This document shows positions 1-64,000 of a stretch of DNA of 64,000 nt, piece by piece; the first letter of the stretch is position 1, and each line of letters starts with the position of its first letter. The notes beneath the pieces are model-generated. The model did not search any database, had not been told where the DNA came from, and worked only from the letters and a program-made list of their open reading frames with translations. The stretch comes from a virus. The DNA is taken from positions 1 through 64,000 of IMG/VR virus record IMGVR_UViG_3300025655_000030; one strand, 5' to 3'. The position numbers and the translations under genes were made by a program.

Positions 1-199
1 TATTAGTGACCCGTTGCTCATTAGCTCTAGTAAACTTATACTGTTGCCAATTTCTTACTCCTCCATTAAATAACGCAAACCTAAATTCATCCCTATTTAA
101 GTCTACAAAATCACCCCTATTACGTGTAAATTCAGTACACCAAGTTGTTTTGCCTGACGCTGATATGCCTACAGTTAAAATTAATAATGGTTTATCCAT
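1..199 (-). CDS. pseT: 5' polynucleotide kinase, N-terminal part (runs off window)
   Basis: The first 66 codons, read leftward, give a P-loop kinase start. The motif GISASGKTT lies at residues 11-19, followed by a NRDEFR segment that matches the NRDDYR region of T4 polynucleotide kinase. That family phosphorylates 5'-OH RNA or DNA ends and, with RNA ligase, repairs tRNA cut by host anticodon nucleases. The start ATG overlaps the stop of the upstream gene (TAATG), so the two are probably translationally coupled. An RNA ligase lies two genes upstream in the same operon, which supports an RNA-repair role. The C-terminal phosphatase domain of T4 Pnkp would lie outside the window and cannot be checked. 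Confidence 0.85.
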   Translation of the reverse strand, partial: MDKPLLILTVGISASGKTTWCTEFTRNRGDFVDLNRDEFRFALFNGGVRNWQQYKFTRANEQRVTN

Positions 200-468
200 T
201 AATAGTTCCCTCCTAAATCCTTAAAATACAAACCATTAGATTCTTTATCGTTATAATATTTTGTGACTAATACTGTGTGACTAGAAAACACTAAATAAAT
301 CTCAAAAAAGTCTAATATATTTAATTTGTCAGGTCTTAGTTCATCTCGAATAAAGTCTTTCTGATTTACGAATGCTTTTTGTAAAGTAACCATCCCCATG
401 TGTTTAATAAACCAATTTGTTAAATGGGTATCTCCTATGTAATCATCTGGTATAAGTTTATTTCTCAA
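199..468 (-). CDS. hypothetical protein, 89 aa
   Basis: Not recognised. The likely start is TTG at 468, preceded by GGAG seven bases upstream, and the first codons overlap the end of the RNA ligase gene. The stop overlaps the kinase start. The protein is soluble, has a hydrophobic aromatic stretch near the middle (FFEIYLVF) and no cysteine motif. It is wedged between RNA ligase and polynucleotide kinase, so co-expression with RNA repair is certain if the operon reading is right, but no function follows from that. Confidence 0.6.
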   Translation of the reverse strand: MRNKLIPDDYIGDTHLTNWFIKHMGMVTLQKAFVNQKDFIRDELRPDKLNILDFFEIYLVFSSHTVLVTKYYNDKESNGLYFKDLGGNY

Positions 469-1621
469 GATAGTTCTCCAATAAATTGTATTTCGAGTTA
501 GTGGTTAATTTATCAAATAACTCCGTGAATGTCAAATCTTTATTTTTCTTTTTACTAAAAAGTAGCCCACATACAGGGTAGTCTTTAACTTGCAGAGCAA
601 ATTCTTTCTGGTCAGTTATATCCTTACTAGAATCCCACAATATTTGATACTCTGTTTTGCAGTTTTCAACTGAATTCATATAAGGTTTAAATCTTTCTTT
701 GTCCTCTGGAAAGATGCTTAAATATTCATCCTGTTCATTCATAATAATTAGATCCATAATACGTCTGTTACTCAACACCCCTTCACCTCTTAAGTGGTGA
801 GCTGCCACATATGCTGGATTCTTAACTTTAATTCTTGGAACACCCGACTCATCATACAACACATAACCTTCGTTCAGTTCTCTTAACTCTTTAGCTGCTT
901 TAATACAACATTCAATTGTATTAAATACATATGATTTAGGTGTACGTATGTTATACGAGTATATATAGTTTAAAAAGAAGTAATCATCCGAATAATTTGA
1001 GTATTCACCTGAAACATTATTTCTAACACTTAGTAAATAAGCACAACTTTCACTATATCGCGTAACTACCCTATTTTCAGGACTAACTACTTCAAATATA
1101 TATGTAATATTCTCAAGAAAAAACTCTGAAACATCCCCTAATGATTCCTCAATTAAATCCTTCCAAGATAAGTTAGTGCCATTAATCTTTAATTCACCGT
1201 CTGGCATAATCATACCTCTTGTACGATATAACCATTCACCTTTATAATAAAATAGACTTACTATACTACCATCTACTTTCTCATAGGCAGTCATTTTAGT
1301 AATGTCGTAATCAACACCTTGTTCTTCACCCTCATTGAAGAATCTATCAAAAGAACGACTTACTACAGTGAATTCTTTCTCCATAGTAGGCATCGAAACA
1401 CCAAAATCGTATTCAGGTATTTCTAACACTAAACTTCTACACTCTCTAGTTATATCATCATACTTTGGTGAATTTATTTGGTCATAATTTAAACAAACAA
1501 GTTTAGGATACTTATCATTAGAGGTGACTTTAATACCATATTCCGAAGTCAATTGACCTAATGCTTGTTCATACCAAATACCTCTCTCACAGAAACTATT
1601 TAGATATTCTAATACCTTCAT
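458..1621 (-). CDS. rnlA: RNA ligase, T4 Rnl1 family
   Basis: 387 aa, close to the 374 aa of T4 Rnl1. The nucleotidyltransferase motif I is EKVDGS with Lys115 as the predicted adenylylated residue. It is preceded by a SRSFDRFFN block like the Rnl1 RPxxKFFN segment, and followed by RTRG, then motif IV (NEGYVLYDE) and motif V (RIKVKN). The family joins 3'-OH and 5'-phosphate RNA ends using ATP. The gene lies in one leftward operon with polynucleotide kinase (1-199), the same pairing T4 uses to reverse tRNA cleavage by anticodon nucleases. That biological role is inferred from the pairing. The ATG start follows GGAGGGAGTAGG. Confidence 0.92.
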   Translation of the reverse strand: MKVLEYLNSFCERGIWYEQALGQLTSEYGIKVTSNDKYPKLVCLNYDQINSPKYDDITRECRSLVLEIPEYDFGVSMPTMEKEFTVVSRSFDRFFNEGEEQGVDYDITKMTAYEKVDGSIVSLFYYKGEWLYRTRGMIMPDGELKINGTNLSWKDLIEESLGDVSEFFLENITYIFEVVSPENRVVTRYSESCAYLLSVRNNVSGEYSNYSDDYFFLNYIYSYNIRTPKSYVFNTIECCIKAAKELRELNEGYVLYDESGVPRIKVKNPAYVAAHHLRGEGVLSNRRIMDLIIMNEQDEYLSIFPEDKERFKPYMNSVENCKTEYQILWDSSKDITDQKEFALQVKDYPVCGLLFSKKKNKDLTFTELFDKLTTNSKYNLLENYLEK

Positions 1622-1622
1622 C

Positions 1623-1805
1623 CTACTCCCTCCATTTTATATACATTACAAATTTTTCATTAAGTTTACTATTTTTATCAATAAAGTCAACATAAGTTAT
1701 ATCAGCCATAAATCCACCACCACAATCAGTAAGTTCTGTGTACTCTTGTATGACTTTATTACCAGACCTGTAAGGCAGGGGTCTATAAGGTGTTATTTGA
1801 TTCAT
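1623..1805 (-). CDS. hypothetical protein, 60 aa
   Basis: Not recognised. A short soluble protein whose start ATG shares its first base with the stop of the upstream gene (TAATG coupling). It is followed one base later by the RNA ligase gene. Tight packing in the operon is the main evidence that it is real. It has no cysteine pairs, membrane segment or known motif. Confidence 0.6.
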   Translation of the reverse strand: MNQITPYRPLPYRSGNKVIQEYTELTDCGGGFMADITYVDFIDKNSKLNEKFVMYIKWRE

Positions 1806-2008
1806 TAGTAATCACCCATTAACCAATCCATACCATAATCATCTACCCAATTCTTCCCATTAAGGATAGTTTCCTCATAACACTCCCCAAACTTGTTAAG
1901 GATAACTTTAGCACACATACCGTTGTAGTATATATTTACAGCAGCATTTTCTGGGTAATCCTCAGTATCAACATACTCTAACCAGAAACACTTGTATTTA
2001 ATACTCAT
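1805..2008 (-). CDS. hypothetical protein, 67 aa
   Basis: Not recognised. Acidic, aromatic-rich small protein with no membrane segment. The ATG at 2008 follows a clear GAGGAGG ribosome binding site. The stop overlaps the start of the next gene. It is the first gene after a 67-base gap that holds the 19-bp element shared with 40726-40744, so it may also have its own transcription start. Confidence 0.65.
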   Translation of the reverse strand: MSIKYKCFWLEYVDTEDYPENAAVNIYYNGMCAKVILNKFGECYEETILNGKNWVDDYGMDWLMGDY

Positions 2009-2035
2009 AAGACCTCCTCAATCGCTCTGTATTCA

Positions 2036-2054
2036 ATTATTTACCTATACCCTA
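2036..2054. repeat. 19-bp element shared with 40726-40744
   Basis: The sequence ATTATTTACCTATACCCTA occurs identically here and at 40726-40744. Both copies lie upstream of a leftward gene start (28 and 42 bases to the start codon). Read on the minus strand it is TAGGGTATAGGTAAATAAT. An exact 19-bp match placed in equivalent positions suggests a phage-specific promoter or protein-binding site. No sigma70 -35 box is obvious upstream. Confidence 0.45.
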
Positions 2055-2075
2055 GGCTACCCTACTACTTACCCT

Positions 2076-2219
2076 TTAAAGTTCACTACAGAAGCTTACA
2101 GCGCTATCTAGGAACTCTTGGAAAGCACACCCTCTAGGGCTATTGTATATATTATGGAAATATAGGTATTGCTCAATTTCGTAGTCAGTGTATCCAAAGT
2201 GTTTTAGTATGTCAATCAT
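2076..2219 (-). CDS. hypothetical protein, 47 aa
   Basis: A small gene starting MIDILKHFGY. Its ATG at 2219 overlaps the last eight bases of the methyltransferase gene (ATGATTGA). A putative GGAGTAAATA ribosome site lies in the end of that gene. The protein is predicted soluble and not recognised. The overlap and codon pattern match the small accessory genes elsewhere in this genome. Confidence 0.55.
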   Translation of the reverse strand: MIDILKHFGYTDYEIEQYLYFHNIYNSPRGCAFQEFLDSAVSFCSEL

Positions 2220-3009
2220 TATTTACTCCTATTATTCTATTAACTCCTATACTGAAATAATTGTCGTCCATCTCTATTCCAATAAACTTACGATTAAGGT
2301 TTTTAGCAGCTACGCCTGTTGTACCACTGCCCATAAATGTGTCTAAAACAGTTTCTCCCTCATTACTCCACGATTTTACGTGGTCTATTGCTAATTTGTC
2401 TGGAAATGTTGCAGGGTGTAGGATGCTCAGTTTGTCTTTTCTTGCGCCTCTCGGCAAATACCAAATGTTGATCTTTTGTTTATATTCTTTAACTACACCC
2501 TTTGCACTCCTATTACTCAGATCGTCTGAATCCTGCCTCATTGTGGCGGTTCTTTTCTGACCAAAGTTTGTTGTTTTTTCCATTAATGGATTGAAAGTGT
2601 CAGGTCTCCCCTTGCTAAAAATAAACATATACTCCCAGCATTGCTCATATCTGTTGTGAGTTTGCGGTGGCTTATTTGTTTGATAAATCATGGTATCATG
2701 CAAATTAAAACCACATTCCATAGCATATAAAGCTTGCTTAAAGCTTGTGCCGGTTTCGCTGCCTTTAATAGTGGCATCACCAACAACCCAGACGACAACC
2801 CCACCTTTTTTAGTCACCCTAAACAAATCAGACAATACGGATTTCCATACTGACTCATTCCATTTCTCGTTGTTTCCGTTGTAACTTCTTAGGTTATCAT
2901 ATGGTGGGGATGTGACTGTCAAATCAACACTCCCACTTTCAATTTCCTTCATCCTCTCTAGACAATCTCCTTTCATTAACCACATTTTATCATCTCTATA
3001 ATCAATCAT
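2212..3009 (-). CDS. DNA methyltransferase, beta-class (TSPPY)
   Basis: 265 aa. The catalytic motif IV is TSPPYDN (about residues 33-39) and the S-adenosylmethionine motif I is DTFMGSGTTG near the C-terminus, followed by GIEMD. Motif IV before motif I is the beta-class order. TSPPY is typical of N4-cytosine enzymes and some adenine enzymes, so the modified base is uncertain. No cognate restriction gene is next to it, so it is an orphan, probably protecting phage DNA from host restriction or marking it. It is the first gene of the leftward operon. The ATG follows AGGAGGAGT, with a sigma70-like promoter just upstream (3039-3066). Confidence 0.9.
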   Translation of the reverse strand: MIDYRDDKMWLMKGDCLERMKEIESGSVDLTVTSPPYDNLRSYNGNNEKWNESVWKSVLSDLFRVTKKGGVVVWVVGDATIKGSETGTSFKQALYAMECGFNLHDTMIYQTNKPPQTHNRYEQCWEYMFIFSKGRPDTFNPLMEKTTNFGQKRTATMRQDSDDLSNRSAKGVVKEYKQKINIWYLPRGARKDKLSILHPATFPDKLAIDHVKSWSNEGETVLDTFMGSGTTGVAAKNLNRKFIGIEMDDNYFSIGVNRIIGVNND

Positions 3010-3038
3010 TATTTACTCCTCCTAGTTAAACTTCACAT

Positions 3039-3066
3039 ATCTTACCATAACTTCTTTACCTGTCAA
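3039..3066 (-). promoter_or_regulatory. sigma70-like promoter for leftward methyltransferase/RNA-repair operon
   Basis: On the minus strand, TTGACA (3066-3061) is followed by a 16-base spacer and TAAGAT (3044-3039). The methyltransferase ATG lies 30 bases downstream with an AGGAGG site between. The -35 box is consensus and the -10 box is 4 of 6. Confidence 0.7.
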
Positions 3067-3119
3067 CCTTTTAAATACGCTTATTTTAAAATAATATCCT
3101 ATTAATAGTGAAATAGTTA

Positions 3120-3147
3120 TTGACAGATTTAATATACGTGTTAGAAT
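3120..3147 (+). promoter_or_regulatory. sigma70-like promoter P1, rightward
   Basis: TTGACA at 3120-3125, a 16-base spacer, and TAGAAT at 3142-3147. The surrounding 50 bases are nearly identical to the promoter at 3765-3792. No gene with a ribosome site follows for almost 700 bases, only structured sequence, so its product is probably RNA. Confidence 0.65.
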
Positions 3148-3153
3148 AAGAGT

Positions 3154-3360
3154 ATGGATAGAGATAAAACTCTTTTATGTGGTGAGTAAAACCATTGCGC
3201 ATATTAATCCATATTCCACTACAATGCAAGAGTGGATAGCGTTAGGGAGGAGAGTATTAATATATTCTCGGTTAAGAAACGCGATAGCCTGTATGACTGT
3301 TTAGAGTTGTATGAAAAGTCTTAACCTCCCCTAGTCTAAACAACTAGGTGTACGTAAACA
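3154..3360 (+). ncRNA. candidate structured RNA downstream of P1
   Basis: There is no credible reading frame here, but helices are dense. They pair 3215-3220 with 3231-3236 (TCCACT/AGTGGA), 3250-3257 with 3262-3269 (8 bp with a TAAT loop and one G-U), 3270-3277 with 3319-3326 (GGTTAAGA/TCTTAACC, perfect), and 3330-3335 with 3343-3348 (CCTAGT/ACTAGG). Two of them stack directly end to end. The block starts just after a consensus-like promoter. The 3' end is unclear, as no U-run terminator is visible. It could also be a replication or packaging signal in DNA. Confidence 0.35.
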
Positions 3361-3402
3361 AGTCACTAATTGATTTGTGGAAACTAAATATTTGGGAACC
3401 TC

Positions 3403-3633
3403 AAGAAGATATATTATCTTTCTAGTAAATTCTAATCTATTTTATGATAACTTCTATCCTAATCCTGCGTAATAAGTCATAGGGACTTTTCCATATTTTT
3501 ATGGTTGCTGGGTAGGGTAGCTTTTATCTAAAATTTAGAATTTCCTAAGAAGATATATTAAAGAATACTCTTAAAGAAGTAACTCTTAAAGAATAATATA
3601 TAAGAGTACTCTTAGTGGTCATAATACCACTAA
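3403..3633. repeat. AT-rich repeat cluster, possible origin or regulatory region
   Basis: AAGAAGATATATTA occurs at 3403-3416 and 3547-3560. ACTCTTAAAGAA occurs in tandem at 3567-3578 and 3582-3593 (period 15). A 14-bp perfect palindrome, TAAGAGTACTCTTA, lies at 3601-3614. It is followed by a TTAGTGGT/ACCACTAA hairpin at 3612-3633, and then two TATCTATTA copies. The block lies between divergent gene groups and has no gene. Iteron-like repeats in AT-rich DNA fit a replication origin, but this is inference. Confidence 0.4.
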
Positions 3634-3764
3634 AGGTTATATCTATTAAGATAATATCTATTATGATAACTATTAACTATTATCGGGTAGAATACTTATT
3701 TATATTATTACCAGTACAATATAATAGGTATATGAATTATTTTAAGGAAATAGTGAAATAGTTC

Positions 3765-3792
3765 TTGACAGGTTTAATATATGTGTTAGAAT
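3765..3792 (+). promoter_or_regulatory. sigma70-like promoter P2, rightward
   Basis: TTGACA at 3765-3770, a 16-base spacer, and TAGAAT at 3787-3792. The first gene, at 3828, follows directly. It is a close copy of the promoter at 3120-3147, including the upstream AATAGTGAAATAGTT and downstream AGAGATAAAA. Confidence 0.75.
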
Positions 3793-3827
3793 TATTATAA
3801 GAGTAGAGATAAAATAAAGGAAATAAC

Positions 3828-4022
3828 ATGAGTAGATGCCGTAGTTGTAACCGTAGACTAGAGGGTGAATTATTATCAACACTAGATAACGGAGATGTAG
3901 AAGATATGTGTTATGTTTGTCTAGGTCAAGTGTATAATGAATATAGTTATTTAGATGACCATGAGTACGTGCAGGGAAACCTTAAAGCAGGGTTAACTTC
4001 ACCTATTTTAACAAAAGAGTAA
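3828..4022 (+). CDS. small zinc-finger-like protein, 64 aa
   Basis: The protein starts MSRCRSCNRR and has CxxC at residues 4-7 and a second CxxC (CYVC) near residue 30, the spacing of a zinc ribbon. It is expressed directly from promoter P2, with AAAGGAA before the ATG. It is the first gene of the rightward unit and its own promoter resembles an early one. Small zinc-ribbon proteins of phages often bind nucleic acid or host proteins. The actual target is unknown. Confidence 0.75.
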   Translation: MSRCRSCNRRLEGELLSTLDNGDVEDMCYVCLGQVYNEYSYLDDHEYVQGNLKAGLTSPILTKE

Positions 4023-4030
4023 AATAAATG

Positions 4031-4059
4031 TTGACATGTATATTTTTATATGTTAAACT
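4031..4059 (+). promoter_or_regulatory. sigma70-like promoter P3, rightward
   Basis: TTGACA at 4031-4036, a 17-base spacer, and TAAACT at 4054-4059. It is followed by a short hairpin, ATTTAGT/ACTAAAT, at about 4087-4107 and then the 36-codon gene at 4137. It may also drive the structured RNA region beyond. Confidence 0.6.
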
Positions 4060-4136
4060 ATAGTATAGACAGTGAAAAAAGTTATTATTTAGTGTATTTA
4101 ACTAAATAGTGGTCAATTTGACTAATAGGAGTATTT

Positions 4137-4247
4137 ATGAGGGAAGAAGATTGGGGAGTTATTGATGGCTATCCTGATGCTAACCAAGATGGATATTTAG
4201 ATATTCACAGTGATGAGTGTGAACCACTTAGTACAGAAACTATTTAA
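4137..4247 (+). CDS. tiny acidic protein with EF-hand-like loop, 36 aa
   Basis: ATG at 4137 follows a good TAGGAG site seven bases upstream and lies about 75 bases after promoter P3. The protein is very acidic and contains DANQDGYLDIHSDE, which matches the spacing of an EF-hand or dockerin calcium loop (Asp1, Asn3, Asp5, Gly6, hydrophobic 8, Asp9). Whether so short a peptide binds calcium is unknown. The gene is real only if this ribosome site is used. No homologue is recognised. Confidence 0.5.
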   Translation: MREEDWGVIDGYPDANQDGYLDIHSDECEPLSTETI

Positions 4248-4266
4248 AATAGATACACAGGTATTT

Positions 4267-4343
4267 GCAGGTAACGATTGAAGACAGAGAGGATATTCTA
4301 GATAATACTTGAGTCGAGTGGTTTAACTCCACAACCTGCTCCA
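4267..4343 (+). other. tRNA-like element (degenerate)
   Basis: This 77-base stretch has a 6-bp terminal helix (GCAGGT/ACCTGC), one unpaired T and an encoded CCA end. It also has a 4-bp stem with the 7-base loop TTTAACT, close to a T-arm. The D-arm lacks its GG and the anticodon stem is poor (loop TTCTAGA), so it is not a normal tRNA. It may be a decayed tRNA or a tRNA-like domain at the 5' side of the structured RNA block. Confidence 0.25.
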
Positions 4344-4355
4344 ATTTAAAATAAA

Positions 4356-4885
4356 ATAATTATAATCTGCCGAATGAGTTTGACGAAATGTGCGATCATT
4401 CCACTTGAAAAGGAGATTGTAATTATACTTACAGCAACACCCTTCCAGCTACCCATAAGAACAGCTCCCTGCTTAGGGTTACTCTTTAATATAATATTTT
4501 GAGTCTAATATAAGAAACATTAAGACACTTGTAATTGTAAAGGTTCTCATTAACAAACTGGTATTATATTATAATTGTGTATATGTAGGTATCCAAGAGT
4601 GTGTAATTCCTATAAATGTGCCTACCTAATCCTCTAAGTATAATGGGGAGAGCTAATAGCTTAGTGTGGGGTTAAATGACAGAGTTTGCAGCGGCATATA
4701 CACAATAACTATTTCCAACAAAACTACTACACTTCCTTATAGTGCATCCTTAGTAGTTATCCTCAAAACCTGCCCACAGAACAACTATCATAGCGTAGGT
4801 TCCCCTTTAAGGTAAGTAAGGAATATTACATTCCCCCTATTAAGTCCCTCCTCCTGCTTAGTGGCTTACCTTATTTTTTATTTTA
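4356..4885 (+). ncRNA. candidate large ornate non-coding RNA (~0.5 kb)
   Basis: No gene fits here. Pairings seen: 4356-4368 with 4414-4426 (13 bp, one G-U), enclosing 4372-4377 with 4396-4401; 4487-4496 with 4562-4571 (10 bp), enclosing a GTCT/AGAC stem; 4575-4585 with 4695-4705 (11 bp, perfect), enclosing 4586-4591 with 4623-4628; 4722-4729 with 4751-4758, enclosing CACT/AGTG; 4767-4771 with 4797-4801; and 4809-4816 with 4865-4872 (AAGGTAAG/CTTACCTT), enclosing 4820-4824 with 4830-4834. The last stem is followed by a T-rich run like an intrinsic terminator. Size, phage location and a tRNA-like neighbour resemble GOLLD or ROOL RNAs, but no family signature was confirmed. Promoter P3 could supply transcription. 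Confidence 0.5.
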
Positions 4886-5049
4886 TATCGTCATTGTATT
4901 GATTGATTACTATCTCATGCAGTGGTTGATAAGTAGGTATTTTATAAGTTTTGACTGTTAAATAATTTATCACAACAGCACAAAACTACATCAATCAACT
5001 AAACAATATTTGAATCGACACGTTCGATAACAGAATTAAGGGGTAACAA

Positions 5050-7239
5050 ATGGCAATTTTTAAGGCGTTAGCCAATAAAATCACATCGGAATCCGGTGCA
5101 GATGTAACAAAATGGATTGATGATGACGGGTCAAGAGCGCTTGTATCACAACCAACAAATTTGCCACAATTTGATGGCACTGTCGTGTCATTTGTTAGAG
5201 CTAACGCTAATCAAATGTTTTTGCAAAATGACATTATCCCGCCCCTGTTGTCACAGACAGGAATGCCAAATGGGGCGCAAGGCGAGAACAGCAGCGGCGG
5301 TTTTACTTGTACAGGTTTAGACCGATTAGCAAACGGTAATTGGATAGTCGGCAATCACGGGATGAGCAGTGGAGCAGACCCAACACAAACACCGTCCATA
5401 GTAATATTAAATCCAGCCAGAACAGCTATAGTTGCAGAGTTCGATATGAGTGGAGCCATATTAGCCAATGGTGGCTCAATTCAGGGTGTCGCGGTTGCAG
5501 CAGATGGAACTTATTATGTTGCGGCAAGTGGCGCAAGCCTAATTCTTCATATAGATACTGATGGTTCAAAGCTTGGCGAAATAGCAGCAACAGACGTTAA
5601 CGCTTTAGCTTACGATGCTACTCGCCACGGCTTGTGGTGGAAAGATGACACAAATGCAACTTTGCATTTTTATGATCTTACTACTAGCGCAGAAATCACA
5701 GAAAATAACTTTAGCGTGTCAGGCGGCATTGACCATATAACTGTCACCGATGATGGCTACTTATTAGGTACAATTGGCGCTAATGGCGTGCAGGGAATTG
5801 TGCTTTGCTACGACACGCAGACGAAAGTTAAAGTTGGTAGATTAATTGAGTTAGAAAACTGTCAAGCCATTGAGGGCATTCACTACGACTCAACAACAAA
5901 AATTATAACTATTGCGAACGATGGTGGTTTTCATACTGAATCAACACCACCGATTAGTATATCTCTAACGTATGACGCTAGTGAGTTAATTTTAAGCCGT
6001 ACAAATTTTCTAGGGTTACACGGTAAAATAACACTAACGGGTGCAGCGCCAAGTAATCGTGAATTGATTATTGGGCATGAAAAAGCAGAGTCTAGCGCAC
6101 CCGATGTTGGTTGGGCTTTGTATGGAATGAGCAACAATAAATTAAGACTGCAAGTGTTAAGCCAAGACGGTAATCAAATTGTTTTGCGCGAGTGGTCTGT
6201 CACTAGAGGCGTAGAGTTTAGTTTTAGCATTTACTGTGATATTGACACAAACACAATTTATGGTGAGTTTGACGGGGTAGAAGTAGCGCCAAGCGGTACA
6301 ACGCTCAGCAGTCCATCGGCATTGATTGATGGTATGAATTCTGACTATTACTCAGTAGGTGAGCAGGCGACTGATACCTTTCCCGCGTCATTCTCAGTTA
6401 AGTCACTAGGCGTATCAACTAGCCTTGCCGAGTTCAATCAATTAGCAACTGACATACAAGTCGACCCAATTAGTAACACAGCGCCATCTGTCCCAACACT
6501 GTCAGCATCTAGCACAAGCCTAGCGGCAGGCGGCACGGCAACGCTAACTGCATCAAGTACCGATGCAGAAAACGACAGTATAACGTTTAACTGGTCAACT
6601 GACGCAGGAATATTAAGTTCGACAACTGGCAACAGCGCTGTATTTACAGCGCCAAGCGGTTCGAGTGCTGTTACTGCAACGATTAGCTGCACGGCTTCGG
6701 ATGGTGAGCTAACCAGTTCAGCGGGTACGATTAGTATTGATGTAGCGGCAGTTGTCATACCCGACACGATAAAACCCGTCATAAATCTTGTACCAAGCAC
6801 TTTGGTTTACAACCTGACAGTTGGTGATACGTTCACACTACCAACAGCTACATTGACTGATAATGTTGATTCAACAATTAGTATAAGTCCTGTCAGTAAT
6901 ACAGTTAACACTACTTTATCAGGTACTTATTCAGTAGTATATGCAGGATACACAGATTCTTCTGGTAATATAGCGGATAGTGTAACTATAACTGTTAATG
7001 TATCCCCTGAGATTCAATCTACAACTTCGGTATCTATCATAGATATTCCAGATGGTACTTATAGTTGTATATTCTTAGACGCAGTATCTGGGGAATTGAT
7101 TCTTAAAGCAGATTTAGAATTCATAAGTGAATTATCGGAAACAGTCACTTTGCCTGTATCATCTGGTACTAATTATGAAGTAGCTGTTAAAAACAATCCT
7201 TTAACTCATTACACAGGTAAACTAGGAGTAACAGTTTAA
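5050..7239 (+). CDS. large beta-propeller / Ig-like domain protein, probable virion or adhesin protein
   Basis: 729 aa without a signal peptide. Residues about 85-310 read as repeated propeller blades (LDRLANGNWIVGNHG, TVTDDGYLLGTIGANG), like SMP-30 or SdiA-regulated folds. Residues about 310-480 look like a concanavalin/LamG-type lectin sandwich. Residues about 480-570 form a PKD/cadherin-like domain. Residues about 575-655 form a DUF5011-type Ig domain (DNVDS, GTYSVVYAGYTDSSGN). The first 1.7 kb is visibly richer in G+C (gcg, ggc, cgc codons) than the rest and than neighbours, which suggests recent acquisition. The ATG follows AAGGGG. A host-recognition or surface-binding role is inferred from the domain types. 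Confidence 0.7.
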   Translation: MAIFKALANKITSESGADVTKWIDDDGSRALVSQPTNLPQFDGTVVSFVRANANQMFLQNDIIPPLLSQTGMPNGAQGENSSGGFTCTGLDRLANGNWIVGNHGMSSGADPTQTPSIVILNPARTAIVAEFDMSGAILANGGSIQGVAVAADGTYYVAASGASLILHIDTDGSKLGEIAATDVNALAYDATRHGLWWKDDTNATLHFYDLTTSAEITENNFSVSGGIDHITVTDDGYLLGTIGANGVQGIVLCYDTQTKVKVGRLIELENCQAIEGIHYDSTTKIITIANDGGFHTESTPPISISLTYDASELILSRTNFLGLHGKITLTGAAPSNRELIIGHEKAESSAPDVGWALYGMSNNKLRLQVLSQDGNQIVLREWSVTRGVEFSFSIYCDIDTNTIYGEFDGVEVAPSGTTLSSPSALIDGMNSDYYSVGEQATDTFPASFSVKSLGVSTSLAEFNQLATDIQVDPISNTAPSVPTLSASSTSLAAGGTATLTASSTDAENDSITFNWSTDAGILSSTTGNSAVFTAPSGSSAVTATISCTASDGELTSSAGTISIDVAAVVIPDTIKPVINLVPSTLVYNLTVGDTFTLPTATLTDNVDSTISISPVSNTVNTTLSGTYSVVYAGYTDSSGNIADSVTITVNVSPEIQSTTSVSIIDIPDGTYSCIFLDAVSGELILKADLEFISELSETVTLPVSSGTNYEVAVKNNPLTHYTGKLGVTV

Positions 7240-7898
7240 TGGCATTAGTTGGACAATGGGGTGAAGTTGGATCTTGGTTTAACACCTCTAATCCAACTAG
7301 CCAACCAGTTATAACCTTACCCTACTATAAAGAAATTATATTAGTAGGGTCTACTTACACACCACCTCTAGGAGTAGTTAATGACTTAGAGGATGGAATA
7401 CTTAGTGTATCACCGGACAATTCAGTTAATGTACAGCAGGTAGGGGAACAGGTTTTAAAATATAATTACCTTGACACTTCCAATGTTTTAGCTGAAGAAG
7501 TTGAATTAAAAGTATTTGTAGTGAGTGACATTAATCCAAGAATAGGTGATTATACACTATCCTACTTAGATGGTTTGAATAAAGTAATACCTGAATATGA
7601 TAATGAAGTTATCTTAGAGTTAAGTTGTGTCAACAGTTTTTCTGAAATAGGTTTTAATAATTTTGATAAATTAGTAATCAACATTGGTAATGAGTCGTAT
7701 GATAGTTCTACTGATGTAGATAAATTATTCATATTAGATGGTGATAAACTTCAACTACAAATAAGTGATATCACTGAATTAGATGCTGGTAACTATACAC
7801 CTGAGTTAATAGGGTATAACACTAGATATAATGATGGTTTGTTGATAAATGGTGAAAGACTAAATAAACTTAAACATCCAATACATGTTTTAAGATAA
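7239..7898 (+). CDS. Ig-like (DUF5011-type) domain protein, 219 aa
   Basis: The start overlaps the stop of the preceding gene (TAATG). Residues about 25-95 repeat the DUF5011 pattern seen at the end of the preceding protein (VVNDLEDGILSV, VGEQVLKYNYLDTSNV). The rest is a beta-rich acidic module of unknown type. The pairing suggests that both proteins form one structure. It has normal AT-rich composition, unlike the first part of its neighbour. Function unknown; a virion surface protein is plausible. Confidence 0.65.
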   Translation: MALVGQWGEVGSWFNTSNPTSQPVITLPYYKEIILVGSTYTPPLGVVNDLEDGILSVSPDNSVNVQQVGEQVLKYNYLDTSNVLAEEVELKVFVVSDINPRIGDYTLSYLDGLNKVIPEYDNEVILELSCVNSFSEIGFNNFDKLVINIGNESYDSSTDVDKLFILDGDKLQLQISDITELDAGNYTPELIGYNTRYNDGLLINGERLNKLKHPIHVLR

Positions 7899-7908
7899 GG
7901 AGTACATT

Positions 7909-8238
7909 ATGCCTTTTGTAAAAGGTGATCCAAGAATAAACAGGAAAGGACGTTTAGACGGAGCTAGGAATAAAGTTAACGCTCAGAGGGATATATCAAA
8001 AGCTGTTTCTTCTGGTAAGTCCTTACAAGACATAGTTGTATTCCTTTCTGAGAAACTTGATGATGATAAAATAAGCGAGACTCAGAAGAATAAATACTTA
8101 GAGCAGCTTATTAAGATTAAATTAGATTTAGCTAAACAAGAGATTAAATTGTTAGAGGAAAACACACCAAAACAGGATCAACCTAAACCTAAAGGTGAAG
8201 TGATATATCCTAAAGCAGTGTTTAAATCTTCACAATAA
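7909..8238 (+). CDS. putative terminase small subunit (DUF5681-like)
   Basis: 109 aa starting MPFVKGDPRINRKGR, followed by GARN. This N-terminus is typical of DUF5681 phage proteins often found as small terminase subunits. It is followed by a helical, charged region and a proline-rich tail. The position, two genes before the large terminase subunit, supports the call. The family would bind the packaging site on phage DNA. No clear HTH is visible, so the role rests on N-terminal resemblance and synteny. Confidence 0.6.
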   Translation: MPFVKGDPRINRKGRLDGARNKVNAQRDISKAVSSGKSLQDIVVFLSEKLDDDKISETQKNKYLEQLIKIKLDLAKQEIKLLEENTPKQDQPKPKGEVIYPKAVFKSSQ

Positions 8239-8259
8239 TAATTTAACAGGAGGAGTATT

Positions 8260-8964
8260 ATGAGTATTAAAAATGAAACGGTTACAGGATTAAGTAACTT
8301 TATAAAAGCATTCCATAAAGACTTGCTAGATGGTGTAGCTACAGGATGGTGGGGTGAAGTTTCTGGTCATAAAGGTGATTATTTAGGTATTAATTTTCTA
8401 AATAAAGACTTTTTAAATGTTTACGAGTTAATTGAGTTTATTAAGGATAACAAAGAAACCTTAGAAGATAAAGATTTAAAATACTTTGGTGAACAAGCCT
8501 CTATTGTCAACTTCAGACTAGAAAGAAAGCGGCACTATATGTACGAGATTCAAGTAGAGGATGTTGTTGAACCTACTATTGAGGTGTCAGAGGATGACTT
8601 CACAGAAGATAAAATAGAAAATAATTTCAGTGAATCTATCTCAGAAGAAGAATTTATTGAACAAATGACACTTAAAGAGCAGGTCTTAACATTTAACAGT
8701 GATCCTAGTGAATTGCAGGTTGTAGTAGTTGAATCTGAAAAAGTACAAGAAGTAGAAGATGTTCAGTCTGATGTTAAAACTCCAGATTGGGATTTAGCTA
8801 AAAGTTATATCGTAGATTTACCTGATGCTGAAGCTAAGGTTGCTTTAGTGAAGTATGCCTCTGAGTTTGGTATTACAGAAGATTGCTTTGATAAGCGTAA
8901 AGGTTACAGTAAGTTATTAGCTACATTCAGAGGTAAGTGGAACGCCTTGAATAAGGTTAAGTAG
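8260..8964 (+). CDS. hypothetical protein, 234 aa
   Basis: Not recognised. It has a strong AGGAGG ribosome site. The first 90 residues look globular, the middle (about 90-165) is very acidic and probably disordered, and the last 65 form a separate basic, helical segment. It lies in the packaging cluster between the putative small and large terminase subunits, so a packaging or DNA-binding accessory role is possible but unproven. Confidence 0.65.
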   Translation: MSIKNETVTGLSNFIKAFHKDLLDGVATGWWGEVSGHKGDYLGINFLNKDFLNVYELIEFIKDNKETLEDKDLKYFGEQASIVNFRLERKRHYMYEIQVEDVVEPTIEVSEDDFTEDKIENNFSESISEEEFIEQMTLKEQVLTFNSDPSELQVVVVESEKVQEVEDVQSDVKTPDWDLAKSYIVDLPDAEAKVALVKYASEFGITEDCFDKRKGYSKLLATFRGKWNALNKVK

Positions 8965-8973
8965 AAAGAGTTT

Positions 8974-9024
8974 AGGTCGAAAAGGGTAGCTCCCCTGTTA
9001 ATGCTATTATCATTAACTAGACCT
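8974..9024 (+). other. three-helix structured element before homing-type gene
   Basis: AGGTC (8974-8978) pairs with GACCT (9020-9024). It encloses AGGG/CCCT and a perfect 7-bp hairpin, GTTAATG/CATTAAC, at 8997-9017. The shape is a compact three-way junction between two genes. It has no U-run, so it is a weak terminator candidate. It might be a processing or translational control site. Confidence 0.35.
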
Positions 9025-9058
9025 CTTGTTTAAATCCTATAATAGGGGAGTATTTGTT

Positions 9059-10300
9059 TTGAAAGTAACCGATACTAAAAGTTTTATCGAGAAGTCTAAG
9101 TTACTACATGGTGATAAATATGATTATAGTGATACAGTTTTTACTAAGAGTAGGGATAAAGTATCTATAAGATGTAAGAATTGTGGAGAATTATTTAATC
9201 AGAATGCAGGTAATCATTGTAACGCAGGGAACGGGTGTCCTCAATGTAGCGGTAAAATTAGTAAAAGAAGACTAAGTATCGAGGAAAGGATAAGTAATGC
9301 CAGAGATTTGCATGGCGATAAGTTTGATTATTCTGAGTGGGGTGTAAAAACATCTAAAGAAGTTGGTAAAGTGACATGTACTAAGCATCATATTAGTTGG
9401 AATATTTCTTATGATAACCATGTAAATCAGGGTAAGGAATGTCCTTCTTGTCGGTATGAAAAGTCCTCTTTGTCAAAGAATATGGGTTACATCGAAGCTG
9501 AAAGAATAATATCCACAAAGTTTAATCATATAACTATACATGAAGACTCCTACAAATCTTTTACAACAAGTTGTAATTTTACATGTGATATACACGGTTT
9601 ATTTCATAAAACACCACAGTTAGTGTCATTGAGTGTATATGGTTGTTCTGAGTGTGCCAAAGATAATGGTTCTTACGGTAATGATTCTTTATCACAAGAA
9701 GATTTTTTCAATCCTATATCTGTTAGACTCCCTCACTGCGATTTCTCTAATTCAATTTATATTAATCAAACAAGTGAAGTAACTTTTTATTGTAATAAAC
9801 ATGGGAAGTATCACACCACAAAGGCTCAACACTTAAAGTTAAGTTCAAAAGGATGCGTTGATTGTAGCATAGAGTCTTCCTCTAGGAAACAGGTCGGGTT
9901 TTTAAATAATACTATTGTAGAGAGAAACAAGAGTAAATACCTAAATAAAGAAAACTTCCTATATATTGTACGCCTCCCTGATTTAAGTCATAACGTATAC
10001 AAGATAGGAATGGCGTGTATACCTGTAAATAGATATTACAAACTTAAAAAAGACTTTGGTAAATTAGATATAATTAAAACTTATCCATTAGATACTTATA
10101 ATTGCTTCAAGTTAGAGCAGAGTTTACATAGACTTTTCAGCGACAATAAGTACACTTTACCGAATAATAATAATATAGATGGTAGTAGGAAAAGAGGTAT
10201 AAATGAACTATTCAAACTTGATAGGGAGGATATTATTAATATAGATGAATATATCTCTATTTACAAGTTAAATTTGTTAGGAGGAGATTATGTCATATGA
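9059..10300 (+). CDS. DUF723-repeat protein with C-terminal GIY-YIG-like (T5orf172/MUG113) domain, probable free-standing endonuclease
   Basis: The likely start is TTG at 9059, eight bases after AGGGGAG. LHGDKYDYS and LHGDKFDYS repeats (from about residues 15 and 88) are each followed by zinc-type CxxC pairs (CKNCG, CPQC, CPSC, CSEC, CVDC). The C-terminal about 100 residues (YIVRLPD, YKIGMA, then a conserved EQSLH) fit the T5orf172/MUG113 branch of the GIY-YIG superfamily. Proteins of this build are common mobile genes in phages. It separates packaging genes that are usually adjacent and ends within the start of the terminase gene. Cleavage activity is inferred. Confidence 0.7.
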   Translation: MKVTDTKSFIEKSKLLHGDKYDYSDTVFTKSRDKVSIRCKNCGELFNQNAGNHCNAGNGCPQCSGKISKRRLSIEERISNARDLHGDKFDYSEWGVKTSKEVGKVTCTKHHISWNISYDNHVNQGKECPSCRYEKSSLSKNMGYIEAERIISTKFNHITIHEDSYKSFTTSCNFTCDIHGLFHKTPQLVSLSVYGCSECAKDNGSYGNDSLSQEDFFNPISVRLPHCDFSNSIYINQTSEVTFYCNKHGKYHTTKAQHLKLSSKGCVDCSIESSSRKQVGFLNNTIVERNKSKYLNKENFLYIVRLPDLSHNVYKIGMACIPVNRYYKLKKDFGKLDIIKTYPLDTYNCFKLEQSLHRLFSDNKYTLPNNNNIDGSRKRGINELFKLDREDIINIDEYISIYKLNLLGGDYVI

Positions 10301-11867
10301 GAGTTGGGAAGACGTAAAACCTCAAGAAGGGAAGCAGCAATTAGCAATTGACTTAGCAGGTGAAGTGGATTTTATGCTACTTGGCGGTGCGAGGTTCGGG
10401 GGAAAATCAGAACTACTGAGTATGATACCTTTGAAGTTTTCTGATGACCCTAAATTCAGGGGAATCTTCTTTAGAAGGCAATATGATGAGATAATGGGTG
10501 CTAACTCTTTGTGGGAAAAAGCTGAAAATATGTATACGTTTTTCGGTGCGGTTCCTAAATTATCTGCTAAGAGTTGGAGATTTCATAGCGGTGCGTTGCA
10601 ATTCTATAGACATATGCACGTCGAGTCTGATAAAGAGTCCCATAGGGGTAAAGGTTATTCCTTAATAGGTTTTGACGAAATTGACCAATTTTCTAAAGAA
10701 CAAGTTACATTTTTGATGACTTGTCTTCGTTCTGAAGCTAAGATGAACAGCTTTTGTGTAGGTACATTAAACCCTAATCCAGATTCTTGGTGTTTACCTT
10801 TAATAAAATTTTACCTAAATGATGAAGGTTTCCCTGACGAAAAGAAGATTGGGGTAATAAGACATTTTATTGTTAAAGATGGTGATTTTGTATTTGGTGA
10901 CTCAGAGCAATATTTTATAGACAACTATTATGATAGCGTTTATATAACTGTTCCTAACAGAAAAGATAAATTATATGTTAGACCTAAAACTTTCACTTAC
11001 CTTTTCTTTAATATATTTGATAACCCACTAGGGTTAGAATCAAACCCAGTATATTTGTCAGAGTTGAACAACTTACCAGACCATGAACGTAATACTCAAC
11101 TGTGGGGTAACTGGTATGCCAGACCTAAAGGGCAATCATTATGGAGTAGGCAATGGGTAACTGGAGAAAAAGGTGAGCGAGTTAAAACTATATCTCAAAT
11201 ACCTGACAATGTTAAGTGGTTCAGAGGTATAGATAAGGGGTATAGTGAGCCATCTGATAATTATAAGTATCCAGACTACACGGCATTCTCCCCTAAAGTT
11301 GGTAAAGACACATCAGGTGCGTACTGGCTAGTTGGTGATTTTCATAAAGATATTATTGATGTTGACCAGTTTAAGTTAGAAGAAGATCAACGAATATATG
11401 GAAAATTTAGAAAGCTATCTGGTGAAAGGGATAATTTAATAATAAAACAAGGACTATTCGATGGTGAAGGAACTACTGTAGTACTTTCTAAAGATAGCGG
11501 TGGTGCTGGTGCTGACCATATGTATACAATGTCTAGGTTGATAGAAAATAGAATAAGTGTACATGAAGACACCACACCTAAAAATACTCCACAGAAAAAA
11601 CTTAGGGATTTCCAACCATTCTGTAATGCTTGTTATGTTGGTATAGTTAATATAGTGGAGGAGACTTTTTCTCCAGCTACTCTAAAAGCTTTCTACCAAC
11701 AATTAGAGTTATTTGACCCAAGTATAGGGTCTAACTCAAGCAGAAAAGATGACTGGGTTGATGCCACAAGTATGGCTTTTGCTGCTGCTACAACAGCTAA
11801 AGTACACACTGTCCAAAAACTAACACAGATAGACTCTCCGACTATTAAAAAAGGATTAGACTTATGA
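10290..11867 (+). CDS. terminase large subunit
   Basis: 525 aa. The ATPase domain has Walker A LGGARFGGKS at residues 31-40 and Walker B SLIGFDEID at about 124-132. The C-terminal nuclease domain begins near RGIDKGYSEP, giving the first acidic residue of the RNase H-like fold, and a later DDWVDATSMA supplies another. The protein would drive DNA into proheads and cut it. The ATG at 10290 follows GGAGGAG and overlaps the last codons of the endonuclease-like gene. It is followed directly by the portal gene, the standard order. Confidence 0.93.
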   Translation: MSYESWEDVKPQEGKQQLAIDLAGEVDFMLLGGARFGGKSELLSMIPLKFSDDPKFRGIFFRRQYDEIMGANSLWEKAENMYTFFGAVPKLSAKSWRFHSGALQFYRHMHVESDKESHRGKGYSLIGFDEIDQFSKEQVTFLMTCLRSEAKMNSFCVGTLNPNPDSWCLPLIKFYLNDEGFPDEKKIGVIRHFIVKDGDFVFGDSEQYFIDNYYDSVYITVPNRKDKLYVRPKTFTYLFFNIFDNPLGLESNPVYLSELNNLPDHERNTQLWGNWYARPKGQSLWSRQWVTGEKGERVKTISQIPDNVKWFRGIDKGYSEPSDNYKYPDYTAFSPKVGKDTSGAYWLVGDFHKDIIDVDQFKLEEDQRIYGKFRKLSGERDNLIIKQGLFDGEGTTVVLSKDSGGAGADHMYTMSRLIENRISVHEDTTPKNTPQKKLRDFQPFCNACYVGIVNIVEETFSPATLKAFYQQLELFDPSIGSNSSRKDDWVDATSMAFAAATTAKVHTVQKLTQIDSPTIKKGLDL

Positions 11868-11874
11868 GGAAATC

Positions 11875-12633
11875 ATGCACAATACCGAAAAAATAGATAT
11901 AGAGAAAGCTGAATCCTCTCCTAGTCCTTCTACCACTAGACTGAAACTTGGGGAGATTGGTTCACCTAATGTTAAGACTATAGGTGGATTAATTAGAGAG
12001 GAGGCTAGGAAAGACTTGCAATTTCCAAGATGTCTTACTACATTTGATGAAATGAGGCAAGACGCCACAGTAGATGCTGGATTAACTGTTAACGAAGTAT
12101 TCTTGACTAAAGCTATGATGGGGATGAAGTGGAAAGTAGGTGAATCTGGTAGTGAACTTTCAAAGAGTTATGCTGATGCACTGAACTGGAACTTTAAGAA
12201 CTTTGACCAACAGACTTGGTATCAGATTATAACATCCGTTATTACATATCAACAGTATGGTTTCTCTTGGTTAGAGAAAGTCTACACTAAGAATAAAAGT
12301 AAAAGTCACCCTATCTTAAAAAATAAGATTAAGAAACTAGCCACTAGGACACAAAAGAGTGTTGCTAAGTGGGAGTTTAGTAAGGATAAACGGGAGTTGT
12401 TAGGGGTATGGCAAAAGCCTGAAACTTCAATAGACACGTTATTTCCTAGTGCTGTTAATATTAATAATCAGCTTGATACCTACATTCCTAGATATAAATA
12501 TATGTTATTTAGTTGGGATGATAAAGGTGGTAATCCTCAAGGTAAGTCGTTATTAACAGGTTGCTTTAGGGCATATAAAGAAAAAAGTATGATAGCCTCT
12601 TATGAGGTTGTTGGTGTAAGTAAGGACATGGGT
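11875..12633 (+). CDS. portal protein (DUF935-type), exon 1 of 3
   Basis: 253 codons. They include the GGLIREEAR and MRQDATVDAGL segments typical of Mu gp29/DUF935-like portals. The frame runs into a stop right after the exon, but continues after removal of a group I intron. The 5' splice site is placed after GGT at 12633 because exon GGGT can pair with intron GCCC (12645-12648) to form P1, as in T4 td. The full spliced protein is 503 aa (759+216+537 bases). The portal forms the dodecameric DNA entry ring at one capsid vertex. Confidence 0.85.
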
Positions 12634-12965
12634 TAACTATAATCAGCCCCTTAATGAAGAAATTTATTAAGCAAATCTATCTAATTCAGTGGAAACCTCT
12701 ATAGAGACAATACTGAGCCAAAGCCTTAAAGACGAAAGTATACCTATTAATAGGAATGAGCTTTTTTAGTGTGGAAGACGGTAAACACACAGGTTAGGTG
12801 CAACGACTATCCCGCAAGGGAGTACATCACAAGCTATTGGTGGTGGAAATGGTAGAAACCTAAACATTAAGTTGTAGGTTAAGATATAGTCTAATCTATA
12901 TGGTGACATATAGCAGTTCATAAGAGAACGATTAACAATGTAGCGATTGTTAGTGAATACAAATG
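12634..12965 (+). ncRNA. group I intron 1 in portal gene (332 nt, no ORF)
   Basis: The core carries the td-like strings CAACGACTATCCCGCAAGGG and AAGATATAGTC, which form P7, followed by a P9-type hairpin around CTATATGGTGACATATAG. The preceding exon ends in U and the intron ends in G at 12965. Removing it joins GACATGGGT to GGATTACTT in frame (phase 0). It has no endonuclease gene. The 3' half is nearly identical to portal intron 2 (13182-13547), so the two are paralogues. Confidence 0.85.
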
Positions 12966-13181
12966 GGATTACTTGTCCTTCGCGTACCAACAGATATTAT
13001 AAATAAAGCTGCTGAAGACCCTACTTCAGACGAAGCTAAATCACTCCAGAACCTTCAAAAGAATGCCGCTAATGTACATGCTGGGGATCAGACTTATATC
13101 CTCTTAGGAAGCGATACGTTAGATAATGGAGGTACTTCTAAATACTCTTATGATATAGAACTTAAGGGGATTGATGGTAGT
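12966..13181 (+). CDS. portal protein, exon 2 of 3
   Basis: 72 codons starting GLLVLRVPTD and ending KGIDGS, with stops in frame on both sides. It is framed by two group I introns. The region corresponds to the portal core of DUF935-like proteins. A local ATG at 12963 is not a real start, because its G belongs to the intron end. Confidence 0.85.
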
Positions 13182-13547
13182 TTGTAAATAAGCTACACTT
13201 AGTAGAAATACTATGAACAAATAACTCATTTAATTGCTGGAAACTCTCGTTAGATTTTGTATACGATACTAGGTAGTGATACACTAGCGACCCGTAAAAA
13301 TTACAAAAATAGAGACAATCAGCAGGTAAGAGTCTAATATTACAGTAAAGAATTCTTGAACGCAATATTAAAATGATATTAGACTTGACTTCAACGACTA
13401 TCCTGAAAGGGAGTACACTCAAGTGAGTGGAAATGGTGAGAACCTAAACATTAAGTTGTAGGTTAAGATATAGTCTGGTCTATATAGAGATATATAGCAG
13501 TTCATAAGAGAACGGGTAGTGATTAACGACCACTATTGAACACATCG
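13182..13547 (+). ncRNA. group I intron 2 in portal gene (366 nt, no ORF)
   Basis: Exon GGTAGT can pair with intron GCTAC (13191-13195) to form P1. The core has AATTGCTGGAAAC (P), GACAATCAGCAGGTAAG (Q/R) and AAGATATAGTC (S), with P7 through CAACGACTATCC. The 3' end is G at 13547, giving GATGGTAGT joined to GGAAAACAA in frame. It has no endonuclease gene. About 110 bases of the 3' half match portal intron 1. Confidence 0.85.
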
Positions 13548-14084
13548 GGAAAACAATACAAAACCTCTGAATTAATCAATGAACGTAAGAAAGCTATCTT
13601 AGACACTCTAGGTGCAGGTTTCCTAAACTTAGGGAATGATGGTGTAGGTAGTTATGCCTTATCGACAGGTAAACAATCCCTACATGCTTTCTATATGGAA
13701 AGACATTTAATGTTCATCAAGTCAGTATTTGAAAATGACTTAATCCCTCAATTAGCTGAAATTAATGGTTTAGCCTTATCAGAAGATGATATGCCTACAT
13801 TAACATTTGGTGAGATTGATGAACCTGACTTAGATGTACTAAGTAAGGTCGGACAGAGGCTTGGATCTGCTGGGTTAATACCTAAAGAGAAAACCTTACT
13901 ACTAGAATTCTGGAAACAGTTCGGACTAGATACTTCTGCATTAAAAGATATGTCTCAAGAAGAATTATTTGAACTACTTACCCCTGAAACATCAAGGGCT
14001 GGGGAAAGTGGTGGTTCAAGTGGAACAGGTGGTACTCAGTCCGGTGGAGCAAGTAGCTCTTTAAATTCAGATAATGCAGCATAG
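13548..14084 (+). CDS. portal protein, exon 3 of 3
   Basis: 179 codons including the stop. It begins GKQYKTSELI and contains a LGAGFLNLGNDGVGSYAL segment characteristic of DUF935-type portals, then VLSKVGQRLGSAGLIP and a glycine/serine-rich tail. The stop overlaps the region just before the protease start. An apparent TTG start at 13536 lies inside the intron and is not used if splicing occurs. Confidence 0.87.
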   Translation, partial: GKQYKTSELINERKKAILDTLGAGFLNLGNDGVGSYALSTGKQSLHAFYMERHLMFIKSVFENDLIPQLAEINGLALSEDDMPTLTFGEIDEPDLDVLSKVGQRLGSAGLIPKEKTLLLEFWKQFGLDTSALKDMSQEELFELLTPETSRAGESGGSSGTGGTQSGGASSSLNSDNAA

Positions 14085-14091
14085 GAACAAT

Positions 14092-14589
14092 ATGAATAAA
14101 AGTAAAATATTAGATATGTTCTCTGAATTCTTAGAGACACATTTCTCAGGTAGTGAATCTAATCACAAAGAGTATGTAGAGTCCGAAACTGTAATAGTTA
14201 AATCACTTAACAGTGAAGAACGTAGAGCGCTCTTTGTGGTATTAGAACCACAAGATGATGACCTAGAAACTACAGACTTACACGCTGATACCTACGATAG
14301 TATTACAGTAGAGAAAGCTTGTCAATCCTTTAATAAACATTCTATGAAAGCTGGACTATATCATAAAGTTGTTGTTGATAATGAGCTAGTTGAAATAGAG
14401 CAATCATTCATATCACCTTCAAGTTTTGAATTAGACGATGGTAGGAATATTAAGAAAGGGACATGGTTAATGTGGATGCACTTCCCTGAACCTACCGATG
14501 GTAGTGAGGATTTAATATGGCCTCAAGTAATATCTGGGGAGTTCGAAGGTGTAAGTGTAGATTGTTCAGGATATGGAGTTGAACTGTGA
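14092..14589 (+). CDS. prohead serine protease, XkdF-like
   Basis: 165 aa from ATG 14092 (AGGAA five bases upstream; the ATG at 14074 lies inside the portal gene). The pattern DLHADTYDSITVEKACQ, then NELVEIEQSFI, KKGTWLMWMHF and GEFEGVSVD matches the XkdF group of capsid maturation proteases. Asp and His residues near the N-terminal motif and Ser in GVSVD are candidate catalytic positions. It would cleave scaffold and capsid during head maturation. The stop overlaps the start of the scaffold-like gene. Confidence 0.8.
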   Translation: MNKSKILDMFSEFLETHFSGSESNHKEYVESETVIVKSLNSEERRALFVVLEPQDDDLETTDLHADTYDSITVEKACQSFNKHSMKAGLYHKVVVDNELVEIEQSFISPSSFELDDGRNIKKGTWLMWMHFPEPTDGSEDLIWPQVISGEFEGVSVDCSGYGVEL

Positions 14590-15491
14590 GTAAACTAAAA
14601 GCTAAACGTAAGATATTAGAGTTTGACTTTGAGACTGAGGGTGCAAGTGTCCATCTAGTCAGTAAATCTCAAGGTGGAGCTGCTAACGGATTTAAAACAT
14701 TAATAACTAAATCTCTATCAACTAAAGAACTACCAGACGTAACTGGAGAGATAGTTAAGTTAGAGAAGAAGTTAGAACAAATTAAAGTAACTATGAGTAT
14801 GCAAGAGTTTCTTAGGAAGTTCTTCAACCTATATTATGACGATGCCGAGTTACTAACAAAATTACTTGGTTATCAAACTGAGTACGAAAGTTATCTTGAG
14901 TCAAATCAAGATGAAGAACCTTATGACCCGATGTCTTATTTAAATAGTAGGATGGAAAGTTTTGAGGTAATGAAATCTATGCACGAAGGTACACAACAAG
15001 AACTTTCTGCTTTAGATCTAGTAAGTATCCTAGAGATACAATCGAAAATTGAAAAACAATTAGAGGAAAATATGGATAAAATCACGATTGAGAAATCTCG
15101 TTTTGAATCTCTTGAGAATATTGAAAAATCTTTCAATGCTTTAGAAGCTGATAACGTAGCATTAAAAACGGACAATGAACTCATTAAAGCTGAGTTAGCT
15201 GAGTTTAAAAAGTCTGTAGAAGATAACAAATTAAAGGCGCTAGAGGCTGAGTTAGCTGAGTTAGTAGAAGCAGAAGAAATTCCTACTATTGCTAAATCAC
15301 TTATCTCATTAGATGAAGCATCAGCACAATTAATTATCAAATCCTTGAAAACCAAAAAAGAAGTAGCAGACGCTAATATTGAAAAGTCTAAACTCTTTGA
15401 GGAAGTAGGTCATGGGGAAGATACTCCAGTGTTAACAAAAGAACAGGCTTTCGAGGCTCGTTTAGCTAAATCACTTCAAGAAAATAAATAA
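14586..15491 (+). CDS. putative capsid scaffold protein
   Basis: 301 aa from GTG at 14586, overlapping the protease stop. The N-terminal about 45 residues (GASVHLVSKSQGGAANG) resemble the segment after the XkdF protease domain. The rest is charged, helical and coiled-coil-like (SLENIEKSFNALEADNVALK, long Glu/Lys/Ala runs), as in scaffolds. It lies between protease and capsid genes, the usual scaffold place. The split protease/scaffold arrangement is inferred from these features. Confidence 0.7.
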   Translation: MSKLKAKRKILEFDFETEGASVHLVSKSQGGAANGFKTLITKSLSTKELPDVTGEIVKLEKKLEQIKVTMSMQEFLRKFFNLYYDDAELLTKLLGYQTEYESYLESNQDEEPYDPMSYLNSRMESFEVMKSMHEGTQQELSALDLVSILEIQSKIEKQLEENMDKITIEKSRFESLENIEKSFNALEADNVALKTDNELIKAELAEFKKSVEDNKLKALEAELAELVEAEEIPTIAKSLISLDEASAQLIIKSLKTKKEVADANIEKSKLFEEVGHGEDTPVLTKEQAFEARLAKSLQENK

Positions 15492-15505
15492 TAAGGAAAA
15501 TATAG

Positions 15506-15991
15506 ATGACTATTATTGCTACAAAACAAGACGTTTTATCAAGCGTTCTTATGGCTGATTCTAACGCTTTAGTTGAGAATTATAACTATGCAGTACAAGA
15601 AGCAGAAGAAACTGCTATCGCCACTTACACTATTGGTCAAGTAGTTCGCTGGAATACTGACCATTGGCAGATTGTTAAGACTGCTGACTTTACTACTAAT
15701 GCACTTAATACCACAGCATCTTTAGTTGGAACCGCTGGGGCTAAATTAGCCGTAGTAGTTGGTTTTGAGGGTCTTGGTAAAGATGGTATGACTAAAACTT
15801 TAGCAGCTAACACAGCTCAGAAAGTAGTTGTTTGCTATCGTGGCCCCGTAGCTATTAAAGAAGCTGGTTTAGTTTTTGATGCTGGTGTAACTGCTCCACA
15901 ATTAGCTAATGCCAAATTGATTTTAGCTCAACAAGGTTTAGACCTTAAACAAGTTGCAGGAGCTATCACAACTAGCTTCTATGGCGCTTAA
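15506..15991 (+). CDS. head decoration protein
   Basis: 161 aa, rich in Ala, Val and Thr, with a pattern of short beta strands typical of capsid-stabilising proteins placed just before the major capsid gene. It begins MTIIATKQDVLSS and includes VVVCYRGPVAIKEAGLVF. Codon choice uses frequent GCT, GGT and CGT, as in the capsid gene, which fits high expression. It lies 30 bases before the capsid gene. Confidence 0.72.
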   Translation: MTIIATKQDVLSSVLMADSNALVENYNYAVQEAEETAIATYTIGQVVRWNTDHWQIVKTADFTTNALNTTASLVGTAGAKLAVVVGFEGLGKDGMTKTLAANTAQKVVVCYRGPVAIKEAGLVFDAGVTAPQLANAKLILAQQGLDLKQVAGAITTSFYGA

Positions 15992-16020
15992 TAATAATTA
16001 TAATACGGAGAATAATATAA

Positions 16021-17100
16021 ATGAAATTTGGTCGTTTTGATATCCAAAAAGCTGTAACTCGTGATTTAGGTGATTTAAACCATTTGCACGATATGACAGG
16101 TGCTTTACGTACATCCCCTAATTTACCTAACCTATTGACTACACTTATTGGTGATAGTTTCAATGTTGAGTTTCTAAGCACTGATACTTTTGAACATGAT
16201 GTAACTAACCAGCGTGTTAGTGAGATTAAAGATAAGTCTTTCCATGAGCGTGGTAATTACTTTGATGCGCGTGAGCAAACCAAGACCCACCTTTTTAAAG
16301 TACCTTCTTTTGGTATTGCTTCTCACATTCGTCCTCGTGATGCTCTTAAAGCTCGTGTGGCTGGGACTAAAGACCAACTTGAGAATATTGAGAGTTTGGT
16401 TCAGAAAGACATTCGTGATATGCGTAACTCATTTGCGTTGTTACAAGAACGTGCAATTGCTTATACTATCACTGCTGGCGGTTTGTATGTTCCTAATGGT
16501 TCTGTAGCTTCTACTGACTTCTACTTAGAGTATACAGGTACAGCAGCAAGTTCACGTCCTAGTGTTGACTTCACACTTGGTACAGCTACTAGTTATCCTC
16601 GTGAAGCTGGTGAAAAAGCTCGTCAAATGATTGCAGATAGTCTTTTAGATGGTCAGTCAGTAGATGGTTATGTAGCATTATGTGGTCGTGACTTCTTTAA
16701 CAAGCGTATTAAGCATCCTAAAGAAGAACAAGCTATGGTAGACCGTAGTGGTATCGCTGGTCAAGATCCTTTGATTCAACGTCTAGCTAACTACTCACAA
16801 CAATACCGTATGTATCGTGGTGCTGATGATATTCTATATATCCAGTATGATGCTCGTATTGGTGGTACACCTCTAGTTGCTGACGGTGAGTGTTTTATCA
16901 TGCCTGTCAACACTTCTGGTATCTTTACTCAAGCTTTTGCTCCTGCTGAGACTATGACTTACGTCAACACTATCGCAGAACGTGAATATGCTTGGAAAGT
17001 GGAAGATGAGTTCAGCGGTACTAAGTTGTTCATGGAGTCTAACTTCGGGATCTACTTACAGAATCCTAACAGCATCATCAAAGGTACTTCAAGTAACTAA
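16021..17100 (+). CDS. major capsid protein (gpE-like)
   Basis: 359 aa. The sequence has the layout of the major capsid protein E family: a short N-arm, LIGDSFNVEFLSTDTFEHD, and then KTHLFKVPSFGIASHIRPRD. A central helix (VQKDIRDMRNSFALLQERA) carries the capsid spine helix. The C-terminal half has FIMPVNTSGIFTQAFAPAET. An intrinsic terminator follows directly. The ribosome site is ACGGAG. Confidence 0.92.
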   Translation: MKFGRFDIQKAVTRDLGDLNHLHDMTGALRTSPNLPNLLTTLIGDSFNVEFLSTDTFEHDVTNQRVSEIKDKSFHERGNYFDAREQTKTHLFKVPSFGIASHIRPRDALKARVAGTKDQLENIESLVQKDIRDMRNSFALLQERAIAYTITAGGLYVPNGSVASTDFYLEYTGTAASSRPSVDFTLGTATSYPREAGEKARQMIADSLLDGQSVDGYVALCGRDFFNKRIKHPKEEQAMVDRSGIAGQDPLIQRLANYSQQYRMYRGADDILYIQYDARIGGTPLVADGECFIMPVNTSGIFTQAFAPAETMTYVNTIAEREYAWKVEDEFSGTKLFMESNFGIYLQNPNSIIKGTSSN

Positions 17101-17114
17101 TATGTTGTTAAATA

Positions 17115-17139
17115 GGGGGCTTAATAGCCCCCTTCTTTT
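17115..17139 (+). terminator. intrinsic terminator after capsid gene
   Basis: GGGGGCT, loop TAAT, AGCCCCC, then TTCTTTT. The stem is 7 bp and GC-rich in otherwise AT-rich DNA. It would lower transcription after the highly expressed capsid gene. Confidence 0.9.
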
Positions 17140-17154
17140 ACTAAGGGAAAATAA

Positions 17155-17598
17155 GTGATAGATATAAATTTTATAGATAAAAATTCTTTAGTGAGAGCTA
17201 ACATAGGTGATGCAACAGGGGAGTTTGTTAGTGAGGAAACTATAACTACCGCCCTATTGTCAGTAGACAATAATGTTAATAAAGCCTCCGTGTTAGTAAT
17301 GGAAGCTATGTTAACATGGTTTAGCACTCTCGCAGAGAAAGAGATTGTTGACGAAGTAGAGGTTACATACGGTAATCTTTATAATAAATATAAAGTAGTT
17401 TTAGATAATTTTAAATCTAAGGTATATGCTAAAAACAGGATACCAATTCTGATAGGTGGAGTATCCCTAGAAGAGAAGAACAGAATTAACGAGGATTTGG
17501 ATACTGTAAGTCCTTTTGATTATTCCGATTGGGATAGGTTAGTAAATAGAACTAAATTGTTTAGTGAGGATGAGAACCCTAACTATGGGCAATATTAG
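17155..17598 (+). CDS. putative head-tail connector (head completion) protein
   Basis: 147 aa from GTG at 17155, 16 bases after the terminator. It is mostly helical, with VLVMEAMLTWFSTLAEKE in the centre and an acidic C-terminus. No family is recognised directly. Placement right after the capsid gene and before neck genes is that of the gp6/gp16-type adaptor in other tailed phages. Confidence 0.55.
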   Translation: MIDINFIDKNSLVRANIGDATGEFVSEETITTALLSVDNNVNKASVLVMEAMLTWFSTLAEKEIVDEVEVTYGNLYNKYKVVLDNFKSKVYAKNRIPILIGGVSLEEKNRINEDLDTVSPFDYSDWDRLVNRTKLFSEDENPNYGQY

Positions 17599-18061
17599 AC
17601 GAACAACACGAAATTTAGAAAAACTAATTTTAAAGATTAAAAAGTTAGCGGAAAGTAATGTAGAAAGTGGTTATTTTATAGAGCAAGGTGATCACCCCGA
17701 AGCTGGTATACCTTTCGTTAGTTTAATGTATAAACATGCAATGGGAGCAGGTGAACTACATGCTAGAGATCCTTTACCTGTAACCTCCAACATTATGAAG
17801 ATTGGTAGCTTTCAAAAAAATGCTCATAACAATTTATCCAAGTATCTGTACACCTCAAGTAGATTATCCACACTGTTAGATAAAACAGGTAAAGAGATAA
17901 CTCTAATAGCGACTAGTACGTTTGGCTCTACCTCATATTATCAACCAAACTCCCCTCAGTGGGCTGAGATTAAAGGTGATAATACCCCATTAGTATATGA
18001 AGGTCATCTTAGAGATGCTTGGTCTTACAGAACTAGTGATAATCAATTTATAAGAAAATAG
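17585..18061 (+). CDS. tail completion / minor structural protein (HK97 gp10 or Mu gpG-like)
   Basis: 158 aa from ATG 17585 (overlaps the end of the previous gene). The C-terminal NSPQWAEIKGD, PLVYEGHLRDAWSYR pattern is typical of neck proteins in which Pro-Leu-x-x-x-Gly-His-Leu-x-x-Ala is conserved. They sit at the head-tail junction. An earlier in-frame start at 17564 lies inside the previous gene and is less likely. Confidence 0.7.
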   Translation: MGNIRRTTRNLEKLILKIKKLAESNVESGYFIEQGDHPEAGIPFVSLMYKHAMGAGELHARDPLPVTSNIMKIGSFQKNAHNNLSKYLYTSSRLSTLLDKTGKEITLIATSTFGSTSYYQPNSPQWAEIKGDNTPLVYEGHLRDAWSYRTSDNQFIRK

Positions 18062-18072
18062 AGGGTCTGTCA

Positions 18073-18432
18073 ATGAGATTATTTAATAAACAGATCACTA
18101 TTTTTAGAGACTTAAGTGACTCAGGTTATTATGACGAAAATGAGAAATGGGTAGATGGTGTATCTAGTACTCCTGTTCGTATCGTTGGAAGTATACAACC
18201 GTATGGAAAAGGGCATACTAAAAATGAGTTACCAGATGGTGTAAGGACTGACGATGTGGTCATATTGAGAAGTAAAAGTAAACTAGTCACTCAAGATGAC
18301 TTATTAAAAACCACTCCCGATGAGATGGAATACTTGGGTGCTACTTACCAATGTTTCACTGCTGATAAATGGTCACAAGGATTAAGGTCTGATCACTATA
18401 TGGGTATATTCATAAGGAAAGATAAATTATGA
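18073..18432 (+). CDS. putative head-tail adaptor protein
   Basis: 119 aa. A beta-rich small protein with IVGSIQPYGKG, LRSKSKL and MEYLGATYQCFTADKWSQG, which resembles head-closure/adaptor proteins of the phage head-tail joining type. Placement in the neck cluster agrees. Its stop overlaps the next start by four bases. Confidence 0.6.
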   Translation: MRLFNKQITIFRDLSDSGYYDENEKWVDGVSSTPVRIVGSIQPYGKGHTKNELPDGVRTDDVVILRSKSKLVTQDDLLKTTPDEMEYLGATYQCFTADKWSQGLRSDHYMGIFIRKDKL

Positions 18433-19019
18433 ATATGAACATTAAAGGTATAAAACTAGCGTTAGTTGATATCACGAGACAATTGATAGGAAGTAGTTTA
18501 TCACAAATACCCGCTGGAAACAATACAACTAAAGCTGCTGTCATTCTTAATAGAGCCGCTGGCAATAAGCCTAAGTTTCCTTACGCTATAGTAGACTGTA
18601 TAGGAGTTGACTCTATAGGTTATTCATCCTTGAATAACTACATGAATGAGGATGATGAGCAAGTAGATGAATTCAGTCATGTTGGCAGATTCACCATACA
18701 AGTTAGTGGTTCAACAGACGACGATGTTCAAAGTTTAATTGTTAATCTCCGTAGTAAGTTATTCACTTCGAAAGGTTTGTCCCTTATAGACAGCATACCT
18801 AATACTGGTTTACTAAGTATAGAACCTGCAACATTCTTTCCATCATTTATGGTCACAGACTATGAAGAAGCATCCAGAATAATAATAAACTTTTCCATAA
18901 ACGATATATACACAGATGACACTGTTGGTACATTGGAGTCTATTGACTTGGATGGTGAACTTTATAAAGACTTTTCACAAGACGATACTCCTCTGAGTAT
19001 TAACACAATCGCCCCTTAA
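18429..19019 (+). CDS. putative neck / tail terminator protein
   Basis: 196 aa. The region with KPKFPYAIVDC, then GRFTIQVSGSTDDDVQSLI and a C-terminal strand RIIINFSINDIYTD, follows the pattern of tail terminator (LIC_12616 or gp12-like) proteins. These form a ring closing the tail tube end. It is immediately before the sheath gene, the usual position. Confidence 0.65.
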   Translation: MNMNIKGIKLALVDITRQLIGSSLSQIPAGNNTTKAAVILNRAAGNKPKFPYAIVDCIGVDSIGYSSLNNYMNEDDEQVDEFSHVGRFTIQVSGSTDDDVQSLIVNLRSKLFTSKGLSLIDSIPNTGLLSIEPATFFPSFMVTDYEEASRIIINFSINDIYTDDTVGTLESIDLDGELYKDFSQDDTPLSINTIAP

Positions 19020-19035
19020 AACTAGGAGTTTATAA

Positions 19036-20376
19036 ATGGCATATCAAGACATTGCAAATATTAACATATCTTTGCAAACATCGGGAGTAACGTCAATAGG
19101 CTTTGGTACACCATTGTTTATTACGTCTAGTCGATACTTCCCAGAGCGAGTTCGTTCTTACAGTTCTATTACAGAAGCTGCTGAGGATTTACCTACAAGC
19201 TCTAACGCTTATAAAGCTGTAGCAGCTTTTTTAAGTAACACACCTTCACCATCTGTTGTTAAGATTGGTCGTAGAGAAGCAGATTTAGAATTAACTGTAT
19301 TAACAGGCTCTACATCCGCATCATTGACTTTCTATGCCTCTGACGGTACAGATACTTTCGCTTTACCTGTCAATATTACATCCGCTGCTGATGCCTCTGC
19401 TGTAGCTACAGCTATTGCTGCTGCTATTGAGGGTGATAGTGATATTGGTGCATTAGTTGTTGCTACAGCATCCTCTGGTACAGTCAGTGTTGACGTAGCT
19501 AACTCTAACTATACATTCTGGGTTAAGAATTTATCATCTAGCTTATCAGAGGAATACACCTCAACAGAGACAGCTAGTGAGGTTATGGCAGCTTTAGATG
19601 CTGAAGATAGCGATTTCTATTTTGTCACAGCAGATGACCATACACAGACATTTGTACTAGCATTAGCTGCTGATGTAGAAGCTCGTACTAAAATGTACTT
19701 CTTCTCAAGTCAAGAGCAAGCAAGTATCGCTACATATAATGAAGGTGCTGCTACAGACACTCTAGGTAAGATTGCTGATGTAGGGTATAACCGCACTAAA
19801 GGTATGTTTTCAGATGTTGCTGACACTACATTCCCTGAATGTGTATATGTTGGGTATAACTCTGTATTTGACGCAGGTAGTGTAGCTTGGTCAAACTTGC
19901 AATTAACAATTGCTCCTGCTAAAGACCCTCTAACTGGTGCAGTTTTAAGCACTACCCAGAAGTCTAACCTCAATGACCGTAAAGCTGCTTATGTAGAGAA
20001 GAAAGGCGGTTTGAATGTACTGAGAGGTGGTAAGGTTGCTAGTGGTGAATACATAGATGTTATTCGCGGTAGAGATAACTTAGACGTAGATTTAGATACG
20101 GCATACACTAATTTATTAGTTAATCAACAAGGCAGTAAAATTCCTTATAATGATACTGGTATTTCTAAGTTAGAAGCTACTTGTAAAGGTATTCTAAACT
20201 TGTATGTTAATCGCGGATTTATTAACAGTAACTATATCCTAAACTTCCCTAAATCAGATGCAATTCCATTAGTTGATAAACAAGCTCGTATCTACCGTCA
20301 AGGTTCATTCCAAGCTGAACTTACAGGCGCTATTTTGTTTGTAGAATTGACTGGCACACTGTCTTTAGACTTATAA
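19036..20376 (+). CDS. contractile tail sheath protein (DUF3383-like)
   Basis: 446 aa. The N-terminal region reads ITSSRYFPERVRSYSSITEA, with an inserted beta domain (about residues 85-180), and then VEARTKMYFFSSQEQ and FPECVYVGYNS. The C-terminus contains GILNLYVNRGFI and YRQGSFQAELTGAILFVE. This fits the DUF3383 group of sheath proteins, so the phage has a contractile tail. It is followed directly by a tube protein of the matching DUF3277 type. Confidence 0.88.
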   Translation: MAYQDIANINISLQTSGVTSIGFGTPLFITSSRYFPERVRSYSSITEAAEDLPTSSNAYKAVAAFLSNTPSPSVVKIGRREADLELTVLTGSTSASLTFYASDGTDTFALPVNITSAADASAVATAIAAAIEGDSDIGALVVATASSGTVSVDVANSNYTFWVKNLSSSLSEEYTSTETASEVMAALDAEDSDFYFVTADDHTQTFVLALAADVEARTKMYFFSSQEQASIATYNEGAATDTLGKIADVGYNRTKGMFSDVADTTFPECVYVGYNSVFDAGSVAWSNLQLTIAPAKDPLTGAVLSTTQKSNLNDRKAAYVEKKGGLNVLRGGKVASGEYIDVIRGRDNLDVDLDTAYTNLLVNQQGSKIPYNDTGISKLEATCKGILNLYVNRGFINSNYILNFPKSDAIPLVDKQARIYRQGSFQAELTGAILFVELTGTLSLDL

Positions 20377-20390
20377 TAGAGGAAATATAA

Positions 20391-20915
20391 ATGGCTGAAA
20401 CACAAAAGGTCTGGAGTCCCGCTAAAACTAACGTAAACTGGGGCGGCACTTTCACCTTTAAGGGTTTTGCAGAGGGTACTTTTATTACTTCCTCTCGCAA
20501 TACCGACAATACAAGACAAGTAGTAGGGGCGCATGGTGATGTAGCTCTTACATTAAATGCTGATAGAACAGGTACAGTGACTGTCACATTACTACAGACC
20601 AGCGAAACTAATCGTATCTTAGCTAGTATTCAAGCTGCACAAGATGAAACTGGAGAATTATACAGAGCTGACTTAACTATTTCTGACCAAAGTGGTAGTA
20701 ACTTAGTAGATGCTCAAGCTTGTCATATTATGACTACACCAGAGAATGCTTTGTCGGATGACCAAACATCAAAAACTTGGGTATTCTATAGTGAAAAATT
20801 GACATATCTGCCTGTTCCAACTGGATATATCAAAACTGTATCAGAAGAAGCTAGGGCAAACAACTCACTGAGTGCTATTAGAACGGCTAGTGAAGCGCTT
20901 AAGAATCTAGCTTAA
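20391..20915 (+). CDS. tail tube protein (DUF3277-like)
   Basis: 174 aa. The beta-barrel pattern WGGTFTFKGFAEGTFITSSR, then GDVALTLNADRTGTVTVTLL, QTSETNRILASIQAA and SNLVDAQACHIM is that of DUF3277 tube proteins. It would form the inner tube within the sheath encoded just before it. It is followed by an intrinsic terminator. Confidence 0.87.
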   Translation: MAETQKVWSPAKTNVNWGGTFTFKGFAEGTFITSSRNTDNTRQVVGAHGDVALTLNADRTGTVTVTLLQTSETNRILASIQAAQDETGELYRADLTISDQSGSNLVDAQACHIMTTPENALSDDQTSKTWVFYSEKLTYLPVPTGYIKTVSEEARANNSLSAIRTASEALKNLA

Positions 20916-20934
20916 CATTGTAGGTGAAATTATT

Positions 20935-20957
20935 AAAGGGCTTTATTGCCCTTTTTT
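20935..20957 (+). terminator. intrinsic terminator after tube gene
   Basis: AAAGGGC, loop TTTATT, GCCCTTT and a run of T. The stem is 7 bp. It separates the abundant sheath and tube genes from the low-abundance chaperone and tape-measure genes. Confidence 0.85.
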
Positions 20958-20977
20958 ACTATTAGGAGGAGATTAAA

Positions 20978-21469
20978 ATGAGTTTTAAAGAACAACAATC
21001 TAAATATATGAGAGACGGTAAATTAAGTTCTGGTAAGAAGTTTACAGTAAAGATACTACGAACTATGGCTGGTATTACCGTTGCCAGAAAGTTGAATAAG
21101 ATTATATTACCTCTGATTGGAGGTGGTGCTGATGGTTTAAAACATGATGACTATATTCATGGTGCTCCGCAGTCTTTCACTAACCTAGCCTTACTATTAT
21201 GTGAACAACTAGACAAAGCTCAAATTGAGGATTTAATTATAGTGTTATTAGAGGATTTATCTATTGATGGTAAAGACGTTAATATAGATGACTATTTTGC
21301 AGCCAATTATGGTGAGTTAGTAGAGATACTAGAATTCTCTTTAAAGGAGAACTTTGGAAGTTTTTTTACGGGAAAGGGTATACAAGCCCTTTTGACAAAG
21401 AAAATCAAGGGTCTTTGGGACAACACTCAATCAGAGTTATCGGACAAATCAGAGACGGAACTAGATTAA
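20978..21469 (+). CDS. tail assembly chaperone, unshifted product (lambda gpG-like)
   Basis: 163 aa, helical, between tube and tape-measure genes. The AGGAGG ribosome site is strong. A second open frame (-1) overlaps its 3' end and extends to 21642. A lambda-type slippery heptamer lies at 21370-21376 in the correct phase, so most ribosomes would make this form and some a longer fusion. These chaperones coat the tape measure during tail assembly. Placement, length and frameshift signal give the call; sequence family was not otherwise identified. Confidence 0.82.
   Translation: MSFKEQQSKYMRDGKLSSGKKFTVKILRTMAGITVARKLNKIILPLIGGGADGLKHDDYIHGAPQSFTNLALLLCEQLDKAQIEDLIIVLLEDLSIDGKDVNIDDYFAANYGELVEILEFSLKENFGSFFTGKGIQALLTKKIKGLWDNTQSELSDKSETELD
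21361..21376 (+). promoter_or_regulatory. programmed -1 frameshift site
   Basis: The zero-frame codons are agT TTT TTT acG GGA AAG. They contain two in-phase slippery heptamers: T-TTT-TTT at 21361-21367 and G-GGA-AAG at 21370-21376. The second is the same heptamer used by lambda G/GT. A -1 slip moves into a frame open without stop to 21642. Confidence 0.85.
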
Positions 21470-21642
21470 GTGAAGATGAGTCTTTAATTTATTATGTATA
21501 TCGGTCTAAATATAATAAAGAGACTTTACATTACTTAAAAGAAGGTATGTCATTAAATGAGTTCTTAGTTCATCTTGATTTTATTAGCCAACAAGAGGAT
21601 CTTGAATATGCGGTACATAAAGACCAAACACAAAATAAGTAG
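21376..21642 (+). CDS. tail assembly chaperone, -1 frameshift extension (gpGT-like T part)
   Basis: After the slip the reading continues GYTSPFDKENQ and adds about 88 residues (LSEDESLIYYVYRSKYNKET, then MSLNEFLVHLDFISQQ). An isolated TTG start at 21415 is not needed. In lambda the T part contacts the tube protein while G coats the tape measure. The same division is inferred here. It lies directly before the tape-measure gene. Confidence 0.8.
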   Translation, partial: GYTSPFDKENQGSLGQHSIRVIGQIRDGTRLSEDESLIYYVYRSKYNKETLHYLKEGMSLNEFLVHLDFISQQEDLEYAVHKDQTQNK

Positions 21643-21650
21643 GTTATCAA

Positions 21651-22535
21651 ATGAATCAAGGTAACTTAGAAAAGTTTATTATTGACTTAGGATTTTCTGA
21701 TAAGAAAGCCATAACAGGATTAAAATCTTTCTTAAAGAAAGTTGATAATATGAAAGCTAATGTCAAAGTTAATGTTGACAAGAGTTCATTAAATAAAATA
21801 TCTAAAGATATTAAGTCTGCTACTGGGTCTGTAGTAAACCCTTTAAAAATGTCTCCTGAGATGAGTAGCCATGTAAGTAAGTTTCGTAAGAGTGAGGCTG
21901 AGAAACAATTAGCTCATGAGAAAGCCTTACATCATGAACGTAAAAGAAATATAGCCGCTGAGAAAGCTCAAAGGGAAAGAGCTGATAGGTTTAAGAATAG
22001 TTCATTATATCGTAGGATAGCTGATTCAGACCCATCTAGGGCAGAGAGATACTACCAACAAGCTAAGACTGTTAGAGGCAGTAATACACAGTTTGGGACA
22101 TGGCAGACTGATATTAGAAATGCAGAGAAAGCATTAGGAACATTCAACCGAAAACTTAAACAAACAACTGTCATACAAAGAGGATTATCTGACTCTACAA
22201 GAAATATGATAAGGTCATATGCTAGTGTCTATGCTTTAGGTGCTGGAGGTATGGCAATCAATAAGGTAGGTAGAACGTTTGAAGGTGCTGCTGCTGCTAT
22301 GAAAGCTGTCAGTACTGACTCTAAGGAAGCAGAGGCTAACTTAAAGTTTTTAAAAGACGAAGCTAAAAGGTTAGGTCTTGGAGTAGGGGAATCTACTAAG
22401 AACTTTGTTAAGTTAAGAGCTGCAATAGGTGACAAAGCTAGTAATGAGGAAGCTAGGAAAGCTTTTACAAACTTATCTGAAACAGGTACAGTATTTCAGT
22501 TAAGGCCAGAGGAAATGAACAGAACGATTAAGGCT
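21651..22535 (+). CDS. tape measure protein, exon 1 of 2
   Basis: 295 codons. It begins with a 30-residue segment, then a long basic helical region (EKALHHERKRNIAAEKAQRE), a short glycine-rich hydrophobic part (YALGAGGMAINK) and the conserved FKFLKDEAKRLGL-like block seen in lambda-type tape measures. It ends RTIKA at the intron. The spliced protein is 598 aa. At about 1.5 angstrom per residue, a tail near 90 nm is expected, which is a rule-of-thumb inference. Confidence 0.85.
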
Positions 22536-22894
22536 TAATGTTAGGCTCATACATTAGTGATAATGTAAAGAAAACTGGTTTAATTGCTGGAAAGCCCTTA
22601 GAGCTTGTAGATACTAAACAAATATGATAATATGTATTTGTGGCTTAAGAGTAATGTCTTAAGGTATAGTTATAAGTCTACAAGATTGGGTGATCAGCAT
22701 CCACGTTGTCTACTAGAAAGAATTCATAAATAGAGTAGGCATCAGGATCAACGACTATCCGCAAGGAGTAGGCTCAAGTGAGTCGAAAATCCAGCCCTCA
22801 TAAGAGGTGAAGATATAGTCTCTACTTCTATGGAAACATAGAGATGCAAGTAATGTTGCTGGGTGTGATTAACGACCACATTTGAAGATAATAG
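22536..22894 (+). ncRNA. group I intron in tape-measure gene (359 nt, no ORF)
   Basis: The core strings are AATTGCTGGAAAG (P), GATCAGCATCCACG (Q/R), CAACGACTATCC with GGAGTAGG (P7 5' side) and AAGATATAGTC (S), then a P9 hairpin around CTATGGAAACATAG. The exon ends in U at 22535 and the intron ends in G at 22894. Splicing gives IKA-VQQMFSKSG, which restores the conserved QMFSK motif of tape measures. It shares the 3' string GATTAACGACCAC with portal intron 2. Confidence 0.87.
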
Positions 22895-23806
22895 GTACAA
22901 CAAATGTTCAGTAAATCTGGTATTATGGCGGAAGAATTAAAACAACAACTAGGTGATGTTCTTCCTACAGCAATGGTTGCCTTAGAGAAATCTACAGGTA
23001 AAACCTCCACTGAATTATTCAAAATGATGCAGATGGGTCAATTAGGGCAAGAGTACATCATGCCTTTCTTAGATGCTATGGCAGACATGGCTAAAAAGAA
23101 TGGTGCATTAGAATCTGCGTTACTCTCAACAGCTAAAGCTCAAGATAAGTTTATGACTGGTGCTGAGATAGCTGGTAACACTATTTACACATCTGGATTT
23201 GCTGAAGGATTAGGTGAACTATTCAGAAATATGACAGAGGAACTTGAAGGGTCAGAGGATGCTTTAAAGTCTCTAGGGAAAGTGTTCAGAGTATTCTTTA
23301 AAGGAGTTAGCAATCTTATTAATCTTATCACTCCAGCTTTCAGAATGTTGGCTTTAGTAATGGGTAGTGTGGTTGATGCCTTTGAGTGGTTGTTTGGTAA
23401 ACAGATGGGGGACAATATACTAAGTACTGGTGTGATGGTAGGAATGTTAATACTCAAGTTTAAATTACTGACAAAAGCAGCTAAATTATTTGGGTATGAG
23501 TTGAAAATGGCTCTATTACCTCTTACAGCCATCATGGTTATATTAGATGAGTTGTATTCTTTCATGGATGACAGTCGAACCAACAGGATTGAAGAAGTAA
23601 GTGGTATACAAGGGTGGCAATCACTTAATCCATTTCATCCTGTAAATATATCTAATGGGGAGATAGCTATGAAGAACGCTCACCTTCAATATGCCAACAA
23701 TCAACCTATAAATGTCACCGTACCAGTATCAATTGATGGTGTTAAGAAATCAGTTGATGAACAAATGAGTGTAGTGATGGGTAACTCAATGGTAGGTAAC
23801 AGATGA
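22895..23806 (+). CDS. tape measure protein, exon 2 of 2
   Basis: It begins VQQMFSKSGIMAEELKQQLG, the most conserved tape-measure block in lambda-like tails. This confirms the intron boundary. It continues with a helical region and hydrophobic segments (LINLITPAFRMLALVMGSVV and MVGMLILKFKLLTKAAKLFG), as expected for a protein that enters the host membrane during DNA ejection. The ATG at 22904 is internal, not a start. Confidence 0.88.
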   Translation, partial: VQQMFSKSGIMAEELKQQLGDVLPTAMVALEKSTGKTSTELFKMMQMGQLGQEYIMPFLDAMADMAKKNGALESALLSTAKAQDKFMTGAEIAGNTIYTSGFAEGLGELFRNMTEELEGSEDALKSLGKVFRVFFKGVSNLINLITPAFRMLALVMGSVVDAFEWLFGKQMGDNILSTGVMVGMLILKFKLLTKAAKLFGYELKMALLPLTAIMVILDELYSFMDDSRTNRIEEVSGIQGWQSLNPFHPVNISNGEIAMKNAHLQYANNQPINVTVPVSIDGVKKSVDEQMSVVMGNSMVGNR

Positions 23807-24387
23807 TAATATCAGAATTTTATATCGAAACAGTACCCTCTTATGAGGGTGAGTCAGTGGAGTATTATCAACTAACATGTACTACCGACTTCACAATAAC
23901 TCACTCAGGTACAGCTAGTAGTCACCCCACTGTAGATAGGAAAACTATATCCGATTCTTACATAAATCAATCCGTAACTATATCTTGTAATGGAGTGGTT
24001 TCTAATATAGTTAATTTGTCGTTAGATAAAATACAAAGGACAGTTGGTGATAATGTTAATAGCATAGTTGCTCTTAAAGAGACTGGTAATCCATTTACTA
24101 TCCACTATGACTCACAAGTTTCAGGTGAGGGTCTAACTAATTGTGTATTCACATCACTTACATTCACTAAGGGTTCTGGGTATGGTACATCTTATGATGT
24201 TTCTTTTACAGCTCAACAGATACTCAAATCTAGTAAGGTTAGTATTATAGATGAGGAATTTAAGCAAGACAGTAAGGTGAATAGTCAAAGTTCAGGTAAG
24301 AGTACATCAGGTAATACCGCCACTACTGAGGTTAGGTCTAATAGTACACTCAATGCCTTAGCGAAAGCAGCAGGTGGGGATGATTAA
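23803..24387 (+). CDS. tail/baseplate protein following tape measure (Dit-like N-terminal fold suspected)
   Basis: 194 aa, overlapping the tape-measure stop by four bases. It is beta-rich for about 145 residues, with HPTVDRKTISDSYINQSVT, then VNSIVALKETGNPFTIHYDS, which resembles the N-terminal domain of Dit-like proteins. The low-complexity Ser/Thr tail is probably flexible. It likely joins tail tube and hub. The assignment is by position and fold pattern only. Confidence 0.55.
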   Translation: MIISEFYIETVPSYEGESVEYYQLTCTTDFTITHSGTASSHPTVDRKTISDSYINQSVTISCNGVVSNIVNLSLDKIQRTVGDNVNSIVALKETGNPFTIHYDSQVSGEGLTNCVFTSLTFTKGSGYGTSYDVSFTAQQILKSSKVSIIDEEFKQDSKVNSQSSGKSTSGNTATTEVRSNSTLNALAKAAGGDD

Positions 24388-24747
24388 ATGATTAGAATAA
24401 ATAATAGTACAAAACCTTACTCTGAACAAAATGTATCTTTATCTGGGGTATCCTTAACCTTAATCCTTAAATATAATATCATCAACAGTTCATGGTATCT
24501 CGACATTAAAGACCAATCTGGCTCTGTAGAGATTATATCTGGTATTAAAGTTATGAGGAATAGTAATCTAACTGGTAGGTATATCCTTGAAGGTTTTCCT
24601 GACGGGAATATATATTGCCTACAAAATAAAAGTTCTGATGATTTAGTTACTAGGAATAACCTTGGAGCTGATTTAACACACAGTCTTTATTGGTTAACGT
24701 CATTAGAGGAACAGGAGTTTGGTATAGATGGCTACATACAATTATAA
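24388..24747 (+). CDS. baseplate plug-like protein (cyanophage Pam3 gp18 type)
   Basis: 119 aa. A compact all-beta protein with SWYLDIKDQSGSVEIISGIK and LEGFPDGNIYCLQ, resembling the small plug domain described for the Pam3 baseplate. It lies between the tail protein and hub genes and overlaps the hub start by 20 bases. The identification is tentative. Confidence 0.6.
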   Translation: MIRINNSTKPYSEQNVSLSGVSLTLILKYNIINSSWYLDIKDQSGSVEIISGIKVMRNSNLTGRYILEGFPDGNIYCLQNKSSDDLVTRNNLGADLTHSLYWLTSLEEQEFGIDGYIQL

Positions 24748-25756
24748 AAGGGTTTATTCATTAATAGTGGGTAAGCCACCCCTCTCCAAACCCCTCCCTA
24801 CCCAAGCATATGTACCCTTTACTTCTTCCGATGCTTTCCAATTCACTGAATTATACGAAACTAACACAGACTTTAAAATAGAAGTTCCTTCTAGGTCTGT
24901 ATACATTAGTGATTTACAAATGGTTGCTGATATTAGTAGTAGCTCTGAATCATCGAGTGATGGTGATAAAGCTACTATTAAAATATATAACCTACCTGAC
25001 TCAGAGAGAGGTATTGTTCAGGCCATTGATAGCAATATAATACTCAAAGCAGGGTATGAGTCATCTATTAAAGATGGTAACACATCATCACTACCTATAG
25101 TATTTGTTGGACAAGTAGCTTATTCTAAAACTCACTGGGAAGGAGCTGATAGAGTAACTACTTTAAATTGTAAGGCTGGATTTACTCCCGCTACCTCTGT
25201 TAAAATATCTTACACTTTACCACCTTTAGCTCCTCAATACCAGACATTCTCTGAAGTGTTTTATGCGTTAGGGGATATATGGAAAGAGAATGGTGTGTCT
25301 AGTGTTAATATGGAATTAAGTCAAACTGCGTGGAATGATATAACCGCACCAAGCCCTCTTACACAGTCCATTGAGTACGGATGGTCTTATGAAGGATACC
25401 TTAGAGATGCTATGGATGACTTGTGTGGTATGTATAACTACGTATGGTATATCACTAATAATAACTTATACGTACACCATAAGAAATTTAACAAGTTTGC
25501 CTCTTTCATAGATTTAGATGAGAATCAGACATTAGAAATACAAGATGAACAGGATTCTTCTAAAGCAGTTGATACGAAGGATACTTCTAAAAGAGTTAAA
25601 ATTAAGTTATTGCTGGATGGCAGGATTAAGGACGGTTACATGCTTAGAATACCTTTTGGTGAGTACAAAGGTACTTACTCAATTAAGGGTAGGTCTTATT
25701 CGTTAGATTATAGAGGAAATGATTGGTACATTAACCTCATCGCGGAGTCAATATGA
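24728..25756 (+). CDS. baseplate hub protein (gp44/gpP/gp27-like)
   Basis: 342 aa. The first half has strands around ATIKIYNLPDSERGIVQ and ILKAGYES, the signature of phage hub proteins. This is followed by a TLNCKAG segment and a domain with YNYVWYITNNNLYVHHK. The C-terminus has DGYMLRIPFGEYKGTYSI, a common end. It forms the hub to which the spike binds. The ATG overlaps the plug gene, and the stop overlaps the spike gene start. Confidence 0.82.
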   Translation: MATYNYKRVYSLIVGKPPLSKPLPTQAYVPFTSSDAFQFTELYETNTDFKIEVPSRSVYISDLQMVADISSSSESSSDGDKATIKIYNLPDSERGIVQAIDSNIILKAGYESSIKDGNTSSLPIVFVGQVAYSKTHWEGADRVTTLNCKAGFTPATSVKISYTLPPLAPQYQTFSEVFYALGDIWKENGVSSVNMELSQTAWNDITAPSPLTQSIEYGWSYEGYLRDAMDDLCGMYNYVWYITNNNLYVHHKKFNKFASFIDLDENQTLEIQDEQDSSKAVDTKDTSKRVKIKLLLDGRIKDGYMLRIPFGEYKGTYSIKGRSYSLDYRGNDWYINLIAESI

Positions 25757-26439
25757 TATCACAGTATGAAGTTATACAATCACATATTAGTAAATTTAAA
25801 GATATGCTCTACACTTCCTGTCCAGCAAAAGTTATTAAAGTTAACTTAGTAGGAAATTCTATTGAGAGCATCAATGTACGTCCTACAGTTGCTAGGTTAT
25901 ACCCTAGCGGTGATATACATGATAGACCTATTATTTATAAAGTACCAGTAGTGTTTCCTTCAGGTGGTGGTGGAATATTCTCATTCCCTATATCAGTAGG
26001 AGATACTGTATTACTCATGTTTATGATGGAGGATAATGAGAATTTCTTAAATGATTCATCACCTATACCTAAGTCATTAAGACAGTTTAGTTATAATGAT
26101 GCTGTAGCGATTCCCAGTCTTTACCCTTTCAATAAAAATCTACAACCTTCTTCTGAGAATGTAGAACTAAAATTTAAAGATACCGTCATTAGTATAGACC
26201 CTAATGGTGATATAGTCATAGATGGCGCTGAGAACGTCACCATAAAGAATTCTACCACTGTGACTATAGTTAGTACAGATATAGTTTTAGATGGCTCTGT
26301 GACGTGTACAGGCGCTCTAAGGGTGGATGGAGATTTAACATCAGGAGGTGATGTTTCTACAGATGCAGGTATATCTTTGAATAGTCATAAACATTCAGGA
26401 GTTAGGACTGGTGACAGTGTATCAGGAGCACCCGTATAA
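25753..26439 (+). CDS. baseplate spike protein (Gp138 N-terminal OB-fold type)
   Basis: 228 aa. The N-terminal OB-fold region includes VPVVFPSGGGGIFSFPISVG and GDTVLLMFMMED, the classic Gp138 pattern. The C-terminus is a run of short beta repeats (VTIKNSTTVTIVSTDIVLDG) that suggests a trimeric beta-helix needle. It ends in SHKHSGVRTG, where the histidines may bind an iron ion at the spike tip. The spike pierces the host outer membrane. Confidence 0.88.
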   Translation: MISQYEVIQSHISKFKDMLYTSCPAKVIKVNLVGNSIESINVRPTVARLYPSGDIHDRPIIYKVPVVFPSGGGGIFSFPISVGDTVLLMFMMEDNENFLNDSSPIPKSLRQFSYNDAVAIPSLYPFNKNLQPSSENVELKFKDTVISIDPNGDIVIDGAENVTIKNSTTVTIVSTDIVLDGSVTCTGALRVDGDLTSGGDVSTDAGISLNSHKHSGVRTGDSVSGAPV

Positions 26440-26798
26440 TGAGTGATTTAAAATTAACAAAAGAACACGACTTACAGATAACAAATGGTGAGTTGGTTCT
26501 TATATCAAGTAAAGATGAGTGGGTTGCTCAGAGGGTCAAGATTAATCTTAAAACCTATAAGGGTGAGTGGTACTTAGATAACACAGTAGGTGTTCCTTAT
26601 TTCCAAACTTTGTTAAAGAAGAATGTATCAATCACCCTAGTAGATTCAATATTTAAGAATGTCATAACCAGCACCGTAGGGGTTAATAAGATTACATCCT
26701 ATAATTCATCCCTAAAAGATGGTACTTACACCCTTAACTTCACTTTTGTAAGTGACAGGGGAACTATCCAATCCATTTTCGAAACAATAGATTTATAA
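26439..26798 (+). CDS. baseplate wedge protein (gp25/GP46-like)
   Basis: 119 aa. The pattern WVAQRVKINLKTYKGEWYLD followed by GVPYFQTLLKK is typical of the small gp25-like wedge proteins that precede the J-like gene. It sits directly before gp47/J. Its start overlaps the spike stop (TAATG). Confidence 0.82.
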   Translation: MSDLKLTKEHDLQITNGELVLISSKDEWVAQRVKINLKTYKGEWYLDNTVGVPYFQTLLKKNVSITLVDSIFKNVITSTVGVNKITSYNSSLKDGTYTLNFTFVSDRGTIQSIFETIDL

Positions 26799-26808
26799 AG
26801 GAGATCAG

Positions 26809-28251
26809 ATGCCAATAACATCTAAAGGTTTTGAAGCCAAACGCTTCTCAGAGATTGTGGCTGATTTAAACCAGTCTCTGATAGATAACCTAGCAATAGA
26901 ACTAAATACAAGCTCAGAGACAGTGTTAGGTGTGATAACAAATATATTTGCATCTAGTATTGCAGACCAAGAGGAATTAATACAATCTATTGCTAGTAAC
27001 TTAGATTTAGATAAAGCAGAGGGTGTTTACTTAGATAATATCGTAGCTAAGTTAGGTTTAAGAAGATTGTCAGAAGGATACACTACTGGTACGGTTTTTG
27101 TTAAAACAGCTTTAGACGGTGCACTTGTACCTAATGGTACTTTATTCTCTGACAGTAGCAATAATAACTATCGAACAACAGCTTCTTCAACGTTAAATTC
27201 ACAATCTTGTTCAAGCTTAACATTCTCTCCAAATACAGATGTAGGAACATTTACATTAAATATTAATGGAGAAGAGTTTACCATTGTAATTGGTTCATCC
27301 GCATCATTAGAGGATATTGCCGTAGCATTACAAGCTGCAATACTCCTAGAAGCCCCTACAGCGTACACAGTGGCGAGATCTGGGTCATCTGTTACTCTAG
27401 TAGCGGTAAATAAATTCGTGCCTATAAACGCCTCTAGGAACGCTAATATAAGCTTTACAGAATTAGAAGGGTCTGTCTCTGTAACCGCTACACAAGTGGG
27501 GGCAATTAATCCTAATATCGGTACTGTGACTAACATTGTAACTAATAGTGGAAACCTTATTTCTTGTACCAATTATGACACATTTACTGTTGGTAGGGAT
27601 AAAGAGACTGACGAAGAACTTAGAATAAGACATAGAAACTCTACACAGTTATCAGGTAGCGCTACCAGCAATTCTATATATGCTGCACTAAGTAATCTGG
27701 AGGGTGTATCCTTAGTAAGAATATTTACTAACACTACAGCGGAAAATGATGAGACAGGTAGACCCCCTAATACATTTGAATGTGTAGTAGAAGGTGGTGA
27801 CACTCAGTTGATTGGTGAAACCATATGGAATAAGAAACCTTTATCTGTAGGTACTTATGGCGAGTTAACCACTTTAGTTACTGATTATGCAAATAAACCT
27901 CAAGCTGTGCAATGGAGTAGACCTGTACTGCGTTATATTAATGTAAGAGTTACTTATACAGTTTACGATGAGGAAACCCTTCCTGATGATGTTGGGACTG
28001 CTATTAAAGACGCTATTGTATCCTACGGTGATAATTTAGGTTTAGATACAGATGTTATCCCTCAAAGATTCTACGGTGTGATTTATAATGCCACTACAGG
28101 ACTAGGGGCTATATCTGTAGAAGTTGGTGCTTCTCTATCCCCATCATCCTCCACACCAGATGACATTGCATATTCTACTAATAAGATCAGCATTGACCAA
28201 AGACAAAAAGCAGACTTTGATGCCGTTCGTATACAAGTTATAGCAGCTTAG
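26809..28251 (+). CDS. baseplate J-like protein (gp47-like)
   Basis: 480 aa. It opens with ITSKGFEAKRFSEIVADLN and LDLDKAEGVYLDNI, then YTTGTVFVKTALDGALVPNG, the usual J/gp47 order. A middle domain is inserted (about 120-240), and DEELRIRHRNSTQ follows, with NSIYAALSNLEGVSLVRIFTN. The protein links the baseplate ring and is required for contraction in the family. It has AAGGAG before the ATG. Confidence 0.9.
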   Translation: MPITSKGFEAKRFSEIVADLNQSLIDNLAIELNTSSETVLGVITNIFASSIADQEELIQSIASNLDLDKAEGVYLDNIVAKLGLRRLSEGYTTGTVFVKTALDGALVPNGTLFSDSSNNNYRTTASSTLNSQSCSSLTFSPNTDVGTFTLNINGEEFTIVIGSSASLEDIAVALQAAILLEAPTAYTVARSGSSVTLVAVNKFVPINASRNANISFTELEGSVSVTATQVGAINPNIGTVTNIVTNSGNLISCTNYDTFTVGRDKETDEELRIRHRNSTQLSGSATSNSIYAALSNLEGVSLVRIFTNTTAENDETGRPPNTFECVVEGGDTQLIGETIWNKKPLSVGTYGELTTLVTDYANKPQAVQWSRPVLRYINVRVTYTVYDEETLPDDVGTAIKDAIVSYGDNLGLDTDVIPQRFYGVIYNATTGLGAISVEVGASLSPSSSTPDDIAYSTNKISIDQRQKADFDAVRIQVIAA

Positions 28252-28259
28252 GGGGAAAT

Positions 28260-28946
28260 ATGGCTGATATATTAATTAAGGATTATGTACAGCAAGGTGA
28301 GGATAGGTTGTTAGATCAGTTTAGCAACTCACCTATTATACAAGGGGTTCTGTCTACATACTTAAATGAGTTATCTAATACACAAACATCCTCCATCAGT
28401 TTACTAGATATACTCAACATTGAAACAGCTTATGGGTACAATTTAGATTTGATAGGGAAAATGGTGGGAGAGGAGAGATTAGGTAATTCTGATACACAAT
28501 ATAGAAAGAATATCAAAGTAAAAATATTTCTTAACTCATCCAAAGGTACTCCTAATGATTTATTAGAGATATTAGATTTACTTACTGAATCTACTTCATT
28601 GGAGTTATTTGAACACACCCCTTTACATAGTATTTTCTACACTGATTCCCCCACTATAAGCGACAGTGTACCAAATACCTTACTTCAATCATCCCCTGTA
28701 TGTTCTCATTATGTTGGTGTAATACATGACCCAAATAAGAATGCCCTAGTTCCTAGTGAATTAGAGATAGGTGGTGGAATATTAATTGATGATAATAATC
28801 GTGATTTAGTGACAGATGAAGATTACAACATAGCGGTAAACTATCTAACTGCACTTAGCAGTGTTAATAGTGAAAGAGGTATATTACCTGAGATAGATGA
28901 ATTATCAGGATACAGAATACCAGCCGAATTCTACACAAGTTTATAA
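28260..28946 (+). CDS. baseplate wedge protein (DUF2612 / Mu gp48-like)
   Basis: 228 aa. It has LDILNIETAYGYNLDLIGKM and VGEERLGNSDTQYRKNIKVK, then NSSKGTPNDLLEILDLLTES, the pattern of the DUF2612 group that follows J-like genes. It completes the wedge. Spacing to J is eight bases. Confidence 0.78.
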   Translation: MADILIKDYVQQGEDRLLDQFSNSPIIQGVLSTYLNELSNTQTSSISLLDILNIETAYGYNLDLIGKMVGEERLGNSDTQYRKNIKVKIFLNSSKGTPNDLLEILDLLTESTSLELFEHTPLHSIFYTDSPTISDSVPNTLLQSSPVCSHYVGVIHDPNKNALVPSELEIGGGILIDDNNRDLVTDEDYNIAVNYLTALSSVNSERGILPEIDELSGYRIPAEFYTSL

Positions 28947-28961
28947 CAATAGGAAATATAA

Positions 28962-29639
28962 ATGGCAATAACACCAGATGATTTCAAATGGGCTGACTCT
29001 GATGTCAATGACCCAATTTCAGGTAATCCAAATAAAGTAGAACCAGACCCTTCTTTTAAGAGTTCGGGTTTGTTAGCTGGCGAACCTCTCAGTAGACCAC
29101 ACCTAAACTACCAGTTCAATCAATATCATAAAGCAATGATTGACTTACAAGCGCAAATAAATGGGTTAGTACTAGGTAGTGGTACTGCTTTACTAGAAAC
29201 AATATACCATGTTGGTAGTGTATATACCAGTAAAAGTTCTACTTCACCAGCCACTAGGTTTGGTTTTGGTACTTGGGTACGAATCAAAGGTAAATTCATT
29301 GTAGGTTTAGATGAAGCGGATACCGCCTTTGATGGTGCTGGTGAGGAGGGTGGCAGTAAAACCCACACTCATACTAATACATTAAGTGTAAATGGTCATG
29401 TTTTGACTATTGCAGAAATGCCATCACACACTCACTCTATTGCTTTTACGACTGGTGAGAATGATGGTTCACCTAATGGTAACGATGTCAGAAACTCACA
29501 GACTCCTGCCGAATTTACAGCTACTACCAACTCCGCAGGTAGTAACCAAGCCCACACACATGGATTATCTGGTGGTGTAGGCACATCATCTAATATCCCT
29601 CCCTATAAAGCTTATTATATTTGGGAGAGAACAGCATAG
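28962..29639 (+). CDS. tail collar / gp10-C-terminal-like fibre-attachment protein
   Basis: 225 aa. The C-terminal region has RFGFGTWVRIKGKFIVGLDE, EGGSKTHTHT, AEMPSHTHS and NIPPYKAYYIWERTA. This is the baseplate structural protein gp10 C-terminal or phage collar pattern. The histidine clusters probably bind metal in a trimer. It is positioned between wedge and fibre genes and likely anchors fibres. Confidence 0.82.
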   Translation: MAITPDDFKWADSDVNDPISGNPNKVEPDPSFKSSGLLAGEPLSRPHLNYQFNQYHKAMIDLQAQINGLVLGSGTALLETIYHVGSVYTSKSSTSPATRFGFGTWVRIKGKFIVGLDEADTAFDGAGEEGGSKTHTHTNTLSVNGHVLTIAEMPSHTHSIAFTTGENDGSPNGNDVRNSQTPAEFTATTNSAGSNQAHTHGLSGGVGTSSNIPPYKAYYIWERTA

Positions 29640-29648
29640 GAAAGGTTT

Positions 29649-32600
29649 ATGGCATTTGATAGAATTGAATTAACAGCGTTACCAGAAGCTACTGCATTAC
29701 TAGACAATGATAAAACAATATTTCATATTAAGGATGTAACTACAGGAGTAGACTCTAAAGTAAAACTTAGCACTCTTAAATCTATGATACTTACCACAGT
29801 AGCGGGTAATACAGATGCTATTATTGATGATATCATAGATGCTATTTTACCACAAATTGAGTCTAGTTTTGAAGAAAATTTAGAACAACAAGTTAACGAT
29901 TTAATAGATGCTTCTTTTGCTGATGGTAGGATAGATGAAAAAGTACAAGAGGTATTAAGTCAATTTGCTGAAGACCCTAGAGTTGAGATACTAGGTATTG
30001 TAGATAATATATTTGCTAATGCTCAAACTAACCAAAAGTATGATAAAGAAGTTGCACTTATAAATCAAGATTTAGATAATCTTAATAATGTTATTATACC
30101 TCAACTAAATGAGACATTAGACCAAGCTAAGTTGGATATTGAAAATCTGAACGCAGTGGATTTAACTGACTTACAAAACAATCTTGATGACCTACAACTA
30201 GAGTTAGATGAATTAAATAGTGTAACATTACCTCAGTTGGTTTTAGATATAGAAGCTGCTGAGGATGATATATCAACATTAAATAATTTAGATTTACCAC
30301 AAGTTAAATTAGATTTAGAACAAGCCGAAGCGGATTTATTCAATCTCAATACTATAACTCTACCCTCCGTTTTACAAAGTATATCAGATTCTCAGACAGA
30401 AATTGACAATCTTAATGATGTAACATTGCCAGCAGTTAATGTGAGGATAGATGAAGTAGAGGATGATGTCAATACTTTATTTACAGTTGACCTACCAGCT
30501 ATACAGTCAACATTAGATGACAACACTCAAGACATTGAGAATCTTAACTTAGAGTTAGATAATTTAAGCCTATCACAAGGGGATTTAGAGGATTACAGAT
30601 TAACCATTATCAATACTGTCTCTAATGTACTTGAGTCTGCTAATATAGACAACAAAGTAAGTCAAACTAACCAAGATTTAGATTTCCTAAATAATTACAC
30701 ATTGATAAATCTTAATAGTGAATTATCCCAAACTAAGTCTAACATTGACACCCTTAATAACACCATCATACCCTCTATATCTGACACTCTAACCTCAGTT
30801 GAAGGTGAATTATTATCTGTAAATGGTAAATTCCCAATAACTGGGACTGACATCTCAAATAATGCAATCACCTCTGAGAAGATATTGGCTAACACAATCA
30901 CTGGTGATAAATTAGTAGCTAATGCTATAAGCGCCAGAGAAATAGCGGCTTTAAGTATCACTGCTAATGAGTTAGCTGCTAATAGTGTTAACGTTGATAA
31001 ATTAACAGCTAACAGTGTTAATGCCAGTAAGATTGTAGGCTTGACTATCACTGGAGATAAGATAGCTGGTGAAACTATATCTGGCAACAAGTTAATAGCT
31101 AATACCATTACAGCGAATGAAATAGCCGCTTTAAGTATCACATCTAACGAGATAGCTGCTAATACAATCACAGGGGATAACCTTGTTGTCGGTACAATTA
31201 CCTCATTAGAGTTAGCCACCAATAGTGTTATATCAGCTAAGATAGCTGCTGGGGCGGTTATAGCAGACAAGATAGCAGCTAATAGTATTGACGCAAGTAA
31301 GATTGTTGCAGCGTCTATAACAGGTGATGAAATAGCAGCACTAACTATAACGTCTGATAATATCTTAGGTAAAACAATTACAGCCAATGAGATAGCTGGT
31401 TTAACTATAACAAGTGCGGAAATAGCTGCTGGGGCTATAGGTGCTGATAAGATAACTGCTAATAGTATAACTGCCGCACAAATAGCTTTTGGGACAATAA
31501 CAGGTAACAAGATAGCGGCTCTGACTATTGATGCAGGTAATTTAAATACTAATAGTGTAACTGCCAGTAAAATTGTTACGGACGCTGTAACGGCTGATAA
31601 AATTCAAGCCAATGCTGTAACTGTAGATAAGTTAGCTGCCAACAGTGTTAATGCCAGTAAGATTGTGGGTTTGAGTATTACTGGTTCACTTATAGCAGGT
31701 GACACTATATCCGGCAACAAGTTAATAATAAATAGTATTAATGGTGATAGGATTACTACTAATACCCTTAATGGTAACAAGATTATAGCCAATACTATTA
31801 GTGCTGATAAGATTGTGTCTAATAGCATTACCGCATCGCAGATAGCTGGTTTAAGTATCACCTCTAACGAGATAGCCGCTAATGCTATAACTGCCTCTAA
31901 GATATTAGCTGGGGAAATCACAGGTAATAAACTAGCAGTAAACACCATTACAGGTGATAAGATTCAAGCCAACACTATAGATGCTTCCTTAATCAAGACT
32001 GATGCTATAGAGTCTTACGCTATTAAAGCTGGAGCTATTGTTACTGATAAGATTGCTGCTGATACCATAACAGGTGAAAAGATTCAAGCTAATACTATAG
32101 CTGTTAGGAATTTAGTTGTAACAGATTTCACTAACTTAGTTAATGGTTCAAATTTCGATAACGATGAAAGAATACCTTGGACTGGTATATCATCCTACCC
32201 ACAATTAACCTTAGCAACAGATCAAAAGTATTCAGGAACAAGGTCTTTAAAGTGTACGGCTAGCAGTGGTATCAAGTCTATTGTTATACCCACTAAGTAC
32301 GAAGTTAAATCTGATGAACAGTGGTATATAGAATTCTATGTTAGAACTGATTCATCATATAATGGAGCTAATGGTGGGGCAGGTAATTCTAAATTACGGT
32401 TTGGTGATGACAACAACTCAAATTCCTTATTGGGGGATGTAAGATATGTTGCATCTAACGGTACGTGGACAAAAGTTATAGGTAACATTACTTTTAATGT
32501 CAACACAAATGTCAAAATAACCCTTAACTTTGACCACACAGCAGGTACGATATGGATTGATAATATTATTGTCCGTAGGAAGTCTGCTGGAGAGTTGATT

Positions 32601-33494
32601 GTAGATGGAGCTATTACAGCAGATAAGATATCAGCTAATGCTATTACAGCAGCTAAGATAAGTTCTACTGCATTAGATAGTAGACTTATAACAGGTACTC
32701 TTATTAGGACAGCCCCTTCCACATCTACTTCCCCTAGAGTTGTTATCGCGGGTAGTGCTGTTCTGGAAGATGGTAACACCTCTGTTGCTGATTTCCCTTT
32801 ATGGTATGGGACAGGCTCAGTATCTACCGCTAATGCTACATTCGCTGTAACCAGCATTGGTACGATATATGCTAAGAATATGGTTATTGAGGGTGCAAGT
32901 GTGTTCAAAGGGACTGTTACAGCCAGTACAATAAACTCTACTAACATTAGTGGGGGTACAATTACAGGTACTACTATTAATGGAGGGACTATTAATGGAA
33001 CTACAGGGAATTTCTCTGGTACAATAACCGCTGCTAATATAGTTGGTGATGTCTTAGATGTAGATACTGTGGTATTTGTGTCTGCTACTGATATAGGCAC
33101 AAGCTATGATAGTAGAATTACTTTTACAATAGCCTCTTCCACCTTTGATAGAGTGTTAACTTTCATAACTCCTATAACTGTACTTGATGGCCCAATATCT
33201 TATAAGTTACAGATAGATGGTGTGGATGTTAAACTAGGAGATAAGTGGTCTGGAAGTAGTAATACACCATTCTATGAAGACGGTGTGTTACAAGGTCAGA
33301 GCTTCACACCCAAAAACTTGACAATTTTAGCTGGGTCTAATAGAACTATAAGTGTTCCTATAAAAGCTACAGGTTCTTCTACCGCAGCTAGAGTGAATTC
33401 TTCTCTACACGCAGGTTCTGAGGCTATAACTGGGAATTCTTTAAGTGGATTGTCACTACTTTTAGCTAAAAAAGGTAGTGGTTTTATAGTTTAA
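29649..33494 (+). CDS. long tail fibre with coiled coil and about forty decapeptide repeats
   Basis: 1281 aa, the largest gene here. Residues 1-60 are an attachment-like domain. Residues about 60-400 are acidic heptad-like coiled coil with repeated LNxVTLPQL units. Residues about 400-830 are a tandem of 10-11-residue repeats of the type NSITADKIAA (see repeat entry). Residues about 830-960 look like a carbohydrate-binding sandwich (YSGTRSLKCTASSG, WYIEFYVRTDSS). The final part resembles the C-terminal region of host-specificity proteins. A trimeric fibre binding the host surface is inferred. Confidence 0.75.
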   Translation: MAFDRIELTALPEATALLDNDKTIFHIKDVTTGVDSKVKLSTLKSMILTTVAGNTDAIIDDIIDAILPQIESSFEENLEQQVNDLIDASFADGRIDEKVQEVLSQFAEDPRVEILGIVDNIFANAQTNQKYDKEVALINQDLDNLNNVIIPQLNETLDQAKLDIENLNAVDLTDLQNNLDDLQLELDELNSVTLPQLVLDIEAAEDDISTLNNLDLPQVKLDLEQAEADLFNLNTITLPSVLQSISDSQTEIDNLNDVTLPAVNVRIDEVEDDVNTLFTVDLPAIQSTLDDNTQDIENLNLELDNLSLSQGDLEDYRLTIINTVSNVLESANIDNKVSQTNQDLDFLNNYTLINLNSELSQTKSNIDTLNNTIIPSISDTLTSVEGELLSVNGKFPITGTDISNNAITSEKILANTITGDKLVANAISAREIAALSITANELAANSVNVDKLTANSVNASKIVGLTITGDKIAGETISGNKLIANTITANEIAALSITSNEIAANTITGDNLVVGTITSLELATNSVISAKIAAGAVIADKIAANSIDASKIVAASITGDEIAALTITSDNILGKTITANEIAGLTITSAEIAAGAIGADKITANSITAAQIAFGTITGNKIAALTIDAGNLNTNSVTASKIVTDAVTADKIQANAVTVDKLAANSVNASKIVGLSITGSLIAGDTISGNKLIINSINGDRITTNTLNGNKIIANTISADKIVSNSITASQIAGLSITSNEIAANAITASKILAGEITGNKLAVNTITGDKIQANTIDASLIKTDAIESYAIKAGAIVTDKIAADTITGEKIQANTIAVRNLVVTDFTNLVNGSNFDNDERIPWTGISSYPQLTLATDQKYSGTRSLKCTASSGIKSIVIPTKYEVKSDEQWYIEFYVRTDSSYNGANGGAGNSKLRFGDDNNSNSLLGDVRYVASNGTWTKVIGNITFNVNTNVKITLNFDHTAGTIWIDNIIVRRKSAGELIVDGAITADKISANAITAAKISSTALDSRLITGTLIRTAPSTSTSPRVVIAGSAVLEDGNTSVADFPLWYGTGSVSTANATFAVTSIGTIYAKNMVIEGASVFKGTVTASTINSTNISGGTITGTTINGGTINGTTGNFSGTITAANIVGDVLDVDTVVFVSATDIGTSYDSRITFTIASSTFDRVLTFITPITVLDGPISYKLQIDGVDVKLGDKWSGSSNTPFYEDGVLQGQSFTPKNLTILAGSNRTISVPIKATGSSTAARVNSSLHAGSEAITGNSLSGLSLLLAKKGSGFIV
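30841..32112 (+). repeat. coding tandem repeat (NSITADKIAA-type) in tail fibre
   Basis: Approximately forty imperfect 30-33-base units encode alternating ITxxKI and ALSITSNEIAAN segments. The period is protein-level, with a hydrophobic residue every five positions, as expected for a beta-helix or triple-stranded fibre shaft. Base identity between copies is high enough for recombination to change shaft length. Confidence 0.8.
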
Positions 33495-33495
33495 C

Positions 33496-33627
33496 TTAAA
33501 ACTCCCACACATAGTCAACAAACACCTCAGTCACTTGATACTCAGAATTGTTATTAAAAGGCTTGCCTGAAAGGTACTGACTTCTGTGGTTAACTCCATA
33601 TAAGAAATTATCTTTCTTAGTCCCACT
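33496..33627 (-). pseudogene. possible remnant of an opposite-strand protein C-terminus
   Basis: The minus strand between two plus-strand fibre genes reads as 43 sense codons ending VFVDYVWEF and stop, with YLSGKPFNNNSEYQ before it. It has no start codon or ribosome site, and a TGA lies directly upstream. Good amino-acid composition in a 280-base gap suggests a decayed or rearranged gene end, but chance is possible. The rest of the gap (33628-33775) holds nothing recognised. Confidence 0.25.
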
Positions 33628-33775
33628 TCAATTCTAGCTGATATAGGAATAGTTGGGGAATTATCTCTCTGTAGTTAAGTTACCTATTATAATAAACTGT
33701 TTACGTTAGATGTCAAACACTTTATGCAAAATAAGTAGAAATAAATTTCAGATAAACAAATAATAAGGAAACAAT

Positions 33776-34876
33776 ATGGCAGTAAATTCAATTAAACCAT
33801 TAACTGCTGCTAGTGCTACTGCTACAAATGGTAGTATCACAGTAACAGTTTTTGGCAGTGTAGATTGTTCTAGGGTATATGAAGGTACTCTAGTTCAAAT
33901 AGGGGATTTCCAAGTAGTGGAGGCTGTTAGCGGTACTGCTGTAGATAGTGGTACTGGACAGTCTACAATTACTTTAAGAGTAGCGTGGCCTGAGTCCACC
34001 ACTACTGATAAGCTGATAGCTTGGAACAGTATTGAGGGGTTAGGTCAAGCTATTCAAAGGGCTAGAGATGTAGTTGCTAACACTGCTGCTATTGAGGCAT
34101 TATCGGGTAGCGGGTTAGTAGAGAAAACTGGCGCTACAAGCTACACTACAGTACCTATTACTACAGCAGGTAAAGCTTTACTAGATGATACTAGTAATAC
34201 TGCACAAAGAACTACTCTAGGGTTAGGTACTGCTGCTACTGCTACTGTAACCACAAGCGCAACTGATATAACAGCTAATAGACTGTTGAAAACTGCGGAT
34301 GGTGGTTTTATGACTATTGGTCAACCTACTACTGAAGTTTTAGACGATTCCACACACCAACCAACTTCTTTTATGCGTGACGCAGATGGGTCAGCTTTTG
34401 GTTTTGCTGCTGCCGTTATGAATATGCGCTACAACACCACCAGACAGTCGCAAATAGCAATATCCAACGGTGGTGGGGCATCCAGAATGGCGTTTAGGAC
34501 TATGGTTTCTAACGACACTTGGGATGGGGTTAAAGAAGTCTACCACTCAGGAAACTTTAGTAAAAACGAAATAACTGCATCATCAGCAGGGCAGGTCATG
34601 GCACAAGGGATTACTGTGAGTGAGACAGCGATACGATTCTATAGATCAATACACAACATAGATAAACCTACATCACTAACACTATCAACCTCTACTGATT
34701 TTGACGTAAAAACTTTAACGTCTGGTGTCGTAGCGTCAGGAGTGACGCCTGTAATTAATGGTACTTCCTCTGCTGGTATTCTAGTTTTTGATGTTACTGG
34801 ATTATCAGGGTTAACAGCAGGTCTTGATTACAATTTAACAGCAGCCAGCGCCACATCATCAATCGAATGGAATTAA
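33776..34876 (+). CDS. tail fibre / receptor-binding protein
   Basis: 366 aa. The N-terminus is beta-rich (ATNGSITVTVFGSVDCSRVY). The LLDDTSNTAQRTTLGLGTAA segment is a hallmark of tail fibre shafts, and DGVKEVYHSGNFSK is a typical fibre repeat. The C-terminal 90 residues form a separate, probably receptor-binding, beta domain. It is followed by a DUF4376-like gene, the usual chaperone position. Confidence 0.82.
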   Translation: MAVNSIKPLTAASATATNGSITVTVFGSVDCSRVYEGTLVQIGDFQVVEAVSGTAVDSGTGQSTITLRVAWPESTTTDKLIAWNSIEGLGQAIQRARDVVANTAAIEALSGSGLVEKTGATSYTTVPITTAGKALLDDTSNTAQRTTLGLGTAATATVTTSATDITANRLLKTADGGFMTIGQPTTEVLDDSTHQPTSFMRDADGSAFGFAAAVMNMRYNTTRQSQIAISNGGGASRMAFRTMVSNDTWDGVKEVYHSGNFSKNEITASSAGQVMAQGITVSETAIRFYRSIHNIDKPTSLTLSTSTDFDVKTLTSGVVASGVTPVINGTSSAGILVFDVTGLSGLTAGLDYNLTAASATSSIEWN

Positions 34877-34880
34877 TATT

Positions 34881-35354
34881 ATGACTATTACATATACCCA
34901 AATAACACCTACCGAAATACAAACGATTGAAACATTACAAGATGGGCGTTTTCGTTCTAGCGCTCTAGCTAAAGTTAACAACGAGTGGTACTCAGGTGAT
35001 AATTTAGTTGATTTAACTAATAAGACTGTCGAATGGTTAGACATTCCAACTTATGAAGCAGAGCAGGATGCCATAACTGCATTGCAAACGTTCAAATCAA
35101 ATCGTCAATCTCAACTAGACAACGCAGTAGTAGACGCGAACGGTTTTCTATTCGACGCAGATGAGAAATCTATTGGTAGACTATCATACGCAATAAGCGC
35201 TGCTGTAGAGGACGGAATGATAGATACTGATAATGTTGAATGGTCATTAGCTGATACACCAACAGGTGTTATGACAAGTGTAACTCTGGCAGACCTGAAA
35301 TTAGCCAGAAAGTTGGCTGTTCAGAACATGTCTACAATATGGGCAATCTCTTAG
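34881..35354 (+). CDS. DUF4376-like protein, probable tail fibre assembly or tip protein
   Basis: 157 aa. The C-terminal about 100 residues (SQLDNAVVDANGFLFDADEK, SIGRLSYAISAA, then VTLADLKLARKLAVQNMS) match the DUF4376 pattern found beside phage tail fibres. The N-terminus is a small beta domain. It follows the fibre gene by four bases, so it is probably a fibre chaperone or cap. Confidence 0.72.
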   Translation: MTITYTQITPTEIQTIETLQDGRFRSSALAKVNNEWYSGDNLVDLTNKTVEWLDIPTYEAEQDAITALQTFKSNRQSQLDNAVVDANGFLFDADEKSIGRLSYAISAAVEDGMIDTDNVEWSLADTPTGVMTSVTLADLKLARKLAVQNMSTIWAIS

Positions 35355-35761
35355 TGAGGTTGCCTTACCTACAATTTTACTCCGACAAAACTAAATACGC
35401 ACATAGCAAGTTGTTTACCATAACTACTAACCCCTTATATAAAGATAATAAAGGGTTAGATATACATGAATATGAACACATAAAACAATTCTACTTAATG
35501 TGGTTATTGTCGGTAATACTCTTTTATTACTACTTCCCTTTAATCATTATATTAGGTTTATTAACCCACAATTTACTTTACACAGTATCTTTAAGATACA
35601 GACTGTGGTCAGAGGTTAATGCTTATAAGAAACAAATGGAAGTAGACAATAATTACAGTTTAGAAGTTTGTGCAAAGTCATTAGTAGAGGATTATGGTTT
35701 TACCCACCTAACCTTAAGTGCTGCTACAGAGTTAATAGAATATAAAAATAATAATAGTTAA
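35339..35761 (+). CDS. membrane protein with HExxH metallopeptidase-like motif
   Basis: 140 aa. HEYEH (residues 43-47) fits the HExxH zinc site and follows LDI. It is immediately followed by hydrophobic helices (residues about 52-85). A downstream SEVNAY (Glu92) could be the third ligand, as in proteins with HExxH plus ExxA/ExxAY. It lies at the start of the lysis region and overlaps the previous gene. A membrane-associated peptidase or lysis helper is possible. Activity is unproven and no close family is named. Confidence 0.55.
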   Translation: MGNLLVRLPYLQFYSDKTKYAHSKLFTITTNPLYKDNKGLDIHEYEHIKQFYLMWLLSVILFYYYFPLIIILGLLTHNLLYTVSLRYRLWSEVNAYKKQMEVDNNYSLEVCAKSLVEDYGFTHLTLSAATELIEYKNNNS

Positions 35762-35770
35762 GGGGTTGTA

Positions 35771-36127
35771 GTGGAAAATAATAGTATAATTATGTGGGTT
35801 TTAGGGTCTGTAGTTACTCTGTTATACGCCTATTTTTGGTATGATAAAAATAAGTTAGATAAAGAAGTAGATAGGCTCAGAGATGATGATATATCTAAAG
35901 CTAAAGATATAGTAAATTTACAAAAGAAGGTTGAAGAACATTCTAATAAATTTATAACAGATCAAAGGTCAAGAGATATCGCTCAAAGTGAGATTCAACC
36001 ATTGAAAGATGATGTGAATCAGATGAAAAGCAACTTATCCTCAATAATGACATCATTGGGTGATTTAACTACAGAACTTAAAATAAGTAATGCTATAAGA
36101 GATTATGAAAAAAGTAACAATAAATGA
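35771..36127 (+). CDS. membrane-anchored coiled-coil protein, 118 aa
   Basis: It starts at GTG 35771 with a GGGG-containing ribosome site. One N-terminal transmembrane segment (IIMWVLGSVVTLLYAYFW) is followed by a charged coiled coil to the end. The arrangement fits a type II inner-membrane protein with cytoplasmic or periplasmic rod, as in some holin-associated or spanin-like proteins. The exact role is unknown; lysis context is the only guide. Confidence 0.65.
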   Translation: MENNSIIMWVLGSVVTLLYAYFWYDKNKLDKEVDRLRDDDISKAKDIVNLQKKVEEHSNKFITDQRSRDIAQSEIQPLKDDVNQMKSNLSSIMTSLGDLTTELKISNAIRDYEKSNNK

Positions 36128-36135
36128 GATCCTAA

Positions 36136-36546
36136 ATGAAAGTTTTTTTAATTGATGATGATGAATTACAAACACAAATACTAACAGAGATAATCCACAG
36201 TAATACCACTAACATAAACGTAGAGTCTAGTGTTGACACTTCTAATTTAGTAGATAGTATATCTAAATTTTACCCAGATATTATAGTTCTAGATTTATAT
36301 ATGCCTAATTCTAATGGTTTAACTGTGTGTAGTGATTTAAAGAGTAACCACATAACAAAGAATATACCTATAGTTATTCTTTCTGGTAGTGATGATTCTG
36401 AAGATAAGAAAAATTGCTACAAGGCTGGATGTATTGATTACTTAACTAAACCTGTAACAGCAGATGTTCTTCTGCAAAAGATTAAGAAGTACGGCTCAAT
36501 AGGGAGTATATATAAGTCAATGGGTAATATGGCTAAGGCAGGTTAA
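36136..36546 (+). CDS. CheY-like response regulator receiver protein
   Basis: 136 aa, a complete receiver domain and nothing else. The acidic triad is at Asp7-Asp9, the phosphoacceptor is Asp53 (VLDLYMPNSNG), the conserved Ser is Ser83 (ILSGSDD) and the Lys is Lys105 (DYLTKP). All catalytic residues are present, so phosphorylation by a host histidine kinase or small phosphodonor is plausible. It has no DNA-binding output domain. It lies within the lysis region between a membrane coiled-coil protein and the spanins, which is unusual for a phage. Confidence 0.9.
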   Translation: MKVFLIDDDELQTQILTEIIHSNTTNINVESSVDTSNLVDSISKFYPDIIVLDLYMPNSNGLTVCSDLKSNHITKNIPIVILSGSDDSEDKKNCYKAGCIDYLTKPVTADVLLQKIKKYGSIGSIYKSMGNMAKAG

Positions 36547-36548
36547 TT

Positions 36549-36956
36549 ATGTCATTTATATTAAGTATTAAAGATAAGATATACCAAGTATTAATTGTAG
36601 GGTTATTTTCATATTGCATGTATTTATACGTATGTAATAACTCTTTAGAAAATGACAACAATATATTGGTAAGTAATAATTTAATATTGAATCAAGCCAT
36701 AGTTACACAGAAAGAATCAATATCAGTGTTAGAAAAAACTATTACAGATAACAATTCATTAATTTCTGATATCACTTCTAAGAATAACTACTCAAACAAA
36801 TTGTTATCTGAGAGTATTGCTGAAATTAATGAATTAAGAATAATGGAGAATAAACGTGCTATTGAAAATCCATTCATGGCTGGTAATGTTGCTTCTGATA
36901 TGCTTTCTAAACGGTTGTCAGCTATTACCTCCACAGAAGATAGAAGTACAAACTAA
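36549..36956 (+). CDS. i-spanin (Rz-like)
   Basis: 135 aa. One N-terminal transmembrane helix (VLIVGLFSYCMYLYV, residues about 14-28) is followed by a long periplasmic coiled coil (LEKTITDNNSLISDITSKNN). The o-spanin gene starts inside its 3' end in another frame, the lambda Rz/Rz1 arrangement. The pair fuses inner and outer membranes at the end of lysis. This implies a Gram-negative host. Confidence 0.85.
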   Translation: MSFILSIKDKIYQVLIVGLFSYCMYLYVCNNSLENDNNILVSNNLILNQAIVTQKESISVLEKTITDNNSLISDITSKNNYSNKLLSESIAEINELRIMENKRAIENPFMAGNVASDMLSKRLSAITSTEDRSTN

Positions 36957-37287
36957 GTATTTACAACCTCCCCCTATGACACTACCTACACCCTCACCCC
37001 CTACACTATCATTACCTCAAGTTATAGTAATAACAGCCAAGGATGCGGAATACTACGCAGAAGCTTGTGTAAGCCTCTCTGACGATACTTATGATGAAGA
37101 TGTGGGGTACATAGGGTTAGATAGAGAAAGTGCCTGTGCGTGGTCTATACACGGTTTTACGGTACAAGGATGGTATAACTTACAACAAGATTTAATACTA
37201 ATTCAAAATTACGTTGAACAGGTTAAATTTCAAAGGGATTTCTATGAGAAGCAGTTATTAAATAGGAGTTCGGTTGATGGAGAGTAG
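36856..37287 (+). CDS. o-spanin lipoprotein (Rz1-like)
   Basis: 143 aa from GTG 36856 (or ATG at 36886), overlapping the i-spanin gene by 101 bases in another frame. A short signal with lipobox LNGC (Cys21) is followed by a proline-rich stretch (PPPMTLPTPSPP), as in Rz1 proteins. It is longer than typical Rz1 and has a further domain with two or more cysteines and aromatic residues that is not recognised. It is anchored in the outer membrane. Confidence 0.85.
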   Translation: MLLKIHSWLVMLLLICFLNGCQLLPPQKIEVQTKYLQPPPMTLPTPSPPTLSLPQVIVITAKDAEYYAEACVSLSDDTYDEDVGYIGLDRESACAWSIHGFTVQGWYNLQQDLILIQNYVEQVKFQRDFYEKQLLNRSSVDGE

Positions 37288-37534
37288 GTTTGATAGATTT
37301 AACTACTACGTAAGAGAGCTTGCGCTAACACTTAATCAGTTATGCTTAATAGAGGTAGTAGTGGTGATGTTCTTCTCTTACATGGCTTATGATTTGTTAG
37401 AGTGGTATAAAGGAATTATGACTATTGATAAATTTAATGCTGTTGCTTATTGGGCTGCTATTTCGGGATTGGTGGCTACAATATTCACTGCTGTGAAATC
37501 TATCAATGATACTCATAAGAGTAATAATAAATAA
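37274..37534 (+). CDS. putative holin
   Basis: 86 aa with two hydrophobic segments (LIEVVVVMFFSYMAYDLL and VAYWAAISGLVATIFTAV) and charged ends, the layout of a class II holin. It overlaps the o-spanin stop and lies in the lysis cluster. It would form the membrane lesion that triggers lysis. Assignment is by topology and place. Confidence 0.72.
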   Translation: MMESRFDRFNYYVRELALTLNQLCLIEVVVVMFFSYMAYDLLEWYKGIMTIDKFNAVAYWAAISGLVATIFTAVKSINDTHKSNNK

Positions 37535-37543
37535 AGGATACTC

Positions 37544-37828
37544 ATGAATTTTGAAAGAGAGAGTGTACAAGAAATATGGCGTACCCCTCAATGCACTTTC
37601 AATGTTGTCTACCCTACTAGTTGTACGGTATGTATTAAAGGTATGAGAGGAGAAATGAGCAGGGAAGAATTCGTAGCAGTAGTTGGTATATTTGCTAGGT
37701 CTGGGTTTGATAAACTATTATACGAAAGAATTGATGATTACGGTAACTTTATTGAAAAGATTATCGACATCAAAGATAAACATATTAATCATTTAGGTGT
37801 ATTGACAAATAAGGTTGAATTGATATGA
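37544..37828 (+). CDS. hypothetical protein, 94 aa
   Basis: Not recognised. Soluble, mixed alpha/beta, with two cysteines near residue 30. It starts after AAAGGA and its stop overlaps the next start. It lies between the holin and a beta-rich protein in the lysis region, so a virion-associated or lysis-timing role is possible. Confidence 0.6.
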   Translation: MNFERESVQEIWRTPQCTFNVVYPTSCTVCIKGMRGEMSREEFVAVVGIFARSGFDKLLYERIDDYGNFIEKIIDIKDKHINHLGVLTNKVELI

Positions 37829-38400
37829 CAACTAATGTTAATAATTACCTAAACTCCATAATTGACTTACAAAGTGGAATACAAAGGTCGGTAAACTCAA
37901 TTAATGAGGGTGGTGGATGGTTATTTAAACAAGTAATGACATACACAGCAGCTTCACCATTAGAGTTAGTAGAAGATACTCCTACAACAGTTCCTATACC
38001 ACTAGCTGATGTAGGTTATGCTGAGAATCACTTGTTAAATCTATTATATGATTATGAGAATAATAAGTTTACACCATCAACCGTAGGTGATTTATTCCTA
38101 GTGTCATTTAGAGGCAAAGCAGTTGCTGATAACAACTTTGCGTATCTAAACTTAGAGGTTAATTCTCCTAATAGTGACTTTAACCCAGTTGATGCTGCTA
38201 CTACCGCATTTGCTAAGAATAGTGGTGTGGTAGAGTTTATATCCCAAAAGTTCTTAATATTCACATCACAAATATTAGTTAATAATGGTGTAAATGTTAC
38301 AGCCACTGCACAAGGTGCTAATATAGACTTATATGATTATAGCTTCACTATAGTTAGGTTATTTAGTAATAAAGGTATTAATACAGATGCGTTTAGTTAG
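37825..38400 (+). CDS. beta-rich hypothetical virion protein, 191 aa
   Basis: Not recognised by family. The C-terminal 140 residues look like a jelly-roll (DLFLVSFRGKAVADNNFAYL, then FISQKFLIFTSQILVNNGVN, and YDYSFTIVRLF), similar in rhythm to knob domains of viral fibres. The N-terminus includes a helical tip. A trimeric surface or fibre-tip protein is inferred, weakly. Confidence 0.5.
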   Translation: MTTNVNNYLNSIIDLQSGIQRSVNSINEGGGWLFKQVMTYTAASPLELVEDTPTTVPIPLADVGYAENHLLNLLYDYENNKFTPSTVGDLFLVSFRGKAVADNNFAYLNLEVNSPNSDFNPVDAATTAFAKNSGVVEFISQKFLIFTSQILVNNGVNVTATAQGANIDLYDYSFTIVRLFSNKGINTDAFS

Positions 38401-38758
38401 AACTTATTATGATGATAGAACAGAGGGTAAGTTATTCTTTCCAGACGGTACTTATGTTTATACATTAGAAAGACCTTGGCTAGATAATAAACCTTTTGTA
38501 AGTTGTATTCCAGAAGGTAAGTATATTGTTGATAGAGATTATACTGGTAAACATCAATGGTATAAGATTAGGGAAGGTCAAGTAGAAGGGAGGTCATTCA
38601 TAGAATTCCATGAAGCTAATGTAGTAAGCCAGCTAGAAGGCTGTGTATCGCTCTGTATGAGGTTATCTGGTGGTAAGGCATACCAATGTACTGCTGCATT
38701 AAATAAGCTCTTAGAATGGTTTGGAGAGAGTAGTTTTGTGTTAGAGATAACTTCTTAG
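38387..38758 (+). CDS. DUF5675 family protein
   Basis: 123 aa. The residues FPDGTYVYTLERPWLDN, then SCIPEGKY, FHEANVVSQLEGCVSL fit the DUF5675 pattern found in late regions of phages. The family has conserved Glu, Arg, Pro, Trp and Cys. Its function is not established; a cell-wall enzyme has been suspected because of its position near lysis genes. It is the last gene of the rightward late unit. Confidence 0.78.
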   Translation: MRLVRTYYDDRTEGKLFFPDGTYVYTLERPWLDNKPFVSCIPEGKYIVDRDYTGKHQWYKIREGQVEGRSFIEFHEANVVSQLEGCVSLCMRLSGGKAYQCTAALNKLLEWFGESSFVLEITS

Positions 38759-38762
38759 AAAG

Positions 38763-38790
38763 AAGGGTACTGTAAGAAGTACCCTTTATA
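38763..38790. terminator. bidirectional intrinsic terminator between convergent units
   Basis: AAGGGTAC and GTACCCTT pair (8 bp) around an 8-base loop. T-rich sequence lies downstream on the plus strand and A-rich sequence on the other side. It separates the rightward late unit from the leftward genes. Confidence 0.8.
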
Positions 38791-38797
38791 TTAAATA

Positions 38798-39175
38798 CTA
38801 TAAAGTTTCATACAATTCATTGGCCTTTTTAGTAAAATACTCTAACCAAGGGACATTACCAATATCATTAACAGCGTCATGATATTCTTGTAGGTTAGAT
38901 AATATTTCTATTTGGTCTTCAGTAAATAACCCTACCCATTCCTTAGCCACTTTAGGAGCATATAACTCACCAGTTATTATATCTTTCACCCCACCCTCAT
39001 ACCCGACTAAACTATTCTTAATAGTTTCAGGCATCATATTACCTACTACACAAGATAACCCATCCTCAGTAATATACATACAATTGTTATTAACAGTGCA
39101 GTAAGCTGGTACACCTTGTTTAATAGTTTCATCAATACCTAATCGTACTAACTCTTTAAATTCTTGATTATTCAT
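38798..39175 (-). CDS. hypothetical protein, 125 aa
   Basis: Not recognised. Soluble, mainly helical, with three cysteines in the first half (CTVNNNC and CVVG). The ATG follows AAGGAG. It is the last gene of the leftward unit and has its own promoter with an inverted repeat at 39241-39295. Confidence 0.65.
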   Translation of the reverse strand: MNNQEFKELVRLGIDETIKQGVPAYCTVNNNCMYITEDGLSCVVGNMMPETIKNSLVGYEGGVKDIITGELYAPKVAKEWVGLFTEDQIEILSNLQEYHDAVNDIGNVPWLEYFTKKANELYETL

Positions 39176-39240
39176 TATCCAACTCCTTAATCTTATCTGA
39201 CAGTTCTTTTACTTTAAGTAGTAGTTCCTCTTAAATATAA

Positions 39241-39295
39241 AAACTCTTAAACAACAATACATGAGTATTATCACTTAAGAGTTTAGACTTGTCAA
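39241..39295 (-). promoter_or_regulatory. sigma70-like promoter with embedded inverted repeat
   Basis: On the minus strand, TTGACA (39295-39290), 17 bases, GATAAT (39272-39267). An inverted repeat, AAACTCTTAA/TTAAGAGTTT, occupies 39284-39275 (inside the spacer) and 39250-39241 (downstream). The upstream arm would not be in RNA started here. About 65 bases of untranslated leader follow to the ATG at 39175. Confidence 0.65.
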
Positions 39296-39317
39296 CTGTT
39301 ATCTGCAATTAATGTAA

Positions 39318-39755
39318 TCATTTTAAATCTTCTTTAAATTCAATTATTGGGCAAACCTTATCTGTCTTAGCCTTAATGTAATTTATGATTAGACTTTCTT
39401 TAGGTGTATACTCCTTCTTAGGGAAGTACCTACTTTTAAGTTTCTCTACTAAGTACATAACCCCTGTTAGAAATAATAGTATCAATATCATTCCGCATAT
39501 TGCAAGTATAAACGTACCTAATAACGCCCAAATAGCTACCGCTACTCCCAAAGTCTCTGGAAGATACCCATTAACATTTACCATTAAAAATACTAAAGGG
39601 CTAGCGACTACCATACAAATAAATACCCCCATTGCTAGACGAAACATCACCTGCCAGAAGTATAAACATAAGCTTCTACTAGGATTCCACCTATCAGCAA
39701 AGAAGAACTTCTCTGTTAACATTTTATAATGCCAACTATTTTTACTTATTTTCAT
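39318..39755 (-). CDS. membrane protein, 145 aa
   Basis: Two or three hydrophobic segments (LAMGVFICMVVASPLVFLMV and LGVAVAIWALLGTFILAICG continuing into MILILLFLTGVMYLV), with basic N- and C-terminal tails. Its start overlaps the stop of the macro-domain gene by four bases. Not recognised; an inner-membrane protein expressed with early genes. Confidence 0.65.
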   Translation of the reverse strand: MKISKNSWHYKMLTEKFFFADRWNPSRSLCLYFWQVMFRLAMGVFICMVVASPLVFLMVNVNGYLPETLGVAVAIWALLGTFILAICGMILILLFLTGVMYLVEKLKSRYFPKKEYTPKESLIINYIKAKTDKVCPIIEFKEDLK

Positions 39756-40234
39756 TTTAAATCCTCCAAACTATAAACATAAACGTCAGCCCAACCTAAT
39801 AAGTGTTCTACTAATTCTAACACAATTATCCAGTCAGCACCACCCTTATCTGAACTCATTTTATAGGGGACTCCTATTTTAATTTTACGACCTACAATAT
39901 GCTTCCTCAATCTGTCTGTTAAGGTTATAAAATCCTTAACCTCTGAAAGACATTTAGCTAAAGCTCCGTAATTAGTGTAACGTTTACCACCACTTCCGTA
40001 AAACTCTTGAGAGTGAAGATTAACTACCCCAGAATCCCCTGATAGAGTGCCTAGAGTATTTTTATACATGAAGCTGTACTGGTAGTCTCTAAAAGCTTTA
40101 GGGAATTGTTCCTTAACCTGTTTAGCGACTCCACTACCCATAATATTCTGGCAATTCACTTGGTGTAATATATAATCTACCTCACCCTCCTTTAGAGCTT
40201 TAATTAAGCAACCTTTCTTATATGTAATTGTCAT
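39752..40234 (-). CDS. macro domain protein (ADP-ribose binding / phosphatase-like)
   Basis: 160 aa, the size of a single macro domain. HQVNCQNIMGSGVAKQVKEQ (about residues 24-43) is the family's N-terminal signature, with the Asn and Gly-Ser-Gly that hold ADP-ribose. Macro domains bind ADP-ribose or hydrolyse ADP-ribose 1''-phosphate, the by-product of tRNA 2'-phosphotransfer, or remove ADP-ribose from targets. In a phage it could counter ADP-ribosylation or NAD-based defence, or recycle repair products. Which one is not decidable here. Confidence 0.88.
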   Translation of the reverse strand: MTITYKKGCLIKALKEGEVDYILHQVNCQNIMGSGVAKQVKEQFPKAFRDYQYSFMYKNTLGTLSGDSGVVNLHSQEFYGSGGKRYTNYGALAKCLSEVKDFITLTDRLRKHIVGRKIKIGVPYKMSSDKGGADWIIVLELVEHLLGWADVYVYSLEDLK

Positions 40235-40249
40235 ATATCCTCCTAATAT

Positions 40250-40684
40250 TTAATCAATAAACTTAGTATACTGAAAACCATTGGCCTTTGCAAGCATTCT
40301 TAGATAAACCCCTATAGGTTTAACAGCTCTAGAATCACCGCCATGAATCATAAAAGTATTCACTCCAGCTATAGTATCAGTTATCCAAAAGTAAGGACAT
40401 GCCCCTTCACCATCTAAAGGTTTAACTCTCCAACAAGGAAATGCTAATCGCTCAATATGAGTATGAGCATCTGACACAGCTACATACTGAAAACATGTAG
40501 GAATATGTCTAGTAATTAAATCATCCCTAGACCTTTCCTTTGTACGATAGAATCTAACAGGTTCACGTACAGACTTATACTTTTTACCATTAGCTTTGTT
40601 AGTAAGAACTTTAGAAGCCTTATAGATTTTAACTCTACCGCTAGCTGCTGTCCATACATGTTTAAATGTTACTGTTGGTTTCAT
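40250..40684 (-). CDS. hypothetical protein, 144 aa
   Basis: Not recognised. Basic N-terminal half (KIYKASKVLTNKANGKKYKS), with three cysteines and several histidines. The ATG at 40684 is weakly preceded by GAGGT. The 19-bp element at 40726-40744 lies upstream. It is probably transcribed with the macro-domain gene. Confidence 0.6.
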   Translation of the reverse strand: MKPTVTFKHVWTAASGRVKIYKASKVLTNKANGKKYKSVREPVRFYRTKERSRDDLITRHIPTCFQYVAVSDAHTHIERLAFPCWRVKPLDGEGACPYFWITDTIAGVNTFMIHGGDSRAVKPIGVYLRMLAKANGFQYTKFID

Positions 40685-40725
40685 AATTATACCTCATATT
40701 TAAGCCTCTACACTACCTAGAAGCG

Positions 40726-40744
40726 ATTATTTACCTATACCCTA
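40726..40744. repeat. 19-bp element shared with 2036-2054
   Basis: ATTATTTACCTATACCCTA is identical to 2036-2054. It lies 42 bases before the start of the gene ending at 40250. Both copies also have an ACTACT string a little further upstream on the transcribed side. It is a candidate phage promoter or regulator site. Confidence 0.45.
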
Positions 40745-40764
40745 TACCAATGTACTACTAATAA

Positions 40765-40956
40765 TTATAGTTGCTTAGAATTGATTGTAGGGGTTAATTT
40801 AGCCAATACTACTAGCCCATGACATCTCAAACCATACCTTATTTCACATTCTGTGCAGTATTTATCCTCTCTCATTTCCTCTCTGTCTGTGCATAAACCT
40901 TTTATTGTGTGTAACACTTCTCCACAGCAAGGACAATCTAAATTGAAACTACTCAT
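40765..40956 (-). CDS. small zinc-ribbon protein, 63 aa
   Basis: CPCC (residues 9-12) and CTEC (about 34-37) give two zinc knuckles. The rest is short. The start overlaps the stop of the HNH gene upstream. Possibly a nucleic-acid or protein-binding adaptor. No family is assigned. Confidence 0.68.
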   Translation of the reverse strand: MSSFNLDCPCCGEVLHTIKGLCTDREEMREDKYCTECEIRYGLRCHGLVVLAKLTPTINSKQL

Positions 40957-41294
40957 AATCTATTCTCCCATTTCTTAATCATCATCTTAACTTCCTTCAC
41001 ACCTATTAAGTTATTACCATTCTCAATTAACCCTTTCAAAGAGTTAACGCTTGTATGGCAACTCACTACGTTACCTACGCAATAACCTCTGGAGTTATCT
41101 ATTCTATCTATAGTAACAGTGTCTAATGTTAAAGGTAGTCCTGTATAATAACATTTCTTAGCTCTAAGCATATTCTTCATAGAAGTAAAACTAATAGAGA
41201 ATTCATGTCCTTTAGATTTAGCATTCTGACACTTAGCTAAGTACTTATTAGCTGCCATTAAATCAAATTTTACATTAGGTGGATATTTAGGCAT
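40953..41294 (-). CDS. HNH-type endonuclease, small
   Basis: 113 aa. KKCYYTGLPLTLDTVTIDRI, then DNSRGYCVGNVVSCHTSVNS, has the conserved C-x-TG-x-P-L, T-x-D-R-I-D and GY-x-x-GN-x-V layout of small phage HNH nucleases. It has the usual ββα metal region but an Asn/His pattern that needs checking. It is free-standing. The ATG follows AAGGAG. Confidence 0.75.
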   Translation of the reverse strand: MPKYPPNVKFDLMAANKYLAKCQNAKSKGHEFSISFTSMKNMLRAKKCYYTGLPLTLDTVTIDRIDNSRGYCVGNVVSCHTSVNSLKGLIENGNNLIGVKEVKMMIKKWENRL

Positions 41295-41349
41295 AAAAAC
41301 TCCTTAGAAATACATAAATTAAAAATAGTGTATCACAACAATCAAACCA

Positions 41350-42549
41350 CTACCAACCTTTATTTTTAATATTCAAAGTTATGGTGGATTGTATCTCTTT
41401 AATAAACTCCAGTATTTTAGGGTCTTTAATAATACTATTAGCAAAACCATAGTGTTGTCTTACATGGGCATTAGGCTCTACAGGGTAATTTAAGTTTAAT
41501 TGTAAACTACTTACTCTCTTCCCGTTCTCAGTTATACTATAGAATATGTCCCGCCAATTTTTATCTACTCTATCATGGTAACTACCTATACAGTGTCTCA
41601 TTGCGGAACCTTCTGTATTCATTTCTAAAGGTGATTTCAAGATTGTGGCTTTTAATCCCTTATGAGAAGTTGATGTAATTCCATATATTGACTCTTTTCC
41701 TACTAAGTATGGGTATAATTTATCTGAATACTTTAACATATTGATCTCTTTACTAAAGTTATCATGTTCATTCTCCCACCTAGCAGCACTCCACTTAGGG
41801 TTAGTAGTTTTACCTAATCTCTCTGCCATTAGTATAGTATCTTGTTTATGCTGTTTGTATTTTATTACTTCCTGTTTATCAAAACACTTTAAAGCCCCAA
41901 ACTTAGGTAGGAGGTTCTTCCAGTCTTCGCATATAATACCCCTTTTCAGTAAAGTGCTGGGTATGGTATTGAGGGAATACAAATCTCTAGGGTCTTTATA
42001 CTCAAAATCTATTTTCATAACACACCTAACTAAGAGTTCATTACGAGTCTTACTATTAGAACATAACCTCTTCCATAACCCTTTACCCAAATCCTTTTTA
42101 AGTCTATCAGGGGATAACCCCTTAAGAGCTACTATAGGGTATACGTTCATTAAACCATCATCTTTCACTGCATTCAAGGTATCTAAATTATCATGTAACT
42201 TACGAAGAATGCGATAATCATAACCTCCGCTTAAAGGGTTATAAGCTACGCTAGAGAAATCTCTTACAGGTATTACCCACTCTCTATACATAAGCTTGTT
42301 AAATCTCTCCCACACTTTCTTACCATAAGTCTCTTGACAGTATTGAAAGAACTCTTTATGTCTTGTGGGTATGTCATTGTCTAATAATTTTAATGTAGTT
42401 ATAATCTCATTTATACTTTTCTTACCTAACTTACCTTCCTTAGTAGACATATCGGGGAGTTTAGTGTAGCGATCAATACAGGATTTACTCCCCCCCACTA
42501 ATCTAAACTCTTTCTTATCATTAATTAGTATTGATTTAACTTCACGCAT
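41350..42549 (-). CDS. PcfJ-like protein
   Basis: 399 aa. The C-terminal MNTEGSAMRHCIGSYHDRVD and later RVSSLQLNL, RQHYGFAN match the PcfJ pattern, first described in conjugative plasmids, with a conserved MxHCVGSY. The N-terminal 250 residues are helical and unplaced. PcfJ is sometimes encoded by phages but its biochemical function is unknown. The gene has its own promoter with an inverted repeat that includes its ribosome site (see 42555-42622). Confidence 0.78.
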   Translation of the reverse strand: MREVKSILINDKKEFRLVGGSKSCIDRYTKLPDMSTKEGKLGKKSINEIITTLKLLDNDIPTRHKEFFQYCQETYGKKVWERFNKLMYREWVIPVRDFSSVAYNPLSGGYDYRILRKLHDNLDTLNAVKDDGLMNVYPIVALKGLSPDRLKKDLGKGLWKRLCSNSKTRNELLVRCVMKIDFEYKDPRDLYSLNTIPSTLLKRGIICEDWKNLLPKFGALKCFDKQEVIKYKQHKQDTILMAERLGKTTNPKWSAARWENEHDNFSKEINMLKYSDKLYPYLVGKESIYGITSTSHKGLKATILKSPLEMNTEGSAMRHCIGSYHDRVDKNWRDIFYSITENGKRVSSLQLNLNYPVEPNAHVRQHYGFANSIIKDPKILEFIKEIQSTITLNIKNKGW

Positions 42550-42554
42550 AAAAA

Positions 42555-42622
42555 AAACTCCTTATCAAGACTCTCTACGTTTTAAGTAGGGTAATCTTAA
42601 CAAGGAGTTTAGTAGGTGTCAA
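42555..42622 (-). promoter_or_regulatory. sigma70-like promoter inside an inverted repeat that contains the RBS
   Basis: Minus strand: TTGACA (42622-42617), 17 bases, TAAGAT (42599-42594). AAACTCCTT at 42610-42602 can pair with AAGGAGTTT at 42563-42555, which is the ribosome site of the PcfJ-like gene (ATG at 42549). Read-through RNA has both arms and would hide the site. RNA started here begins between the arms and leaves it free. This matches the known T4 early/late hairpin switch of genes e, soc and 49; its use here is inferred. Confidence 0.6.
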
Positions 42623-42626
42623 CTGT

Positions 42627-42827
42627 TTATTTAATTTTATTTATACTTGAGGGTATTGACATTAATATTAATGCTGAGTAAGTCCAAAAGTTGTGGGGTA
42701 TATACCAACCTAAAGAAGCTTGCTCTGATATAGTATTTAAACCCCATAAAGTTAATAATGGTGATACGTACATTAATAGTAATATAAAACCTATATATAT
42801 AATAATACTCTCATAACTCCTCCCCAA
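42627..42827 (-). CDS. small membrane protein, 66 aa
   Basis: Two hydrophobic segments (IIIYIGFILLLMYVSPLLTL and FWTYSALILMSIPSS). Its start overlaps the end of the upstream gene by 17 bases. Not recognised. Confidence 0.6.
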   Translation of the reverse strand: MGRSYESIIIYIGFILLLMYVSPLLTLWGLNTISEQASLGWYIPHNFWTYSALILMSIPSSINKIK

Positions 42828-43152
42828 TTTCTTCTGCCTGTTTAGTTAATTCCTCAATCTTATCCATTAATGTAGAATATTTACTTTTAAGAGCTTCCCG
42901 TTTAGAGTCCCTCTCCCATATAAGGGGGCATAACTCACTTCCTAGTTTTAAGTTAGCTCTCCGATCCTTTGACTCCATAGTATAAACTTTAACAGGTGTT
43001 ATATTCCTAGACCAAAAGTATATTTTTAAATTACTCCATTGTTCCCCATCAAAATTTACAAAAAGTCCGTCTGCCATTACCAGAAATTTATCTCCATCCT
43101 TATTTACCAATATATGTCTACCAGCCTCTAATGTAGGCATTTCATTACTCAT
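42811..43152 (-). CDS. hypothetical protein, 113 aa
   Basis: Not recognised. A short beta N-terminal domain (GDKFLVMADGLFVNFDGEQW) is followed by a charged helical C-terminus (KSKYSTLMDKIEELTKQAEE). The ATG follows AGAGGAGAA. Soluble. Confidence 0.65.
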   Translation of the reverse strand: MSNEMPTLEAGRHILVNKDGDKFLVMADGLFVNFDGEQWSNLKIYFWSRNITPVKVYTMESKDRRANLKLGSELCPLIWERDSKREALKSKYSTLMDKIEELTKQAEEIGEEL

Positions 43153-43167
43153 AAATTCTCCTCTTAA

Positions 43168-43353
43168 TTAGTTTAATTGTTTTAGTAAGTCTGAATATAA
43201 GGTTTCAGTCTTACCTTCTCTAAGGTACTCTGATAACCAATTACGAAGATCCTCTACTCTAAGGTAATCTCCGCTAAGGTTGGTTATAGTCTCTAAACTA
43301 TAGTCCTCGTAGTATTGGTTTATATAGACATCCACTCTTTCTAAATTAGACAT
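43168..43353 (-). CDS. hypothetical protein, 61 aa
   Basis: The start is taken as ATG 43353 because AAGGAG lies seven bases upstream. An earlier in-frame start would extend it by eight residues. Acidic and helical; not recognised. It has a possible promoter and inverted repeat upstream (43373-43413). Confidence 0.62.
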   Translation of the reverse strand: MSNLERVDVYINQYYEDYSLETITNLSGDYLRVEDLRNWLSEYLREGKTETLYSDLLKQLN

Positions 43354-43372
43354 CTTTATTCTCCTTAGATTA

Positions 43373-43413
43373 AACACTCCCTCATTAGATTACTCTATAG
43401 GGAGTGTTGTCAA
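43373..43413 (-). promoter_or_regulatory. TTGACA box and inverted repeat, possible promoter or operator
   Basis: Minus strand TTGACA at 43413-43408 with a poor TAATCT at 43392-43387 (15-base spacer). AACACTCCC (43408-43400 region) pairs with GGGAGTGTT (43381-43373). The 30 bases before TTGACA (AAATAAAATTAAATAAACAG) match those before the promoter at 42622, so the two modules share ancestry. Confidence 0.45.
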
Positions 43414-43431
43414 CTGTTTATTTAATTTTAT

Positions 43432-45120
43432 TTACGCACTGCAAGCGATACACTCACCCTTACTGGCCTTAACCCCAGATTGTGACCTCTGGTAATATAG
43501 CGTTATTAAGTAAGGGTCGTTAAAGAACTCTTGCACAACTTCTGATATCCACTCCTCTTTTTCATTTGCATCGAAAAATAAATTTAACGATTGTGCCTGA
43601 CATACGTACTTTTGTCTTTGACTAGCTGCTGATAGTATAGACTTCTGGTTAATCTCAAACGCTGTTTTAAACACCTCTTTCTCATTCTCATTTAACCAGT
43701 TGACATGTTGAACAGAGCCAGCGTTATTTTCAATATCCTTAAGTGTAGAATCATTATAAACCCCTCTATCTTGCATTAGTTTAAGTAGAGTAGGATTAAT
43801 ACGTCTTACTGTACCCGCAGCAGTTACTTGTGAATAAACATTCATTGCGACAGGCTCAATTCCTTGTGACACCCCTCCAACTAATAAGGATGTACTCATT
43901 GTGGGAGGTAGTGCTATTCTATGCGTATTCCTCACACCATACCCTACACACCACTCAGGTTCACCCCACACTTCAGCCATCCATTTACTCGCCTTTAAAC
44001 TATCCTCATCTATCTTTTTAAATACTTTGTTATTCCACATCATAGCTTGAAATGATTCAAAGGGTAGCATATGGTCTTGTAGGTAAGTGTGGTATCCTAA
44101 TACACCTAACCCCAAAGCTCTACCTTTCTCAGTGAATCTTACAGCTTTCTCTAACCCTTTAATATTCTTACCTTGATGTATAAAATGCTCAGCAACACAG
44201 TCTAAGAATATTATAGATGTCTCCACTACGTCTGTATCTTTCCAATCATCCCAATACTTTAAATTCAATGATGACAGAACACATGTAAAAGAATGTTCCT
44301 CATCTGAATAAAGCATAATCTCACTGCACAGATTGCTAGCTTTAACCTCCATATTCTTATCTTTATACATTTGAGGACGTTGTTCCTCAGCAGTCCACTT
44401 CTTCATTAAGTATCCTCTTCCAAGAACACTCCTAATTTTCATAGCTCGTTGATAAATCTTTGTAGCTTCTTTATCACCTTTGTCTAATTTAAGTTTGGTA
44501 TCTTTGCTAAATACCCACCCAATATTACAATCATCTGGGTAATGGAATAAATAATCAGACACCTCAAAGAAATCTTTATGTTCCACATCTAAGTATAGTC
44601 CTATACTACCTCTACGATTAGACCCTTGAGATATGTTCTGAGCCATTTTAATGTAATCTTTAATGACAGGGAGTACACCACTAGCTTTACCATCAGACCT
44701 GAAACTACTTCCCCTAGGTCGGACATCTCCTAAGTATGCACTTGTTCCAAAACCATTTTGAGATAATATTGCATTCTCTTTAAGTGTGTCATAGAAACTA
44801 TAAACATTATCACCAACGTAAGTCCCTGAGCAACTTACACTGCACCCTCTGTCATTGCCCATATTAGATAAAACTGGAGTAGCTGGGGATAACCACCCCT
44901 TCCACATGACATCAAAAAACTTAGTTGTCCATTTCTCTATATCATCTGTATAACTAGCAGCAGTTTTAGCTACACTCATGTATCTATCTAAAGGGGTTTC
45001 ACCTTCTGATAAGTATTTCTTCTTTAATAACTGGTAGCCACTTGTAGTGTACCATGTAGGTAATAGACCTTTTTCCTGTAAGCCCTTTCTTTCTTCTGAT
45101 AAATCATCATACATATTCAT
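43432..45120 (-). CDS. nrdA: ribonucleotide reductase class I, alpha subunit
   Basis: 562 aa, shorter than bacterial NrdA (about 760) because it lacks the N-terminal ATP-cone. It has GCSVSCSG (first redox Cys), SNLCSEI (active-site Asn-x-Cys-x-Glu), FTCVLSSLNL (second Cys), LYYQRS (radical-transfer Tyr pair), and the C-terminal CIACSA pair. The enzyme makes dNDPs for phage DNA synthesis. Missing allosteric cone suggests reduced dATP inhibition. It directly precedes the other subunit's 3' side and overlaps its stop by one base. Confidence 0.95.
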   Translation of the reverse strand: MNMYDDLSEERKGLQEKGLLPTWYTTSGYQLLKKKYLSEGETPLDRYMSVAKTAASYTDDIEKWTTKFFDVMWKGWLSPATPVLSNMGNDRGCSVSCSGTYVGDNVYSFYDTLKENAILSQNGFGTSAYLGDVRPRGSSFRSDGKASGVLPVIKDYIKMAQNISQGSNRRGSIGLYLDVEHKDFFEVSDYLFHYPDDCNIGWVFSKDTKLKLDKGDKEATKIYQRAMKIRSVLGRGYLMKKWTAEEQRPQMYKDKNMEVKASNLCSEIMLYSDEEHSFTCVLSSLNLKYWDDWKDTDVVETSIIFLDCVAEHFIHQGKNIKGLEKAVRFTEKGRALGLGVLGYHTYLQDHMLPFESFQAMMWNNKVFKKIDEDSLKASKWMAEVWGEPEWCVGYGVRNTHRIALPPTMSTSLLVGGVSQGIEPVAMNVYSQVTAAGTVRRINPTLLKLMQDRGVYNDSTLKDIENNAGSVQHVNWLNENEKEVFKTAFEINQKSILSAASQRQKYVCQAQSLNLFFDANEKEEWISEVVQEFFNDPYLITLYYQRSQSGVKASKGECIACSA

Positions 45121-46115
45121 TAATTACCCGCACTCCATCTAAATTTACTTTCATTATAATCTCTTACATACTCAAAGTTTGATGAGTTAAAAAAGTCATG
45201 GAACTTGTACGAGTTAATGTCGTCATAAAACCAATCAGCTATAGGGTTATACTCAGGGTTAAATATTGTAGGTAATCCTAAGTTCTGCAAACACAGATCA
45301 ACCCTATGTTGTACAAAGTTCTTCAACTGTTTATCAGTAATCCCTTTAATCTTCCCTTTAGAGAATATTTTATCAATAATTTTACACTCATGTTCATATA
45401 TAGTTCTACCTGCCTCTATTATTTCATCCTCAGTTTTGCGTATCTCCTCTATTGTCATGTACCCTGACTTCAGGGACTCTTCCCTGATATTCTTGTATAT
45501 GTAAGCACCAAACTCTGAGTGAAGGTTTTCATCCTTGACTGAAGCTGTTATTCCAGCACATATATTTTTAATCAAGTCCTTACCATTAACTTGAAAGTGT
45601 CTTAGGAATGCGAAGTTGCTATACAGAATTGCCCCCTCCGTCATACTAAATACACCTATAGATATTAAGGGATTTTTATTAACTACCTTCTCGTCTATAA
45701 AATCAATCCTTTGTTTAAGTTCTGGGTCATGCCGGTATTGACTATAATGATCATCTGTATTCAGCATTAATGCTTCGTCTAATTTACTGTAGAAAGGTGC
45801 ATGAACACCTAGCTCTACGTAACTAAATAATGAAGCCACTCTCTCTAATTCTGGTCTAGGGCATATTCTTTTAAACCTACCACTCCAGAATTCCCCGCCA
45901 ACTATCAATTCATATAGGGTGAACAATTTAAGCACCTCTTTTACACCATGACTCTCCGCATCAGTCATGTTAACTAGTAAATCTTGAACGTCCTTCTCTA
46001 CCTCAATTTCACTAGCTGTCCACAGTATCTTTTGTTGCTGTTCTTCAAATTTTAACGCTTCTGGGTAATCGAAAGTGTATGTATCTTTCTTAGTCATTAT
46101 TCTAGGTTTAGCCAT
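45120..46115 (-). CDS. nrdB: ribonucleotide reductase class I, beta subunit
   Basis: 331 aa. It has metal ligands in ELGVHAPFYSKLDEA (Glu, His, with the nearby Tyr a candidate for the radical) and in DENLHSEFG (Glu, His). The start is taken as ATG 46115, after AGAGGGG; a TTG three bases earlier is also possible. It forms the radical-generating partner of the subunit encoded downstream. Confidence 0.94.
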   Translation of the reverse strand: MAKPRIMTKKDTYTFDYPEALKFEEQQQKILWTASEIEVEKDVQDLLVNMTDAESHGVKEVLKLFTLYELIVGGEFWSGRFKRICPRPELERVASLFSYVELGVHAPFYSKLDEALMLNTDDHYSQYRHDPELKQRIDFIDEKVVNKNPLISIGVFSMTEGAILYSNFAFLRHFQVNGKDLIKNICAGITASVKDENLHSEFGAYIYKNIREESLKSGYMTIEEIRKTEDEIIEAGRTIYEHECKIIDKIFSKGKIKGITDKQLKNFVQHRVDLCLQNLGLPTIFNPEYNPIADWFYDDINSYKFHDFFNSSNFEYVRDYNESKFRWSAGN

Positions 46116-46118
46116 CAA

Positions 46119-46451
46119 TCAACCCCTCTTCTTCATACTTAACCACTCCTTATCTGTCCTAGAATACCCTACCCAACGAGTACACTCTACAACTTTATTA
46201 GCTTTATTTCTATGTGTGCATTCTTGTACTTCAATGTTTTTACTTGTGTCCATTCCTAGGATGTACAGAAACTTAAATAACAACTCTTTATCATTATAAC
46301 CTTTCTTACTCTTAGACATCATCTCCTTAAATGTATCTAACTCTTGTATATCTGATAAACTAATTTCAATGTGTCTTAATTCTTCTAAGTGTTGTCGTAA
46401 GTAGTCATCACAATCCCGTCCTTGTACATCTGCTGCTGATAGTTTTGCCAT
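46119..46451 (-). CDS. hypothetical protein, 110 aa
   Basis: Not recognised. Helical, acidic first half (RQHLEELRHIEISLSDIQEL) and a basic C-terminus with two cysteines. It is immediately upstream of nrdB by three bases. Possibly a co-regulated accessory protein. Confidence 0.6.
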   Translation of the reverse strand: MAKLSAADVQGRDCDDYLRQHLEELRHIEISLSDIQELDTFKEMMSKSKKGYNDKELLFKFLYILGMDTSKNIEVQECTHRNKANKVVECTRWVGYSRTDKEWLSMKKRG

Positions 46452-46452
46452 A

Positions 46453-46698
46453 TTATTCTCCTGCTTCTTGTTCTGTTGACTGATTTTCTGTGAGAGATTC
46501 TTCTAGTTTTTCTAAGCAAGATTCTAATCCTTCTCCGATATTCTCTAGGAATGTAGCCGCTGCTGTTATTGTGCATAGTTCTTCAGTTTGTTTCCTTGTG
46601 AATGACTCTACACCTTTACTGTCCTCATAGTATTTATTATGGCATCCTGTAGTCAACTCATTAATCAATTCAATAATTTTATCTGTTTTAATACCCAT
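46453..46698 (-). CDS. hypothetical protein, 81 aa
   Basis: Not recognised. A small, acidic, helical protein with EGLESCLEKLEESL at the end. Overlaps the upstream gene's stop by one base (TAATG). In the nucleotide-metabolism operon. Confidence 0.6.
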   Translation of the reverse strand: MGIKTDKIIELINELTTGCHNKYYEDSKGVESFTRKQTEELCTITAAATFLENIGEGLESCLEKLEESLTENQSTEQEAGE

Positions 46699-47099
46699 TA
46701 GTTTTTATCCTTCTTTTGTAAATCTACAACATTAATCTTATCACATAATAACTCAGCTAACATAAATATTAAAGTTATTTTATCATGTAATATTTGGTCA
46801 TTCTCCTCAAACATTTTCTTACTGCCATTCATCTTAGGAAACTCTTTACATACACTACTTACAAACTCATTCACTATAGTCTGTATTTCCATTGCAGGAG
46901 TTAACTGTCTAACATTTTTATTAGCTAACCTAGAAATAACTTTAACTAAGTCAACCTCTTTACCTTCACTATCTACAGTGACAATCTTATCTAGTTTAAC
47001 TCCTAATGGTACTTTACCATCACTCACATCGTAATATTTATATTCACTGTCTTTAACTGATAGTCTACCACCTACCACTGCTATGTGCTTTTTACTCAT
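46698..47099 (-). CDS. hypothetical protein, 133 aa
   Basis: Not recognised. Starts MSKKHIAVVGGRLSV, though this is not a P-loop. It has an alpha-helical C-terminal half. It lies between thyX and nrdB in the dNTP-synthesis unit. No membrane segment. Confidence 0.6.
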   Translation of the reverse strand: MSKKHIAVVGGRLSVKDSEYKYYDVSDGKVPLGVKLDKIVTVDSEGKEVDLVKVISRLANKNVRQLTPAMEIQTIVNEFVSSVCKEFPKMNGSKKMFEENDQILHDKITLIFMLAELLCDKINVVDLQKKDKN

Positions 47100-47111
47100 A
47101 AAATTGTTCCT

Positions 47112-47789
47112 CTAGTCCGACTTTTTGTTAAGTAAATTCACAAGAGTGGGAAAATATGCACTCAGAGCTTCTTTACACGCATTAGCCAACCATATATGTT
47201 CCAACTGAGTTCCATTGCCACCTCTTAGGTTACAATAGTGTATCCAAGTTCTCATAGTGGCATTCATGTACATACAACTCATTGTATTACCCTCTGGTAA
47301 AACAACCCTAGCACATTCCTTAGCTATACCTTTTGACAATGCCCATTGGTATGATTCCACTGACTTCATGATTGAATCTCTTTGTCTCTCTTCCCACTCT
47401 TCCTGTAGTTTTTCATCCTCAGTAGGTACACTATTCTGCCTATTTTTAGTATCTTGCATTCTAGCTTGCCTTAGTACAAACATACTCTCATCAACCTCAG
47501 CATATCTTTGACTAAATTCTTGGAAAGATGAGGATTTGTGTCTTAAAACTTGTCTACTTATATCTCTTGGTGCTTTCAATTCTAACACAGCATTACAGGT
47601 TTCAAATACACTCCACTCTCCCATTCTAGCACAATAAGAAAGCAGTTTATCCGCAGTCTTAAAATTCTCTTGGTTAGATGGGTTTGATACTCTTGCAGTG
47701 TAACTTAATATACCCTCACTATCGGGAATAAAATCAACAACAGGTTGAGTGACACCTATAACTCTCACTTCCGGTTTAAATAACTCCAT
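47112..47789 (-). CDS. thyX: flavin-dependent thymidylate synthase ThyX
   Basis: 225 aa. RHKSSSFQEFSQRY matches the ThyX signature RHRxxSxxxxSxRY. Other features are VLPEGNTMSCMYMNATMRTW (substrate-site residues) and a C-terminal helical end. It converts dUMP to dTMP with FAD and NADPH, using methylene-tetrahydrofolate. It is in one unit with NrdA and NrdB, so it feeds dTTP production. Confidence 0.95.
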   Translation of the reverse strand: MELFKPEVRVIGVTQPVVDFIPDSEGILSYTARVSNPSNQENFKTADKLLSYCARMGEWSVFETCNAVLELKAPRDISRQVLRHKSSSFQEFSQRYAEVDESMFVLRQARMQDTKNRQNSVPTEDEKLQEEWEERQRDSIMKSVESYQWALSKGIAKECARVVLPEGNTMSCMYMNATMRTWIHYCNLRGGNGTQLEHIWLANACKEALSAYFPTLVNLLNKKSD

Positions 47790-48016
47790 TAACCCTCCAC
47801 CACTTCTAATGTATTAAACCAACCTAAACTCTTAGCCAACTGCAAACCTTCTATTAAATCATCCACTTGGCTCTCATGTAGGTAATACTCATCAGCTCCG
47901 TCTGTTAACTGTATATTACCTGAATTATCATGACATTTGAATATATCAAAATACCCTGCATCAATTTCTGTAGGTTCTTGACTCTCAATAGCCTCACCTT
48001 TTGTATTTACTCGCAT
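47789..48016 (-). CDS. hypothetical protein, 75 aa
   Basis: Not recognised. Small, acidic, soluble. The C-terminal half is helical. Its stop overlaps the thyX start (TAATG). A GGAGGAG ribosome site precedes the ATG. Confidence 0.6.
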   Translation of the reverse strand: MRVNTKGEAIESQEPTEIDAGYFDIFKCHDNSGNIQLTDGADEYYLHESQVDDLIEGLQLAKSLGWFNTLEVVEG

Positions 48017-48082
48017 ATATCATCTCCTCCAAGATTAGTTTACTGGAATAATATTTTAACATATTTATTGTTGAAAGTACAG

Positions 48083-48631
48083 TTAAAACTTCTTACCATT
48101 TGTCTTAGCACGATTCTCTTTCCTATGGTCAGCTCTATTCTTATTATATATAAGCTTCTCCTCTACTGCTGCTAAGACACTATACTCTTGGTTGAAACCT
48201 ACCTCTAGGATAGAGTCTATTAACTTAGAGTATGTATCCTCAATAGTGGAGCTATAACCTTGTATATAATAATACTCATATTCTATAGCTAACATAATTA
48301 GTGCTTTATTTATCCCTAGGTGTTGCATTCCAATAGAGTTCCCTTCTGAACACCAAGACTCTTCTACCTCAGTTTCAGTGTACGCTATGCCTAATCTACC
48401 CCCTAAGTCCAATACTCTTATAAGAGCATCTGCTAGTTCTACTTCACCCATCTTACGATGAGGTAGGTGATCATCCATTAGGTTCTTGCGCTCTCCTTCT
48501 GTGCTTTCAGCCACTTCAGTAGAAACTAATTGTAACTTCTGGAAGATACACTCCTTTGGGTTATCCCACCACCCAACTAAACAATTCTGTTTGTAAATTT
48601 CCTTAGACATCTTATTTAAATCATAACACAT
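48083..48631 (-). CDS. MazG-like NTP pyrophosphohydrolase
   Basis: 182 aa from ATG 48631, chosen because AGGAGG lies five bases upstream. The in-frame ATG at 48655 has a weaker site. STEVAEST, followed by EVELADALIRVLDLGG, gives the ExxE...ExxD metal-binding helices of all-alpha NTP pyrophosphatases. Such enzymes clear unwanted dNTPs or lower ppGpp-related nucleotides. It is in the nucleotide-metabolism group. Confidence 0.8.
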   Translation of the reverse strand: MCYDLNKMSKEIYKQNCLVGWWDNPKECIFQKLQLVSTEVAESTEGERKNLMDDHLPHRKMGEVELADALIRVLDLGGRLGIAYTETEVEESWCSEGNSIGMQHLGINKALIMLAIEYEYYYIQGYSSTIEDTYSKLIDSILEVGFNQEYSVLAAVEEKLIYNKNRADHRKENRAKTNGKKF

Positions 48632-48651
48632 ACTACCCTCCTGATTAACAC

Positions 48652-48807
48652 TCATTGCATTGTCACTCCTTCCATATTATCCCCCTCATCTTCTTCATTC
48701 TTATTGATGCACCAAATGGCTTGTAACATACCATTCTCAGTTGGTGATTCTACTTGATGGCATGTTTTAAGTCCATCTATTTCTTCTGTTAAGGTATATT
48801 TAAACAT
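48652..48807 (-). CDS. hypothetical protein, 51 aa
   Basis: A small gene from ATG 48807, overlapping the stop of the HAD gene. It begins MFKYTLTEEIDG and has an acidic C-terminus. Its stop overlaps the alternate start of the next gene in an ATGA. Not recognised. Confidence 0.55.
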   Translation of the reverse strand: MFKYTLTEEIDGLKTCHQVESPTENGMLQAIWCINKNEEDEGDNMEGVTMQ

Positions 48808-49405
48808 CTATCATCTCCAATGTGTTCATAATTTTACAAGCAGCATCTAACCAATCTTTAGTGTAGTGGCTTGTATCACAGCCTTTATTATAAGGAGTTT
48901 CTATCAGTATACACTTAATACCTAACTCTTTAGCACTTGTAGCATGTTGTAAGGAATCCTCAACATATATGTCAGGCTTAAGTTCCTCTAAATACTTCTT
49001 CTTGCATTCACCTAGCCCTATAAGAATAATATCTTTAAATACATCAGGATACAACACATTTAAGTAATCTTTTCTAAACTGTTTAGTTTGCTCAGTTCCA
49101 CCAAAACTACTTAATGCTATAATATCAGCACTATACTTAATATCATGTAACATATCTTGTGACCATTCCAAAGGTGGCAAGGCTCTAGGATAATCATTAA
49201 ATTCATTGATTAAACAAACTAGCTCATCCCTAGTCATTACTCCCCATATGTCATGTTCTGAAAACCAACTTGTCATATCATAACTGTCTTGTTCTGAATT
49301 AGGACATACTTCCCATCCTAGAGACTTACAGTAAGATAGGAATGGTTGAATATAGTGAAGTAAAACTTCATCGACATCTACTACTATTAGAGGTTTATTT
49401 TCCAT
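48800..49405 (-). CDS. HAD-superfamily phosphatase (5'-nucleotidase-like)
   Basis: 201 aa from ATG 49405. The motif I is VVDVDEVL (catalytic Asp and Asp), then a Ser in IIALSSFGG, and VEDSLQHATSAKELGI as motif IV. It resembles phage 5'(3')-deoxyribonucleotidases or related HAD proteins. Its first codons (NKPLIVVD) are repeated at the start of the upstream endonuclease gene, which suggests that the latter inserted here (see finding). GGAG in the end of the endonuclease gene serves as its ribosome site. Confidence 0.8.
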   Translation of the reverse strand: MENKPLIVVDVDEVLLHYIQPFLSYCKSLGWEVCPNSEQDSYDMTSWFSEHDIWGVMTRDELVCLINEFNDYPRALPPLEWSQDMLHDIKYSADIIALSSFGGTEQTKQFRKDYLNVLYPDVFKDIILIGLGECKKKYLEELKPDIYVEDSLQHATSAKELGIKCILIETPYNKGCDTSHYTKDWLDAACKIMNTLEMIDV

Positions 49406-50102
49406 GACCTTCTCCATAATTTGCACCTTGTATGTTTAATTTTTCTATCATTAATTCCCTCGTCTCACATGCAGCAAAGAAGGCTAACTCCTCTCCTAGT
49501 TTAGGAATAGAGAAAGACTTAGTCCAGTTTTTCCCATCTAACCCTATACTTTGAGCTACCCACCATTTTCTCATTTTAGTAACTCCGGTAACACCTGAAG
49601 TATTATTTTTACTCTTTCTTTGATTTCTATTTTGGTATACTTTCTCTAACCAAACACAGTTATCTGGTGTGTAATCACCTTCAACATCCACCCTTTCAAT
49701 AGAGTGATTATCTGATGGACGTTCTCCCATATCTTCATAAAAATTCTCAAAAGAGTTTAACCACCTATCACATACTGTGATACCCCTACCCCCATAATTT
49801 TTATATGATATATTTCTGGAGTTACTACACCTACCTTTCATACTAAGCCAAGTGCTGTGTTCAGTGGTTGAGGACTTATTATGAGAACTACGTAATTCCT
49901 TAGCTAAGCATCCACAACTCTTAGTTCCTCCGGACGATAAGTGTGTACCTCTTATGGCTTTAATATTACCACAATCACACTTACACTCATAATATTTATT
50001 AGATCCTCTCTTACTATCAAACCTTAATACTACTAACCTAGTAAACCTGTCACCCTCTCTTAGGTAGTTAGTACTATCCACTACTATTAAAGGTTTATTC
50101 AT
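49395..50102 (-). CDS. free-standing HNH homing endonuclease with AP2-like DNA-binding tail
   Basis: 235 aa from ATG 50102. A zinc-type N-terminal part (YECKCDCGNIKAIRG and KSCGC) is followed by the HNH region (YGGRGITVCDRWLNSFENF, then SIERVDVEGDYTPDNCVWL), and a C-terminal AP2-like DNA-binding segment (GVTKMRKWWVAQS). The first residues, MNKPLIVVDS, copy the start of the HAD protein downstream. The stop lies inside the start of that gene, so both remain expressed. This fits a mobile gene that took over another gene's start. Confidence 0.85.
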   Translation of the reverse strand: MNKPLIVVDSTNYLREGDRFTRLVVLRFDSKRGSNKYYECKCDCGNIKAIRGTHLSSGGTKSCGCLAKELRSSHNKSSTTEHSTWLSMKGRCSNSRNISYKNYGGRGITVCDRWLNSFENFYEDMGERPSDNHSIERVDVEGDYTPDNCVWLEKVYQNRNQRKSKNNTSGVTGVTKMRKWWVAQSIGLDGKNWTKSFSIPKLGEELAFFAACETRELMIEKLNIQGANYGEGHGK

Positions 50103-50427
50103 CAACAGGTTTCCTTTTATTATAGTGGTAAGAAAGGAACATAGAATTACACATAACATGGTCTAAGTGATGTAATTTACTTTCTTTGTCATACTCCTCT
50201 CCATTAGTATAAGCCATTAAATGACGTAACAAACTATCAATTAGTTGATCCTTGTCAAAAGGCTTCTGCCAATTTAATTTATTATATTTTCTTGCCCCGA
50301 AGGTCATAACCTCACACATACCTTGTATTGCATAATTAGCGTGGAGCATATAACTTAACTCTGGTTTACCTTGATTATACCTTAGAGCTTGTTCACCTTG
50401 TTTACTGATTTTATCGGTATCACTCAT
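50095..50427 (-). CDS. dATP/dGTP diphosphohydrolase-like protein (DUF5664, MazG-type)
   Basis: 110 aa. GARKYNKLNWQ, then LIDSLLRHLMAY, and DKESKLHHLDHVMCN match the DUF5664 family, which includes dATP/dGTP diphosphohydrolases of MazZ type. It probably hydrolyses purine dNTPs. PurZ, needed for 2-aminoadenine DNA, is not in the window, so no base-modification claim is made. The stop overlaps the next start. Confidence 0.8.
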   Translation of the reverse strand: MSDTDKISKQGEQALRYNQGKPELSYMLHANYAIQGMCEVMTFGARKYNKLNWQKPFDKDQLIDSLLRHLMAYTNGEEYDKESKLHHLDHVMCNSMFLSYHYNKRKPVDE

Positions 50428-50429
50428 AA

Positions 50430-50768
50430 CTATTCACCCTCCCAAAACACTACATCCTCGACATTAATAACTTCAATACTGACTTTATCACTCTCACTCA
50501 TTTTATTCAAAATACCTGCTGTAGTTACACCTAACATCTTCATATAGTCAGTGGTAATGTAATTACTACCAGATAAGCACTCAAAACAATACTCCTTATA
50601 CTTACCTTTATCTAGAGTTGACATAGCCACTATCGGGCTAGACATTTTCCAAGATGAACCATACATAAAGCTGCCTCCCCATTCAGCTAATATCTTACAG
50701 TACGTTTCACCTTCTTCATCTGTAATTTTAATAATTTCCCATTTATCTGGTGTGTATTCTTTTGTCAT
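50430..50768 (-). CDS. hypothetical protein, 112 aa
   Basis: The start is ATG 50768, after AAGGAGAAACTT. An upstream in-frame codon is possible but without a ribosome site. It has mixed alpha/beta content with two cysteines. Not recognised. Confidence 0.65.
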   Translation of the reverse strand: MTKEYTPDKWEIIKITDEEGETYCKILAEWGGSFMYGSSWKMSSPIVAMSTLDKGKYKEYCFECLSGSNYITTDYMKMLGVTTAGILNKMSESDKVSIEVINVEDVVFWEGE

Positions 50769-50778
50769 AAGTTTCTCC

Positions 50779-51726
50779 TTAAGCATTCATTAATAAAGAC
50801 TTACGTTTATCTTTAGATAGGGTATTAACTCTATCTCTAAGTATCTTACCACAATCATCACAACGTAATACAGAAAAACTACTTAGTGTCGTATTAAAGG
50901 ATTTATTCTCTAACTTAGTTAATTTATCGCTACCACATCCATTACATCTAGGTTTATCGTCATCGTACAGTAGAGCTAAGTTGGGACTGTTCTTATCCCA
51001 GTGTCTTACAGCTAAGTATACTTTCTCTAACACTTCTATATCTTGATCACAGTATGATAGCATATAATCTAAGGAGGACACATCCCCTGCCATACATTTA
51101 TGCCAAAGGGTGATATCCGTGGAGTGTTTACCACTCTCATAATCCTCTGTGTACCTTACTGCGAAGTCCATCTTATTGCTGGTAAATGCGAAGTTACCTT
51201 TAATAATTAACATAGGGTCTATCACTTTATAAGGTGATGGTTCGGGTAAATCATATTCTAAAAACTTAGTATTCATTTTCTTTCTATCAAAAGATTTGCC
51301 ATTATATGCTATGATAATATCTGCATCATCTAACAAAGCCCATAAACTCTGCACCACTAAGAATTCAAACTCTTTAAAATTATAGTCTGTTGCTCCATGT
51401 AAGTGTATAGAGTCATGGATTAACTCAGTCTCTCCAAACCACCTAGCAGAATAACAAATAACATACCAATCTTCTATAATACTTTTAATGTTAATGTCTT
51501 GCTTCCACAAACTCCATACAAATGCTTTAATCATAGATGTTTCAATATCAAATAAAAGTATTTTAGGTTTATGCACTTCAGCTACATGCAAATAATTATC
51601 ATCCTTAGCTTTACGTAATAAATCACTCACTGTAGACTTACTCTTGCCTAACTTGTTAGCTATTTTTCTCCAACTTAATTCAGTTGTAAATGCCAGTTCT
51701 AAAGCCTCTTTCTTCCAATCTTTCAA
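50779..51726 (-). CDS. DnaQ-like 3'-5' exonuclease with N-terminal HTH and C-terminal zinc ribbon
   Basis: 315 aa from TTG 51726. Residues about 15-40 (SWRKIANKLGKSKSTVSDLL) form a helix-turn-helix. Residues about 55-235 are an RNase H-like exonuclease with LFDIET, then AYNGKSFDRKK and YCDQDI. The C-terminus has a CNGCG...CDDCG zinc ribbon. The HTH and ribbon suggest sequence-specific nucleic acid targeting. The DNA polymerase gene at 59672 already has its own exonuclease domain, so this may serve repair, host DNA breakdown or RNA processing. Confidence 0.82.
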   Translation of the reverse strand: MKDWKKEALELAFTTELSWRKIANKLGKSKSTVSDLLRKAKDDNYLHVAEVHKPKILLFDIETSMIKAFVWSLWKQDINIKSIIEDWYVICYSARWFGETELIHDSIHLHGATDYNFKEFEFLVVQSLWALLDDADIIIAYNGKSFDRKKMNTKFLEYDLPEPSPYKVIDPMLIIKGNFAFTSNKMDFAVRYTEDYESGKHSTDITLWHKCMAGDVSSLDYMLSYCDQDIEVLEKVYLAVRHWDKNSPNLALLYDDDKPRCNGCGSDKLTKLENKSFNTTLSSFSVLRCDDCGKILRDRVNTLSKDKRKSLLMNA

Positions 51727-51917
51727 TCTACGTACTCCTCTCCAACTTTCTCATTAACTAACTCAAATGACACCACTCTAGTCTTAGTATTCTGAAACCT
51801 AATTAGTTTAGACCTAGCTCCTCGTAATGTATTATAAAATGTTCCTCCTGATTTAGTGGATATACTACCCCAACCTTCAGCATAATCACTCCAATATTGT
51901 GCTTGGTATACTTTCAT
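51723..51917 (-). CDS. hypothetical protein, 64 aa
   Basis: Not recognised. Starts MKVYQAQYWSDY; basic centre (RGARSKLIRFQNTKTR). Overlaps neighbours on both sides by four bases, typical of coupled genes. Soluble. Confidence 0.6.
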   Translation of the reverse strand: MKVYQAQYWSDYAEGWGSISTKSGGTFYNTLRGARSKLIRFQNTKTRVVSFELVNEKVGEEYVD

Positions 51918-52486
51918 AAATAGTATTCCTCCCTCATAAATACTTCTATTAACTGTTTACGTCTACCTTTACTATCCTTAGCAAACTCTAAACCATTCAT
52001 CTTAAGGAAACTCTTAACAGCCTCAGTTTTCTCTTTCTCTTTCTCAATAGCTAACTTAGTAGCCCTACCCTCTTCAAATGATAAGTTGTGTGAGTCGCAA
52101 TACGAGATAATTTTATGACAGGGTTTACAAACCAATGCCCAGTTGTCAGGGTTGTTAGCTGCACAATGCCATAAGAACTTCTCAGCAGTCTCAAAATCAT
52201 AACAACCTTCTGATGGTTCTATGTGGTCACATTCTAATTTACTACCTGCCATCCACTCTTTACACTGGTAACATTGTCCTAAGTTCTTAGTGCTAGTGTG
52301 AAACTTCTTAGATAATTTTTCCTCAGTTGTTATAGGTCTTAGTTTATCCTTTTTCCACTCTTTTCGTAAAGGGTTATCTGACCATATCCTTCTGAGATTT
52401 CCCCTTAGCCATACGAAATACTGAGACTTAGTTTTCCATATAGATAAAGGGTGTTCCCATACGTTTATACGCTCACTCACTATCAT
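51914..52486 (-). CDS. HNH endonuclease-like protein, 190 aa
   Basis: The CYQCKEW pair, LECDHIEP (Asp-His of the HNH), CAANNPDNWALVCKPCH (Asn and His with a second zinc pair) fit an HNH nuclease with four zinc cysteines. The N-terminus is basic. It lies among replication genes and may be a homing or genome-processing nuclease. It overlaps neighbours at both ends. Confidence 0.8.
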   Translation of the reverse strand: MIVSERINVWEHPLSIWKTKSQYFVWLRGNLRRIWSDNPLRKEWKKDKLRPITTEEKLSKKFHTSTKNLGQCYQCKEWMAGSKLECDHIEPSEGCYDFETAEKFLWHCAANNPDNWALVCKPCHKIISYCDSHNLSFEEGRATKLAIEKEKEKTEAVKSFLKMNGLEFAKDSKGRRKQLIEVFMREEYYL

Positions 52487-52655
52487 CTACCTCTACAACC
52501 TTAACACTATCAAACCAAGATGCAAACTCACCTACACCCTCTTTAAGCATCTCCTGATATAATTCCAACCAACTACCATCATAATATTCAGTTAACTCAT
52601 TTTCATCTATTAGAGTGACAGTATCTTTTATTTCAAATTCAAGTAACACTTTCAT
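52473..52655 (-). CDS. hypothetical protein, 60 aa
   Basis: The start is taken as ATG 52655, inside the end of the exonuclease gene. Very acidic and soluble. Not recognised. Confidence 0.55.
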   Translation of the reverse strand: MKVLLEFEIKDTVTLIDENELTEYYDGSWLELYQEMLKEGVGEFASWFDSVKVVEVDDSE

Positions 52656-53703
52656 AATCAACACCAACCTTATTTAATAATTTCATAACATCTAACCTAT
52701 CCCCCTCCCATCTCTGCATATAAGCGCAATCTACATACATTTGAAAAGCTCCTACCCAGTCCTTTGTGTTTTCATTACCATGTATATCTGTATATGTAAA
52801 AGTATCCTCTCCAAACCACTCTTTATACTTATTAACTATAATTTGTAGACACTCTTTATCTGTCTTGCAAGGGTTTAATAAATTAAAACAAGTCTTATGC
52901 CCGAATGAAGGTGTATTACCTTTAACTAAGCAAACTAAATCCCTTGGGTTATAAGTATCAACACCATCCCCAACAAGACACTGAGCGTATAGGAACTTCC
53001 TACCCCATCCCTTAACGTCACCATTCTTCATGTAAAGCTCTCCAAGACCTTTTATGAATACCTCTGGAGTCTTAGGTTCCTTAGCATTATAAAGCCATCC
53101 AGAGGCTTGTGTTGCGTCTTTATCCTGAGTGACACCTACAATTTTCTGTTTACTCTTAAAACCATCATACATTCTACTAGTTATTACATCATCAGCTTCA
53201 CGACCATCAACAATCACAGCATCATGGTAATTGATTAGGTAGTCCTTGATCTCTTGAAACAACAGTGGTTTGTGAGTGTTATCCCTATCTTTATACTTAG
53301 ATGGTAATGGAAGTTCATCTCTAAAATTACCTTTCCCCCCTATATAAATTTCATAGTTACCTGCTTTTAATTTATTCCTGACATTATTTATAGTCCTTTT
53401 CACTGTTGATAAAGCATTCGCCAATGGTTCAGCTTTAACTATATTCTCAATTGAGAAAACATTTGGAATATCTTTCTTATCTACAATTCCAGACAGGAAT
53501 TTAACCATTTGAGTTTTATTCTTAAATAGCGCTTTACCGTCTGGTTCTGATAAGTTCTGAGCCTGTACTAACCTTTCCTCACAAGCGAAGCCTACACCAT
53601 ATATCAACTCGTCCCCATCAAACACTGCTGTAATATCAGGATCTAAGTGAGAAGTAGATATCTCACCATCATCCACAGCCTTAACACGTTTACTGAATGC
53701 CAT
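52639..53703 (-). CDS. 5'-3' exonuclease / flap endonuclease-like (PIN-FEN)
   Basis: 354 aa. Conserved acidic blocks are TAVFDGDELIYGV, then VDGREADDVI and VGVTQDKDATQ, followed by CLVGDGVDTYNP. They match the FEN/T7 gp6-type metal sites. A KYKDRDNTHKP stretch (residues about 137-147) is typical of phage members. It would remove RNA primers or degrade host DNA. It is near DNA polymerase and primase genes. Confidence 0.83.
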   Translation of the reverse strand: MAFSKRVKAVDDGEISTSHLDPDITAVFDGDELIYGVGFACEERLVQAQNLSEPDGKALFKNKTQMVKFLSGIVDKKDIPNVFSIENIVKAEPLANALSTVKRTINNVRNKLKAGNYEIYIGGKGNFRDELPLPSKYKDRDNTHKPLLFQEIKDYLINYHDAVIVDGREADDVITSRMYDGFKSKQKIVGVTQDKDATQASGWLYNAKEPKTPEVFIKGLGELYMKNGDVKGWGRKFLYAQCLVGDGVDTYNPRDLVCLVKGNTPSFGHKTCFNLLNPCKTDKECLQIIVNKYKEWFGEDTFTYTDIHGNENTKDWVGAFQMYVDCAYMQRWEGDRLDVMKLLNKVGVDYESVT

Positions 53704-53705
53704 AA

Positions 53706-53957
53706 TTAATCCTCACGTTCTTCCTCAAAGTCATTCCCTAGAATTCTACCTATTATGTAGTGACTCCAATAGTTAGATTCGTATTGGCAATCCCAGTCCC
53801 TATCCTCAAGAGCCTCTACTAAAACTTTAATGACAGTAATAGATTTATCACTGTTTAATTCTTCATCACCCTCTAAGAGTGACTTAACCACTTTATCAAA
53901 TATCTCTGTACCATTAGCCCATCCCATACCTACCTCCTTAAAACGCTTGTAATTCAA
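53706..53957 (-). CDS. hypothetical protein, 83 aa
   Basis: Not recognised. Acidic, with a Trp-rich C-terminal half (DWDCQYESNYWSHYI). Overlaps the upstream gene by 20 bases. Soluble. Confidence 0.58.
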   Translation of the reverse strand: MNYKRFKEVGMGWANGTEIFDKVVKSLLEGDEELNSDKSITVIKVLVEALEDRDWDCQYESNYWSHYIIGRILGNDFEEERED

Positions 53958-54174
53958 AAAACTTGTACTCAGGAGTTACACCAGTATCATTCTCACATTC
54001 TTCAATTGAATCATAAGCATCTTCTATCATCCAATCCTCTTTTAAAGAGTAACTAATACCACTTCCCGTAACTTTCATCAAAGATTGACCATGATCACAT
54101 TGAAGCCTTACACCAACATCCCCATGTTCTGCTAGAGCCTCTTGTAATTCTTTAATCACTTCTGAAATCTTCAT
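53938..54174 (-). CDS. hypothetical protein, 78 aa
   Basis: Not recognised. N-terminal VIKELQEALAEHGDVGVRLQ resembles small proteins that carry a DUF-type helical start followed by a beta section. It is very acidic. No ribosome site stronger than the coupling with the upstream stop. Confidence 0.55.
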   Translation of the reverse strand: MKISEVIKELQEALAEHGDVGVRLQCDHGQSLMKVTGSGISYSLKEDWMIEDAYDSIEECENDTGVTPEYKFFELQAF

Positions 54175-54175
54175 A

Positions 54176-54499
54176 TTACAACTCCCTTACATAAGTAATA
54201 GTCTCTACAATTTTAGGGTAAACCTCATATACTTTATCAATACCTTCAAAGTTATATCCAGCGTCTTCCCAACTATTATCATTTGTACCTTTACAAGACG
54301 AATAACAGAAAAACCTTTCTACACCATCGTCTAATATTTTACATACTACAGAATACTCTATACGCCATCTGTGTGAATCTTCGTCTCCTTTCCAAACAAT
54401 AGGAAAGTTATTTCTAAGAGTTTCTTCTAGACTTTCCTCAGAAAAATCCCAACCCTTCTCTATACATTTGTCAGTTAGTAAATCTCTTAAAGTTTTCAT
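54176..54499 (-). CDS. hypothetical protein, 107 aa
   Basis: The start is taken as ATG 54499, overlapping the upstream TGA (TGATG); GGGAG lies before it. Mixed alpha/beta, two cysteines. Not recognised. Confidence 0.6.
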   Translation of the reverse strand: MKTLRDLLTDKCIEKGWDFSEESLEETLRNNFPIVWKGDEDSHRWRIEYSVVCKILDDGVERFFCYSSCKGTNDNSWEDAGYNFEGIDKVYEVYPKIVETITYVREL

Positions 54500-54759
54500 C
54501 ACACACTCCCATTTAAAATTTCAACTTCACTAATAGCAGTTTGACGTTGTTCAATCTCATCTTCCACTTTAGACTTGTCATAAGCAACTTTCACTAATAA
54601 ATTAAATTCTTTAGAGGGAATACCTAATTCCTCTTTAGTCATAATACCAATATTCTTAATATCCTCTTTTAGTACATCCACTTCTTCCATTAATACTACT
54701 GACTGATTAACATACCCTAATAACTTTTTACGTTGTACATCACTTGATGGTAAGCTCAT
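54499..54759 (-). CDS. hypothetical helical protein, 86 aa
   Basis: Not recognised. Starts MSLPSSDVQR; most of the sequence is helical and charged, compatible with a coiled coil. AAGGAG precedes the ATG by six bases. Confidence 0.6.
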   Translation of the reverse strand: MSLPSSDVQRKKLLGYVNQSVVLMEEVDVLKEDIKNIGIMTKEELGIPSKEFNLLVKVAYDKSKVEDEIEQRQTAISEVEILNGSV

Positions 54760-54768
54760 TTAAACTCC

Positions 54769-54942
54769 TTAATTATAAAATTGATTGTGCATTTTATCAT
54801 ATCGAATTGACGCTAGATAAACACTGTCACCGATACTTAACCCTTGTGTTAAATAAATACGTTTAGCATTTTTGTAGGTATTGCGATTACCACCTTGAAT
54901 AGATACTTCTGAACGGATTGCTTTGGCTGTTTTGTTTCTCAT
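54769..54942 (-). CDS. hypothetical basic protein, 57 aa
   Basis: A gene between 54769 and 54942 starting MRNKTAKAIR, with TAGGAG six bases before the ATG. Basic (Lys/Arg-rich) and soluble. Not recognised. Confidence 0.58.
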   Translation of the reverse strand: MRNKTAKAIRSEVSIQGGNRNTYKNAKRIYLTQGLSIGDSVYLASIRYDKMHNQFYN

Positions 54943-55005
54943 ATTGGCTCCTATTAGGTTAATTAAAAAGGCATCCTTGCCAGAAACTTTTCCTAAATAT
55001 TAATA

Positions 55006-55962
55006 TTACTCATCGTCAGCAAATGGGTCATCCTCATCTTCTTCTTCTACCACTTTCTTAGGGGTAGTTTTCTTAGTAGACTTTTTAGGAGATTCCTCTT
55101 CTTCCTTCTTATCCTCTTTAGGAGGAGAACCACCTTCACCCATCACCTTACCAATCTTAATAAGCTCTTTACGTAGTTCTGATTCTTCCCAACCTTCCGC
55201 TAACTCTAAACGTTTAATTACAGAAACACTTAGTTGATTGAGTTCTTCATCTGTATTACCACCATCCATACTAATACCTAAAGGTTCTAAGTCATAATCT
55301 GGAGTAGGGATAGACTTATGTTTAGAGCTAGGTTCCCCAGTGTTAATGTTTAAGTGAGGATTTTCTTTATCTTTCTTATTGTCAGCCCACACATATCCTA
55401 AATCCATAGTAAACACTTTACCTAATAAATCACCTAGAGCAAAGTCAGATGGAGCCTTACTACCTTTAACTAATCCAGTAGCTTTACCTAGTTTAGTGAT
55501 ACGAGTTAATGTACCATAACCATCTGACTTAGGAGCTAATGTTGTGATACCAGCAATACCCATCCATTGACCAGCAAGTAAGTGACGATAAGGTTTAATA
55601 TCACTTTCACCATCATTAAAGTATTTACCATAGTCAACCATTACATCAGGGAAGTCTACCGCAATAATTACACTATCAGTTGCACGATTAGGAATATAGA
55701 ATTTATCCTCCTCAACATAACATCCGAAATCTGCTTCTAACAATTTATTCTGACGTTCATCATCTTCCCATTTATACTCTGTAAACTCATCATCTGGTTT
55801 TTGCATACCACTATCAATAAGAGCACTAATGATACACACTAGGTTCTTATTCTCCCCATTATCAGTTGCTTCATCAATAGCCTCTGCTAAATGTTTATTA
55901 TAAGCTTTCCAATCTACATTAGATGATGCCTGTTTTACTACTACTTTTTTATTAAACGCCAT
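55006..55962 (-). CDS. single-stranded DNA-binding protein-like
   Basis: 318 aa. A globular first 220 residues (SVIIAVDFPDVMVDYGKYF, then YRHLLAGQWMGI and NPHLNINTGE) are followed by a Lys-rich linker and the acidic tail EDEDDPFADDE. This acidic C-terminus is typical of phage SSBs. The gene lies near DNA polymerase, primase and nuclease genes, which supports the call. Its start overlaps the small upstream gene's stop. Confidence 0.72.
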   Translation of the reverse strand: MAFNKKVVVKQASSNVDWKAYNKHLAEAIDEATDNGENKNLVCIISALIDSGMQKPDDEFTEYKWEDDERQNKLLEADFGCYVEEDKFYIPNRATDSVIIAVDFPDVMVDYGKYFNDGESDIKPYRHLLAGQWMGIAGITTLAPKSDGYGTLTRITKLGKATGLVKGSKAPSDFALGDLLGKVFTMDLGYVWADNKKDKENPHLNINTGEPSSKHKSIPTPDYDLEPLGISMDGGNTDEELNQLSVSVIKRLELAEGWEESELRKELIKIGKVMGEGGSPPKEDKKEEEESPKKSTKKTTPKKVVEEEDEDDPFADDE

Positions 55963-56087
55963 TACTTGTTCTCCCCTTTAGATTTTAATGTTTTACTATA
56001 TTTACGTACATATGATTTACCTGCATTCTGTTTATTACCCCAATAATGTGAGCAATATACTTTCTCATAAGCTTCTTTACCGGTCAT
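55962..56087 (-). CDS. hypothetical basic peptide, 41 aa
   Basis: A short gene from ATG 56087 with AGGAGG in front, stop overlapping the SSB start (TAATG). Strongly basic (KSYVRKYSKTLKSKG). It is not recognised; small basic phage peptides often bind nucleic acid. Confidence 0.58.
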   Translation of the reverse strand: MTGKEAYEKVYCSHYWGNKQNAGKSYVRKYSKTLKSKGENK

Positions 56088-56106
56088 AACTCCTCCTATT
56101 TAATTA

Positions 56107-56697
56107 TTAAAGTTGACTATTTAAATCTTGAAAACTAACACTAGGTAAACTAATCGTACTAGGGTTATGGATGTCTACAGGGATGAACGCCTCTGATTCA
56201 GGCCATACTTCAATCAACTGTCCTGTAGTGTTAACACTACTTAATACTTGACTTACCTGTCTACTAAAGTTATTTCTCTTAGTTTTGTATTCTGATAACT
56301 CATTTTCAAACTGTTTTAACAGCTCTACGTTGTCTTTATAAGATTTATAGAGTTTATCAGTTTTACTTATTACATACTCCACTTTACTTTCTCTAGTAGA
56401 CAACATTCTAATGTCGTCATTCTCAGAATCTCTGCCAAAGTATAGTCTATCAATACTTTCATCAGGCCATTGGACTAGCACACTACTTGATTTGTATAAG
56501 AACTCATCAGGAATATCTTTTAGGGTTTCCCAAAACTTACCATAAACTTTTTCACTGATTTCTTTAGCTAGGGCTTGTAATAACTCTTTCCTAGATAGTA
56601 GTTCACTAGTTGGCTCTGGATTAGAACCTTCCCACTTAGATACGAAATTTTCTAATATGGTCTGTCGCAACTCTTTATTTAATCTTAATGATTTCAC
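56107..56697 (-). CDS. hypothetical protein, 196 aa
   Basis: Not recognised. It starts MKSLRLNKELRQTILENF, and has helices across residues 1-150 with a beta C-terminal part. AGGAGT precedes the ATG. The N-terminal pattern resembles a phage protein that sits near SSB genes. No role is assigned. Confidence 0.62.
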   Translation of the reverse strand: MKSLRLNKELRQTILENFVSKWEGSNPEPTSELLSRKELLQALAKEISEKVYGKFWETLKDIPDEFLYKSSSVLVQWPDESIDRLYFGRDSENDDIRMLSTRESKVEYVISKTDKLYKSYKDNVELLKQFENELSEYKTKRNNFSRQVSQVLSSVNTTGQLIEVWPESEAFIPVDIHNPSTISLPSVSFQDLNSQL

Positions 56698-56717
56698 AAT
56701 AACTCCTCCTATTTAAC

Positions 56718-56930
56718 CTACTTAATCAACTTACTTTGAACAATAAGAGCTTTTAAAATAAAAGTCTCAATCTTATTATACCCATTTAAAACTGTTTGTC
56801 TATGTTTATTTAACTTTGTTTCACTATAACCTTTAAAGCTACGTTTATTAGTTAAGTTGTAGAACAAGTTATCCTCAGCTTGTAACTTTAAAACTGATTC
56901 TGTTAAAGGTACACCTTCATTATTTACCAT
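56718..56930 (-). CDS. hypothetical basic protein, 70 aa
   Basis: Not recognised. Basic, helical; the start overlaps the upstream gene by 11 bases. Soluble. Confidence 0.55.
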   Translation of the reverse strand: MVNNEGVPLTESVLKLQAEDNLFYNLTNKRSFKGYSETKLNKHRQTVLNGYNKIETFILKALIVQSKLIK

Positions 56931-57540
56931 TTTTAATACTCTCCTTTAGTTTGTTGTGTTCAATTTGTAACTCTTTCATTTTAACCTCTATAGATTCTAA
57001 TTGCAACTCTGTTTCTGACTTAGGTTGTTTAGGGAAGTTATGTAGGATGTATTTACCTAATTCAGAATCTCGTCCTGTGTAAAATATGTCTTGTGTGTAA
57101 TATTTCAACCCTTTAACACCTAAATCCTCCATCAAATCATCCAATTTAATGAATAAATTATATGTACCATCTTTTCCTCTACGACATTTACTTAAATAAA
57201 CTCTAATACAAGCTGCCTCATACAAACTCATCTCTACTGTAATTCTATCATCAGGTTTTGCTACTTTACTCACATTTTCCTCCTTACGTTTATATTCTAC
57301 CATTTTTCTTAAATCTGATAGTGTTACTTCTTTGTTTGGGTGGTTAAAAAATGTGGTTTCTAATGACCCTACCCACCAATATATCATTCCATCTTCATAA
57401 CAAGAATATGCTGGTGAAATTAAATTACAGTAACCCTCATCTCCCCAAGTATAACCTAACTCAAATAATAAATCTTGAACTTCTTTTTTACCCTCCATAT
57501 TCAAATTATGAACCCATATTTTCATGTTTTGTAATGCCAT
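56920..57540 (-). CDS. hypothetical protein, 206 aa
   Basis: Not recognised. A first domain with Trp-rich short beta segments (WVHNLNMEGKKEVQDLLFEL, MIYWWVGSLETTFF) is followed by a central helix and a C-terminal coiled coil (VKMKELQIEHNKLKESIK). It is the first gene behind the promoter at 57583-57611. It may belong to the replication group. Confidence 0.62.
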   Translation of the reverse strand: MALQNMKIWVHNLNMEGKKEVQDLLFELGYTWGDEGYCNLISPAYSCYEDGMIYWWVGSLETTFFNHPNKEVTLSDLRKMVEYKRKEENVSKVAKPDDRITVEMSLYEAACIRVYLSKCRRGKDGTYNLFIKLDDLMEDLGVKGLKYYTQDIFYTGRDSELGKYILHNFPKQPKSETELQLESIEVKMKELQIEHNKLKESIKNGK

Positions 57541-57582
57541 AATTCACTCTCCTCTTTAATGTAATCTTTATCTTATATAACT

Positions 57583-57611
57583 ATTCTAACAGTGTGTTAT
57601 CAGAAGTGCAA
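57583..57611 (-). promoter_or_regulatory. sigma70-like promoter, leftward
   Basis: Minus strand TTGCAC (57611-57606), 17 bases, TAGAAT (57588-57583). It drives the gene at 57540 and those downstream. The -35 box is 5 of 6. Confidence 0.65.
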
Positions 57612-57615
57612 GTGT

Positions 57616-58642
57616 TTATTTAATAATTAATTTATTAGCTTCATCAATGTAATACTGGTAGTTAATATTATCCTTGAAATTCTTAATATCGTTACATGGA
57701 ACAATTCTATACCCAGTATTAATCCCTATACGTCTCTCCTCACACTTTTCCTCAACCTCTTTAATAAAAGTATAAGTCTTACCTCTTGATGTCTTAGGTA
57801 AGGTTTCATACTTCTTAACATCGGTAGGACTATATGCTTTATATTCAGCACCATGTTGATCATGATAAATCTTCACCATTACACTTTCTTTAACAGGAGG
57901 CATTATCTTAACCAAACTACCACCTTCACTACTAATATAATATCTGCAAATGTTCTGTAAAGGAATATCTTTACCATCTTCAACCATTACTAATCTACTA
58001 CTTCTAGGAACCTTAGTTCTCAACATGAAATCCCAATGATTAGTATGGTTAGTAATAAAATCTTCAACATCTACACCCTCTAATAAGTACTTTTCAGCAG
58101 CCATTGGTATAATTAATGATGATTGATTCTGGTGATAACCTAAACCTTTAAATTGATAAGCTCCTTTACTTTTTAGTTTACCATTCATATCTTCACTAAT
58201 GTAATTATTAACATCTCGAATAAACATAGATTTATAATTAACACCTTCTAATTCAAGTTTAGTTAACTCTTGCCACCATTTACAAATCTCTTGGGTAGTG
58301 TCGTAATCTTTCCTTGCTACTTTAAATGTTAAACCATCTGTATTAATCTGAATCATTGACAAAGACTCAATTGCTAACAGTTTTTCAGCTAACATACATA
58401 ACAATAACTGACCATTAATAGTGATAGCCATTGTATATTTAGAGTCATAAAAAGGACTATACTGATTATTACTATCACCATATACACCATTCAATGCTAA
58501 CTTCATCATTGCATTTTCAGTAGTACCTTTAGCAAATGATTTACGCTGATTATAAACATCCTCATATATATCACAAAATAATTCACCTAAATGTTCAGGG
58601 TAAACTCTATTCTTAATGGCTAAGTTGGGGTAGTAGCTTGCG
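57616..58642 (-). CDS. DNA polymerase, family B, exon 2 of 2
   Basis: 342 codons. It starts in the second half of motif A (ASYYPNLAIK), and continues with motif B (KLALNGVYGD) and motif C (QINTDGLTF), in which the first usual Asp is Asn while the second is kept. The C-terminus is a thumb region. It is in frame with exon 1 after removal of the intron at 58643-59671. A frame extension from 58686 belongs to the intron. The whole polymerase is 717 aa. Confidence 0.88.
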
Positions 58643-58682
58643 CAGCTACTGCAAATATCTATTTCTTTCAAAATAGAATGGA

Positions 58683-59360
58683 TCATATCTTAGGTCTTTT
58701 TGACCATCGGAATCCTCTATATGTTTTCTTATAACCAGAACAAGTAGAATAAATAGATTGAATATGATATTCGGGATTTTCAGAAATTATATCTTCCATC
58801 GACTCCCAAATTCTTACACACTCTCCATCCTTTGTCATTTGGATGAAGTCATATATCCTTTTAGCTTTAGATACCTTTTTAGCCATCTGAAGTTTTTTAT
58901 CTTCATCTAACCACATTAAAGTACTAGCTTTAGATATTTTATCTTTCCATTCTTGACCGTAAATACCATCATTGTGTTGATTAGATTTAATCTCACTCAT
59001 TTCAGCTTTCATTTCTTCAGACCACTTACCGCCATAATTAGGATTATTTAATCCATCTCTAGGTATGTTATAAACACCTTCTTCTGTGTTTTTATATAAA
59101 GAAATCCAGTAGCGCTCCCTTTCTAACAACTTGTCAGTAGAACACTCTTCTAAAACTATAAAATCTAAATCATCCAAACTTAACCCCAATTTATTACATT
59201 CGGAGTGTAAATATTTACTTGTTCTTAGTGAATTATACACCCTGTGTGGGTTTTTTAAGTATACTTTGTGTTCATATATTCTTTTTTCTATATTAGAAGA
59301 CTGACCTATATACTTTTTACCATTCACTTTATTAATTATTACATATATTCCAATGGTCAT
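58683..59360 (-). CDS. intron-encoded GIY-YIG homing endonuclease
   Basis: 225 aa from ATG 59360, which has AGGGGG eight bases upstream; an earlier in-frame start lies before it without a ribosome site. GIYVIINKVNGKKYIGQSSN is the full GIY-YIG motif with the following Arg (IEKRIYEHK). Then come a Glu/Trp-rich linker (ERERYWISLYK) and NUMOD-type motifs (NPNYGGKWSEEMKAEMSE) and a C-terminal DNA-binding helix-turn-helix repeat. It would cut intronless polymerase genes to spread the intron. It has its own TTGACA promoter. Confidence 0.92.
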   Translation of the reverse strand: MTIGIYVIINKVNGKKYIGQSSNIEKRIYEHKVYLKNPHRVYNSLRTSKYLHSECNKLGLSLDDLDFIVLEECSTDKLLERERYWISLYKNTEEGVYNIPRDGLNNPNYGGKWSEEMKAEMSEIKSNQHNDGIYGQEWKDKISKASTLMWLDEDKKLQMAKKVSKAKRIYDFIQMTKDGECVRIWESMEDIISENPEYHIQSIYSTCSGYKKTYRGFRWSKRPKI

Positions 59361-59405
59361 AACAGACCCCCTTGCGCTTCGGATAATTGTTAACTGAAGT
59401 GTAAT

Positions 59406-59433
59406 ATTATCACTTTTAATCAACGTGTCAAGT
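59406..59433 (-). promoter_or_regulatory. promoter for intron endonuclease
   Basis: Minus strand TTGACA (59433-59428), 16 bases, TAATAT (59411-59406). It lies inside the intron 46 bases before the endonuclease ATG. Confidence 0.6.
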
Positions 59434-59671
59434 TATTATCCTACTCTACTCACTTCCAACACCTCTATTACTAAAAATGTTGTGTTTTCGATGATCTCTG
59501 AACCTTACCCTAAACGGGTCTTGGCTGCTGATTGCCCAATCTTTGTAGTTTTCAAGCATTCACGCTCACCGTTTCCAGTCACGTTGTAGCCCACAAAGCT
59601 CTAAGGGTGTCCCAGCAATTCACAAGGCTTTAGGTTTTATCTAAATAAAACCAAGGTACGCCGCAAAATTA

Positions 59672-60798
59672 ACGTCCTCGTCATCAATGATATATTCTTC
59701 ATCTGATTTAACAATTGAAGATTCTATACTACCATGAATACCCCCTGTACCAAAATCATACTGAAAGCCATTAATTATAACATTTAAGTTATCCGCAACA
59801 TTCCAATTAATCCAATAACTAATTTTACCTGTTTTTAATACCTCCTCACTTAACCAACATAAAGGTTTCTCCTTTTTATACTTCTCCATTTGTAGGTCAG
59901 TAGGTTTCTTAAATAGTTTTTGACGCTTTGTACGCATCTTACAATATTTAGCAACTTCCCCTAACTCACTCTCTAAAATATCACCAAATACACCTTTAGT
60001 TTCCCAAATAGTTTGTTTCTTTAACCATTCTAATATTGCATTAAATTCAGGTCTATCAAATTTTACATAATCAAATATACATTCTTTAAGTTTAATAGAC
60101 TTACGAATAGTTTGTCTAGGTTTTCTATTCTCGTCAAAACAACAACCGCGATTAGCTTCTTCCAACTTCATAATGAAATAGTCTTTACCAATTTTAGTGT
60201 CGTTATGATTAATAAAATTCTTATCATATTTAATAGATAGTTCTTCTCTAAACTCTATCTGTGCTTTAGATTGTTTATAAAATAAGTATGTTTGTAACAT
60301 ATCATGTTTATTGTATTTGATTAGAGTATCAATCTCGTCTGAGGTTAAATACTTCCCTACTGGGAAAGGTAAATCCTCAATATTATCAGACCTCATATTA
60401 AACTCTAACATTTTTAACGAAGTAGCTCTTGCCATATTATCAAAGTGATGAATCTTATACAAATCCATCTGGTTTATTAACCAATGCTTCTCCCAAATGA
60501 TATGAGCAAATCTATCTTCACAATGAATAATTTCCATAGCTTTGTTATAAATATCTTCAACTGTACATTTTTTATTTTTACTAAGGTAATGTAATACAGG
60601 ATAGTCAAACCCTATACTATTAAACCCTACCATTCTACCATTAGTTTTACGAATCATAGATAAATGCTTAAACAGTTCTTTCCTTTGGTCTTTCCTAAAA
60701 GAGATTTCAAAGGTCTTAGATTTCTTTGTTTCAGCATTACCTATTACTATAGTAAAACAGTTTGGGTATGTTTCGATGTCATATATATAATCTGTCAC
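59672..60798 (-). CDS. DNA polymerase, family B, exon 1 of 2
   Basis: 375 codons plus two bases. It starts MTDYIYDIETY with exonuclease motif Exo I (Asp7, Glu9), then GFNSIGFDYPV (Exo II) and YNKHDMLQTY (Exo III), so proofreading is intact. It ends at EDV, the first half of polymerase motif A. In unspliced RNA the frame reads on to a stop at 59641. The ATG overlaps the end of the primase-helicase gene, so it is in the replication operon. Confidence 0.9.
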
Positions 60799-62732
60799 TC
60801 ATCTCCTCCAAAATCTTCTTCATACACTATACCATCATCAGTTTTCATTTCAACAGGTGTTTCCTCAATTGTTCTGGGTGATTTGTTAGGTGTACCTTTT
60901 TCCATATAATCATCTAAATCATAACATTCCCTACTGTTGAAATCATAATACCATGTACCAGCTTCACCCGTAATCCCTCCCCTACATTTAGGTAATCTTA
61001 CTCTAGTTGAATTCCTGACAGTATTATCATTTGATTCTTTATCCCTCTCTAGTAATATATTGTAAGCAGCGCTCCTTACTAAGTCGCCAGTACCAGCGGC
61101 ATCATATTCATTTATAGGTGCTAACTTACCATCCTTACTTGGTGGCTGTTTTCTGGTGTGCAATATGTTAATAATACGATTACCATTTTTAATAAACATC
61201 TTCTGCCACTTCATATGTCTTTGTTGAGTGTCTAAATCTGTCCCAGCTAAAGCATCCGATAGTACGTCAATCACAAATATCTTAGAACCATATTTCTTGT
61301 TAATCTTCTCTAAGGTTTTCTCCATCTTGTGAATGTCCCCATCCCTTTCGTCCACTAAGTAAAATCTAGGTTCTCCCATCTCATTAAACCAAAGTTGGTT
61401 ACACTTTTCCATAATATAGGGTTTTTGTAGGTACTCTAATCTGTCATTATCACTCATCCATCTAAGGTTCTTTTCAAGATGTATTGACAATAAATCAACA
61501 CCCCACTGACCTTCTGTAGCTTCTAATGAAACTATGGTAGGAGGACTAGGTGCATGGAATATCCAATGGTACACATCATTATTCACATGACTTGTTTTAC
61601 CTGTCGAAGTTGCTGCTATAATATTAGTAATTGTACAATCTAATATACCTCCACCCATCATCGCCTGCATTTTGTGTTGATAAGGTGGTAATGTAAGTCT
61701 CTCAGTACCTAACTCATCTAAGATAGCATTCATGGTAGTGGAACTAGACTTAACTCCATCATCAACTACTGGTTTAGCGTTGAAAAAATCCCTACAGAAT
61801 TGGTTTTCCTTACCATCTAACAACATCTTATTAGGGTCTTTACTCGACCATAATGCTATCTTTACTTTATCTTTAGGTAAAACTTCTAACGCTTTTAAAG
61901 TAGCTTCTTTACCTGCATCATCGTTATCAAAACCCAATATGATATTATCAAAACCATCTAACCAATCATACTGTGCAGCTATTTGCTTATAAGCGCTCCC
62001 TTCACCAGTTGTGGGACTCACTACAGGTATAGGTAAATATTCATCACCATAACGCTTCTGTTGATTCTCTAACAACATCTGAAATGCTGCTAAAGTATCC
62101 TCCTGACCCCCAACTAACAACACATACTTACCAGTAACTTTACGAAAGAAGTATTGACCAAATAGCTCTGATTTAGAGCCTGTTCTACCTACTCTTCCAT
62201 AACGGAAGTCTTTAGGGTGATTTCTACAAGCGAAACCTGTAACCTTGTAATCCTCAGTCTCAGGATAATACCTAGCTACAACGTTACCCTTCTTGTCTAA
62301 CTTAGTTAGTGTACCAAAGAATCTACACGTCTCTCTGCTAATACCTCTATAATTGTTACAATCATAACCTACTTCCTTAATCATAGATTTAACTTGTTCT
62401 TTAGTTAACGCCACAGACTTAGGTTTATAAGTTTTCTCTTTCTTATTCACTACGCCAGTTTCAGCAATACCTAATATATCCGCTAATTCTTGTTTAAGAG
62501 GAGTAGAGTCATCGAATGTATGTACCTCACTTTTAGAGAATGGTTGACAACATGATCTACAGTAAGCGTCATAGAATAGATTACCTTCACTATCCTCTTT
62601 CTCATAACAACTTAGAGCATCGCTACTACTGCAAGGGTCTTTACCTTCAACTTCATTTGCTATACAGTGGTAATTCCCTACGAATACCCCACTTTCAAGT
62701 TCCTCTTTGAATTCTTTCTTAACTTTAGCCAT
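60795..62732 (-). CDS. DNA primase-helicase (T7 gp4-like)
   Basis: 645 aa. An N-terminal zinc-binding domain (PCSSSDALSC, then YCRSCC) is followed by a TOPRIM primase domain (VGGQEDTLAA and LGFDNDDAGKEA). The helicase domain has NIIAATSTGKTS (Walker A) and IFVIDVLSDAL (Walker B), with ILHTRKQPP. The TOPRIM Glu of EGxxD appears as Gly (GGQED), which may reduce primase activity. The start is placed at ATG 62732. It is next to DNA polymerase, as in T7-like replisomes. Confidence 0.88.
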   Translation of the reverse strand: MAKVKKEFKEELESGVFVGNYHCIANEVEGKDPCSSSDALSCYEKEDSEGNLFYDAYCRSCCQPFSKSEVHTFDDSTPLKQELADILGIAETGVVNKKEKTYKPKSVALTKEQVKSMIKEVGYDCNNYRGISRETCRFFGTLTKLDKKGNVVARYYPETEDYKVTGFACRNHPKDFRYGRVGRTGSKSELFGQYFFRKVTGKYVLLVGGQEDTLAAFQMLLENQQKRYGDEYLPIPVVSPTTGEGSAYKQIAAQYDWLDGFDNIILGFDNDDAGKEATLKALEVLPKDKVKIALWSSKDPNKMLLDGKENQFCRDFFNAKPVVDDGVKSSSTTMNAILDELGTERLTLPPYQHKMQAMMGGGILDCTITNIIAATSTGKTSHVNNDVYHWIFHAPSPPTIVSLEATEGQWGVDLLSIHLEKNLRWMSDNDRLEYLQKPYIMEKCNQLWFNEMGEPRFYLVDERDGDIHKMEKTLEKINKKYGSKIFVIDVLSDALAGTDLDTQQRHMKWQKMFIKNGNRIINILHTRKQPPSKDGKLAPINEYDAAGTGDLVRSAAYNILLERDKESNDNTVRNSTRVRLPKCRGGITGEAGTWYYDFNSRECYDLDDYMEKGTPNKSPRTIEETPVEMKTDDGIVYEEDFGGDE

Positions 62733-62946
62733 ACATACCACCAACTCCTAATAAGTAACAACATAAGTATAACACCCATGAAAATATACAGAACCAAAAT
62801 GATAGACCTACAATAAGAAATTTAAATTTATGTTTATTGTGGTTATTGTAATCCTCAGCAGGGTCTTTAAACATAATTACCATCAACAGAGGTAATATCA
62901 CTAATAGCACAGTAACCATTACATTTAATAGAAACCAATCACTCAT
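62725..62946 (-). CDS. small membrane protein, 73 aa
   Basis: Two long hydrophobic segments (FLLNVMVTVLLVILPLLMVI and FKFLIVGLSFWFCIFSWVLY, continuing). The start is ATG 62946, overlapping the upstream gene. Not recognised. It is expressed with replication genes. Confidence 0.6.
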   Translation of the reverse strand: MSDWFLLNVMVTVLLVILPLLMVIMFKDPAEDYNNHNKHKFKFLIVGLSFWFCIFSWVLYLCCYLLGVGGMYG

Positions 62947-63124
62947 CACTATCATTCCAGAATAAATCTAATTGCCTAACCTCAATTTCTTCTAACTGTT
63001 CATGTAAACATTCTAACTCTGCCTTAACACACTTATTTTCTGAGGATAAGTGTTTACGATAATTATTTAAGTACTCTATTCTATTTTTTATATTCTGTTC
63101 TTGTTCATCTATGCTAATCATCAC
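62939..63124 (-). CDS. coiled-coil protein, 61 aa
   Basis: Helical and charged throughout (VKAELECLHEQLEEIEVRQL), a short coiled coil. AGGAGG precedes the ATG. Not recognised. Confidence 0.6.
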   Translation of the reverse strand: MMISIDEQEQNIKNRIEYLNNYRKHLSSENKCVKAELECLHEQLEEIEVRQLDLFWNDSDE

Positions 63125-63257
63125 AATACACCTCCTTCAAACTATCATTATGAATTTCTTCTATTAAAGATACGTATTCCTCAATCAAACCTTCAAGTTG
63201 TTGTGTTTTGAGTTCTATAAGTCTGTACAAAACTTCTGCTCTATCTTGCTTACTCAT
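63114..63257 (-). CDS. hypothetical helical protein, 47 aa
   Basis: ATG 63257 to TAG 63114, starting MSKQDRAEVL, a charged single helix. Overlaps the next gene by 11 bases and the previous by an ATGA. Not recognised. Confidence 0.55.
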   Translation of the reverse strand: MSKQDRAEVLYRLIELKTQQLEGLIEEYVSLIEEIHNDSLKEVYCDD

Positions 63258-63421
63258 AAATAATTACCTAACAGTTGTAAATCCTCTTTAGATAAGTACA
63301 TTTCAGATAGTTCATTTAACTGGATATAACTAATCCAGCTATACGTTTCAATATCCCCAGTATCATTTTCATAGTCCAGAATAGCATGGAATACATCTCT
63401 GTAGTAGTATTTTATTAACAT
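63254..63421 (-). CDS. hypothetical protein, 55 aa
   Basis: ATG 63421 to TGA 63254, starting MLIKYYYRDV. Acidic, Tyr-rich; its start lies inside the end of the upstream gene with GAGGAGG in front. Not recognised. Confidence 0.58.
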   Translation of the reverse strand: MLIKYYYRDVFHAILDYENDTGDIETYSWISYIQLNELSEMYLSKEDLQLLGNYL

Positions 63422-63843
63422 AACTCCTCCTCATCATATACATTACAATTGTTTTCTGTTCGGTAAGTTAACTCATCCTCAAACATATTAACCATATGAT
63501 CTGGTATATGAGTTTGTGTATTAATAATAGCTTGAATATGTTCATTTGTCATGTCTTTTAGTAAAACTCTTTTAAAAGGTTCATCACCATTCTTACCATA
63601 AGTTCCCCAACTAAACACGTTACGTATTTTAACGTGTAAATCCTCATAAAAAACATCTAGGCAAGTGGGTCTAACGATGTTAACACTTCTACGAATATAG
63701 TCATTACCACCATCTGTGAAGTAAGTTTCACCTGTTATTGTGTCAACATGCTCTTTGTAATCCCATCTACTCCCACTATGTAGGGTGGTTCCATCTGGTG
63801 TAACTATACAGTTTCTAAGAATGTTTCTGTCAATATTTATCAT
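63415..63843 (-). CDS. hypothetical protein, 142 aa
   Basis: Not recognised. Mixed alpha/beta with several His, Arg and Asn residues; starts MINIDRNILR. Its start overlaps the stop of the small membrane gene upstream. A ribosome site is not clear, as the ATG follows AAAT only. Confidence 0.6.
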   Translation of the reverse strand: MINIDRNILRNCIVTPDGTTLHSGSRWDYKEHVDTITGETYFTDGGNDYIRRSVNIVRPTCLDVFYEDLHVKIRNVFSWGTYGKNGDEPFKRVLLKDMTNEHIQAIINTQTHIPDHMVNMFEDELTYRTENNCNVYDEEELC

Positions 63844-63950
63844 TTTATATTAAACCTCTTTGATATGTAATTTAAAATCCTGATTAACCCTAAAATCCCT
63901 ATTACTATGACTAATAGTGATAGTAATACAAACCCTACATGTAAATCCAT
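63840..63950 (-). CDS. small membrane peptide, 36 aa
   Basis: ATG 63950 to TGA 63840, starting MDLHVGFVLL, a single transmembrane helix with a basic C-terminus. TAGGAT precedes the ATG. The stop overlaps the next start (ATGA). It is the most upstream gene readable in this leftward unit. Confidence 0.52.
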   Translation of the reverse strand: MDLHVGFVLLSLLVIVIGILGLIRILNYISKRFNIK

Positions 63951-64000
63951 AAGCTATCCTACCACAACAAATGTTTAAATAAAACCACTAATCCACAAAT

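What the first reader, a model, noticed from the sequence alone, without database searches (positions are those of the whole stretch)
4250..4890. A ~0.5 kb highly structured non-coding RNA candidate with a terminator-like end and a tRNA-like neighbour
640 bases without a credible gene contain at least eight long complementary pairings, three of them 10-13 bp and nested or serial rather than overlapping, closed at the 3' end by AAGGTAAG/CTTACCTT and a T-run. A tRNA-like 77-base element ends just before it. Size, phage location and tRNA association resemble the ornate large RNA classes GOLLD and ROOL, but no class motif was confirmed. It could be a new large RNA class or a divergent member. The pairings are seen; the function is unknown.
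Basis: partly seen in the sequence, partly recalled or inferred. Interest (0 to 1): 0.78.

Follow-up and report, generated by a model that had tools for sequence, protein, structure and literature searches.

The report
Orphan phage RNA beside tRNA relic
A non-coding stretch of a marine-type phage has its own promoter-like start, a tRNA-like piece and several unusually long base-paired stems, so it may make a structured RNA, but no relative of it was found anywhere and its function is unproven; sister phages do carry a clearly conserved, undescribed large RNA next to odd tRNAs in the same kind of place.

Summary
The long stems are real: three perfect stems of 9-12 bp within 160 nt against 0.48 expected in shuffles, none of 200 reaching it. 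Total folding energy does not exceed shuffles (z about 0; -1.2 with short spans), so 'highly structured' is only half right. Rfam has no match, GOLLD and ROOL included. The tRNA-like neighbour is a half: acceptor stem, T arm and CCA at 4267-4343, the only such geometry in the window (0.08 expected), but not callable as a tRNA. A good sigma-70-like promoter (4031-4059) and a 36-codon ORF precede it. No homologue was found in phages, plasmids, relatives or, by two exact probes, viral contigs, so covariation cannot be tested. In sister phages (L002, L004, L011, L047) noncoding DNA mixed with tRNAs holds a conserved RNA of ~0.4-1 kb absent from Rfam, plus a D-armless pseudoknotted tRNA-Arg-like molecule with compensatory changes; the window RNA is not a member. 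Best reading: an early-type phage transcript with a tRNA-like module and an orphan ~0.5 kb RNA. Plausible, unproven.

The parts
4031..4059 (+). sigma-70-like promoter TTGACA-N17-TAAACT with TG before the second hexamer
   Evidence: 10 of 12 consensus positions; consensus match only
4137..4247 (+). 36-codon ORF with an AGGAG-type ribosome site, no relatives found
   Evidence: read from sequence; no tblastn match in phages, no PHROG
4267..4343 (+). tRNA-like element: 6-bp acceptor stem, T arm with loop TTTAACT, T-CCA end; one long extra arm instead of D and anticodon arms
   Evidence: not called by ARAGORN or Rfam
4356..4426 (+). domain closed by a 13-bp stem (with G-U)
   Evidence: local z -3.6
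4451..4480 (+). hairpin ACCC.TAAG../..CTTAGGGT
   Evidence: MFE structure
4487..4571 (+). domain closed by a 12-bp A+T-rich stem (with G-U)
   Evidence: energy not above shuffles (z -0.5)
4574..4706 (+). 133-nt domain closed by ATTGTGTATATG/CATATACACAAT
   Evidence: 12 bp Watson-Crick; a stem this long is reached in 1% of shuffles; energy z -0.8
4722..4758 (+). hairpin AACTACTA-CACT/AGTG-TAGTAGTT
   Evidence: local z -4.5
4808..4885 (+). terminator-like end: TAAGGTAAG/CTTACCTTA enclosing two hairpins (one loop CCCUCCUCCU), then T-rich tail
   Evidence: not a standard intrinsic terminator

Best explanation
A short plus-strand phage transcription unit starts at the promoter near 4031-4059, reads a 36-codon leader ORF and then makes a non-coding RNA that ends near 4885. 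The RNA has a tRNA-like module (acceptor, T arm, CCA) at its 5' part, which tRNA processing enzymes of the host could cut out, followed by a chain of domains each closed by a long A+U-rich stem and ending in a branched stem with a U-rich tail. It stands in the noncoding DNA between leftward and rightward genes, the kind of place where relatives carry tRNAs interleaved with large conserved RNAs. I think it most likely acts during infection as a stable RNA connected with the phage's tRNA biology (a tRNA mimic or decoy plus an accessory structured RNA). Shown: anatomy, stem excess, tRNA-half geometry, context in sister phages. Inferred: transcription, processing and any function.
For: Stem excess over shuffles. 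Promoter-like sites on the + strand at 3120, 3765 and 4031, ahead of the two noncoding stretches and of the small ORF between them. The tRNA-half is the only hit of its geometry on either strand of the 64 kb, expected 0.083 by chance; the same scan finds real tRNAs in relatives. Sister phages: promoter-like sequence, tRNAs and 400-1000 nt of conserved noncoding RNA. An RNA ligase of the T4 Rnl1 family, known for tRNA repair in T4, is encoded about 3 kb away.
Against: No total fold-energy excess. No homologue, so no covariation. Models of the sister RNAs find nothing convincing in the window; the model of the odd tRNA gives 12.3 bits on the tRNA-half, a score that apparent chance hits elsewhere exceed. 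No expression data. In the syntenic sister phages the RNAs lie on the strand opposite to the terminase gene, unlike here.
Confidence: 0.45

Rival explanations
1. Decayed remnant: a former tRNA/ncRNA island of the kind seen in sister phages, now a degenerate tRNA plus spacer whose surviving stems are old processing signals and a terminator.
For: tRNA-half without D or canonical anticodon arm; no homologue; no energy excess; sister phages have whole tRNAs in comparable noncoding DNA.
Against: A perfect 12-bp Watson-Crick stem and others are kept, and decay would break them first; a good promoter and a terminal stem remain; phages seldom keep 0.6 kb of dead DNA (general knowledge).
Confidence: 0.33
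2. DNA-level element (replication origin or regulatory hub) at the switch between leftward and rightward genes; the inverted repeats act as DNA.
For: Position at the strand switch, where cumulative GC skew has a local minimum; the neighbouring stretch 3160-3740 is rich in inverted repeats and folds well on both strands.
Against: GC skew here simply follows gene direction; relative to shuffles the region folds better on the + strand than on the - strand; tRNA-half, promoter and U-run point to RNA.
Confidence: 0.12
3. A divergent GOLLD or ROOL RNA.
For: Phage, tRNA-like neighbour, long stems.
Against: No match to either model at E <= 5 on 3000-5060; many GOLLD members exceed 800 nt (PMC12286853).
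Confidence: 0.02

Closest known systems
GOLLD and ROOL RNAs (PMC12286853)
   Same: Large non-coding RNAs of phages, often near tRNA islands; function unknown.
   Different: No match to the Rfam models; no conserved pseudoknots or intermolecular loops could be shown; orphan sequence.
Unnamed tRNA-flanked RNA of sister phages L002, L004, L011, L047 (found here)
   Same: Same phage lineage (terminase about 56% identical for L002, L004 and L011), noncoding DNA with tRNA or tRNA-like module, long A+U-rich stems.
   Different: No sequence or model match in the window; opposite strand relative to the terminase gene in the three with a terminase.
Phage tRNAs that evade tRNA-targeting defences (PMC10264068, PMC11555353)
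   Same: Phage-encoded tRNA-type molecules; a T4 Rnl1-type RNA ligase sits nearby.
   Different: The window element has no readable anticodon arm, so it could be a mimic or relic, not a replacement tRNA.

Membership tests
GOLLD (Rfam) | match to the covariance model | tested here: not met
ROOL (Rfam) | match to the covariance model | tested here: not met
Group I intron (Rfam RF00028) | catalytic core model match | tested here: not met
   the model does match elsewhere in the window (12624, 13172, 22525)
tRNA (Rfam RF00005) | four-arm cloverleaf with anticodon loop | tested here: not met
   only acceptor, T arm and CCA present
Sister-phage RNA (models R1, R2) | match to models built from L002, L004, L011, L047 | tested here: not met
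D-armless tRNA-Arg-like RNA of sister phages (model R3) | anticodon arm with CTTCTAA loop plus V-loop pseudoknot | tested here: not met
   12.3 bits, carried by acceptor and T arm; two apparent chance hits elsewhere score 18-21 bits
Large structured RNA class | covariation in homologues | not testable with these tools
   no homologue found
Large structured RNA class | folding energy below shuffled controls | tested here: not met

The most novel reading that the evidence does not exclude
The window RNA is one lineage-specific form of a fast-changing group of large tRNA-linked phage RNAs, of which the L002/L004/L011/L047 RNA with its D-armless, pseudoknotted tRNA-Arg(UCU)-like companion is the conserved branch; the group couples tRNA-like molecules to ornate RNAs, perhaps against tRNA-targeting host defences.
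Probability: 0.15. Interest if true: 0.8.

Novelty: new variant of a known kind. Interest (0 to 1): 0.45.

Why it matters
If real, it adds an unrelated sequence to the small set of large tRNA-linked phage RNAs whose job is unknown, and the sister phages give a conserved, tractable version (four sequences, compensatory changes) in which the question can be tested, together with a tRNA form that lacks a D arm.

Tried and rejected
Sequence homologues: blastn in phages and plasmids, search of relatives' whole contigs, two exact 18-mers in viral contigs: none convincing. Tail gene and RNA ligase as anchors found no relatives in viral contigs; the terminase alignment found none in genome contigs. 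The next noncoding stretch 3040-3830 also has no convincing phage match. Short nucleotide matches between the window RNA and L004/L002 were judged chance or promoter similarity. Hits of model R3 in the contigs of L059 and L055 look like chance (L055's lies almost wholly within an annotated CDS; no tRNA-like feature was seen by eye at L059). Local z-scores of hand-picked pieces are not used as proof. H101's noncoding stretch matches short pieces next to ORFs between what look like split genes in two other phages, possibly intron remains; not followed.

Full report
Setting. The window is bases 1-64000 of a 70,150-base viral record. Genes left of 3009 run leftward, genes right of 3828 rightward; between 3009 and 5050 there is only one ORF of at least 55 codons, a 64-residue protein with two Cys pairs at 3828-4022. 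The nearest cultured relatives by terminase are Pseudoalteromonas phages H101 (52.5% identity) and HM1 (48%).

Observation. The long serial pairings are present as described, and long perfect stems are in excess of shuffled sequence. The total fold energy is not. As a calibration on the same test, the conserved RNA of sister phage L002 scores z about -6 and that of L004 -1.5 to -2.6, while another conserved piece of L002 scores only -0.2 to -0.8: so a flat z does not exclude a real RNA, but it is no support. The neighbouring stretch 3160-3740 scores z about -4 on both strands; it lies outside the finding.

Anatomy. A promoter-like site (4031-4059) precedes a 36-codon ORF (4137-4247), then a tRNA-half (4267-4343), then domains closed by long stems, a hairpin at 4722-4758 and a branched stem with a T-rich tail at 4808-4885. 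The tRNA-half has a 6-bp acceptor stem, a 4-bp T stem with loop TTTAACT and T-CCA. A scan for exactly that geometry finds it once on both strands of 64 kb, against 0.083 expected, and finds tRNAs in relatives. The scan was written after the element was known, which weakens it.

Relatives. Terminase searches gave L002, L004 and L011 (56-57% identical). L047 was brought in by a shared RNA motif. In L002, L004 and L011 a stretch upstream of the terminase, on the opposite strand from the terminase, and in L047 a comparable stretch, holds tRNAs or tRNA-like elements mixed with noncoding RNA whose main shared blocks are 71-82% identical between pairs, with both-sided changes in predicted pairs (7 of 83 for L002/L004, 3 of 42 for L002/L011). 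Rfam finds only tRNAs there at its gathering scores; a lenient scan of L047 adds only sub-threshold matches. Models R1 and R2 find the sequences they were built from with high scores and nothing significant in the window.

An odd tRNA. L002, L011 and L047 carry an ~88-nt tRNA-Arg(UCU)-like molecule in which only 9 nt separate the acceptor from the anticodon arm, so no D arm fits. The 5' linker CCCAC/CCCGC pairs with GTGGG/GCGGG inside a variable-arm loop, whose own stem GAC/GTC or AGC/GCT also covaries; both together form a pseudoknot. All 24 pairs are kept in all three sequences, 11 with changes on both sides; slid controls reach 2 at most. L002 and L011 are near-identical here, so in effect this is one comparison of two types. 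Rfam gives it only 34 bits as tRNA-Sec, below the cut-off of 47. It is not part of the window, but it shows that this phage group carries non-standard tRNA forms, which makes the tRNA-half in the window less likely to be an accident.

Verdict. The candidate is worth keeping as an orphan structured RNA beside a tRNA relic or mimic; it is not a GOLLD or ROOL by any test made here, and its function is not shown.

Noticed in passing
L002:3234-3323 (-), L011:6123-6210 (-), L047:6992-7079 (+): D-armless tRNA-Arg(UCU)-like RNA with a V-loop pseudoknot; 24 of 24 pairs kept in three sequences, 11 with compensatory changes.
   Followed up: partly
L002:2100-3160 (-), L004:3600-4000 (-), L011:4660-5634 (-), L047:7200-8250 (+): Conserved tRNA-flanked noncoding RNA of about 0.4-1 kb absent from Rfam.
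   Followed up: partly
window:3160-3740: Second noncoding stretch with strong inverted repeats, fold z about -4 on both strands; promoter-like sites at 3120 and 3765 lie in an 85% identical 66-bp repeat.
   Followed up: partly
L009:6819-7210, L020:5940-6030, L042, L043: Repeated ~95-nt element (TGCAG-loop ACCC-CTGCA ... GGGTT, pseudoknot-like by eye) upstream of tRNAs in Pseudoalteromonas phage HM1 and relatives.
   Followed up: no
L047:6822-6906; L002:3140-3217 (-); L002:2701-2817 (-): tRNAs or tRNA-like elements with oversized anticodon loops or inserts (ARAGORN calls the first tRNA-Stop, anticodon tta).
   Followed up: no
window:12624-12913, 13172-13497, 22525-22843: Three group I introns by Rfam; the first two lie between ORFs 11875-12636 and 13536-14084, both matched in order by relatives, so they may be parts of one split gene.
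   Followed up: no
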